Positions 1 to 40,216 of a DNA stretch of 40,216 nt are shown piece by piece (position 1 is the first letter of the stretch; every line of letters begins with the position of its first letter). This DNA comes from Chitinophaga pinensis (GTDB taxonomy: Bacteria; Bacteroidota; Bacteroidia; UKL13-3), in NCBI GenBank assembly GCA_945873755.1, contig CAMCEM010000009.1, forward strand, positions 1-40,216, read 5' to 3'. Both the position numbers and the translations under genes were made by a program. The notes beneath the pieces are model-generated. The model did not search any database, had not been told where the DNA came from, and was given only the letters and a program-made list of their open reading frames with translations.

Positions 1-3000
1 GCGGTTGTTCCACTGATACTTGCAGTTGGTAATGGATTTACTGTAATAGTTGCGGTGCCACTTTGTGTTTGTGAACACGTTGTTGAACTCGCATCTACCA
101 CACTTACTAAAGTATAAGCAAAGGTGCCTGCTGTTCCTGTTGGTGCAGTTACCGTGGCGGTATTGCCTGTTGAGGTTACTGTTAAATTACTGCCTCCATT
201 TATTTTGTATGTAAAGGTATATGGTGAGGTTCCTGCTGCTCCTGTAAAGGTTACTGTTGGTGCGGTTCCATCTTTACACACTGCTGTTGTTCCACTGATA
301 CTTGCAGTTGGTAATGGATTTACATTTACTGTATATGTTGCTGTTGCTGTTTGAGGAGCGCATGCATTAGTACTAGTTACTGTCATTGTTAATGTAACTG
401 CATTACCTGCATCGCCTAATGCCGCAGTGTATACAGGAGCATTGGTTGTTGCTCCTGAAGTAATTGAACCTGCACCATTTTCTATCCATGAAATAGTTCC
501 GTTGGCAGATGTTGAAGCGATTGTAGCTGTTCCATTGGCACAAATTGTTTGACTGCCTCCTGCACTTGCAGTTGGTTGCCCATTTTTAGTAACATTTAAA
601 ATTGAAGTATTTGAGCACAAAGTAGCTGTTACAGTTTCTAAAACTGAAATGGTTCCTGCACCAGCAGCTCCCCATGTAACTGAAACTGAATTGCCCGTTG
701 CACTACCACTGATAGTTCCGCCTGAAACTGACCATAAATAAGTATGGCCTACTACACTTGCAGTAGAGTATGATTGAGTTGAATTAGCACAAACTGTACT
801 TGAACCTGAAACTGAAGGATTAGAACCTTCATTTACTGTTGTATTATAAAATGCTGAAGAAGTTTGACAACCTGTTGCTGTAATTGTTTCTGTAACTCCA
901 GTTACTGCTGAACCACTTTCTTGATTATAAAACACTGATATGCTATTGGTTCCTTGTCCACTTACTAAATTATTTGGAGCTGAAACTGTCCAAACATAAG
1001 TTCTTCCAGAATTGCTTGGAGTAGAAAAAGTACCTGAAGTATATCCACAACCTGTTGAAGGTCCAGCTACTAAAGGAGTTGGTGAAGGATTAACCATTAC
1101 AGAATAAGTTGCTGTAGCTGTTTGACCAACACAAATTCCAGAACCAGTTACAGTCATGGTTAGTGTAACTGTATTTCCTGCATCTAATGCATCTGACGTA
1201 TACGTAGGTGTTAAAGTGGTGCCACCAGCTGATATAAACCCAGCTCCATTTTCTGCCCAAGAAATACTTCCATTATTTGCTGTAGCACCTGTAACTTGAG
1301 TAGATTGACCTGAGCAAATTGTTACGCTGCCCCCAGCACTGGCTGTTGGTCTTGGATTTACAGTAACAGTTGCACTACCATTAGTTGTATTATTACAAGC
1401 TACTGAATTATTTGTAAATGTTGATTGAATTGAATATACTGCATTGGTTGGTGTTAAATTTGAATTTGTTAGCGTTTGAGCTATTGAGCTTCCACTTCCC
1501 ACTACGTTTCCAGATATACCCGATACTGAAGCTGAAGTCCATCCAAATGTATTGGTTCCACCTGTTGTATTAGCTGTTAAACTTAAACTGGTAGCTTGGC
1601 TTGAACAAATAGTTTGACTAGTTGTTCCTGTATAAACAGGTAATGGATTTACTGTTACTGTTACGTTTGCTGTGTTTCCATTACAACCTACACTATTATT
1701 AGTATAAGTTGGGGTTACTACATACACCCCATTGGTAGGTGAAGTATTAGAAGTACTTAATGTTTGAGCAATTGTACTACCTGTTGAGGCACTATTACCT
1801 GATAAACCAGCAACTGCTGAACTTGTCCAAGCAAATGTATTAGTTCCACCAGTTGTATTTGCTGTTAAGCTAGCACTACTTGCAGTTCCTGAACAGATAG
1901 TTTGACTTGTAGCTCCTGTATATAAAGGAATAGGATTAACTGTAACTGTATAATTAGTTGCTGAACCCACACATGCAATACTATTATTGGTAAATGTTGG
2001 TGTTACTGAATATACTGCATTTGTAGCAGATGTATTGGTTGTGTTTAAAGTTTGAGCTAAAGTGCTTCCATTAGAATTTGAATTTCCTGATAAACCAGTA
2101 ACTGCTGAAGTTGTCCAAGCAAATGTATTGGTTCCACCTGTTGAATTTGCAGTTAAACTAATGCTAGATGCGTTTCCTGAACAAATGGTTTGAGTACTTG
2201 TTCCAGAATTGGCAGGAGTTGGATTAACTGTTACTGTGTAGTTTGATGCACTACCAGCACAACCTACAGCATTATTAGTATAAGTTGGAGTTACTGAATA
2301 AACTGCATTGGTTGGTGAAGTATTTGTTGTGCTTAATGTTTGAGCAATTGAACTTCCGCTTCCACTTGCATTTCCGCTTAAACCAATTACAGAACCAGTT
2401 GTGTAGGCAAAAGTATTTGTACCGCCAGTTGTGTTTGCTGTTAATGAAACGTTAGATGCATTTCCTGAACAAATAGTTTGAGTACTTGTTCCATTATTTA
2501 CTGGTATAGGGTTTACAGTTACTGTAACACTTCCTGCTGTTCCTGCACAACCTACACTATTAAATGTATAAGTTGGAGTTACTGCATATATTACATTAGT
2601 AGCTGTTGTATTTGAAGAAGTCAATGATTGAGCTAATGTGCTTCCACTTGAATTACTGTTTCCACTAATTCCACCAACTGCTGAAGTTGTCCAAGCAAAA
2701 CTGTTAGTTCCACCAGTAGTATTTGCAGTTAAGCTTACGCTAGATGCATTACCTGAACAGATGGTTTGGCTTGTTCCACCTGTGTAAGTTGGAATAGGAT
2801 TTATTACAAAAGTGGTTGAACCTGTTTGCGATTGTGAACACAAGGTTGAACTTGCATCAACCACGCTTACTAAATTATAAACTCTTGTTGCTGCTGATGA
2901 GGTTGGAACTGCTACAGTAGCTGTACTTCCTGTTGACACAACTGTTAAGTTTGACCCTCCATCTATATTATAAGTAAAGGTATATGGTGCAGTTCCATTA

Positions 3001-6000
3001 GCTCCAGTAAATGTTACATTAGGAGAAGCTGCATTTAAACAAACAGTGGTTCCACCACTGATACTTGCAGTTGGTATAGGATTTTTAGTAACACTGTAAG
3101 GTGCTGTAGTGGTAACACATGAAGAAGCAGTTACTGTTTCTGCACAAGTTACAGAGCCAGCACCAGCTGCACCCCAATTTACTGAAATGCTATTTCCTGT
3201 ATTGCTTCCACTAATGGTTCCACCAACTACACTCCAAGCATACGTTCTTCCTCCTAAAATTGAAGATAATGTATAAGAAGCTGTTGAATTTGCACAAACA
3301 GTTGCCGAACCAGTTATAACAGGATTGGCACCAGTTGCTAATATGGTTCCAAATGGACTTGAAGTAGCAGAACAACTATTAGCTGCAGTTACTACCACAC
3401 CCACTGAACCTAAACCAGAAGTTACAGTCCATAACACTGTTGCAGCAGAAGTTCCTTGACCAGCAGTAATGGATGAACTACCAGCAGTCCAAGTATAAGT
3501 GCCAGCTATAGGAGATGTTACGATATAATTTTGAGATGAATAACCACAAGCGTTTGCTGGACCAGAAATAACTGGTACTAAAGGAGCCGAATTAACTGTT
3601 AAAGTATAAGTTGCAACAGCTGTTGAAGCTGAACATGCACCTGTACCAGTTACTGTCATGGTTAATGTTACTGTGTTTCCTCCATCACCTGATTGAGCAG
3701 TATATACTGGTGTTAATGTTGTTCCACCGGATGTAATTGAACCTGCCCCATTTTCTGTCCATAAAATTGTACCATTGGCTGAAGTTGCTCCGCTAACTGT
3801 TGCCGTTGCATTAGAACAAATGGTTTGTGAACCACCTGCTGTGGCTGTTGGTAATGATGTTACGGTTCCGCTTGCTGCCACATTTTGTGTGGTAGCTCCT
3901 GTTGAAGTACAAGCAATATTTCCTGAAGGTGTGCCTGAAGCAGCATTGGTTAAACGAACATATATTGTAGTTGAACTAACTGTTCCACCACTTTGTGTTA
4001 AAGTAACACTTGATGCAAAACCAGAACCTGAAGTAGTTGAAACTTCAAATCCTGTTGGTGGTGTTACTAAAATATCTGCACTTAAACCTGTTCCACTAAC
4101 TGTAAAACTTTGTTGTGCTGAAGCAGTGCCTGAACAACTGGCAAATGAGCTAAGTGTTCCAGTAGTTGTAATTACGGCATTTGATAAAGTAGTAGCAGAA
4201 TCAATAGCATAATAATAACCACCTGTTCCAGTAACGGATGACTTATCCGCTCTTACTCTATAATAATATTTAGTTCCATCAGTTAAACCTGTTAAGGCCT
4301 GTGAAGTACCAACAACTGTAAATGGTGATCCTGCAATTACTGAAGCGAATGTAGGAACTGTTGAAACGTCTAAACGGTAACTATTATCTACAGTTCCAAT
4401 TGCTGGAGCCGTCCAATTGGCCGTAAAGCCTGACAATGTTATACTTGTTGCAGCGGCTGTAGGAGGAACCACCATGGCATAACTTTCCACCCAATTACTT
4501 GTGCTGCCAGTTAATGCAAAATTATTTAAAGTTCCATTATATGCATTGCTTGTTGAATCATACAGTGTATTTATTCCTGTATTAGTCGCTCCTGCTGTTC
4601 CTTGATCAAATTTATAATATGCAATTAAATTACTACTACTAGGAGAAATCACATTGTACATACTGCTTCGAATTTGAGATTCAGTTTTTCCGGTATTCCA
4701 AATCCTTATTTCGTCCATTAGTCCATTAAAGAAACCTGCGTAAATACCATCCGTTCCACCACCTGTAGCTGGCTTTGCCCCAATATTGGTATAAGCAAAA
4801 CTAGTTTTGAGTGTTCCATCATATGTAGTAGTTCCTTCTTCTTTTCCATCAACAAATAGCTTCAAATTTGTTCCATCTGCTGTAAACGCCACATGGTACC
4901 ATCTTCCGTTTTGTAATGTTGTGGTCGAATTAAGTGCCTTGTTCGTTCCATTTGACTGAGTAATTACAACATAAACAACACCATTTCTTACATCAAAATG
5001 ATACGCACCATCTGTGCCCGATGAACCCCAATTTTTTACAATTGAACTTAAAGTACCATAAGATGTAGAATTTATCCAAGCTTCAACAGTAACTTGTCCA
5101 CCTGTTAATTTTGCTGCAGGCATACCATTTGGCAAAGCCACATAATCATCTGTTCCATCAAAATTTAAAGCATTACCCGGAGGGGTAAATCCTCTTGAAT
5201 AGTTGATTGTGATAATACTATCACAACCAGTCACATTTGGAATTGTATCATAATATGTACCTGAAGTATTATAAGTATATAAACCACTAGGACTAGAATA
5301 AGGAGTTGAACTCACAACATTTATAGTACTAGTTGTTGTTGTACCATATGTTAAAGTTGCAACCTCAGCAGCAGATAATGCCCTATTGTAAAATCTAAAT
5401 TCATCCATCAAACCACCATCAACTAATCCAGTACTTGAACCATATCCGCCAACTAAAAAGTTAGTAGAACTAGGTGTAGTATTAGTAACTGTAGTAATAA
5501 CTGTATTTACTAAAACCCCATCTACGTATGCTTTAATATTACCTGCCACACTATCGAATACAAATGTATTTACTTTAGGATCCATAACTGCCCCACCAGT
5601 AGCACGAACATCTCCAAAAGGCCCTCTTAACAACCAATTATTTGCTAATGCAACTCCATTAGTAAAGCACCTAAAACCACCTAAGTTTACATCTCCAAAT
5701 ATGTAATATAATGTTGATGATGGTGATATATTCTTAGTCCAAAATGAAATAGTCCAAGAGCCAGTTAAGTGCGTTTTCCAATTTGTATTTACGTTGTTCG
5801 TTGAACTAACAGCACTTTTACCAACAAGGGATTTAGTACCACCTCCGCAAACACCAATAGAGTCTTGTGTTAAAGTACCAACTAGACTTGCAGTGTCGGC
5901 TCCAGATGTTGGGTTGCTTGCATGATTTTGTATTGTGGAACTAGTACCTTCAAACTTATAATATAACCTTTCGGGTATTGCAATTTGCGCAAATAAATTA

Positions 6001-6113
6001 CCAGAAAGTATGATTAAAAATAATAGTAATAAAGTTAGCTGTTTTGAAATCTTAGTATTTCTACCTGAATTGCTTTTTGCTAAGAGTTTTTTAAATGTAT
6101 ATGTAATTTTCAT
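1..6113 (-). CDS. Giant secreted surface protein (LamG, Fn3-like and PKD-like repeats), C-terminus outside window
   Basis: The frame is open from the ATG at 6113 to the left edge, over 2,030 residues, so the C-terminus and any sorting tail are not visible. An N-terminal hydrophobic segment ending in NLFAQ is a signal peptide. About residues 45-255 and 310-520 are two concanavalin-like LamG-type domains (for example the SWTISFWTKN and TVEAWIN strands and the GLMDEFRFYNRAL and GLMDEIRIWN motifs). A fibronectin-III-like domain follows near 545-625 (TANWTAP, YYYRVRAD). The rest is Ser/Thr/Gly-rich PKD-like modules. Such proteins in Bacteroidota are usually exported by T9SS and act as adhesins or gliding or matrix proteins; that role is inferred. 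The start lies 15 nt after the stop of the upstream small gene, so the two are probably cotranscribed. Confidence 0.9.
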   Translation of the reverse strand, partial: MKITYTFKKLLAKSNSGRNTKISKQLTLLLLFLIILSGNLFAQIAIPERLYYKFEGTSSTIQNHASNPTSGADTASLVGTLTQDSIGVCGGGTKSLVGKSAVSSTNNVNTNWKTHLTGSWTISFWTKNISPSSTLYYIFGDVNLGGFRCFTNGVALANNWLLRGPFGDVRATGGAVMDPKVNTFVFDSVAGNIKAYVDGVLVNTVITTVTNTTPSSTNFLVGGYGSSTGLVDGGLMDEFRFYNRALSAAEVATLTYGTTTTSTINVVSSTPYSSPSGLYTYNTSGTYYDTIPNVTGCDSIITINYSRGFTPPGNALNFDGTDDYVALPNGMPAAKLTGGQVTVEAWINSTSYGTLSSIVKNWGSSGTDGAYHFDVRNGVVYVVITQSNGTNKALNSTTTLQNGRWYHVAFTADGTNLKLFVDGKEEGTTTYDGTLKTSFAYTNIGAKPATGGGTDGIYAGFFNGLMDEIRIWNTGKTESQIRSSMYNVISPSSSNLIAYYKFDQGTAGATNTGINTLYDSTSNAYNGTLNNFALTGSTSNWVESYAMVVPPTAAATSITLSGFTANWTAPAIGTVDNSYRLDVSTVPTFASVIAGSPFTVVGTSQALTGLTDGTKYYYRVRADKSSVTGTGGYYYAIDSATTLSNAVITTTGTLSSFASCSGTASAQQSFTVSGTGLSADILVTPPTGFEVSTTSGSGFASSVTLTQSGGTVSSTTIYVRLTNAASGTPSGNIACTSTGATTQNVAASGTVTSLPTATAGGSQTICSNATATVSGATSANGTILWTENGAGSITSGGTTLTPVYTAQSGDGGNTVTLTMTVTGTGACSASTAVATYTLTVNSAPLVPVISGPANACGYSSQNYIVTSPIAGTYTWTAGSSSITAGQGTSAATVLWTVTSGLGSVGVVVTAANSCSATSSPFGTILATGANPVITGSATVCANSTASYTLSSILGGRTYAWSVVGGTISGSNTGNSISVNWGAAGAGSVTCAETVTASSCVTTTAPYSVTKNPIPTASISGGTTVCLNAASPNVTFTGANGTAPYTFTYNIDGGSNLTVVSTGSTATVAVPTSSAATRVYNLVSVVDASSTLCSQSQTGSTTFVINPIPTYTGGTSQTICSGNASSVSLTANTTGGTNSFAWTTSAVGGISGNSNSSGSTLAQSLTSSNTTATNVIYAVTPTYTFNSVGCAGTAGSVTVTVNPIPVNNGTSTQTICSGNASNVSLTANTTGGTNTFAYTTGSVIGLSGNASGSGSSIAQTLSTTNTSPTNAVYSVTPTYTNNAVGCAGSASNYTVTVNPTPANSGTSTQTICSGNASSISLTANSTGGTNTFAWTTSAVTGLSGNSNSNGSTLAQTLNTTNTSATNAVYSVTPTFTNNSIACVGSATNYTVTVNPIPLYTGATSQTICSGTASSASLTANTTGGTNTFAWTSSAVAGLSGNSASTGSTIAQTLSTSNTSPTNGVYVVTPTYTNNSVGCNGNTANVTVTVNPLPVYTGTTSQTICSSQATSLSLTANTTGGTNTFGWTSASVSGISGNVVGSGSSIAQTLTNSNLTPTNAVYSIQSTFTNNSVACNNTTNGSATVTVNPRPTASAGGSVTICSGQSTQVTGATANNGSISWAENGAGFISAGGTTLTPTYTSDALDAGNTVTLTMTVTGSGICVGQTATATYSVMVNPSPTPLVAGPSTGCGYTSGTFSTPSNSGRTYVWTVSAPNNLVSGQGTNSISVFYNQESGSAVTGVTETITATGCQTSSAFYNTTVNEGSNPSVSGSSTVCANSTQSYSTASVVGHTYLWSVSGGTISGSATGNSVSVTWGAAGAGTISVLETVTATLCSNTSILNVTKNGQPTASAGGSQTICANGTATIASTSANGTISWIENGAGSITSGATTNAPVYTAALGDAGNAVTLTMTVTSTNACAPQTATATYTVNVNPLPTASISGTTAVCKDGTAPTVTFTGAAGTSPYTFTYKINGGSNLTVTSTGNTATVTAPTGTAGTFAYTLVSVVDASSTTCSQTQSGTATITVNPLPTASISGTT
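1310..2760 (-). repeat. Five tandem 288-bp PKD-like modules inside the giant gene
   Basis: Within the giant gene the codons for the QTICSG motif recur at about 2752, 2464, 2176, 1888 and 1600, a spacing of exactly 288 bp (96 residues). The next, diverged motif lies 291 bp further on. Each module has the order QTICSG, LTANTTGGTN, a W/Y strand, SGNS, TLAQTL, TNAVYSVTPTYTNN, TVNP. A second module type with a 282-bp period is seen at 4-286 (CCACTGATACTTGCAGTTGG at both ends), and a relative lies near 2810-3085. Confidence 0.85.
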
Positions 6114-6128
6114 ATTCCTAATTTTTAA

Positions 6129-6530
6129 TTATTTATTTTCTTTTATTACCTTATAAAAGTAAGAATTACTATCAATTACCTTTTTCTTTTCAAAATCGAA
6201 CTTGTTATATTCAGCAATTGATATTTGAATAGAAATATTTTCTGTTTTTGTGTTTGAAGGAATAAGAACCAAACTTTTCAGTGTAGGATTTGCATTTTTC
6301 CATTTCAAAATTTCCTTGTCAAAATTAATTTGATCAACATTGAGTTCATCATAACTTATTTTTACAGGAAAATCACAAGGAATACTTAATTTAGTTTCCT
6401 TTCCATTTTCAGTTGTTACATAATTGCATTGCGAAAATGCTTTGCTGCTTCCAAATGCCAATAAGAGGCATAAGAGAAAGACTTTGGCTGAAATCAACTT
6501 GAAGTCTTTTGTTTTGTGATTACTATTCAT
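6129..6530 (-). CDS. Small secreted protein of unknown function
   Basis: The product is 133 residues. It begins with a charged N-terminus and a hydrophobic stretch (VFLLCLLLAFGSSKAFSQ) that reads as a signal peptide cut after AFSQ, so the mature part should be periplasmic or outer-membrane associated. The mature part has two cysteines (QCNYV, IPCDF) that could form a disulfide. I recognise no family. It lies 15 nt before the giant adhesin-like gene on the same strand and 23 nt after another small gene. It could therefore be an accessory of that surface protein, which is an inference from position only. Confidence 0.6.
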   Translation of the reverse strand: MNSNHKTKDFKLISAKVFLLCLLLAFGSSKAFSQCNYVTTENGKETKLSIPCDFPVKISYDELNVDQINFDKEILKWKNANPTLKSLVLIPSNTKTENISIQISIAEYNKFDFEKKKVIDSNSYFYKVIKENK

Positions 6531-6553
6531 ATATTTTTTTTGTTTTTGTTTTA

Positions 6554-6865
6554 TTATAAATTTTTATTGTTTCTTGTTTTTTGCTGCCTTATTAATATAG
6601 GCATCAAAATTTCTTTGTCTGGCTTCCTAAAAATGGATAGGAATAAATTACCTGTATTCCACTTAAAAAGTAAGGCGTTTAAAATTGTTTGGGAAAGCAT
6701 TTTGAAAAAATCATTTTGCTTACTCACCGAAGAATGAGAAATCATGGATTTGTTTTTAGAAAACAAACCAATGTTTAATTGGATAAATGGCAATGCAGCA
6801 CCTAATAATATAAGTGTAATACTGCAATACAATAAAAGACTAAAACTAAGTAATTCTGTTTCCAA
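6554..6865 (-). CDS. Small membrane-anchored protein of unknown function
   Basis: This 103-residue ORF has one strong N-terminal hydrophobic segment (about residues 7-33) followed by a basic, polar tail rich in Lys and Asn. No family is recognised. It is the first of three closely spaced minus-strand ORFs leading into the giant surface protein, with 23 nt to the next gene. The overlapping plus-strand frame at 6516-6737 looks like a shadow. The protein could be real or a chance ORF; its support is position and the membrane segment only. Confidence 0.4.
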   Translation of the reverse strand: METELLSFSLLLYCSITLILLGAALPFIQLNIGLFSKNKSMISHSSVSKQNDFFKMLSQTILNALLFKWNTGNLFLSIFRKPDKEILMPILIRQQKTRNNKNL

Positions 6866-7627
6866 ATCTGTAATTTTTTTAAAATAATAATGCCTTAAAG
6901 TATGATATCAATTGGGTTTTTTACATAAATCACCCTAGTAAACACAGTTCACGCAATTAATTTTACGAAAAAAACGTTTTTTATGACAAAACGGAAACGT
7001 TTATAATTAAATAAATATGCTTTGGTCTTATTTTGCTGATAAACAACCAATAAAAAATATAAAATTGGTATATACTTTCAAATTTTTCCCGAAAATCTTA
7101 AAAAAATCTTACTAAAATCAAGGGTTTTTCACCTTTTTTCAACAAAAAACCCTTTAAAATTGGGCAAAAAGTCACAAAAAACATGAAATAATTTAGCAAG
7201 TGAGTTTACTACTAAATATAGTGATTAAAAGTACGAAAATTTAACTTTATCATTTCAATAAAAAACAATAAAAATACTTGATTTTATTAAGATCTCGGGG
7301 TTTTATAAACAACTAATTGGTTGGTAAATTTTATTCGTTTTAGGATAAACGGGAACAAGGCGAATTTTGAAATAATCGCTTCATTCAATTTTGAAAATAA
7401 ATACCAAAGAATATTTAGTTAATCACCTTATTATTTTGTTCGGAGTAGTTTATGAAAAAATATTTAAAGGTCAAAGTTTAGATAGCTTAAAACTCCAAGT
7501 AGTTGTGTGATCAGTAAAATTTATTTGGTCTTGAAAATTAATTGTTGTTGAAGAGTAGAATTTGTTCACTGAAGAGTAAACGACTATTTGTGTTCATTAA
7601 AATGACAACACACACAAATCATCCGCC
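6866..7627. other. Long AT-rich non-coding stretch
   Basis: I see no convincing reading frame on either strand. The part next to 6865 probably holds the promoter of the three-gene minus-strand group, but no clear TAnnTTTG box stands out. The stretch is strongly AT-rich, with many A and T runs. Confidence 0.5.
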
Positions 7628-7672
7628 ACCCTCCTAAAAAGGAGGGTCGAAAGCGTTTGCTTTCGGGGAGGT
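7628..7672. repeat. GC-rich double-hairpin repeat, copy 1
   Basis: CCTCC-AAAA-type arms (CCCTCCT ... AGGAGGG) are followed by a perfect inverted repeat, CGAAAGC (7648-7654), GTTT loop, GCTTTCG (7659-7665), then GGGAGGT, which can pair back to the first arm. It is almost identical to the copy at 7805-7848 and stands out sharply from the AT-rich surroundings. Confidence 0.8.
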
Positions 7673-7699
7673 GTAAAAAAGTTCAAAACACCCACCCCA

Positions 7700-7721
7700 A
7701 CCCTTCCTTAATAGGGAGGGA
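7700..7721. repeat. Short related inverted repeat
   Basis: Between the two double-hairpin copies, CCCTTCC and GGGAGGG flank a short AT spacer and form a hairpin like the first arm of those repeats, but the CGAAAGC part is missing. It may be a decayed member of the same family. Confidence 0.45.
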
Positions 7722-7804
7722 GCAGTATCAATTAATTCCTAAAAAAAGTTCACAACATTCCCAGCCTTGTTAGCGAAGGAGCTACTCCCACAACGCAACT
7801 GCCA

Positions 7805-7848
7805 ACCTCCTATAAAGGAGGGTCGAAAGCGTTTGCTTTCGGGGAGGT
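7805..7848. repeat. GC-rich double-hairpin repeat, copy 2
   Basis: This is the second copy of the element at 7628-7672: ACCTCC, TATAAA, GGAGGG, then CGAAAGC-GTTT-GCTTTCG and GGGAGGT. It ends 25 nt past the stop of the isoaspartyl peptidase gene and could serve as its 3' stem-loop. Confidence 0.8.
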
Positions 7849-7873
7849 ATTTCTTTAAACCTCGCTTACAACC

Positions 7874-8809
7874 TTATTCGTAAATTCCTATAAATGGATC
7901 TTCTCCTTGTTTTAAATAACCACGGTACATACCATCGGAGTTAAAGCACAGTTCAATATTGCCTGAGGCATCCAATCCTATTAAGCCACCTTCACCACCC
8001 ATTTTTACTAATTTGTCTTTTACCACATAATTGCATGCTTGCTTCAAAGTGTATCCTTTGTATTCCATTAAGCAACTGATATCATAAGCAACAACCGCGC
8101 GCATAAAATACTCGCCATGGCCAGTGCAACTAATGGCACAGCTGTTATTATTAGCATAAGTACCAGCGCCAATAATTGGGCTATCGCCTACCCTACCAAA
8201 ACGTTTATTGGTCATGCCACCAGTAGAAGTTGCAGCGGCTAAATTTCCATGAATATCTAATGCAACTGCACCAACAGTTCCGAACTTTTTTTCACCAGTT
8301 TCTAAAACGGTATGGTCTAACTGATAGGTGTCGGAATCTTTCACATCTTGCCATTGTTTGAATCTTTCAGCTGTAAAAAAATATTCATTATTTTGAAATG
8401 GTAAATTCATGGTTTTGGCAAACAATTCAGCATCGGAACCTTGCAAAAAAACATGTCCTGATTTTTGCATAATTATTTTGGCCAAATGAACAGGATTTTG
8501 AACATTGCTAATTCCAGATACAGCACCAGCTTCCAGGTTTTTACCTTCCATGATAGATGCATCCATTTCGTGAGTTCCTTTATTGGTAAACACAGCACCT
8601 TTTCCAGCATTAAACAATGGAAAGTTTTCCATACTCATTACCGCTGCTTCTACAGCATCCAAACTAGATCCTCCAGCACTTAAAATTTCGTTTCCAGCTA
8701 TTAAAGCATTTTGTAATCCAGTTTTGTATTGTGCTTCTTTTTCAGGAGTCATTAAAGCACGAAGAATGGTTCCTGCTCCGCCATGAATGGCTATTGCGTG
8801 TTTGTTCAT
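7874..8809 (-). CDS. Isoaspartyl peptidase / L-asparaginase (Ntn-hydrolase, asparaginase 2 family)
   Basis: The 311-residue precursor matches the usual length of plant-type asparaginases, which cleave themselves into alpha and beta chains and hydrolyse isoaspartyl dipeptides and asparagine. The IAIHGGAG start (about residues 6-13), SLDAVEAAV (49-57), NAGKGAVF (67-74) and MDASIM (82-87) are conserved. The autocleavage site is GTVG with catalytic Thr178, followed by DxxGNLAAATSTGGMTNKR, and substrate-binding Arg and GTG-like positions follow. No signal peptide is seen, so the enzyme is probably cytoplasmic. The gene stands alone: repeats separate it from both neighbours. Function is quite sure; substrate preference is not decided. 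Confidence 0.93.
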   Translation of the reverse strand: MNKHAIAIHGGAGTILRALMTPEKEAQYKTGLQNALIAGNEILSAGGSSLDAVEAAVMSMENFPLFNAGKGAVFTNKGTHEMDASIMEGKNLEAGAVSGISNVQNPVHLAKIIMQKSGHVFLQGSDAELFAKTMNLPFQNNEYFFTAERFKQWQDVKDSDTYQLDHTVLETGEKKFGTVGAVALDIHGNLAAATSTGGMTNKRFGRVGDSPIIGAGTYANNNSCAISCTGHGEYFMRAVVAYDISCLMEYKGYTLKQACNYVVKDKLVKMGGEGGLIGLDASGNIELCFNSDGMYRGYLKQGEDPFIGIYE

Positions 8810-8873
8810 TTGGTTGATGGTTGATGGTAGTCAGTTGATAGACATAAGTTAATTGTTTATAATTGTTTTAGCC

Positions 8874-8912
8874 ATTGCAGGCTACCGATAGCTATCGGCA
8901 CTCGCCTGCAAT
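8874..8912. repeat. Nested inverted repeat with CCGATAGCTATCGG core
   Basis: The outer arms ATTGCAGGC (8874-8882) and GCCTGCAAT (8904-8912) are perfect complements. Between them lies the 14-nt palindrome CCGATAGCTATCGG (8885-8898). This is one of four copies of the palindrome family in the window. Confidence 0.7.
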
Positions 8913-8951
8913 ATTGATGGTTTAAAGTTTTTTTCGTCATTGCAAGGAACT

Positions 8952-8969
8952 CCCGATAACTATCGAGAG
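8952..8969. repeat. CGATA-type palindrome, second copy
   Basis: TCCCGATAACTATCGAGA is an imperfect version of the palindrome, lying between GCAAGGAAC and GCAATCAC. The element shares the AC centre with the copy at 27643-27660. Confidence 0.6.
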
Positions 8970-8985
8970 CAATCACTTTGTCATG

Positions 8986-9046
8986 TCGAGCGGAGTCCGA
9001 TAGCTATCGGACGAGACATTGCGTATTTGTTCTCGACTTCGCTCGA
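8986..9046. repeat. TCGAGCGGAGTCGAGA hairpin repeat, interrupted copy
   Basis: The left arm starts TCGAGCGGAGTC and the right arm is TCTCGACTTCGCTCGA (9031-9046). The left arm is split by the palindrome CCGATAGCTATCGG (8997-9010). Compared with the uninterrupted copy at 9114-9159 this is a net insertion of about 15 bp. Confidence 0.75.
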
Positions 9047-9113
9047 ACTGACAGAGCTGTTTTGTTATTTCAACATTTATATTATGTCAGGTCGAGCGGA
9101 TTTGTAAGTCATG

Positions 9114-9159
9114 TCGAGCGGAGTCGAGACATTTTCAAACTGTTCTCGACTTCGCTCGA
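9114..9159. repeat. TCGAGCGGAGTCGAGA hairpin repeat, intact copy
   Basis: Arms TCGAGCGGAGTCGAGA (9114-9129) and TCTCGACTTCGCTCGA (9144-9159) pair over 16 bp with a single G-T position around a 14-nt loop. It lies just past the stop of the MBL-rhodanese gene and may act as a 3' stem-loop there. A shorter relative, GTCGAGCGGA, sits at about 9091-9100. Confidence 0.75.
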
Positions 9160-9173
9160 ACTGACTGAGTTTT

Positions 9174-10568
9174 TTACGCAGTAGCTTTATCAATTACAAT
9201 TTGAACATTGGGTTCTTCTTTTATTTGTCCCCAACCGCCCCATACATTTTTTACATTGGTAAAACCTAAAGTTTTTAGTGCTGCAGCGCCAACCATGCTT
9301 CGGTATCCACCAGCACAATGAACCAATATTTCTTGGTCTTTTTCCAACTCATCGCTTCCTGTTAAAATTTCACTTAATTGAATATTTTTAGCATTGGCTA
9401 AATGTCCAGTTGCAAACTCAGTTGGTTTACGAACATCTATTATTACTGCATCAGGATTATGCAAACTATCTAACACCAATTCTTCTGCTGTAATACTAAT
9501 TATCATGTCCCATTTTTTATCAGCATTTTTCCAAGCTTCAAATCCTCCATCTAAAAAACCTTTGATATTATCGAAACCAACTCTGGTTAAACGTTCAACT
9601 GATTCTTTTTCAGTTTCAGGTTTGGCAACAATAATAATTGGTGTATGAAGGTCTAGCAAGGTTGCAGCCCAAATGGCATATTGTCCATTCAATCCAAAAT
9701 TGTAAGATTTAGGAATAAAGCCAAGTTCAAAATCATCGGCCACACGGGTATCAATAATGATGGCACCTTCTACATAATATTCTTCAAATTTTGCCAAAGG
9801 CAACGCCAATAAACCATTTTCAATTACACTTTCAAAACTGGCATAACCTTGTTTATTTAGTTTTGCATCTTTAAAAAAGTAACTTGGTGCTGGCGCAATT
9901 CCTGTAGTGATGGCTGTAATAAAATCAGCTTCACTCATAGGTTGCAAAGCATAGTTCGTAGCTTTTTGAATACCAATGGTACTGAAAGTTTCTTTACCAA
10001 TATTTTTACCACAAGCCGAACCGGGACCATGAGCAGGATATACAATTACATCATCGGCTAAAGGCATAATTTTAGTATGTAATGAGTTGTACATTTTAGC
10101 AGCTAATTCTTCTTTGTTCATAAATCCATCCAACAAATCTGGTCTTCCAACATCCCCAACAAATAAAGTATCACCAGTAAATACACAATAATCTTTACCA
10201 CTTTCATCTTTTAACAAAAAACTACTCGATTCCAATGTATGACCAGGAGTATGAAGAACTGTAATTGATATATTTCCAAGTTTAAATGCTTCATTATCTT
10301 TTGCCACATGCACTGGAAAACTAGTTTCAGTTGTTGGACCATAAATAATGGTTGCACCTGTTTTTTTAGCTAAATCAATATGACCGCTTACAAAATCTGC
10401 ATGAAAATGTGTTTCAAAAATATACTTAATTTTAGCTCCATTTGCGGTAGCTTTATCAATATACATTTGGTAATCGCGCAATGGATCAATAATGGCTACT
10501 TCGCCATTGCTTTCTATAAAATACGCTGCTTGTGCCAAGCAATTGGTATAAAGTTGTTCTATAATCAT
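9174..10568 (-). CDS. MBL-fold persulfide dioxygenase-like protein with two rhodanese domains
   Basis: The 464-residue protein has an N-terminal metallo-beta-lactamase domain (about 1-240) with ETHFHAD (H54, H56, D58), TPGH (H110), TGDTLF (D133) and PAHGPGS (H180), the metal ligands of the ETHE1/CstB/glyoxalase II group. Two rhodanese domains follow. The first (about 255-350) has VAKPE where the active-site loop should be and so lacks the catalytic Cys. The second (about 365-455) has HCAGGYRS with Cys418. The layout resembles CstB-like persulfide dioxygenase-sulfurtransferases, which oxidise persulfides in the cytoplasm. The reaction is inferred from the family. No sulfide regulator or transporter is adjacent. 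Confidence 0.88.
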   Translation of the reverse strand: MIIEQLYTNCLAQAAYFIESNGEVAIIDPLRDYQMYIDKATANGAKIKYIFETHFHADFVSGHIDLAKKTGATIIYGPTTETSFPVHVAKDNEAFKLGNISITVLHTPGHTLESSSFLLKDESGKDYCVFTGDTLFVGDVGRPDLLDGFMNKEELAAKMYNSLHTKIMPLADDVIVYPAHGPGSACGKNIGKETFSTIGIQKATNYALQPMSEADFITAITTGIAPAPSYFFKDAKLNKQGYASFESVIENGLLALPLAKFEEYYVEGAIIIDTRVADDFELGFIPKSYNFGLNGQYAIWAATLLDLHTPIIIVAKPETEKESVERLTRVGFDNIKGFLDGGFEAWKNADKKWDMIISITAEELVLDSLHNPDAVIIDVRKPTEFATGHLANAKNIQLSEILTGSDELEKDQEILVHCAGGYRSMVGAAALKTLGFTNVKNVWGGWGQIKEEPNVQIVIDKATA

Positions 10569-10601
10569 GTTATTTATTGATTTTTGATTTGGAGATTTAA
10601 A

Positions 10602-10633
10602 GATTGTTGAATTGCTAGATTGTTGAATTGCTA
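10602..10633. repeat. 16-bp tandem direct repeat
   Basis: GATTGTTGAATTGCTA occurs twice head to tail (10602-10617 and 10618-10633) just upstream of the MBL-rhodanese start. Confidence 0.7.
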
Positions 10634-10665
10634 ATTGCAGTTTAAGTGAACTATAATTTAATTAC

Positions 10666-10698
10666 TTCGCATTTTTGTCATTCCGAATTCCGAATTCC
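10666..10698. repeat. Dispersed TTCGCATTTTTGTCA element, copy 1
   Basis: TTCGCATTTTTGTCA is followed by TCCGAAT repeated, in the gap after the SUI1-like gene. A second copy (23126-23158) overlaps the end of the symporter gene. The two share the first 15 bases exactly and the TCCGNA-TCCGNA pattern after them. Confidence 0.65.
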
Positions 10699-10700
10699 AT

Positions 10701-11045
10701 TTACCCGCCTGCTTTTTTAGCTTTGTAACCCAGTTTAATTAAATGTGCTAAAATTTTATCTCTAAATTCACCTTGAATCAATATTTCACCATCTTTTACT
10801 GTTCCACCCACTCCACATAATTTTTTCAAAGAAGAACCTAAGGTATTTAAATCATCATCAGTGCCAATGAAACCATTAACTGCCGAAACTACTTTACCTG
10901 CTCGGTTCTTTTTATCTAAAAATATTTTTAGGTTCTGTTGGTTATTAGGCAATGTGGAAGCTGATTCTTCGTGCTCTATTTCATAGCTAAAGTTAGTATC
11001 TGTGCTATAAACAACACCTGTTATATTTTTGTTTTTATTGCTCAT
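10701..11045 (-). CDS. SUI1/YciH-family translation initiation factor-like protein
   Basis: The 114-residue protein ends in a SUI1/eIF1 domain (about 45-112) with LGSSLKKLCGVGGTVKDGEILIQG split across the typical strand-helix order, KILAHL and a basic KAKKAGG tail. The leading 45 residues are polar and poorly conserved in this family. YciH proteins bind the ribosome and influence start-site fidelity; in bacteria their role is partly unclear. Length fits the family. A divergent tiny ORF starts at 11171. Confidence 0.88.
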   Translation of the reverse strand: MSNKNKNITGVVYSTDTNFSYEIEHEESASTLPNNQQNLKIFLDKKNRAGKVVSAVNGFIGTDDDLNTLGSSLKKLCGVGGTVKDGEILIQGEFRDKILAHLIKLGYKAKKAGG

Positions 11046-11170
11046 TTTTATGTTTTTTCAAATCAAAGAAAATAACTTGAATAGTTGCCAAATTTCGTAA
11101 GTAATTTTGAAATACAAAATTTTATATTTCAAATGCCAAACATTCATTGAAAATAGTTCAATTTTGCAGT

Positions 11171-11326
11171 ATGATTACTAAACCTTTAAAAACCGATAAT
11201 GAAGAAAATGAGGAGGAAAATGGTAAAAAAAAATACAAGTATTCTTTTTTAGAAATTGCTCAAAAAATAAGTGACAATGAAGAAGAAGAAAGCTTAACAA
11301 ATACTGAAAAAGAAGAAGAGAATTAA
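11171..11326 (+). CDS. Tiny acidic protein (51 residues), hypothetical
   Basis: An ATG at 11171 opens a 51-codon frame closed by TAA at 11324-11326. The product is dominated by Glu, Lys and Asn with one short more hydrophobic stretch (YKYSFLEIAQKIS, about 24-36) and two Glu clusters. I recognise no family. The opposite-strand frame over the same bases (11178-11366) is low-complexity and looks like its shadow. It precedes hicB by 85 nt and is divergent from the SUI1-like gene. It could be real or a chance frame in AT-rich DNA. Confidence 0.4.
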   Translation: MITKPLKTDNEENEEENGKKKYKYSFLEIAQKISDNEEEESLTNTEKEEEN

Positions 11327-11372
11327 CATTAACAATCTTGAATAACAAAAACTGAATCAATTTCATAATTTA

Positions 11373-11404
11373 TTGTTGATTTTAAAAACAATTATTTACA
11401 TTTG
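11373..11404 (+). promoter_or_regulatory. Bacteroidota-type promoter for hicBA
   Basis: TACATTTG (11397-11404) matches the -7 consensus TAnnTTTG exactly, and TTGTTG lies 18-21 nt upstream. The box ends only 7 nt before the hicB ATG, so the transcript should have almost no 5' leader. Confidence 0.5.
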
Positions 11405-11411
11405 AAAAACA

Positions 11412-11627
11412 ATGACAATTCAAAAAACATACACTGCAAGTATTCATAAGGAAATAGATTTATATGTGGCAACATGTGTAGAAGTAGGAACTGTAAGTCA
11501 AGGCAATAGTTTAGAAGAAGCTTTAGAAAACTTAAAAGAAGCTACTGAATTATACTTAGAAGAGTTTCCACAAGCAAGTTTTTCGCCTACATTTATCACT
11601 ACTTTTTCTACTGAAATATATGCCTAA
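11412..11627 (+). CDS. hicB: HicB-family antitoxin (short form)
   Basis: The 71-residue protein has the HicB partial RNase H-like fold: YTASIHKEIDLYVATCVEVG (about 7-26), QGNSLEEALENLKEAT (30-45) and LYLEEF. It is expected to bind and neutralise HicA, the gene for which overlaps it by 8 nt (first ATG) or follows by 1 nt (second ATG). No C-terminal HTH or ribbon-helix-helix domain is present, unlike longer HicB proteins that autoregulate; DNA binding would need another partner. The antitoxin-first order is common outside Escherichia coli. Confidence 0.88.
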   Translation: MTIQKTYTASIHKEIDLYVATCVEVGTVSQGNSLEEALENLKEATELYLEEFPQASFSPTFITTFSTEIYA

Positions 11628-11847
11628 AATGCCAAGAATATCTGGTAAAGAATTTCTGAAAATTTTAGCAGTTTTTGGCTTTGAAATTATAAGACAAAAA
11701 GGAAGTCATGTGGTTTTAAAAAAGAAAACAATTGATGGCGAATTAGGTACTGTTGTGCCAATGCATAAAGAACTTGCAGAGGGTACTATAAGAGGTATTT
11801 TAAAGCAAGCAAAAATAGATGTTGATGATTTTATGAAAGAGCTTTAA
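11620..11847 (+). CDS. hicA: HicA-family mRNA interferase toxin
   Basis: The 75-residue protein has the dsRBD-like HicA fold: SGKEFLKILAVFGFE, RQKGSHVVLKK with the catalytic His30, VVPMHKELAEGTIRGILKQAKI. HicA toxins cleave mRNA and halt growth until HicB binds them. Two Met codons are possible (11620 and 11629); the first overlaps hicB by 8 nt and fits translational coupling, the second leaves 1 nt. The stop is 8 nt from the stop of the convergent lipid kinase gene. Confidence 0.9.
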   Translation: MPKMPRISGKEFLKILAVFGFEIIRQKGSHVVLKKKTIDGELGTVVPMHKELAEGTIRGILKQAKIDVDDFMKEL

Positions 11848-11855
11848 AAGTTTTT

Positions 11856-12734
11856 TCACCCAACAATTACCTTCAAACTTTGCTTAAACATTTTAAAGTT
11901 TATTTGACTGTCTAAAACCATTGCTTCGCCATCAATATTGGCAACTTCTTTTTCGTTTCTAGCTATTGAAATTTGATCTGTTTTAAAGGTTTGAACAAAT
12001 GGCAAATCACTCACATCACCTTTAAACAATTTGTAAGCAATTTGAGGAACTTGCCAAATTTTAAAACTACTAAAAACTACTACATCAAATAATCCATCGT
12101 TATAAATTGCATTAGGCGAAACAAAAGCATTATTGCCAAACTGAGTTCCATTACACACGCAAATCATGAATGCATTTACAGTAGTTTGTTCTCCATTATA
12201 ATGCAAATGATAGCTTTTGTTTTTATAGGTTGCGAATTCTTGCAATGTAATTTTTGCGTACGTTTTAAATCCGCGCGAGCTGGCTTTGGAAAACAAATTG
12301 GCAATATGTGCATCAAATCCTACTCCTGCTATGTTTATAAAAAATTGGTTGTTGGCTTTACAAGTATCAATGGTTTTTATTTTGCGGGAATTAATTAGTT
12401 GTAACGCTTTTTCTGGATTAGTTGAAATGTTTAATTCATGGGCCAATCCATTGCCACTTCCCATGGGAATAATCCCTAATATTTTATTTGTATTTACTAA
12501 GTATTGAGCCACATTATTTATAGTTCCGTCACCTCCTACGGCCACCACAACATCGGCTTCAACTGCACTGGCAGCGGCCAAATGATGGTTACTTTCTTGA
12601 CCTTGAGTAAAAAATATTTTTACATCAAATAGGTTTTTATCCATGTGCTTTTCAATTAATGATGGCACATTATTTTTGTTTATTCCTCCTGAAATTGGGT
12701 TGATTATAAAATGTATTTTCTGTTTTAAAATCAT
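11856..12734 (-). CDS. Diacylglycerol kinase-like lipid kinase (YegS/BmrU family)
   Basis: With the start at MILKQKIHFIINP the product is 292 residues. Family marks are INPISGG near the N-terminus, the nucleotide-binding VAVGGDGTIN (GGDGT about 67-71), PMGSGNGLAHEL (about 92-101) and the C-terminal IDGEAM motif. Such kinases phosphorylate diacylglycerol or a similar lipid at the inner membrane; the exact lipid is unknown. I chose this Met because it lies 1 nt after the rmuC stop (TAACATG); an upstream in-frame ATG at 12755 would overlap rmuC by 20 nt. The gene is therefore coupled to rmuC. Its stop is 8 nt from that of hicA. Confidence 0.92.
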   Translation of the reverse strand: MILKQKIHFIINPISGGINKNNVPSLIEKHMDKNLFDVKIFFTQGQESNHHLAAASAVEADVVVAVGGDGTINNVAQYLVNTNKILGIIPMGSGNGLAHELNISTNPEKALQLINSRKIKTIDTCKANNQFFINIAGVGFDAHIANLFSKASSRGFKTYAKITLQEFATYKNKSYHLHYNGEQTTVNAFMICVCNGTQFGNNAFVSPNAIYNDGLFDVVVFSSFKIWQVPQIAYKLFKGDVSDLPFVQTFKTDQISIARNEKEVANIDGEAMVLDSQINFKMFKQSLKVIVG

Positions 12735-12735
12735 G

Positions 12736-14076
12736 TTATTTTTCAGCCCTGTCAATAAGCGACTGTGGTAATTGTTTATCGGCTTTAGCTCCTAATGTTT
12801 TCAACTCTTCAAAACGACTAATTATGTTTCCTCTTCCATCAATTAATTTGTTCATTGCATCGCTATAATTGGATTTGGTTTGATCAATTTTTTTTCCGAC
12901 TTCCAAAATATCTTTTATGAATCCTTCAAATTTATCGTATAAATCGCCCGCTTTTTTTGCAATTTCAATGGCATTATTGCTCTGTTTTTCGTTACGCCAA
13001 ATACTTGCCACAGTTCTTAAAGTAGCTAGTAATGTTGAAGGACTAACAATAACAATATTCTTTTCAAAAGCATCATTAAATAAACCCGAATCGCTTTGTA
13101 CAGCTAAGGCAAAAGCTGGTTCTATGGGAATAAATAACAACACAAAATCTAAGCTTTGAATTTGATGAATGCTTTGATATGATTTTGCGCTTAACCCTTT
13201 TATGTGTGTTTTTAGTGAAAGCAAATGTTCTTTTGAAGCTAAAATTCTTTCTTCCTCTGTGTCGGCTGATGAAAATCGTTCATAAGCATTTAATGATACT
13301 TTACTGTCAATAACCAATGTTTTATTTTCGGGTAAATTTATAATTACATCGGGTTGCAACCTTTTTCCTTCATCGTTAGTAAAACTTTCTTGTACTTTGT
13401 ATTCACTGCCTTTTACCAATCCTGATTTTTCTAAAACACTTTCTAAAATAAACTCGCCCCAATTGCCTTGCGTTTTATTTTCGCCTTTTAGTGCTTTAGT
13501 TAGGTTATTGGCTTCTTTGCTCATTTGTTGGTTTAGCTGTTGCAGCATTTCCAACTGATTTTTTAGTGAAGCGCGTTCTTTGCCTTCACTCACATAAACA
13601 TCATTTACTTTCTTTTCAAAGTCTTTAATTTTTTCGCCTAACGGATTTAAAATTTCACCTAAGTTTGTTTTGTTTTGCTCAGTGAATTTTTGACTTTTAT
13701 CGTCAAAAATTTTATTTGCTAGGTTTTCAAATTCTTTAGTAAATCGTTCATTTAAAGTGGTAATTTCTGCTTTGTGTTCAGTCAATTTATTTTGCAAGTT
13801 TTCACTATCACTTTTTTGCGATGTAAGTTGTTTCGATAAATTTAATATTTCATCTTGCAATATTTTACCTTCCGATTTTAAAGTTGCATTATCTGTTTTC
13901 AATAAATTATTTTCTGCTTGTAATGATGATTTGGCATTGCTTTCAGTTAAAATCTGTTGTTGCAATTCATTAAAAGCGTTGGTGTTTTCGACCGTTTGAG
14001 TTGATTTACTTTTGTTAAATAGCCAACCCAATAAAAATCCTATCGCTATTCCAACTATTAAAAATACTATGTCCAT
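12736..14076 (-). CDS. rmuC: RmuC-family DNA recombination protein
   Basis: The 446-residue protein has an N-terminal transmembrane helix (about 3-20), a long coiled coil (about 35-150, many Leu/Gln/Lys heptads) and the RmuC core (about 195-425) with GNWGEFILESVLEKSGL, QPDVIINLPENKTLVIDSKVSL and LLFIPIEPAFALA. These are the nuclease-like motifs of RmuC, a protein that limits DNA inversion at short inverted repeats in E. coli. It follows recQ on the same strand but a terminator-like hairpin (14122-14141) lies between, and the lipid kinase gene follows directly. Confidence 0.93.
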   Translation of the reverse strand: MDIVFLIVGIAIGFLLGWLFNKSKSTQTVENTNAFNELQQQILTESNAKSSLQAENNLLKTDNATLKSEGKILQDEILNLSKQLTSQKSDSENLQNKLTEHKAEITTLNERFTKEFENLANKIFDDKSQKFTEQNKTNLGEILNPLGEKIKDFEKKVNDVYVSEGKERASLKNQLEMLQQLNQQMSKEANNLTKALKGENKTQGNWGEFILESVLEKSGLVKGSEYKVQESFTNDEGKRLQPDVIINLPENKTLVIDSKVSLNAYERFSSADTEEERILASKEHLLSLKTHIKGLSAKSYQSIHQIQSLDFVLLFIPIEPAFALAVQSDSGLFNDAFEKNIVIVSPSTLLATLRTVASIWRNEKQSNNAIEIAKKAGDLYDKFEGFIKDILEVGKKIDQTKSNYSDAMNKLIDGRGNIISRFEELKTLGAKADKQLPQSLIDRAEK

Positions 14077-14109
14077 ACTTACTTTTTATTCTATTTATTT
14101 TATGAAAAA

Positions 14110-14147
14110 GAGATAAAAAAAGCCATCATAAAGTTGATGGCATTTTT
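14110..14147 (-). terminator. Rho-independent terminator after recQ
   Basis: GCCATCA (14122-14128) and TGATGGC (14135-14141) form a 7-bp stem with a 6-nt loop. On the minus strand the stem is followed by seven T residues; the plus strand also has a T run, so it could work both ways. Confidence 0.75.
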
Positions 14148-14168
14148 TAAAATAATTTTTGCTTGGCA

Positions 14169-16427
14169 TTAATTAGCCATTTCGCTAACAAAATGAATGT
14201 GCATTAAATGCAAATCGTCTTTTGTAAATTCATCTCCAAATTCACTCATAGCAGCTTCTACTACGTTTTCATTTGTTTCTCTAAAAAAGTCCATTACATA
14301 ACCAATATTTTCTTCATCGGCCAAATCGTTAACATATTTTTTCAAGCTTAATTTTGTACCAGAATAAACTATATTTTCTATTTCAGATAACAGTTCATCC
14401 ATTTTCATATTTTGACTTCGTGCTATATCTGCTAAAGCAATTTTTTTATCGATATTGGTTATAATAACAACTTTTTTAGCTGATTTATTTACAACCGATT
14501 TTATTACAACATCTTCAGTTCTTTCTATTTCATTTTCTTTAACATATTTTTCAATTACTGCTAAAAAAGGCTTGCCATATTTTGTAGCTTTTCCTGGGTT
14601 TACTCCACTTATTTTGCTCAATTCATCCAAGGTAATTGGATATTTAAAAGCCATTTCTTGAAGTGATGTTTCTTGGAAAATAATGTATGGTGGTAGGTTT
14701 TTTGCTTTTGCTTCTTTTTTACATAAGTCTTTTAGCATTGCAAAAAGTTCTTCGTCATAAACCATTTCTACATTTCCACCATCATCATCATCATCGGTAA
14801 ATCGTTCAAATTTGGTATCTAAAGCTACCTCAAAAGTAGTTGGGTTTAATATAAACTCATCGCCTTTTTCACTTACACTTAATAAGCCATATGTTTCTAT
14901 ATTTTTGGTAACTTGTCCGTTTAGCAACAAACTACGTAAAACTGATTTCCAAAAATTTTCTTCTTTGTCTTTTCCTTTTCCAAAATAAGGCGATTTATCA
15001 AGCCCTCCCAATTGAACTTCATGGCTTTTTTTGCCAATAATCATATCAACGGTAACTTTTAAAATTTGCTTACTTTTGGTTGAATTGATGGTTTGTAATG
15101 CCAAAACAGCTTCTGTTCTTGCATCCATTTTTTCTTTTGGATGTTTACAATTGTCACATCTATCGTTACATTTATTGTCATTGTATTCTTCACCAAAATA
15201 ATTCAATAAAAACTTACGTCTGCATGCAGAAGTTTCGGCAAAAGCTTGCATTTCAAATATTAACAACTCGCCAATTTCTCTTTCTGCAACTGGTTTGTCT
15301 TTTAAAAACTTTTCTAGTTTTTCTGCATCAGCTGGGTTATAATACATAACACATTCACCATCTAATCCATCTCTTCCGGCACGGCCAGTTTCTTGGTAAT
15401 ATCCTTCTATACTTTTTGGAATGTCGTAGTGAATAACAAAACGAACATCTGGCTTATCAATTCCCATTCCAAAAGCAATAGTTGCAACAATTACATCAGC
15501 ATCTTCCATTAAAAACTTATCCTGATGATCGGCCCTCATTTTGGCATCTAAACCCGCATGATAAGGCAACGCTTTTATTCCATTTGCTTGTAAAATGCTT
15601 GCAATTTCTTCAACTTTTTTTCTGCTTAAACAATAAATAATACCTGATTTATTATTCATGCGTTGTTTAATGTACGAAACAATGTCTTTCATTGCCTCGC
15701 CCTTTTTACCTTTTGAACGTACTTCGTAATATAAATTATCTCTGTTAAAAGACGATTTAAAAACCGTAGCATCCAACATTTGAAGGTTTTTTTGAATATC
15801 TTGTTGTACTTTAGGGGTAGCAGTAGCGGTTAAAGCCATAACTGGAACATCTTTAATTTCCTTAATCATTGCTTTTATTCTTCTGTACTCAGGCCTAAAA
15901 TCGTGACCCCATTCTGATATACAATGTGCTTCATCAACCGCTACAAATGAAATATTGATTGATTTTAAAAAATCAATTGTTTCATCTTTTTTTAGCGTTT
16001 CGGGTGCTATGTACAATAGTTTTGTTTTGCCGTCAGTTATGTCTTGCTTTACAGCTGTTATTTCAGTTTTATTTAACGATGAGTTTAAAAAGTGAGCAAC
16101 CTTATCGCTTCCAAGAGAACGAATGGCATCAACTTGGTTTTTCATTAATGCTATTAATGGTGAAATGATAATGGCTGTTCCTTCTTTTATTAATGCTGGT
16201 AACTGATAGCAAAGCGACTTTCCTCCTCCTGTTGGCATAATTACAAAAGTGTCATCACCATTCATTAGTGTTTGAATAATGGCTTCTTGCTCGTCTTTAA
16301 AACCTTCAAAACCAAAGTATTTATGAAGGGCTTCTTTTAAATTTACAGTGCTTGGGGATAGCATGGCTTTATCTTCCTCGTTTTTTGAAATTACCGCTTT
16401 TTTGGGGGCACTTTTTGTCTCTTTCAT
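14169..16427 (-). CDS. recQ: ATP-dependent DNA helicase RecQ
   Basis: The 752-residue protein has superfamily 2 helicase domains (about 30-365) with Walker A TGGGKS (66-71), DEAH (165-168), TATAT (200-204) and motif VI QETGRAGRDG (345-354). The Zn-binding part has C402, C420, C424 and C427, followed by the RQC winged helix (about 435-545) and an HRDC domain (about 556-635, ISGVNPGKATKYG). An extra C-terminal region of about 110 residues resembles a helical-hairpin extension found in Bacteroidota RecQ. It unwinds recombination and fork intermediates. The N-terminus is Lys-rich; the first Met of the frame is used. An Asp run (545-549) separates RQC and HRDC. Confidence 0.95.
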   Translation of the reverse strand: MKETKSAPKKAVISKNEEDKAMLSPSTVNLKEALHKYFGFEGFKDEQEAIIQTLMNGDDTFVIMPTGGGKSLCYQLPALIKEGTAIIISPLIALMKNQVDAIRSLGSDKVAHFLNSSLNKTEITAVKQDITDGKTKLLYIAPETLKKDETIDFLKSINISFVAVDEAHCISEWGHDFRPEYRRIKAMIKEIKDVPVMALTATATPKVQQDIQKNLQMLDATVFKSSFNRDNLYYEVRSKGKKGEAMKDIVSYIKQRMNNKSGIIYCLSRKKVEEIASILQANGIKALPYHAGLDAKMRADHQDKFLMEDADVIVATIAFGMGIDKPDVRFVIHYDIPKSIEGYYQETGRAGRDGLDGECVMYYNPADAEKLEKFLKDKPVAEREIGELLIFEMQAFAETSACRRKFLLNYFGEEYNDNKCNDRCDNCKHPKEKMDARTEAVLALQTINSTKSKQILKVTVDMIIGKKSHEVQLGGLDKSPYFGKGKDKEENFWKSVLRSLLLNGQVTKNIETYGLLSVSEKGDEFILNPTTFEVALDTKFERFTDDDDDGGNVEMVYDEELFAMLKDLCKKEAKAKNLPPYIIFQETSLQEMAFKYPITLDELSKISGVNPGKATKYGKPFLAVIEKYVKENEIERTEDVVIKSVVNKSAKKVVIITNIDKKIALADIARSQNMKMDELLSEIENIVYSGTKLSLKKYVNDLADEENIGYVMDFFRETNENVVEAAMSEFGDEFTKDDLHLMHIHFVSEMAN

Positions 16428-16680
16428 TTTGTTTTTTTACTTAATAAAAAGTACGCTAATTTAAGTCCTCAAAACCGTTATATAAAATTATTTATATAAA
16501 ATTATTATTAATCATCAATTTAAACATATAAGAGGCTTAAATGCTTGTTAATATTGAGACTTATTATTTTTTATAAAATAAATGAAGCAAAAAAATAAAA
16601 AATAAAAGCGCGTTTTTTAAATTTTTTTTTAATAAATAAATCTTTTTTATAACGTTTGCACAATCAAATTTTCAATTTAA

Positions 16681-19617
16681 TTATTTCCACTTATTTAGTT
16701 CAAATGTAATGCTTGCATATGCCATTCGTCCAACATATGGTCCCCCATAAACCTGAAAAACTTTATTATCTAATAAATTACTAGCACCAATTTTTAAAAC
16801 TGCATGAATTTTACTAATTGTACTATTCCATTGCGCATCAACCATGCCATAGCTTTGTACAAAACCTGTAAATTGTGGCGAACCTTCAAACAAAAATCCT
16901 TGTTGCCATTTGTAATTTACGCCATAACCCCATTTTTCTTTTTTCTTTAAATAGGCAATGTCTCTTCCGTTAACTCCTAAATTAAATTTGTGTTCGGGTG
17001 TATTAAAAGCAGGAATAATTGGATCTAAACTTCCACCACGGTCAAGTTTATTCCAACTATAATTTCCGGTAAAACCTAGGTAATTTTTATAAAAATAATT
17101 TAACCCAATTGTAAAACCTTGAGTGGTTACTATGTCTTTTGAATTGGTAGTTACCCTAAATGCATTTACTGAAGTAGGGAAAGGGTTTAATGAATCCCAA
17201 ATAACCCTTGCGCCTATTTTAAATCCTAAAAAATCTTCGTACCAACTGAAATAATAACTGGCATCTACAAAAAGTTTTTCTGTTATATTTCCTCTGTAAC
17301 CCACTTCAACTGTTCTACATTTTTCTGGTCTTATGGCATCAATGTCGAAAGACGATGTTTTCAATCTATCATCTCCGTTTGGCAAATACCTGTTGTTCTT
17401 ATTAAAAATATCAATTAAAGTATCTATTACTACCAAGTTTTGGTAACCTTTTAAGTTTCCTAAAAGTGTTGCCCTACCTACATTTAAATTAAAGTATTGA
17501 TCGGTAAGAGTAGGATTACGAATGGCTGATGACAATGAAAACCTAAATACATTTTTGTTTTTAGTATAAACCATTGTTGCTGCAGGCGACCAAAGCAAAT
17601 TAAAGTTTTGATTTTTATCTATTCTATTAGTTACACTTACTTTTAATTTGTTTTCAAAAAACTTTCTTTCTAATCCAAAATACGCTCCAAATTCTTGATT
17701 GATTATTTGAGTAAAACCAATGCTTTCTGAACCTATAATAGAATCTTTTCCATCGCTTTGTTGTTTTAAAATATTTCCTAAAGTATCTCTTGCATATAAT
17801 GTTCTTCTTTCTTCTCCATCTTTAAAAATTGTTCCTTCCGATTTTGGAACATAAATTCTATAATTTCCACCAACTGTTACATCAATATTTGATTTACTTT
17901 TTTTGCTAAAAATTTCATCGGTATTAAATTTAAACTCAGCTGCAGCATGGTATAAAGCCGATTGATCAAAAAAACGGGAACCTCCATTTTGATTGGTACG
18001 TGAGGTAATTGATTTAAAAGCGGAGTCAAAACGAGCAGTTCCTGGCTCAAAACGACTTTGCCACGAACCAGTGCTTCCTGCTGAGTTAGCAATATCCCTA
18101 GCTAAGTTATGGTACTTTACTAACGAATCAGCAAAAAAAGTTCTCCAATAATAATCAATGTAATTTAATCGTTGGTTGTTTGCACCTGGAATGGTGTCGA
18201 GCCTAATACCTGCAAACAAATTTGCTTGAATCCAAGCATTTACTATATTTGGCAAATTGGCAGTTATGGAGTTATTATATTCCTTTCCCCATGAATCATC
18301 GTTTTTGGCTGCGTTTTGTAATATTAATGCGGTATTGTAAGCATCGTAACTGTTGCCAGCATCTTCATTGGTAGCGTAAGCCCTTATAAAAAATCTGTTC
18401 TCTTTTCTTAATTCAACTTTGTTTTGAAAGAACAGAATATCGCGCAAACTAAACCTGTTTTCTCCTTGATAAACCGTAGTTCCAGTTCCAAAGCTTGTGG
18501 CATAAATTAACTCCGTATTTTTGGTTACTTTATAATGAGCTGCTCCGCTTAGTTTTAAGTTTTTTGAATTGTAATCTACTAAATCTTTTTCTTGGTAACC
18601 ATTTCTTAAATAATAGCCTTTGCCCACACTAGAAGGAATTTCTAATGGGGTGTAAAAAATACGACTTGTGTATTCATCTCCATATTTGTTTACCGCATCG
18701 TACCCTCCAGCATTACTTTTGCCAACAGGTGATTGTGAAGTTGGATCCATATTGGTTGCATTCCAATCGTTGGCAGTCATATAAAAAACGTTCATTTTAT
18801 AAGCAAATTTTTCAACTCCTTTTTTGTTCTTTACAATTTGTGCCCATCTTATTGCTGTTTCAGATAAGTTGCGTTCGCCTACTTTTATTTGTGCACTTAA
18901 GCCCGGAAAAAGAAATGGGCTTTTAGTTTGCATATTTATAACTCCGTTAAATGCATTAGGACCATAATAAGCCGAACTTGCACCAACTACTAAATCTACT
19001 TTTTGTATATCTAATTCCGATGCTCCTAAAAAATTTCCTAAACTAAAGTTTAACCCAGGTGATTGGTTATCGACACCATCAATTAATTGTAACGACCTAA
19101 CGGGTGAAGTAGAATTAAAACCCCTTGTATTAATAATTTTAAAACCAATACTTGCCGAAGTAATATCAACTCCTTTTAAATGTGCCAATCCTTCGTAAAA
19201 ATTTGCCGCTGGAGTAGATTTAATTGCAATTGCATCCATGGTTTCAACAGTTAGTGGATTCTGTTTTATTTTTTCAGTTATTCTACTGTCTCTTATACTT
19301 ACTTCTTTTAAGGCTTTTTCCGATTTAGAAAGTTTTATGTTTAATTTTGATTTAGAATCGGTAACAGAAACCTCTTTTGTTTCATACCCTAAATATTTTA
19401 CTACCAACACAATAGGAAATTGCGCACTTGTTTTTAAAACAAATTGGCCGTCATAATCTGTTTGCGCTCCTTTTGTGGTTCCTTTAATTATTAATGAAAC
19501 CCCTATTAATTTTTCGTTTGATTTAGCATCGACAACGCTACCCAAAATATTTGTTTGAGCATAAATTGAAGTTAAGTTTATAAGCAAAAGCGATATAAAA
19601 AGAATGTGTTTTTTCAA
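16681..19617 (-). CDS. TonB-dependent outer-membrane receptor with carboxypeptidase-regulatory-like domain
   Basis: The 978-residue protein starts with a signal peptide ending in SIYAQ. A carboxypeptidase-regulatory-like beta-sandwich (about 24-105: GSVVDAKSNEKLIGVSLIIKG, TDYDGQF) follows, then a plug domain (about 120-235: FNSTSPVRSLQLIDGVDN, VVGASSAYYGPNAFNGVINM) and a C-terminal 22-strand barrel rich in aromatic residues. Such receptors import siderophores, sugars or peptides using TonB energy. The substrate cannot be read from the sequence, and no SusD-like partner is adjacent, so it is not a SusC/D pair. It stands alone, divergent from the alkB-like gene with 185 nt between. Confidence 0.92.
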   Translation of the reverse strand: MKKHILFISLLLINLTSIYAQTNILGSVVDAKSNEKLIGVSLIIKGTTKGAQTDYDGQFVLKTSAQFPIVLVVKYLGYETKEVSVTDSKSKLNIKLSKSEKALKEVSIRDSRITEKIKQNPLTVETMDAIAIKSTPAANFYEGLAHLKGVDITSASIGFKIINTRGFNSTSPVRSLQLIDGVDNQSPGLNFSLGNFLGASELDIQKVDLVVGASSAYYGPNAFNGVINMQTKSPFLFPGLSAQIKVGERNLSETAIRWAQIVKNKKGVEKFAYKMNVFYMTANDWNATNMDPTSQSPVGKSNAGGYDAVNKYGDEYTSRIFYTPLEIPSSVGKGYYLRNGYQEKDLVDYNSKNLKLSGAAHYKVTKNTELIYATSFGTGTTVYQGENRFSLRDILFFQNKVELRKENRFFIRAYATNEDAGNSYDAYNTALILQNAAKNDDSWGKEYNNSITANLPNIVNAWIQANLFAGIRLDTIPGANNQRLNYIDYYWRTFFADSLVKYHNLARDIANSAGSTGSWQSRFEPGTARFDSAFKSITSRTNQNGGSRFFDQSALYHAAAEFKFNTDEIFSKKSKSNIDVTVGGNYRIYVPKSEGTIFKDGEERRTLYARDTLGNILKQQSDGKDSIIGSESIGFTQIINQEFGAYFGLERKFFENKLKVSVTNRIDKNQNFNLLWSPAATMVYTKNKNVFRFSLSSAIRNPTLTDQYFNLNVGRATLLGNLKGYQNLVVIDTLIDIFNKNNRYLPNGDDRLKTSSFDIDAIRPEKCRTVEVGYRGNITEKLFVDASYYFSWYEDFLGFKIGARVIWDSLNPFPTSVNAFRVTTNSKDIVTTQGFTIGLNYFYKNYLGFTGNYSWNKLDRGGSLDPIIPAFNTPEHKFNLGVNGRDIAYLKKKEKWGYGVNYKWQQGFLFEGSPQFTGFVQSYGMVDAQWNSTISKIHAVLKIGASNLLDNKVFQVYGGPYVGRMAYASITFELNKWK

Positions 19618-19802
19618 ATTGTTACTTGTTTATTGTAATTCGAAAATATTATATTAATTGAATAAAAAAAGATTTTTATATTTTTACAAAAAATAAATTT
19701 TGACTTTTAAACTCTAAATAAGGGATAAAAAATAAATCCTAAAACAAAAAACATTAACTTTAAGTTGATATTGTATTATTCAAAAAAAATTAAACAAAAA
19801 AT

Positions 19803-20867
19803 ATGCATTCAAAAAAATTAAAATATATCATGGCTTATTTAATTCCTGTTTTAATAGTGTTTTCTATTTTCTCGGAAAATGTATTAAGCTATTCATCAGT
19901 TGTGGTGTTATTTATATTTGTTCCTTTTATTGAGCTTTTTACTAAAGGATCAATAGAAAATTTTTCGGAAATAGAAGAAGAAATAGCCAAAAAAGACCCC
20001 GTTTTCGATTATTTAATTTATGGTTTAGTACCTTTGCAGTATATTATATTAGTTTGTTTTTTATATAAAATAAACCAAAACGACTTGCCTTTGTATGTTA
20101 AAATAGGAGTTACAACAGCATACGGAATGGCTTGTGGCATTTTAGGAATTAATTTAGCGCACGAGCTAGGACACAGACTAACAAAGCATGAACGGTTTTT
20201 GAGTAAAATGCTTTTGTTAACTTCACTTTATATGCATTTTTATATTGAGCATAATAGAGGACACCATAAAAACGTATCAACTGATAACGATCCTGCATCA
20301 GGTAAATTAGGTGAATCTATTTACACTTTTTATTTTCGTTCAATATGGGGAAGCTGGGTTTCGGCTTGGAAATTAGAAAAACATAAACTTACAAAAAATA
20401 ATCAACCATTTTGGAGTTGGCACAATGAAATGTTGCGTTTTCAGTTTTTGCAATTGTTGTTAATTGCAATTGTATTTTATTTATTTGGATTGCAAACTTT
20501 GCTTTTCTTTTTAGCTGGTGCGTTTATGGGTATTTTATTATTAGAAACCGTAAATTACATAGAGCATTATGGTTTACGAAGAAATAAAAAAGAAAATGGA
20601 TTTGAAAAAACACAGCCCATACACTCATGGAATTCGAATCATCCATTAGGCCGAATGTTGTTATTTGAACTTTCGCGCCATTCCGACCACCATTATATGG
20701 CAAGTAGAAAATACCAAGTATTGCGCCACTTTGATGAAAGTCCGCAGTTGCCAACTGGCTACCCTGGAATGATGCTTTTATCATTAATTCCACCTTTGTG
20801 GTTTAAAATTATGAATAATAAAATACATTTATATAAAACAACTTTGGCCGGAAAAGCACTGGCATAA
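19803..20867 (+). CDS. AlkB-family alkane 1-monooxygenase (membrane di-iron)
   Basis: The 354-residue integral membrane protein has the AlkB set of His motifs: HELGH (120-124), EHNRGHH (149-155), the AlkB-type NYIEHYGLRR (251-260) and RHSDHH (292-297), with SWNSNHPLGR and LPTGYPGMM before and after the last one. The NYIEHYG motif separates alkane hydroxylases from ordinary fatty-acid desaturases. Several hydrophobic helices (about 8-48, 72-90, 100-118, 136-150, 215-255) place the His motifs on the cytoplasmic side. It would hydroxylate a terminal carbon of alkanes or similar chains with electrons from rubredoxin; no rubredoxin or reductase gene is adjacent. True substrate may be a related lipid. 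Confidence 0.9.
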   Translation: MHSKKLKYIMAYLIPVLIVFSIFSENVLSYSSVVVLFIFVPFIELFTKGSIENFSEIEEEIAKKDPVFDYLIYGLVPLQYIILVCFLYKINQNDLPLYVKIGVTTAYGMACGILGINLAHELGHRLTKHERFLSKMLLLTSLYMHFYIEHNRGHHKNVSTDNDPASGKLGESIYTFYFRSIWGSWVSAWKLEKHKLTKNNQPFWSWHNEMLRFQFLQLLLIAIVFYLFGLQTLLFFLAGAFMGILLLETVNYIEHYGLRRNKKENGFEKTQPIHSWNSNHPLGRMLLFELSRHSDHHYMASRKYQVLRHFDESPQLPTGYPGMMLLSLIPPLWFKIMNNKIHLYKTTLAGKALA

Positions 20868-20927
20868 ATTTTTAAATTTTATAAATCCTTTATTTGGTTA
20901 TTCTTTGTAAAAATTTAAAAAGCAAAA

Positions 20928-21485
20928 ATGAATAATCAAACAGTTTATATTAATTTTTTTGATGGCATTGACCCCATTAAAGTTAATAAATTTATACAGT
21001 TTACAACAGAAGTAATTAGACAATACAACCCCCAAGAGTTATATTTTTTTGTTGCATCAAATGGTGGCGATGTAGACTCAGGTTTTGTACTTTATAATTT
21101 TTTAGTTTCGTTGCAAAGCAAAATGAAAATAACCATGCATAATACTGGAACTATTGATTCCATAGCAAATGTTATATTTATGGCAGGCCAAAATCGATAT
21201 GCCGCACCCAATACTTCGTTTTTGTTTCATGGTGTATCAATGAATTTTAATGGTGGCCAAAACAGAACAGCATTAAAAGAAGCACTAAGCAGGCTTGAAG
21301 GAATGGAAAATAGAATTGCACAAACAGTAAGTAAACATTCAAAATTATCTGAAACCGAATTAACTTCTTTGTTTCAACAAGGAGAAGGAAAGGATGTAAA
21401 TTTTGCTTTGAATAAAGAAATTATTCACGAAATAAAATTGCCATCGGTACCGCAAGGTGCAATTCATTTGGCAATGACTTTTTAA
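20928..21485 (+). CDS. ClpP-like serine protease family protein
   Basis: The 185-residue protein has the ClpP/crotonase fold: IRQYNPQELYFFVASNGGDVDSG (split around residue 45), TGTIDSIANVIFMAG with a likely nucleophile Ser78, and NTSFLFHGV with His101. Asp156 (GKDVNFA) is a plausible third residue. It is diverged from housekeeping ClpP, which carries GQAASM around the Ser, so this is a ClpP-family paralogue, perhaps not part of a Clp complex. Target unknown. It follows the alkB-like gene by 60 nt on the same strand. Confidence 0.75.
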   Translation: MNNQTVYINFFDGIDPIKVNKFIQFTTEVIRQYNPQELYFFVASNGGDVDSGFVLYNFLVSLQSKMKITMHNTGTIDSIANVIFMAGQNRYAAPNTSFLFHGVSMNFNGGQNRTALKEALSRLEGMENRIAQTVSKHSKLSETELTSLFQQGEGKDVNFALNKEIIHEIKLPSVPQGAIHLAMTF

Positions 21486-21545
21486 AAAAATATTGTTTTT
21501 TTGTTTTTTTATTTTCAATATTTGTATTAAAAATAGATCGAATTT

Positions 21546-21959
21546 ATGAATCCAATTTTAAAAAACATTTTAGCAGTAATTGCAGGCGTGGTAGTAGGCA
21601 GCTTGGTTAATGGTGCAATTATTATGGTAAGCGGTTCAATTATTCCTGCTCCAAATGGTGCTGATGTTACAACTACTGAGGGATTAAAAGCAACTATCCA
21701 TTTTTTTGAACCAAAACATTTTATATTCCCTTTTTTGGCTCATGCTTTAGGAACTTTAGTTGGTGCATTTTTAACCGTAAAACTTGTAGCAAATAACCAA
21801 TTACGCTTTTCAATATTAGTAGGTATCTTGTTTTTTATTGCTGGTGTTTTAAACATTCTTATGCTTCCTTCACCTGTTTGGTTCAATACATTAGATTTGG
21901 TTGGCGCATACTTTCCATTTGCATTATTAGGTTATTTTTTAAATAATAAAAACCGCTAG
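21546..21959 (+). CDS. Small integral membrane protein, unknown function
   Basis: The 137-residue protein has about four hydrophobic helices (roughly 6-30, 60-83, 88-107 and 113-133), with a polar loop at about 33-55 (PNGADVTTTEGLK). Glycines in the first helix (AGVVVGSLVNG) suggest tight packing. It has no catalytic motif I recognise. It is the third of three plus-strand genes, 60 nt after the ClpP-like gene, and its stop overlaps that of the convergent exonuclease III gene by 4 nt. Confidence 0.75.
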   Translation: MNPILKNILAVIAGVVVGSLVNGAIIMVSGSIIPAPNGADVTTTEGLKATIHFFEPKHFIFPFLAHALGTLVGAFLTVKLVANNQLRFSILVGILFFIAGVLNILMLPSPVWFNTLDLVGAYFPFALLGYFLNNKNR

Positions 21960-22723
21960 CTCACTTCAACCCAAACTGGGCAGTGGTCAGAGTGCATAAT
22001 TTGTTGCATAATTCCTGCATCAACTAGGTTGTTTTTTAAAGCTTCGGCAACCATACAATAATCAATTCTCCAACCTTTGTTTTTAGCCCTAGCTCCAGCT
22101 CTAAATGTCCACCAACTATATTGATGAGGCGCTTTGTTAAATTCTCTAAAGGTATCAACAAACCCATTTTCTATAAACTGACTCAACCATTCTCTTTCCT
22201 CGGGTAAAAAACCACTGCTATTTTTATTTCCAACTGGGTCGTGTATATCAATAGGTTTATGAACAATATTGTAATCGCCACAAATAATTAATTCTTTTTT
22301 ATGGCTTTTTAATTCGTTAATATAATTTTGGAAAAACTCCAGCCATTTCATTTTAAATGCTTGCCTTTCCTCACCGCTAGAACCACTTGGAATGTATAGG
22401 CTGATGATGCTTTTTGAACCAAAATCAGCCCTTATAATTCTTCCTTCGTTGTCAAAATCGGGAACACCAAAACCATATTCAACATGGTCGGGTTCATTTT
22501 TACAAAAAAGTGCAACGCCACTATACCCTTTTTTTTCGGCACTGAACCAATAATTGTTTTTATATCCTGCTACTTCAAAAATAAATGGTTCGTTTATTTG
22601 TTCTTTCATTGCTTTTGTTTCTTGGAAACAATAAACATCTGCATTTTCTTGTTGCATAAAGTTTACTAGTCCTTTGTTCATGGCTGAACGAATTCCATTT
22701 ACGTTGTACGATATTATTTTCAT
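21956..22723 (-). CDS. xth: Exodeoxyribonuclease III / AP endonuclease
   Basis: The 255-residue length and motifs fit the ExoIII/ExoA family: ISYNVNGIRSA (Asn7), FQETKA (Glu35), GYSGVALF, ICGDYNIVH (Asp150, Asn152), WRIDYCMVAEAL and the C-terminal HSDHCPVWVEV (Asp246, His247). It nicks DNA at abasic sites and removes 3' blocks in base excision repair. The gene stands alone on the minus strand. Its start is followed upstream by three copies of a 14-bp AT repeat and the minisatellite at 22862-23118. Confidence 0.95.
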   Translation of the reverse strand: MKIISYNVNGIRSAMNKGLVNFMQQENADVYCFQETKAMKEQINEPFIFEVAGYKNNYWFSAEKKGYSGVALFCKNEPDHVEYGFGVPDFDNEGRIIRADFGSKSIISLYIPSGSSGEERQAFKMKWLEFFQNYINELKSHKKELIICGDYNIVHKPIDIHDPVGNKNSSGFLPEEREWLSQFIENGFVDTFREFNKAPHQYSWWTFRAGARAKNKGWRIDYCMVAEALKNNLVDAGIMQQIMHSDHCPVWVEVS

Positions 22724-22730
22724 GTTTTAG

Positions 22731-22775
22731 TTTTTAGTTCTTAGTTTATAGTTCTTAGTTTATAGTTCTTAGTTT
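22731..22775. repeat. Three-copy 14-bp AT repeat
   Basis: TAGTTCTTAGTTTA-type units (TTAGTTC repeated) recur with a 14-bp period just upstream of the exonuclease III start. Confidence 0.7.
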
Positions 22776-22861
22776 TTCTTATTCCATTGGTTAAAGCCAA
22801 ACGGCAATTCATCTTTTGTTTATTTTTATGTTTTGTAAAGGTAAAGGAATCGTCAATTTCT

Positions 22862-23118
22862 CTCATATCTCAATTCCCATATCTCAATTCCCATATCTCA
22901 ATTCCCATATCTCAATTCCCATATCTCAATTCTCATATCTCAATTCTCATATCTCAATTCCCATATCTCAATTCTCATATCTCATATCTCATATCTCAAT
23001 TCCCATATCTCAATTCTCATATCTCATATCTCATATCTCATATCTCAATTCCCATATCTCAATTCTCATATCTCAATTCTCATATCTCAATTCTCATATC
23101 TCAATTCCCATATCTCAG
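22862..23118. repeat. Minisatellite built from CATATCTCAATTCC/T units
   Basis: About 257 bp consist only of two kinds of step: the 14-mer CATATCTCAATTCC (or ending CT) and the 7-mer CATATCT alone, arranged irregularly. The two plus-strand frames over it (22787-23173, 22816-23193) encode only ISQFPYLNSH-type repeats because 14 bp units shift frame, and they are not genes. The array lies between the 3' end of the symporter gene and the exonuclease III gene. Confidence 0.9.
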
Positions 23119-23125
23119 TGTATCC

Positions 23126-23158
23126 TTCGCATTTTTGTCACTCCGCACTCCGCAATTC
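23126..23158. repeat. Dispersed TTCGCATTTTTGTCA element, copy 2, covering the symporter stop
   Basis: This copy matches the one at 10666-10698 over TTCGCATTTTTGTCA and then diverges as TCCGCAC/TCCGCAA. On the minus strand it supplies the last codons and TGA stop of the symporter gene. Confidence 0.65.
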
Positions 23159-24598
23159 TTTGCTTCTTATTAGCCAAAGGCCAAAAAAGGTAATTATTCC
23201 ATTTACAATTAATAGTTCTTGTCCAAATACATAACCACCAAACAACTGATTTGAATAGTAATCTAAAAAGTAACATATTATTGGCGAAGCCACACAAACT
23301 AAAGGAACTAGCGAATCTTTAATATTTATTTTATTAAATAAACCAAAAGCAAATAACCCTAATAATGGACCATAAGTAAAGCCTGCAAACCTAAACACTT
23401 GGTTTATTACTGCATCGTTATTCATTTCTTTAAAAACAATAATGATTAAAAATAAAATAAATGCAAATGAAATATGAATAATGTGGCGATGGTTTTTATG
23501 TTGTTTACTTTCTTGTGCTTCATTATAACCTAAAATGTCGATACAAAACGAAGTAGTAAGCGTGGTTAACACACTATCGGCACTGCTAAAAGTGGCAGCA
23601 GTAATACCTAAAATAAATACGATGGCACCAATTCCTCCAACATAATTTAATGCAATGGTAGGAAATAATTGGTCGGTTTTTTCTGGAATTACTATGCCTT
23701 TGGCAGCAGCAAATTGATATAACAAAACTCCCAAACCTACAAATAATATATTTATAAAAACCACCACTATGCTAAACCATCGAATGTTTTTTTGTGCATC
23801 GGGAAGGCTTTTACAACTTAAGTTTTTTTGCATCATGTTTTGGTCAAGCCCAGTCATTGCTATTGCTATAAAAACTCCTCCTAAAAACTGTTTAAAAAAA
23901 TTGTTTTTACCTAACCAATCATCAAAGAAAAAAACCTTACTTAAAGGACTGTTTTTAACAGCTGTTATTGCATCGAAAAAATTATAATTAAGTTGGTTGC
24001 AAACTACATAAATTGATAAACCTACACCTGCTAATAAAAATGCCGATTGTAAAGTATCTGTCCAAACTAACGTTTTAATTCCTCCTTTATAAGTATATAA
24101 AAGTATAAGTCCAATTACCAATAAAGTTGAAACTGCAAACGGTATATTAAATGCACTAAAAAAGTATAAATCTAAAACTATTAATGCTATGTATAACCTA
24201 AACGAAGCTCCAACAATTCTTGACAAAATAAAAAAAGACGATCCCGTTTTTTGAGCAATTTTACCAAACCGTTTTTCTAAATAACTATAAATGGAAACTA
24301 AATTTAGCTTATAATACATTGGCATTAAAAATTGGGCAATAATTAAATATCCAAAAATATAACCCAATACTATTTGCATATAACTAAACTGCCCTGTTCC
24401 TACAGCACCGGGTACCGAAATAAAAGTAACACCCGATAGCGAATCGCCAATTAAACCAAAGGCTACAATATACCAAGGCGATTGTTTATTACCTGTAAAA
24501 TAACTATTGCTATCGGCTTTTTTGGAGGTAAACCAAGCAATAATCATTAATAATCCAAAGTATCCTACAACTGAAAATAAAATTATATACATTGACAT
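23138..24598 (-). CDS. Sodium:solute symporter (SSS family)
   Basis: The 486-residue protein has about 13 hydrophobic helices. Family marks are GLIGDSLSGVTFISVPG (about 48-65), YTYKGGIKTLVWTDTLQ (about 167-184), GLDQNMMQKNLSC and the helix with TAATFSSADSVLTTLTTS. It moves an organic solute into the cell with sodium; the solute is unknown. It stands alone, 70 nt before gmhA in transcription order (gmhA lies upstream). The last residues (KELRSAE) are encoded within a dispersed repeat, so the natural C-terminus may have been changed by its arrival. Confidence 0.92.
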   Translation of the reverse strand: MSMYIILFSVVGYFGLLMIIAWFTSKKADSNSYFTGNKQSPWYIVAFGLIGDSLSGVTFISVPGAVGTGQFSYMQIVLGYIFGYLIIAQFLMPMYYKLNLVSIYSYLEKRFGKIAQKTGSSFFILSRIVGASFRLYIALIVLDLYFFSAFNIPFAVSTLLVIGLILLYTYKGGIKTLVWTDTLQSAFLLAGVGLSIYVVCNQLNYNFFDAITAVKNSPLSKVFFFDDWLGKNNFFKQFLGGVFIAIAMTGLDQNMMQKNLSCKSLPDAQKNIRWFSIVVVFINILFVGLGVLLYQFAAAKGIVIPEKTDQLFPTIALNYVGGIGAIVFILGITAATFSSADSVLTTLTTSFCIDILGYNEAQESKQHKNHRHIIHISFAFILFLIIIVFKEMNNDAVINQVFRFAGFTYGPLLGLFAFGLFNKINIKDSLVPLVCVASPIICYFLDYYSNQLFGGYVFGQELLIVNGIITFFGLWLIRSKELRSAE

Positions 24599-24667
24599 AA
24601 AAGCAAAAGTATTTTTTACTTTTAAAATCTCTCTATTTATTTATCCATACTTTAAAGTTTAAAAGTT

Positions 24668-25234
24668 TTATACATTTCTTTCAATAAAATCAATTAATGA
24701 ATGAATAACTTTTATATGAATTTCTTGAGCTCTATCAGCATATTGACTATGAGGGGCACGTATTTCAACATCGCAAAGATTCGACATTTTACCACCATCT
24801 TTTCCAGTTAAGCCAACAATTTTTATTCCTTTTTGCTTGGCAACTTCCATTGCTTTTATAACATTTATTGAATTGCCACTGCTCGAAATTGCTAATAAAA
24901 CGTCCCCTTTTCTGCCAACTGCTTCTAGGTATCTACTAAATACAAAATCATAACCATAATCGTTTCCAACACAAGCTATATGGCTAGCATCGCTCATTGA
25001 TATTGCGCCTATTGCGGGTCTATCGTTCCTGTATTTTCCAGTTAATTCTTCCGCAAAATGCATGGCATCGCACATGCTGCCTCCATTTCCACAACTAAGT
25101 ATTTTACCTTCTGCCTTAATTGATTCAACCATTAATTGCCCTGCTTTTTCAATGGCTTCAAAATTTTTTTCGTTATTTAAAAATTGAGCAAGTATGCTTT
25201 GTGCTTCTTCAAAATGTTGTTTAATAGTGTTCAT
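24668..25234 (-). CDS. gmhA: Sedoheptulose-7-phosphate isomerase (phosphoheptose isomerase)
   Basis: The 188-residue SIS-domain protein has [16 protein letters not shown] (49-64), [10 protein letters not shown], the phosphate-binding SSSGNS (117-122) and QEIHIKVIH (170-178) with the active-site His region. GmhA converts sedoheptulose 7-phosphate to D-glycero-D-manno-heptose 7-phosphate, the first step of ADP-heptose synthesis for lipopolysaccharide core. No other heptose gene is adjacent. Length and motifs fit the family closely. The neighbouring upstream stretch (25235-26044) is non-coding. Confidence 0.93.
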
Positions 25235-25318
25235 AATTTTTTTTCAATAATAACTAAAATATTACATCCTATTAATTTCTAAATTAACCTTTGAAAAAAA
25301 ACATTTATTTAACTTTGA

Positions 25319-25680
25319 GTAATCATAATTAACATTACAATTCCTAGTATTACTACTATTGCTTTTCCCCCAATTAGAAATAGAGTAAATGCTGGTGATA
25401 CCTTTTACATGATGGGAAATTATTATGTTGGCTTAAGCGTTTATTTATCAGCAAATATTAATTTTGTAATTTCATTGGAAGTAAAAAACTGAACACTAGA
25501 AACTGAAGGATTGAACAGAGAAACTTCAACTACTATTCTTCATAATTCTAAATCGAAAACCACTAGTTGGTGTTCCTTTCAAGATTGAGGTGTTAATGTA
25601 AACGAAGTAGAAAATAATCCTTTTTCAGTTTTTGCAAATCCTTCAAATACCAATTATTTATTAACTCAAGTTGCACGTTG
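25319..25680 (+). pseudogene. Possible decayed fragment of a T9SS-exported protein
   Basis: One plus-strand frame reads through about 360 bp with only two TGA stops (25490-25492 and 25586-25588) and no start codon that would give a gene. Its first part (NAGDTFYMMGNYYV, SANINFVISLEVKN) resembles the short repeats that precede T9SS tails. Its last part (ENNPFSVFANPSNTNYLLTQ) resembles the type A sorting domain motif (usually FxxYPNPxxGxxxI). It may be the wreck of a surface-protein gene; the match is by eye only. Confidence 0.3.
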
Positions 25681-25710
25681 TTGTTGCTTTTTTGCCACAG
25701 ATTTCACAAA

Positions 25711-25990
25711 TTTTTCAACTCTCAAAGTGCCCGTTGTTGTGTCTTTTGACCAACAACTTTTTCCCGCAGATTTCGCTGATTATCTCAGTGCTTGTAATTA
25801 CATCTCAGCCGTTGTTGTGTCTCCTGATCAACAACTTTTGCCGCAGTTTTCACAGATTTTTCAACTCTCAAAGTGCCCGTTGTTGTGTCTTTTGACCAAC
25901 AACTTTTTCCCGCAGATTTCGCTGATTATCGCAGAGCTTGTAATTACATCTCAGACGTTGTTGTTGCTTTTGACCAACAACTTTTTCCCA
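25711..25990. repeat. 146-bp duplicated repeat with GTTGTTG/CAACAAC hairpins
   Basis: A unit starting TTTTTCAACTCTCAAAGTGC occurs at 25711 and again at 25857, nearly identical for over 130 bp. Each unit carries two hairpins with arms GTTGTTG and CAACAAC around an 11-nt loop, giving four in all. Each is followed by text like CCGCAGATTTCGCTGAT. The frames on the plus strand here are low-complexity shadows. Confidence 0.85.
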
Positions 25991-26044
25991 CTTATTTTTT
26001 ATGTGAAATCTGTGTAATCTGTGGCTAATATTATTTTAGTTTTT

Positions 26045-27298
26045 TTAAAATTCTATACCATTTATCAAAACACTTTCTACACAATCATTTCCAAAATTAT
26101 AGGGAATAAATGCCAAAGAAGAGACAGGTTTGGTAATAATTAAATTGCCTTTTTTACCAATGGTAATACTTCCATGAGTTTCACTTAATTCAATGGCATA
26201 AGCTCCATTTATAGTTGTGGCGTTTATGGCTTCTTCGGGGGTTAATTTCATTTGTGTGCAAGCCAAGCTTACTACAAACCCCATTCGGCCATTTGGGGAA
26301 CTTCCAGGATTATAATCCGATGCTAAACACACTGGTAAACCCGCATCTATCATTTTACGAGCAGGCATATATGGAATGCCTAAAAAGAAAGAACAATTAG
26401 GTAAACCAACAGGCATGGTATTGCTATTTAGCAAACAATCAATTTCTTCTTGTCCAGTATATTCTAAATGATCAACGCTTAACGCTTTGTGCTTCACTCC
26501 TATTTGTACACCGCCTGTATAACCTAATTCGTTTGCATGAATTTTTGCCTTTAAATTATATTTTGCTGCTGCATTTAAAAGCATATCCGTTTCTTCTACA
26601 GTATAAAAACCTTGGTCGCAAAACACATCAAAATAATCGGCTAAATTTTCTTGGGCTACATTGGGCAACATTTCATTTATTATTAAATCAATATAGCCTT
26701 TTCGGTTTTGTTTAAACTCGGTAGGAAAAGCATGCGCACCCAAAAAAGTGGCTTTAATGGGAATGGGAACAGCATTTTTTAATTGTGCAATTACACGCAA
26801 CATTTTTAATTCATCAGCAACTGTAAGTCCGTAACCACTTTTTATTTCAATAGCTCCAGTTCCTTGTTTTATTACTTGGTGTAAACGCTCCAATGCTTTA
26901 ATAAAAAGTTCATCTTCGCTCATGCTTTGCAGTTTTTTGGCCGAGTTTAAAATGCCTCCACCAGCTGTTGCAATTTGCTCATAACTTTTTCCTTTAATGC
27001 GCATTTCAAACTCTTCTTCGCGCCATTTTGCAAAAACTATATGCGTGTGGCTGTCAACAAAAGCAGGTAACAACATACCGTAGTTGGCATTTATTTCTTT
27101 AGAAATAGTAATGTTTTGAACAGCATTACTCAAATCTTCCATTTTACCAAAGCCAAAAATGCAATTATTTTCAATAATTAAATACGCGTTTTCAATTGCA
27201 TTTAAAACACCCATTTCTGCTCCTTTTTTTAGTAATATATTTTTATCTAAAATACCTACAATCGATTTTATATTGGAAATTAGTGTATATGTTTTCAT
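26045..27298 (-). CDS. hutI: Imidazolonepropionase
   Basis: The 417-residue amidohydrolase has LPAFVDSHTH (His84, His86), the family-specific REEEFEMRIKGKSYEQIATAGGGIL split around residue 105, KIHANELG, SVDHLEYTG and ASDYNPGSSPNG near the C-terminus. HutI opens the imidazolone ring to N-formimino-L-glutamate in histidine breakdown. No hutH, hutU or formiminoglutamate gene is within reach, so the pathway is dispersed. The TAGTTTTG box at 27303-27310 ends 4 nt before the ATG, so the transcript may be leaderless. Confidence 0.94.
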   Translation of the reverse strand: MKTYTLISNIKSIVGILDKNILLKKGAEMGVLNAIENAYLIIENNCIFGFGKMEDLSNAVQNITISKEINANYGMLLPAFVDSHTHIVFAKWREEEFEMRIKGKSYEQIATAGGGILNSAKKLQSMSEDELFIKALERLHQVIKQGTGAIEIKSGYGLTVADELKMLRVIAQLKNAVPIPIKATFLGAHAFPTEFKQNRKGYIDLIINEMLPNVAQENLADYFDVFCDQGFYTVEETDMLLNAAAKYNLKAKIHANELGYTGGVQIGVKHKALSVDHLEYTGQEEIDCLLNSNTMPVGLPNCSFFLGIPYMPARKMIDAGLPVCLASDYNPGSSPNGRMGFVVSLACTQMKLTPEEAINATTINGAYAIELSETHGSITIGKKGNLIITKPVSSLAFIPYNFGNDCVESVLINGIEF

Positions 27299-27302
27299 AA
27301 TA

Positions 27303-27310
27303 CAAAACTA
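27303..27310 (-). promoter_or_regulatory. -7 box for hutI
   Basis: TAGTTTTG on the minus strand fits TAnnTTTG exactly, but the -33 region 20 nt upstream reads TTTTAAT and is weak. The distance to the ATG (4 nt) would give a leaderless message. Confidence 0.35.
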
Positions 27311-27509
27311 TGCTATTTTAAATAGTAATCATTAAAATTCATCATTTACAAACTGTTTTGGAAAGTTTAATCAGCTCAAAAAAAATTTGAATAAAATTAA
27401 ATGCTTTATGTTTCTATTGCGATTATTTCTAAAAAATGTTTGGGAAAAAATATTGAATATTTTTGAGCTTGATTTTAAGTAATTAAAGCTGAAATTTTAC
27501 TTTAAGTAC

Positions 27510-27541
27510 AAAAAAAAGGCTTCAAAAATAATTGAAGCCTT
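27510..27541 (-). terminator. Rho-independent terminator of tRNA-Phe
   Basis: AAGGCTTCAA (27516-27525) and TTGAAGCCTT (27532-27541) pair over 10 bp around a 6-nt loop. On the minus strand the stem runs into seven Ts, 5 nt after the tRNA 3' end. Confidence 0.85.
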
Positions 27542-27545
27542 AATG

Positions 27546-27618
27546 TGGTGTAGGAGGGAATCGAACCCCCGACACAAAGATTTTCAGTCTTTTGCTCTAC
27601 CGACTGAGCTACTGCACC
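27546..27618 (-). tRNA. tRNA-Phe (anticodon GAA)
   Basis: The minus strand folds as a 73-nt tRNA: acceptor GGTGCAG/CTACACC with one C-A mismatch at pair 5-68, D arm GCTC/GAGC, anticodon stem AAAGA/TCTTT with loop CTGAAAA (GAA, Phe), T arm GGGGG-TTCGATT-CCCTC, discriminator A. CCA is not encoded. It has a promoter (27690-27720) and a terminator (27516-27541) of its own. Confidence 0.95.
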
Positions 27619-27629
27619 GTTTGTTTGGG

Positions 27630-27674
27630 CTTTTGCTCTACCTCCCGATAACTATCGGGATGAGCTACTGCACC
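27630..27674 (-). pseudogene. Partial 5' copy of tRNA-Phe interrupted by a palindrome
   Basis: GGTGCAGTAGCTCA (27674-27661) and GGTAGAGCAAAAG (27642-27630) repeat the first 14 and a later 13 nt of the tRNA-Phe gene exactly. The three D-loop bases GTC between them are replaced by the 18-nt palindrome at 27643-27660. The fragment lies between the promoter and the intact tRNA, so it is expected to be part of the precursor leader. Confidence 0.85.
27643..27660. repeat. TCCCGATA/TATCGGGA palindrome in the tRNA fragment
   Basis: TCCCGATA (27643-27650) and TATCGGGA (27653-27660) are perfect arms around an AC centre. The element belongs with the copies at 8885-8898, 8952-8969 and 8997-9010. Confidence 0.8.
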
Positions 27675-27689
27675 GTTTTTTGTGGAGTG

Positions 27690-27720
27690 CAAAAGTAATT
27701 TTTTTTACCTTTTGTGCAAA
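27690..27720 (-). promoter_or_regulatory. Promoter of tRNA-Phe
   Basis: On the minus strand TTTG (27720-27717), a 19-nt spacer and TACTTTTG (27697-27690) match the Bacteroidota housekeeping promoter TTTG-N19-TAnnTTTG at every fixed position. It sits 15 nt before the partial tRNA copy. Confidence 0.75.
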
Positions 27721-27877
27721 TTGTTTTAACTCAATTTATAAAATAATATAAATTTACAAGGTAAAGGTATTCATTTTCAGCATTTAAACATTAATGTTTT
27801 TTAAAAATAATTTTAAAATCAATTCTATTTATTTCAAATAAATATTATTTATTATTGCCTAATTCAATTTGTAAATT

Positions 27878-29182
27878 ATGATAGCACAAATAATTTTTGT
27901 AATATTAGCAGGCATTGCCACCTATTTTTTTGTGAAAAGTTTAGGCAAAATAAGGCGCAACATATTATTGGGAAAAGATATTGACTTAACAGATAACAAG
28001 CCTTTACGCTTAAAAACAATGCTTCGTGTTGCTTTTGGGCAAAGCAAAATGGGCACTAAACCCGTTGCTGCATTTTTTCATTTTATTATTTATATAGGTT
28101 TTGTACTTATTAATATTGAGGTTTTAGAAATATTAATTGACGGAATTTTTGGAACACATCGCATCCTTTCCTTTTTTGGGCCCGTTTATAATTTAGCAAT
28201 TGGCTTTTTCGAAATACTTGCTTTTGGTGTTTTATTGGCTTGTATTGTTTTTTTAAGTAGGCGTTTTGTTTTAAAATTACCTCGTTTTCAAAGTGCAGAA
28301 CTTAAAGGATTTGCTACCAAAGATGCAGCAACAATTTTAATTGTAGAAGTAGTGTTAATGGGTGCTTTATTAAAAATGAATGCCGCTGATCAAATATTGC
28401 AAACCCGTGGAGCAGCACATTATATTAATGCCGGTTCTTTCCCAATAAGTTCGTGGTTATTAGTTCCATTTTTCGAAAATTTTTCAACTGATACATTAAT
28501 TGCTTTTGAACGCATTGCTTGGTGGTTTCATATAATTGGTATTTTTTTATTTATGAACTACCTGCCTTTTAGTAAACATTTTCACATTATATTGGCTTTC
28601 CCTAATACTTATTATTCTAATTTAAAGGCAAAAGGGAATTTAAACAACATGGAGTCGGTAACACAAGAAGTAAAACTAATGCTTGACCCAAGTGCGACAA
28701 CACCCGAAGGTTATGAGCCTCCAGTTAGTTTTGGGGTAAAAGATGTAACCGATTTAACATGGAAAAATTTAATGGATGCATACAGTTGCACTGAATGTGG
28801 AAGATGTACCAGTAGTTGCCCTCAAAACCAAACAGGTAAATTACTTTCGCCTCGCAAAATAATGATGGATACCCGCGATAGATTGGAAGAAGTGGGTAAA
28901 AACATGGATGCAAATAAAGGAACTTTTGTAACTGACGATAAAAACTTACATAGTTATATTAGTGAAGAAGAATTGTGGGCTTGCAATACTTGTAATGCCT
29001 GTGTAGAAGCTTGTCCAATTAACATAAATCCAATGGAGATAATTGTAGAAATGCGCAGGTATAAAGTAATGGAAGAAACAAAAGCTCCTGCTTCGTTAAA
29101 TAATATGTTTAGCAATTTAGAAAATAACCAAGCTCCTTGGCAGTTTAGCCCTATGGATAGAGCAAATTGGACGCAGGAATAA
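27878..29182 (+). CDS. Membrane Fe-S oxidoreductase subunit (HdrD/NarI-like with two 4Fe-4S clusters)
   Basis: The 434-residue protein has an N-terminal helix, about five membrane helices (65-90, 105-127, 148-165, 190-202, 208-228) of a nitrate-reductase-gamma-like domain with possible haem His (68, 218), and a cytoplasmic C-terminal ferredoxin-like domain with two CxxCxxCxxxC motifs (C304, C307, C310, C314 and C369, C372, C375, C379, each followed by Pro). It should pass electrons between the membrane and a cytoplasmic partner. In many Bacteroidota a CCG-domain Fe-S protein gene follows; here the next 530 nt are non-coding, so the partner is missing or elsewhere. Confidence 0.85.
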   Translation: MIAQIIFVILAGIATYFFVKSLGKIRRNILLGKDIDLTDNKPLRLKTMLRVAFGQSKMGTKPVAAFFHFIIYIGFVLINIEVLEILIDGIFGTHRILSFFGPVYNLAIGFFEILAFGVLLACIVFLSRRFVLKLPRFQSAELKGFATKDAATILIVEVVLMGALLKMNAADQILQTRGAAHYINAGSFPISSWLLVPFFENFSTDTLIAFERIAWWFHIIGIFLFMNYLPFSKHFHIILAFPNTYYSNLKAKGNLNNMESVTQEVKLMLDPSATTPEGYEPPVSFGVKDVTDLTWKNLMDAYSCTECGRCTSSCPQNQTGKLLSPRKIMMDTRDRLEEVGKNMDANKGTFVTDDKNLHSYISEEELWACNTCNACVEACPININPMEIIVEMRRYKVMEETKAPASLNNMFSNLENNQAPWQFSPMDRANWTQE

Positions 29183-29710
29183 ATTTTAAACAGCATTTTT
29201 TTAGTAAATAGTCGACTTTAAAAAGGCATCTTCAATTTTTCTTCATTCTTGTAGAATTTTATACAATATTTTTTACAACGTTAGTTTATTTTGTTATTCT
29301 CTATATATTAAACCTCTTTCATAATTCAATAATTTATTACAAAGTTTTGTTTATTCGTTATTGCGCTTCTATTGATGTTTTTACCTAAGCAGCTAATTAT
29401 TAGCAAAAAAACCACATAGATTACATAGTTTAAACGCTATGTTTTATATTTTTCAATGTGGTTCAAGTTTTTTAAACAAGGTCACATAGCATAGCATCAT
29501 CTTTTTATATTGATTTTTTGAAAAAATTTATCACTCGCAATGACGTTTATAATTATGAAAGAGTTCAATTATTTGAGGGACGACTATTTATTAAATTATC
29601 GAATTTTATTTTTTTAATTCTTATTCCCAAGCGTACATTTTCCTAAACAAAGATTTGTAATTGTTAGCAATGCTGAGTGGTAAGGTTTTTAAAAAAAACT
29701 GCTTAGGCAT
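29183..29710. other. Non-coding stretch with decayed repeats
   Basis: I see no convincing gene. AACCACAT (29410-29417) and ATGTGGTT (29456-29463) form an inverted repeat, with several ACATAG/CTATG motifs between and after it. CGCAATGACG near 29538 echoes the CATTGC-type repeats of the region around 8930. Confidence 0.4.
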
Positions 29711-29718
29711 TACTTTTG
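29711..29718 (+). promoter_or_regulatory. -7 box for the LysM glucosaminidase gene
   Basis: TACTTTTG fits TAnnTTTG exactly and lies 18 nt before the ATG at 29737. It overlaps the upstream ATG at 29716, which argues for the later start. No good -33 TTG is seen. Confidence 0.35.
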
Positions 29719-29736
29719 CTAATTACAATTTTTAAT

Positions 29737-31377
29737 ATGAAAAAATACTATTTAAACCTAATAGTATGTTTGGTTAGTTTTTCTTTGTTTGCTCAAAATG
29801 ATGCTAAGCCTAAACTTACAGTGGAACAATACATTGAAAAATATTCGGCAATGGCTATTGACGAAATGTTTAGAAGTAGAATTCCTGCTAGTATCACTTT
29901 GGCTCAGGGTATACTAGAAAGTGGCAATGGAAATAGCAGGTTGGCTACTCAAGCTAACAATCATTTTGGAATAAAATGCAAAGCAAGTTGGGCAGGAAAA
30001 ACCATGTATGAAGATGATGATGCTCCACAAGAATGTTTTAGAAAATACGATGCGGCCATAGACAGCTACCGCGACCATTCCGATTTTTTAATGAACGGAA
30101 AACGATATGCTTTTTTGTTTGATTTGGATAGTAAAGATTACAAAGGTTGGGCATTTGGATTAAAAAAAGCAGGCTATGCCACCAATCCGCAATACCCTGA
30201 ATTATTGATTACTTTTATTGAAAAACACGGTTTGCATAAATTTGATGAAGTAAAACTAAGTGAAGAAGAACTAAAGGAAAAAGCAGAGGAAAAAACGGAA
30301 ATTATAAAAACTTATGGTAAAGAATTTGTAATCAATTCGGTGCCGGCAATTGCTGCTAAAGAAAATGAAAGCTTTGCGCAAATAGCTTTAAATTACGATT
30401 TAAAAGTATATCAACTATATAAATACAACGATTTGCAAAAAGACGATGAATGCAAAAAAGGAGATACTATTTTTTTAAAAAGTAAAAAAAACAAGGCAGA
30501 CATTGAAACTTGTGTGTTTGGAAATGGCGATAACATGCATATAATATCGCAGCGATATGGCGTTAAAATTGAAAAAATTCTTACTCGAAATAATTTAGTA
30601 TTGAACCAACAACCTCAAATTGGCCAAACCATTTATTTAAACAATAAAAGGCCCGATGGATTACAGTTGGTTATTGCAGACACTGCAATTCAGCGTGATT
30701 CGGTTCAAGTAATTACCACAGAAACAGCACCCAATACTATAAAAACTGACACTGTAATAATGAATGAAACAGTGTATGAAGATGCAGCAAAAAACATTGA
30801 AACCATGTATCCTGTAAATGAAAACACATTGAGTTATTTTGATACTTTAGAAGAAAAAAAATCGGAACTCTCGTTTTTTCATACCGTTCAAGCAGGTGAA
30901 ACTTTGTATGGCATTGCCCAAAAATACAATGTAAAAGTAGATGCATTACAGTTTTTAAATGCACTTAAAAATAACAACATTGAAATAGGGCAAAAATTAA
31001 TTATTAACCCCAACTTACCAAGTGCCGATACAAAGGAACCCCAACCAATTCCTGGTTACCACATAGTAAGGCATGGCGAAACATTGTATTCCATTTCAGG
31101 CATTTACAATATTTCGGTAGCCGATTTAAAAGCCATAAACACATTAAATAATAACGAAATAAAAATAGATCAAAGGTTAATGATTGTGCCTGTAAAAAAT
31201 AGTGTAGTAGGCGAAACCAAAACCCCAACAAGTGAGGTTTTATTTTACACCATTGAAAAAGGGGAAACACTTTTTTCTATTAGCCGAAAATTTAATGTTT
31301 CAATTAGTTCATTGAAACTAATAAATACTACAAATCTTAACAATTTGAAATTGGGTGAAAAAATTAGAATCAGGTAA
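29737..31377 (+). CDS. Secreted glucosaminidase with LysM repeats
   Basis: From the ATG at 29737 the product is 546 residues, with a signal peptide MKKYYLNLIVCLVSFSLFAQ; an upstream ATG at 29716 would add seven residues and spoil it. A FlgJ/mannosyl-glycoprotein glucosaminidase domain follows (about 20-155: PASITLAQGILESGNGNS with the catalytic Glu, NNHFGIKC, YRDHSDFL). The C-terminal part has three clear LysM domains (each with a GETLY/F-I-S/A core) preceded by two degenerate ones. It should cleave peptidoglycan during growth or division while held by LysM in the periplasm. Confidence 0.92.
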   Translation: MKKYYLNLIVCLVSFSLFAQNDAKPKLTVEQYIEKYSAMAIDEMFRSRIPASITLAQGILESGNGNSRLATQANNHFGIKCKASWAGKTMYEDDDAPQECFRKYDAAIDSYRDHSDFLMNGKRYAFLFDLDSKDYKGWAFGLKKAGYATNPQYPELLITFIEKHGLHKFDEVKLSEEELKEKAEEKTEIIKTYGKEFVINSVPAIAAKENESFAQIALNYDLKVYQLYKYNDLQKDDECKKGDTIFLKSKKNKADIETCVFGNGDNMHIISQRYGVKIEKILTRNNLVLNQQPQIGQTIYLNNKRPDGLQLVIADTAIQRDSVQVITTETAPNTIKTDTVIMNETVYEDAAKNIETMYPVNENTLSYFDTLEEKKSELSFFHTVQAGETLYGIAQKYNVKVDALQFLNALKNNNIEIGQKLIINPNLPSADTKEPQPIPGYHIVRHGETLYSISGIYNISVADLKAINTLNNNEIKIDQRLMIVPVKNSVVGETKTPTSEVLFYTIEKGETLFSISRKFNVSISSLKLINTTNLNNLKLGEKIRIR

Positions 31378-31411
31378 TTTTTTAATTTTAATGGTTTGCA
31401 ACTATTTTTAC

Positions 31412-31442
31412 TTTGTTTAAATCAAGCTATTTACTATTATTG
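31412..31442 (+). promoter_or_regulatory. Promoter of the T9SS-tailed gene
   Basis: TTTG (31412-31415), a 19-nt spacer and TATTATTG (31435-31442, seven of eight positions of TAnnTTTG) precede the ATG at 31465. It supports that start over an upstream in-frame ATG at 31396. Confidence 0.45.
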
Positions 31443-31464
31443 TAACCTATATAAACTCATACAT

Positions 31465-32166
31465 ATGAAAAAATTATATTTAATGTTAATTAGTTGTGGA
31501 ATGTTTTTAGGGGTAAATGCCCAAATAACATACGGTTTTGATTACAAAGAAAATTTCCAAAATTTTACCCACAAGGACCAAAATTCGGCTATTGTAATTG
31601 CTTTGTACAACAGTAATTTAGACAGTACAACACAGCCTTATTCTGCAATTCTATCAGTAGTTGACAAAACTTCAAATCCAGTATTAACAGCAGAAAACAC
31701 AAAACAGTTTAATATGTTACCTCAGCAAAAGGTTGAATTTGTAATTGGGCAAAAAGGATATAGAAACGAAATTCAAGTAAAAATTAACCCAATAGTTGAC
31801 AATGAGTTTTGGGGTCAAAAGTTATTCCAGTTAAACTTAACTACTTTAGAAGGCTTTACTGCTGATAACTTAGCATACGGTCATCAGTTTATAACAGTAG
31901 TAATAGACTATGATGGAACTAAAATTGGAGTTCCAAGAGTTGATAAAAGTAACTTTACTGTATATCCTAATCCTACAAAAGACAAAGTTTTTGTGGAAGG
32001 AGTAAATGTTCAAAATATTCAAGTGATGGATATGATGGGTAAAGTTGTTTTAGAACAAACCACACCTAGAAACGAAATTAATATTGAAACCTTACCCGCA
32101 GGAATGTACACTTTACACGCTATGAGCGAAAAAGGTTTGGTAGTTCAAAAAATAGTAAAAAACTAA
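31465..32166 (+). CDS. Secreted protein with T9SS type A sorting domain
   Basis: From the ATG at 31465 the product is 233 residues with signal peptide MKKLYLMLISCGMFLGVNAQ; an upstream ATG at 31396 adds 23 residues and is unlikely. The middle part is beta-rich and not recognised. The last 75 residues form a type IX secretion sorting domain: FTVYPNPTKDKVFVEG, VMDMMGKVV, IETLPAGMYTLHA and a C-terminal VQKIVKN. It should be exported through the outer membrane and bound to the surface or released. A terminator follows at 32185-32217. Confidence 0.9.
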   Translation: MKKLYLMLISCGMFLGVNAQITYGFDYKENFQNFTHKDQNSAIVIALYNSNLDSTTQPYSAILSVVDKTSNPVLTAENTKQFNMLPQQKVEFVIGQKGYRNEIQVKINPIVDNEFWGQKLFQLNLTTLEGFTADNLAYGHQFITVVIDYDGTKIGVPRVDKSNFTVYPNPTKDKVFVEGVNVQNIQVMDMMGKVVLEQTTPRNEINIETLPAGMYTLHAMSEKGLVVQKIVKN

Positions 32167-32184
32167 AATATTCAATTAGAAATT

Positions 32185-32217
32185 TAAAAAGCCAAAGCAT
32201 TTGTTTTGGCTTTTTTT
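32185..32217 (+). terminator. Rho-independent terminator
   Basis: AAAAAGCCAAA and TTTTGGCTTTTTTT pair around a short loop (arms 32191-32196 and 32205-32210, extended by A/T pairs) and end in a T run, 19 nt after the T9SS gene. Confidence 0.8.
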
Positions 32218-32267
32218 GTGTATAAACTTATTTAGTAAAAAATAACAAGTAATTTTATTTTTACTGC

Positions 32268-34064
32268 ATGCAACAGCCGTGGTTTATAATTGATTTTGAT
32301 AGCACTTTTACGCAAGTGGAAGCCATGGAAGAGTTGGCAGCAATAAGCTTAAAAAACGATCCAGAAAAGGAAACAATTATTGAACAAATAAAACATTTGA
32401 CTGATTTGGCAATGGATGGAAAAATGCCATTTAATAAATCGTTAAAAGCCCGCATTGCACTGCTTTCTGCTAAAAAATACCACATAAACATGTTGGTAAA
32501 TAAGCTGCGCAAAAAAGTTTCTCCATCGTTTGCCCGCAACAAAGCGTTTTTTAAACAATACCAAGGGCGTATACTTATAGTTTCGGGTGGCTTTAAGGAG
32601 TTTATAGTACCTGTTGTTAAAAGCTTTCATATTGATGAAAATTGTGTGTATGCCAATACTTTTATTTACGATAAAAATAATAATATAATTGGTGCTGATG
32701 AAGAAAATTATTTAGCACAAAATGGAGGAAAGGTTAAATTACTAAAACAATTAAAACTTAAAGGTAAAGTGATAGCTATAGGCGATGGCTATACCGATTA
32801 TGAAATGCGTGAAAGCGGAATGGCCGAACAGTTTTTTGCATTTACCGAAAACATAGCACGCGAAAGGGTAATGGCTAAAGCCGATTACATAGCACCCAGT
32901 CTTGACGAAATTTTATATAAAATGAAATTGCCAATGGCACTTTCATTTCCTAAAAGCAGAATAACGGCTGTGCTTTTAGGAAAAGAAACATTTGCAGCAG
33001 AATCTGTTTTTAAGTTGGAAGGATATAAAGTTATAAAACGAGAAAACTTAACTGCCAAAACACAATCCGATTTAAAAGATGCATCAATCATTGTATCATC
33101 GCTAAAACAAGAAATAGAAAACCTAAATACTTTTACTAAGTTAATTAGCTTGGCAGTTTGGGGCAGTAACAATAATCAATTTAACACCAATATTGCGCAG
33201 CAAATGGCTGTGCCTATTTTTAACTCACCTTTTGCAAATACACGCAGTGTGGTAGAGTTGGGATTGGGTTTTATGTTTCAACTTTGGAGGCAAACTAACA
33301 CCGAATTGCGAGGCAAAAAAATAGGAATTATTGGGTATGGAAATGCAGGGAGTTTAATGGGTGTGTTTGCCCAAAACCTTGGAATGGAAGTGCTTTATTT
33401 TGATGAAAAAGACCGCGCACCTTTAGGCAATGCCATTGCCTGTAAAACAATAGTTGATTTGTTGAAAAAAGCCAACTTTGTAGTGGTTTTAAATAGTAAA
33501 AACACAGGAACAATTTTAGCTGAGAAGGAAATAAAGCAAATGCAGCCTTTAAGTTGTTTAATCAATTTGAGTTACGATGATTCAATTGATTTTATAGTAG
33601 CACAAAAATTGGTACAAAACAAAAAGCTATTTGGGCTTGCAGTTGATTTTCAAAATGAGGAAAACTACAGTAAAATAAAACAAAGTAATAGAATTGTTAC
33701 TTCGTTAAACCAAAGAAATAACACAATAGAAACCCAACAAAATATAGCCAATTTTACTACCCAAAAAATTATTCAATACATTAACACGGGCAATATTGGT
33801 AGTAGTTTAAATTTTCCCGAAATTCAATTGCCTGCTTTGGTTGGTTCACATCGATTTATTCATATACATAAAAACAAACCCGGTATTTTAGCAAAAATAA
33901 ATGCAGTATTGGCAAAAAATAAAATAAATATTATTGGGCAATATTTAAAAACCAACGATACCCTTGGATACGTAATTACCGATGTAGCCAAAAAATATGA
34001 CAATGAAGTAATTAGTGAGTTGAAAAAAATTGATTTTACCTTAAAATTTAGGGTGATTTATTAG
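32268..34064 (+). CDS. Fusion of phosphoserine phosphatase, degenerate phosphoglycerate dehydrogenase-like domain and ACT domain
   Basis: The 598-residue protein has a HAD phosphoserine phosphatase domain (about 1-215) with DFDST (Asp9, Asp11), VSGGF (Ser106), lysines near 155-160 and GDGYTD (172-177). Residues 231-515 align with the SerA dehydrogenase fold: NSPFANTRSVVEL, GIIGYGNAG (NAD loop, 353-361) and PLGNA. However NLSYDD (433-438) replaces the NxARG catalytic Arg motif, AVDFQNEE replaces the ALDVFE region, and TSLNQRN stands where PHIG(G/A) with the catalytic His belongs. An ACT domain (528-598) closes the chain. Phosphatase activity in serine synthesis is likely; the second domain is probably not a working dehydrogenase but a ligand-sensing part. 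It stands alone on the plus strand. Confidence 0.88.
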   Translation: MQQPWFIIDFDSTFTQVEAMEELAAISLKNDPEKETIIEQIKHLTDLAMDGKMPFNKSLKARIALLSAKKYHINMLVNKLRKKVSPSFARNKAFFKQYQGRILIVSGGFKEFIVPVVKSFHIDENCVYANTFIYDKNNNIIGADEENYLAQNGGKVKLLKQLKLKGKVIAIGDGYTDYEMRESGMAEQFFAFTENIARERVMAKADYIAPSLDEILYKMKLPMALSFPKSRITAVLLGKETFAAESVFKLEGYKVIKRENLTAKTQSDLKDASIIVSSLKQEIENLNTFTKLISLAVWGSNNNQFNTNIAQQMAVPIFNSPFANTRSVVELGLGFMFQLWRQTNTELRGKKIGIIGYGNAGSLMGVFAQNLGMEVLYFDEKDRAPLGNAIACKTIVDLLKKANFVVVLNSKNTGTILAEKEIKQMQPLSCLINLSYDDSIDFIVAQKLVQNKKLFGLAVDFQNEENYSKIKQSNRIVTSLNQRNNTIETQQNIANFTTQKIIQYINTGNIGSSLNFPEIQLPALVGSHRFIHIHKNKPGILAKINAVLAKNKINIIGQYLKTNDTLGYVITDVAKKYDNEVISELKKIDFTLKFRVIY

Positions 34065-34184
34065 TTACTTTAAATTTTTTATAAAAGTTTACATTATACT
34101 TTTATACTAAAAAAGTTATTATTGCCTTTGTTCTACAAAACACTTAAAATAAAAATACTTTACTTAACTATTTATAAAATATTA

Positions 34185-36683
34185 ATGCAAAAATTATTTT
34201 GTTTTTTATTGCTAATTATTTTTTTACAAAACACATTATTTGCTCAAAATGAAAAAGCAATAATTAGTGGTGTTGTTAAAGATAGTATTGGTCAATTGGC
34301 CGAAGGAGTTACAGTATCTGTTATTAACGAAAGTGTTGTTTCCATTACAAATGAAAATGGTTCTTATAAATTAGTTGTCCCTGTTAATAAACCATTGCAA
34401 ATTAGGTTTACTTATTTTGGCAGTAAAGGGCAAACTTTTAACGTACCTGCTTTAACTACAAACCAAAAATACGAGTTAAATACAAGCCTTTCAATAGGAT
34501 TAACTTTAGATGCAATTAAAGTTAACGATGAAAGATACAGAGAACAAATTAGCACATTTGATTTAGACCCAAGGCCATTGAGTTCGCTGCCAAACATTTC
34601 GGGCAATGTGGAGCAAATTTTAAAGACTTTACCCGGTGTTTCGTCAAATAACGAACTAAGTGCACAGTACAATGTGCGTGGTGGCAACTTTGACGAAAAC
34701 TTGGTTTATGTAAATGATATAGAAATATACAGGCCTTTTTTGCCAAGAAGTGGACAACAAGAAGGATTAAGTTTTATACATTCGGAATTGGTAAAAGATA
34801 TAAAATTTAGTGCTGGTGGTTTTGAAGCAAGGTATGGCGATAAAATGAGTTCAGTCTTAGACATTAAATACAAAGAACCTAAAAAAGCGGAATCATCTGT
34901 GAATATAGGTTTGCTAGGTGTTCAAACACATACCGAAGGAATAACTAAAAACAAACGGTTTACTTATTTATTGGGTGCAAGGTATTGGACCAATCAATAT
35001 GTTGTGGCCACTTTAGATACCAAAGGCGATTATCAGCCATCGTTTACCGATGTGCAAACACTTTTAACCTATCATTTTAGAAGTAATTTAAGTTTAAGTT
35101 TTTTAGGAAGTTATGCTCAAAATAGATATTTTTTAGTACCCACCGATAGGCAAACCACCTTTGGAACCGTGAAACAAGCTTTACAGTTAAATATATATTT
35201 TGGTGGTGCCGATTTAATGGAATACCAAACTAGCACTGGTGCGGTAAGTTTGGTTTTTAAACCTATTAGAAAATTACAATTAAAGTTGATTGGCTCTATT
35301 TTTAATAGCAATGAAAATGAGTTTTTTACCATTGAAGGTGCATATCGCTTGAGTGAATTAGAAACCGACCAAAGTAGTAGTAATTTTGGAAGGGCAAAAT
35401 CGTTGAGAGGAATTGGTTATTTTATAAATAATGCCCGCAATAGCATTAACGCAACGGTAATAAACATTGGCCACAGAGGCAATTACGATAGAGGCAAACA
35501 CAATATTCAATGGGGTGCTTTTGTACAAAATGAAAATATTTATGATAAACTTAAAGAGTGGAATTACCTAGACAGTGCTGGCTTTGCTCAACCAACTTTA
35601 GTAAATGGACAAATAGTATTATTAGATTATTTAAGAACTAACCTTAATTTAAATACTTTTAGGCTAAACGGTTATGTTCAAAATACGCAGGTGTTGAATA
35701 GAGATTACAATATGGTAGTAACATATGGTGTAAGGAGTAATTGGTGGAGTTTTACAAACGAAAATGTAATAAGTCCTAGGTTTCAGTTTGCTTTTGAACC
35801 AAATAAAAAACACAATAAACTAGTATTTAATAGCAATAAAACCGATAGTTTGTGGCAAAACAAAATGCGTAAAAATTGGATTGTAAAAGCATCGTATGGT
35901 TGGTATTATCAAACACCATTTTACCGTGAGTTACGAAATTTTCAAGGTGCATTAAATGCTAACATTAAATCGCAATTATCAATTCACTATGTGTTGGGTA
36001 CCGAAGTAAATTTTAAAGCTTGGAACAGGCCATTTAAATTTACAAGCGAAGCCTATTACAAAGACTTATATAATTTAATTCCGTATGAAATTGATAACGT
36101 TCGCATTCGTTATTTTGCCGATAATACCTCGCGCGGATATACTACTGGAATTGATTTTAGGGTAAATGGAGAGTTTGTAAAAGGAACTGATAGTTGGGCA
36201 AGTTTAAGTTTTATGAATTCTGAAGAAATTATTAGCAATCAATTTACAAAAGAAGGTGCACGCGAAACTGAAAGGTTTATTCCACGACTTACAAACCAAG
36301 CTTTTCAGTTTGCTATATTGTTTCAAGATTATTTCCCAAATAACCCAAGTTATAAAGTAAACTTAATGTTGGTTTATGGCAGTGGTTTTCCATTTGGTGT
36401 TCCCGATAGAAATAGATATAACGATATAAATACAATGCCAAGCTACCGCAGGGTAGACATTGGTTTTACTAAAGATTTGATAGCCGAAAATACTAAAAAT
36501 AGAAATAACTTTTTAAAAAGAAATATAAGGTCGGCAAACCTTGCTTTTGAAGTGTTTAATATTTTAGGAGTAAACAATACCATCAGTTATACATGGCTTC
36601 AAGATGCAACTGCACAAACTTGGGCAGTTCCTAATTATTTAACATCACGGAGGTTAAATGTAAGGTTACAAATGAAGTTTTAA
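34185..36683 (+). CDS. TonB-dependent receptor with carboxypeptidase-regulatory-like domain
   Basis: From the ATG at 34185 (residue 22 of the longest frame) the product is 832 residues with a signal peptide MQKLFCFLLLIIFLQNTLFAQ. The regulatory-like domain (about 28-105: SGVVKDSIGQLAEGVTVSV) precedes a plug (about 130-230: LPNISGNVEQILKTLPGV, YNVRGGNFDENLVYVNDIEIY, GGFEARYGDKMSSVLDI) and a barrel ending in RLQMKF, the usual terminal Phe. Substrate unknown; no SusD-like partner. The REP cluster starts 6 nt after the stop and may serve as its 3' structure. Confidence 0.92.
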   Translation: MQKLFCFLLLIIFLQNTLFAQNEKAIISGVVKDSIGQLAEGVTVSVINESVVSITNENGSYKLVVPVNKPLQIRFTYFGSKGQTFNVPALTTNQKYELNTSLSIGLTLDAIKVNDERYREQISTFDLDPRPLSSLPNISGNVEQILKTLPGVSSNNELSAQYNVRGGNFDENLVYVNDIEIYRPFLPRSGQQEGLSFIHSELVKDIKFSAGGFEARYGDKMSSVLDIKYKEPKKAESSVNIGLLGVQTHTEGITKNKRFTYLLGARYWTNQYVVATLDTKGDYQPSFTDVQTLLTYHFRSNLSLSFLGSYAQNRYFLVPTDRQTTFGTVKQALQLNIYFGGADLMEYQTSTGAVSLVFKPIRKLQLKLIGSIFNSNENEFFTIEGAYRLSELETDQSSSNFGRAKSLRGIGYFINNARNSINATVINIGHRGNYDRGKHNIQWGAFVQNENIYDKLKEWNYLDSAGFAQPTLVNGQIVLLDYLRTNLNLNTFRLNGYVQNTQVLNRDYNMVVTYGVRSNWWSFTNENVISPRFQFAFEPNKKHNKLVFNSNKTDSLWQNKMRKNWIVKASYGWYYQTPFYRELRNFQGALNANIKSQLSIHYVLGTEVNFKAWNRPFKFTSEAYYKDLYNLIPYEIDNVRIRYFADNTSRGYTTGIDFRVNGEFVKGTDSWASLSFMNSEEIISNQFTKEGARETERFIPRLTNQAFQFAILFQDYFPNNPSYKVNLMLVYGSGFPFGVPDRNRYNDINTMPSYRRVDIGFTKDLIAENTKNRNNFLKRNIRSANLAFEVFNILGVNNTISYTWLQDATAQTWAVPNYLTSRRLNVRLQMKF

Positions 36684-36688
36684 AGCGC

Positions 36689-36744
36689 AAAGACCTGACA
36701 GGTTTTAAAAACCAACAAAGACCTGACAGGTTTTTAAAACCAAC
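36689..36744. repeat. Two tandem 28-bp REP half-units
   Basis: AAAGACCTGACAGG followed by TTTTAAAAACCAAC occurs at 36689-36716 and 36717-36744. Each keeps the left arm and the inner GGTTTT-AAAACC palindrome of the full REP but lacks the right outer arm TGTCAGGTCT. Confidence 0.9.
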
Positions 36745-36746
36745 AA

Positions 36747-36779
36747 AGACCTGACAGGTTTTAAAAACCTGTCAGGTCT
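36747..36779. repeat. Full REP palindrome upstream of the RAYT gene
   Basis: AGACCTGACAGGTTTT, one central A, then AAAACCTGTCAGGTCT form a perfect 33-nt palindrome, 16 nt before the RAYT start. It is preceded by two half-units in the same orientation. Confidence 0.92.
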
Positions 36780-36795
36780 AAAAAAAATATAAAAT

Positions 36796-37443
36796 ATGAA
36801 ACAGTATGAAGTCCCTTTAGAAACCGGAAAGTATTATCACATATACAATAGAGGTATAAATGGTACAAATTTGTTTTTTGAAGAAAGAAATTATTTATTT
36901 TTCTTAGAAAAATATTCATTTTATATGAGTAAAGTTTTGGAAACATATGCATATTGTTTATTAGGAAATCACTTTCATTTATTAGTAAAAGTAAAAGATA
37001 ATTTAAATTTAGACCTGACAGATTTTAAAAACCTGTCAGGTCTAAATACAGGTTTAAATACGAAAAATGGCTTACACGCCCCTGATAGATTGGTAAGTAA
37101 AAAGTTTTCTGATTTTTTTAATTCTTACTCCAAAAGTATAAATAAAGCTCAAAACAGAACTGGTGGACTTTTTGAAACTCCTTTTAAAAGAAAGGTAGTT
37201 AATTCGGATACTTATTTTACTCAGTTAATTTGGTACATTCATTTCAATCCACAAAAGCATGGGTTTATAAGTGATTTTAAAGATTATCCTTATTCCTCCT
37301 ATCAAAGCAATTTTTCAAATAAATTATCAAAATTTGCACAAGACCAAGTAATTGATTGGTTTGGAAATGAAAATAATTATAGAAATTTTCATACTATTGC
37401 TCATAGTGAAAAAAATATTAACCATTTAACAATAGAGTTTTAA
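36796..37443 (+). CDS. REP-associated tyrosine transposase (RAYT, Y1/IS200-like)
   Basis: The 215-residue protein fits the Y1 transposase fold: YYHIYNRGIN (about 13-22), YCLLGNHFHLLVKV with the HUH pair His59 and His61, FFNSYSKSINK with the likely catalytic Tyr111, RTGGLFETPFKRK, and YIHFNPQKHGF typical of the RAYT branch. These single-copy enzymes bind and nick REP hairpins as single strands. The gene is bracketed by REP palindromes (36747-36779 and 37451-37480), and a third lies inside it and encodes residues 73-84 in frame, between the HUH motif and the Tyr helix. The frame is intact, so the enzyme may be active. No second transposase gene or long terminal repeats are seen. Confidence 0.9.
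   Translation: MKQYEVPLETGKYYHIYNRGINGTNLFFEERNYLFFLEKYSFYMSKVLETYAYCLLGNHFHLLVKVKDNLNLDLTDFKNLSGLNTGLNTKNGLHAPDRLVSKKFSDFFNSYSKSINKAQNRTGGLFETPFKRKVVNSDTYFTQLIWYIHFNPQKHGFISDFKDYPYSSYQSNFSNKLSKFAQDQVIDWFGNENNYRNFHTIAHSEKNINHLTIEF
37011..37043. repeat. REP palindrome inside the RAYT coding sequence
   Basis: AGACCTGACAGATTTT, one A, then AAAACCTGTCAGGTCT matches the upstream REP with one changed base (a GG to GA in the left arm). It is translated in frame as DLTDFKNLSGLN. The pairing extends by TTT/AAA on both sides. Confidence 0.92.
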
Positions 37444-37450
37444 CAGCCAA

Positions 37451-37480
37451 TACCTGACACGTTTTAAAACCTGTCAAGTA
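37451..37480. repeat. Degenerate REP palindrome after the RAYT gene
   Basis: TACCTGACACGTTTT and AAAACCTGTCAAGTA pair at 13 of 15 positions. It lies 7 nt after the RAYT stop and is the most diverged copy of the family here. Confidence 0.8.
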
Positions 37481-37517
37481 TTTATAGAAATCAACATTCA
37501 AAAATCACAAATCAAAC

Positions 37518-38951
37518 ATGGCACTAAGTAGGTTTTGGTCTTTTATAATTGCAATAAGCATTGTATTTATTTTTTATATGCTTGGCACCAATCAATTGTA
37601 CAATCTTGGGCAATTGGTAAACGGAAAACAGAATGATGCATTGGTAATTGCAGAGTTTCAAGCAAACAATATAAAAAATAACGATTCTGTTTTATATTCA
37701 AATATGTTGTTAAATAAGCCAATAGGATTTACTCAAAACGATACTGTTTATAGGCTTTTAGACAATGGAATAGTAGAAGTTTGTAAGGGCAAACAAGCAG
37801 CAGATGGCATTTTTGTAACTTGTAAAAATACCATTATTGATTTATGGTTGCCATTAATTGGTTACCTCACATTTTTTTGTGGGTTATTACATTTATTAAA
37901 CGATTCAAATGCCATTACAAAATTGGCCAAAGTATTAACACCATTTTTTGCTCGTATTTTTCCTGAGTTGCCCAAAGGGCATTCCGCTTACGGATTTATG
38001 ACTATGAATTTTGCAGCAAATTTTTTAGGATTAGACAATGCAGCAACCCCTTTTGGCTTAAAAGCAATGGAAAGTATGCAGGAGGTAAATACTGATAAAG
38101 AACGAGCCTCAAACAGCCAAATAATGTTTCTGTGTTTGCATGCTGCAGGTTTAACTTTAATTCCTACTTCTATAATAGGTTACCGAGCAGCTCAAAATGC
38201 AGTAAATCCATCCGATATTATGTTGCCAACTATCATTACTTCATTTGTAGGAACATTGGCTGCCTTAATATTTGTAAGCATAAAGCAACGTATAAACTTA
38301 ATAAACTTAGTGGTACTGGGTTTTGTAACTTTAGTAAGTGCAGTAATTGGCTTGGTTTTATTTTATGTAAATAAATTAGATGGAATTGAAAAATTTCATT
38401 TCACAGGAAATTTAAGCAATGGCGTTTTGTTATTTATTATATTGGCAATAATTGGTTACGGAATTTTTAATGAAAAAATATTTAAACTAAACAATACCAA
38501 TATTTTCGATTCGTTTGTAAACGGTGCAAAAGATGGTTTTACAACTGGAGTTAGGGTATTGCCTTACATGATAGCCATGTTAGTAGCATTAAGCATTTTT
38601 CGTAACTCTGGTTTAATGAATATAGTAATGGGCGGTATCACTTCAATTATGAATGTTTTTAAAGTAGATCCTCAAATAATAAATGCCATTCCAGTTGCTA
38701 TTATGCGCCCATTTAGCGCTGGTGGTTCACGTGGCTTTATGCTCGATGCAATGAAAACTTATGGACCAGATAGTTTAACTGGTCAACTTTCGTGTTTGTT
38801 TCAAGGGGCAGCCGAAACTACTTTCTATGTTGTTGCCCTTTACTTTGGTTCAGTAAATATTAAAAATAGCCGCTATACTTTAAGCATCATGCTTTTGGTT
38901 GATTTGGTTTGTGTAATTGCAGGAATATTTGTTTGTAAAATGTATTTTTAA
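37518..38951 (+). CDS. SpmA/SpmB-type nucleoside-recognition (Gate) membrane fusion protein
   Basis: The 477-residue protein has about ten membrane helices and two Gate domains. The SpmA-like half (about 105-240) carries FPELPKGHSAYGFMTMNFAANF and GLDNAATPFGLKAMESMQ, and the SpmB-like half (about 330-477) has PFSAGGSRGFMLDAM, DSLTGQLSCLFQGAAETTFYVVALYFGSV, all split here for reading. In spore formers SpmA and SpmB are separate proteins of core dehydration; Bacteroidota carry a fused form whose substrate is unknown. An extra-cytoplasmic loop of about 75 residues follows the first helix. The gene begins 38 nt after the last REP. Confidence 0.9.
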   Translation: MALSRFWSFIIAISIVFIFYMLGTNQLYNLGQLVNGKQNDALVIAEFQANNIKNNDSVLYSNMLLNKPIGFTQNDTVYRLLDNGIVEVCKGKQAADGIFVTCKNTIIDLWLPLIGYLTFFCGLLHLLNDSNAITKLAKVLTPFFARIFPELPKGHSAYGFMTMNFAANFLGLDNAATPFGLKAMESMQEVNTDKERASNSQIMFLCLHAAGLTLIPTSIIGYRAAQNAVNPSDIMLPTIITSFVGTLAALIFVSIKQRINLINLVVLGFVTLVSAVIGLVLFYVNKLDGIEKFHFTGNLSNGVLLFIILAIIGYGIFNEKIFKLNNTNIFDSFVNGAKDGFTTGVRVLPYMIAMLVALSIFRNSGLMNIVMGGITSIMNVFKVDPQIINAIPVAIMRPFSAGGSRGFMLDAMKTYGPDSLTGQLSCLFQGAAETTFYVVALYFGSVNIKNSRYTLSIMLLVDLVCVIAGIFVCKMYF

Positions 38952-39205
38952 AAAGGCTGTTTCTTTTTAAAAGTTATAGTTAAAGGCATAAAGATTGTGC
39001 AAAATATTTTTCTAATTAAATATTTAACAGTTTTTATAATTGATTTAATTATTTATATATCAATTTGTTGGTTTTATTTGTAGTAGTAATGTAGTAGTTT
39101 ATTATTTTAAAATATTTTCAGTGAAAATTATGTTGGGGTAATGAAAATAGGTAGTGCGTTTTTTTCAAATTAAATTTACACTATCAAATTAAAAATTAAA
39201 ACCAC

Positions 39206-40216
39206 ATGAAATTACTTCGACAATTTAAATTTTTCATTTTGCTATTTACAATAGTACAAATGGCCAATGCGCAAACAATAAATTTGCCATTAACTTTTCA
39301 AGATTCTTTAATAACTTACACATTTACCGATTTTGGTGGTAATTCAAGTGTATTAGGTATTGACCCCACCCTATCAACAAACAAAGTAGCAATTGTTACA
39401 AAAAGCAATACTGCCGAATTGTGGGCAGGAACCACAATGGGCGGTGCGTCTGGCTTTGCTAGTGCTATTGCTTTCAATTCAAGCAGAACAATTATTACTA
39501 TGCGTGTTTACTCTCCTGATTCTGGAATTGCAGTTCGATTAAAAGTTGAAGATCCAAATGATGGTTCAAAAAGCGTAGAAACAGAAGCTAGAACAACAGC
39601 AGCCAACACTTGGCAAACTTTAAGTTTTAACTTTGTTAATCAAGCAAGTGGAACTGCAGCTATTAATTATACTTATACTTACAAAAAAGCTTCAGTATTT
39701 TTTAATTTTGGTGTAACCGGAGCTATGGCTGGAACTAAAGTGTATTATTTTGATGATGTAATTTTTCCTGCAGCTACTGCTCCTGTTCTGTCACAAATTG
39801 ATTTACCAATCTATTTCGATTCAACCAATGTTAATCATACAGTAACTGACTTTGGTGGCAATGCTACAACAATAATTGTTGATCCAACAAATTCTTCAAA
39901 CAAAGTTGCACAAACTATTAAATCGAATACTGCTGAACTTTGGGCAGGAACTACCATGAGCACGTCTTCTGGCTTGGCTAGCAGACTTTTATTTACTTCT
40001 GGAAATGCATTTGTTAGAATCAATGTTTACTCACCTGATAGCGGAATTGCAGTTCGTGTTAAGGCTGAAGATCCTACTGATCCAACAAAAAGTGTAGAAA
40101 CCGAAGCTAGAACTACTGCAGCAAATACATGGCAAACTTTAACATTTAATTTTGCTAACCAAGCAGCAGGAACTGCAGCAATTAATTATGGTTATAACTA
40201 TAGAATGTTAACTGTA
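39206..40216 (+). CDS. Secreted protein with tandem ~170-residue modules, C-terminus outside window
   Basis: The frame from the ATG at 39206 stays open to the right edge (337 residues). A signal peptide ends in QMANAQ. Two copies of a beta-rich module of about 170-175 residues follow. Shared stretches are FTDFGGN / VTDFGGN, KSNTAELWAGTTM, VYSPDSGIAVR, SVETEARTTAANTWQTL and SGTAAINY. The module resembles carbohydrate-binding beta-sandwich domains of Bacteroidota surface proteins; I cannot assign a family. The second copy is cut by the window edge. Export by T9SS is likely but the tail is not visible. Confidence 0.88.
   Translation, partial: MKLLRQFKFFILLFTIVQMANAQTINLPLTFQDSLITYTFTDFGGNSSVLGIDPTLSTNKVAIVTKSNTAELWAGTTMGGASGFASAIAFNSSRTIITMRVYSPDSGIAVRLKVEDPNDGSKSVETEARTTAANTWQTLSFNFVNQASGTAAINYTYTYKKASVFFNFGVTGAMAGTKVYYFDDVIFPAATAPVLSQIDLPIYFDSTNVNHTVTDFGGNATTIIVDPTNSSNKVAQTIKSNTAELWAGTTMSTSSGLASRLLFTSGNAFVRINVYSPDSGIAVRVKAEDPTDPTKSVETEARTTAANTWQTLTFNFANQAAGTAAINYGYNYRMLTV

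Follow-up and report, generated by a model that had tools for sequence, protein, structure and literature searches.

The window, the whole stretch of 40,216 nucleotides of Chitinophaga pinensis DNA analysed here, contains a RAYT gene that carries a copy of its own REP palindrome. REPs are usually extragenic. In this gene the palindrome is read in frame between the HUH motif and the catalytic tyrosine, in the part that encodes the beta3-alphaC linker. A palindrome in this linker was found in 54 of 197 homologues overall and in almost none of the codon-shuffled genes. The features of the locus are as follows.

36691..36713, no strand assigned: REP half-unit 1 (AGACCTGACAGGTTTTAAAAACC), from the repeat search
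36719..36741, no strand assigned: REP half-unit 2, 28 nt downstream of half-unit 1, from the repeat search
36747..36779, no strand assigned: perfect 33-nt REP palindrome, its end 16 nt ahead of the RAYT ATG, from the repeat search and DNA folding (z -8.4)
36796..37443, plus strand: RAYT/TnpA_REP-like Y1 HUH transposase gene, 215 aa, from the ORF call, NCBIfam NF047646 and the AlphaFold2 model with Foldseek
36967..36978, plus strand: codons of the HUH motif NHFH (residues 58-61), with H59 and H61 invariant in a 70-sequence alignment
37011..37043, no strand assigned: internal in-frame REP palindrome, 33 nt, in the beta3-alphaC linker, from the repeat search, folding and orthologous copies in genomes G009 (L023) and G002 (L058)
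37234..37236, plus strand: codon of the catalytic Tyr147 (YIHFNP), invariant in the 70-sequence alignment and aligned to YIYINP of 4er8
37450..37482, no strand assigned: worn REP palindrome 3' of the RAYT gene, from the repeat search and DNA folding (z -3.8)

An earlier note on this DNA had given the coordinates and the translation of the internal REP copy, and had claimed that the gene carries its own REP in frame between HUH and Tyr. The repeat search reproduced the positions and the translation, and the claim itself was confirmed. The internal palindrome has one mismatch; together with the flanking ATTT/AAAT its arms are 20 nt long and 95% complementary. It is translated as DLTDFKNLSGLN, at about residues 72-84. 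When folded as DNA, the internal copy reached -12.7 kcal/mol (z -7.5; z -8.4 for the perfect copy upstream), so that hairpin potential is strong in the first full copy and in the internal one. The RNA hairpin of the internal REP is stable as well (-17.4 kcal/mol, z -6.3). The GT[AG]G foot of canonical REPs was present at none of the five copies in the window.

The encoded protein has H59, H61 and Y147, invariant in the 70-sequence alignment, as is characteristic of an HUH protein with a single catalytic Tyr (Y1). The NCBIfam model NF047646 (REP_Tyr_transpos) matched residues 10-167 with an E-value of 1.6e-13 and a score of 50.8 bits, which is below its cut-off of 80, and a Pfam search with the window protein gave no match. 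A sequence profile retrieved only PDB entry 4er8 (E. coli TnpA_REP; E 2.4e-7), in which the first Tyr of YIYINP (residue 115) aligns with Tyr147 of YIHFNP. The same entry was the top Foldseek match (E 1.6e-7, TM normalised to the target 0.74) of the AlphaFold2 model (mean pLDDT 90.6, pTM 0.88). Together with the invariant residues, these matches bear out the earlier identification of the protein as a RAYT. The linker sits between E59-66 and H96-118 of the model; its residues 71-90 have a pLDDT of about 58-65, and the linker carrying the internal REP is predicted to be flexible. No relatives were found in the viral contigs searched.

A search of the 3.13-Mb draft genome for the pattern AGACCTGACAGG gave 11 occurrences, and near-full palindromes with at most three mismatches occur seven times. 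Further copies lie on contigs C10, C20, C33 and C54, all of them intergenic. Thus, the palindromes both flank a RAYT gene and occur elsewhere in the genome, as REPs do, and the earlier note had made its reading depend on such other copies. The count of palindromes in ORFs that it had proposed was run on five genomes of the genus. These have 17 REP copies beyond the RAYT locus; no ORF of at least 60 aa wholly contained any of them, two touched the edge of a short ORF, and the ORF-borne copies were confined to the RAYT interior. In the more distant genomes G212 and G460, some REP copies overlap short ORFs, which are possibly spurious. Several other REP copies of G212 sit near contig ends. This genome also holds two tandem REP-RAYT-REP units of about 984 bp (L207, G212:C165:6500-14500) that are 98.8% alike, with an internal REP in each. 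The window genome has a second RAYT (L019, G000:C55), which is about 57% identical to the first and is flanked by arrays of CTTTGTCAAAG palindromes; it has no internal copy.

Recurrence was assessed in two sets of homologues. For the first, 196 relatives and 396 genomes from the phylum yielded 126 near-full homologues; the second comprised 71 genes from a different collection that includes Chloroflexota, Methylobacter and Thiomargarita. A palindrome within the ORF was present in 39 of the 126 genes of the first set, compared with 0-1 in ten codon-permuted sets, and nearly all of these palindromes lay in the linker from HUH to the alphaC helix. In the second set, 18 of 71 genes had an internal palindrome, and all 20 palindromes were in the linker (null 0-1). 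The palindromes of the first set belong to many sequence families, among them AGACCTGACAGG, AACCCTCCAAGG, AACCTTCAAGG, AACTTTTCCAAAG and AGATCCGCAAAG. The earlier note had proposed an alignment with homologues to see whether residues 70-86 are an insertion. Indeed, REP-less homologues have other residues there, but the linker ranges from 9 to about 78 aa across the family, and for this reason the net gain is only about 4 residues (36 aa in the window protein, 32 aa in the REP-less sister group).

L224 and L216 have two internal REPs per linker; those of L224 are of two sequence types, both of which are present in its own flanks. In L062 (G070:C36), a second palindrome of its own family lies in the C-terminal part, where the gene is probably disrupted. 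L066, whose genome is that of a relative within the window's class, and L222, from a gammaproteobacterial record (a Thiomargarita sp. MAG), encode RAYTs that are about 55% identical, with nearly identical internal REPs (AGATTTGACAACTTTT...). This likeness points to either horizontal transfer or an error in binning.

REP sequences vary widely from gene to gene, and the internal palindromes follow the flanks of their own gene. In 18 representatives whose flanks carry palindromes, the mean match of the internal to the own flanking palindromes was 0.86, whereas permuted pairings gave 0.64 and none of 20,000 permutations reached the observed value. The match to the own flanks was mostly 0.8-1.0 in the second set as well. 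In the linker of G212, a half-unit, a 24-nt spacer and a REP resemble, at 96% across 82 nt, the 5' flank of that gene, indicating that the copying or exchange extended beyond the palindrome. Exchange between internal and flanking copies is plausible from these sequences. L077, whose internal REP is unlike its flanks, is a clear exception.

We consider it probable that the RAYT spreads its cognate REP in its own neighbourhood and that only in-frame copies in the tolerant linker survive. The RAYT would recognise the surrounding palindromes as single-stranded hairpins, and the internal palindrome would be one more copy of this cognate REP, inserted into the gene that encodes the RAYT. Copying driven by the RAYT or by recombination would seed the RAYT locus with REPs; copies within the gene would be lost unless they were in frame in the flexible beta3-alphaC linker, where the 11-residue peptide would be tolerated. 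Such uptake has occurred repeatedly; the internal copy would stay like the flanking copies via descent or exchange, and as a side effect the gene would become breakable through REP-REP deletion. The exception of L077 counts against this explanation.

Conservation of the internal copy also bears on it. The window gene, L023 and L058 are orthologues with the same upstream gene ahead of them. The internal REPs of L023 and L058 are identical, and that of the window differs by one base. L023 and L058 also carry extra in-frame half-units with a 27-nt period, which have decayed; these caused pairwise MAFFT to mis-register the palindrome between L018 and L023/L058, and those two rows were excluded and the copies compared by eye. 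In the pairs L093/L098 and L082/L097, the REP is the best-conserved 33-nt segment (32/33 and 30/33 positions kept, at 69-73% gene identity), and flanking REPs are weak or absent. Identical residues had identical codons at 77% of sites in the REP (184/238) versus 50% elsewhere (3191 sites), a comparison that is partly circular in that both members of each pair are palindromic. The apparently raised conservation of the internal nucleotides counts against mere tolerance of the peptide. In L085, L086, L079, L087 and L102 (genomes G215, G280, G238, G342 and G225, of one genus), the internal palindrome is the sole copy in each genome. A stem change from TTT/AAA to TCT/AGA in the L085/L086 group preserved pairing. 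Conservation of the internal palindrome is ordinary in this group, and universal maintenance of the palindrome is unsupported.

It is conceivable, though doubtful, that the internal REP has been retained for regulation. RAYT production would then be limited either by RAYT protein bound to the hairpin, in the mRNA or on the exposed DNA strand, or by the hairpin as such. The stable RNA hairpin, the raised codon identity and the strong match to the own REPs are in line with such a role, as is the fact that three syntenic orthologues have preserved the palindrome, whereas extra half-units in the same linkers decay. However, most homologues, many with flank palindromes among them, have no internal REP (87 of the 126 genes with flank palindromes), and in the clade that is sister to the window gene (L019, L024, L025 and L056) the flanks carry the CTTTGTCAAAG REP family and no internal palindrome is present. 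The ordinary conservation in the L085/L086 group, whose genomes have no REP copy besides the internal one, also argues against regulation. Judged from sequence, autoregulation via the internal REP is possible.

A single ancient insertion followed by vertical descent, with the arms changing together as the specificity of the RAYT drifted (co-evolution), appears unlikely. The position is the same and the phase mostly the same across diverse Bacteroidota, and the palindrome sits directly against alphaC in many lineages (LxxL-[VI]S[KQ]QFSN). Degenerate in-phase REP remnants in L035, L036, L037 and L042 fit this reading, too. Against it stand the three phases of the second set, the REP-less relatives interspersed in the family and the two internal REPs of L216 and L224. 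Of the 39 internal palindromes in the first set, 36 centre on codon position 1, but the reading phases of the second set were distributed 12/4/4, and a fixed phase was rejected as a rule. Avoidance of stop codons was rejected as the sole cause of the phase bias, since 57/65/39% of the strand-copies of flank REPs are open in the three phases; for the same reason, the shared phase in the first set counts against our explanation by local spreading. A tree built without the linker required at least 13 changes in the presence of the internal REP, its backbone being weakly supported. The varying phase implies that insertion was recurrent, and repeated insertion with inheritance inside clades is the best-supported reading of the sequences. 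Inside individual clades, a single inherited insertion may suffice.

One genus offers a series of states at a shared site, behind the same outer-membrane-receptor-like gene. G000, G002 and G009 have a RAYT with an internal REP there, G004 (L296) and G008 (L291) have neither REP nor RAYT, and G001 (L289) has a single REP, which may reflect a complete REP-REP deletion or the state before insertion. In G005 (L059/L294, G005:C324), a 5' REP is followed by the N-half of the RAYT gene, and then a REP that is directly followed by the sequence normally found behind the 3' REP. The C-half was lost exactly between the internal REP unit and the 3' REP, with a junction overlap of about 39 nt of REP sequence. 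This C-half is absent elsewhere in the G005 genome, where the top match is a 38% paralogue. The junction and the missing C-half indicate that the deletion ended at the internal REP. Homologous recombination or slippage is sufficient to explain it, and any involvement of the RAYT would be a further step. The suggestion of the earlier note that an internal REP could make the gene its own target is thus backed indirectly by the match to the own flanks and by this one REP-REP deletion. The anatomy, the placement, the recurrence, the match to the own REPs and this deletion are shown by the sequences; binding or cleavage of REPs by the protein, local self-targeting (cis preference) and the absence of a benefit are what we infer.

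It is improbable that selection maintains the internal REP as a cis-acting brake, with the RAYT acting on the REPs in its own gene and thereby limiting expression or excising the catalytic half; the element would then be self-limiting, and the brake would co-evolve with specificity. We give still less credence to the internal REP as a point of self-inactivation, where recombination with a flanking REP, or excision between the two driven by the RAYT, takes out one half of the gene and limits activity. The G005 deletion runs exactly from the internal REP unit to the 3' REP, and the same neighbours enclose a single REP in G001 and none in G004 and G008. However, this is a single deletion, ordinary slippage or recombination between repeats of about 39 nt accounts for it, G001 could be pre-insertion, and a side effect is not a function. 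Finally, although the genomes are draft metagenome assemblies, a chance palindrome or an assembly artefact is refuted by the nearly empty null sets, by orthologues in independent genomes that carry the internal REP and by many isolate genomes that display the same pattern.

The phenomenon of an in-frame REP inside a tnpA_REP gene is already published: Quentin et al. 2018 (PMC6006769) reported that genes of subclass 2.4 uniquely contain in-frame REPs, which in general lie in a peripheral variable region that separates HuH from Y. Subclass 2.4 corresponds to RAYT group 4 and, like the window gene, combines a beta3-alphaC linker of variable length with an intragenic, in-frame REP located between HuH and Y; it has Bacteroidetes members and the motif NH[IFV]H (NHFH in the window). 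An insertion of about 8 aa where alphaB ends also characterises the subclass. Its Y motif YIxNNP is common in the homologues studied here (YIHNNP being commonest), and the window protein has YIHFNP. Unlike those of subclass 2.4, the window REPs are symmetric palindromes without a GT[AG]G foot, which matters in characterised RAYTs (PMC8266576); at flank palindromes of homologues the foot was found in 3 of 138 cases versus 12 at random positions. The window family also has F in place of the W of the WQ signature (G-x-[LIVM]-WQ in 0/197 homologues, G-x-[LIVM]-F in 177/197), the subclass motifs having been published as a consensus from which branches may vary. Subclass 2.6 (Bacteroidetes, atypical hairpins) has NH[LIV]H, WQ, YIH[QN]NP and a 21-aa insert between alphaC and beta4, whereas the window protein has NHFH, LF and YIHFNP, with about 12 residues from alphaC to beta4 in the model.

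E. coli TnpA_REP (RAYT group 2, PDB 4ER8) shares the Y1 HUH fold and the REPs on either side of the gene, but its linker is shorter and its REPs are bulged and GTAG-footed. REPs and Rickettsia palindromic elements within other genes, reviewed in Di Nocera et al. 2013 (PMC3733652), are likewise palindromes translated in frame in protein genes; they lie in many unrelated host genes, whereas the host gene in the window is a RAYT associated with the same palindrome. The IS200/IS605 TnpA proteins (IS608, ISDra2) have a related fold and recognise subterminal hairpins of their IS elements as ssDNA, but these are mobile elements with defined ends. New here are the match of the internal REP to the own REPs, its recurrence, the footless symmetric palindromes and the same-genus series at one site.

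How RAYTs spread REPs is poorly understood, hence the value of a gene that repeatedly absorbed its own cognate hairpin. The window gene and its broken derivative in a sister species form a compact natural system in which two questions can be addressed: do RAYTs act at the locus that encodes them, and is the turnover of REPs local? They also provide an example of a palindrome absorbed into a protein as a linker.
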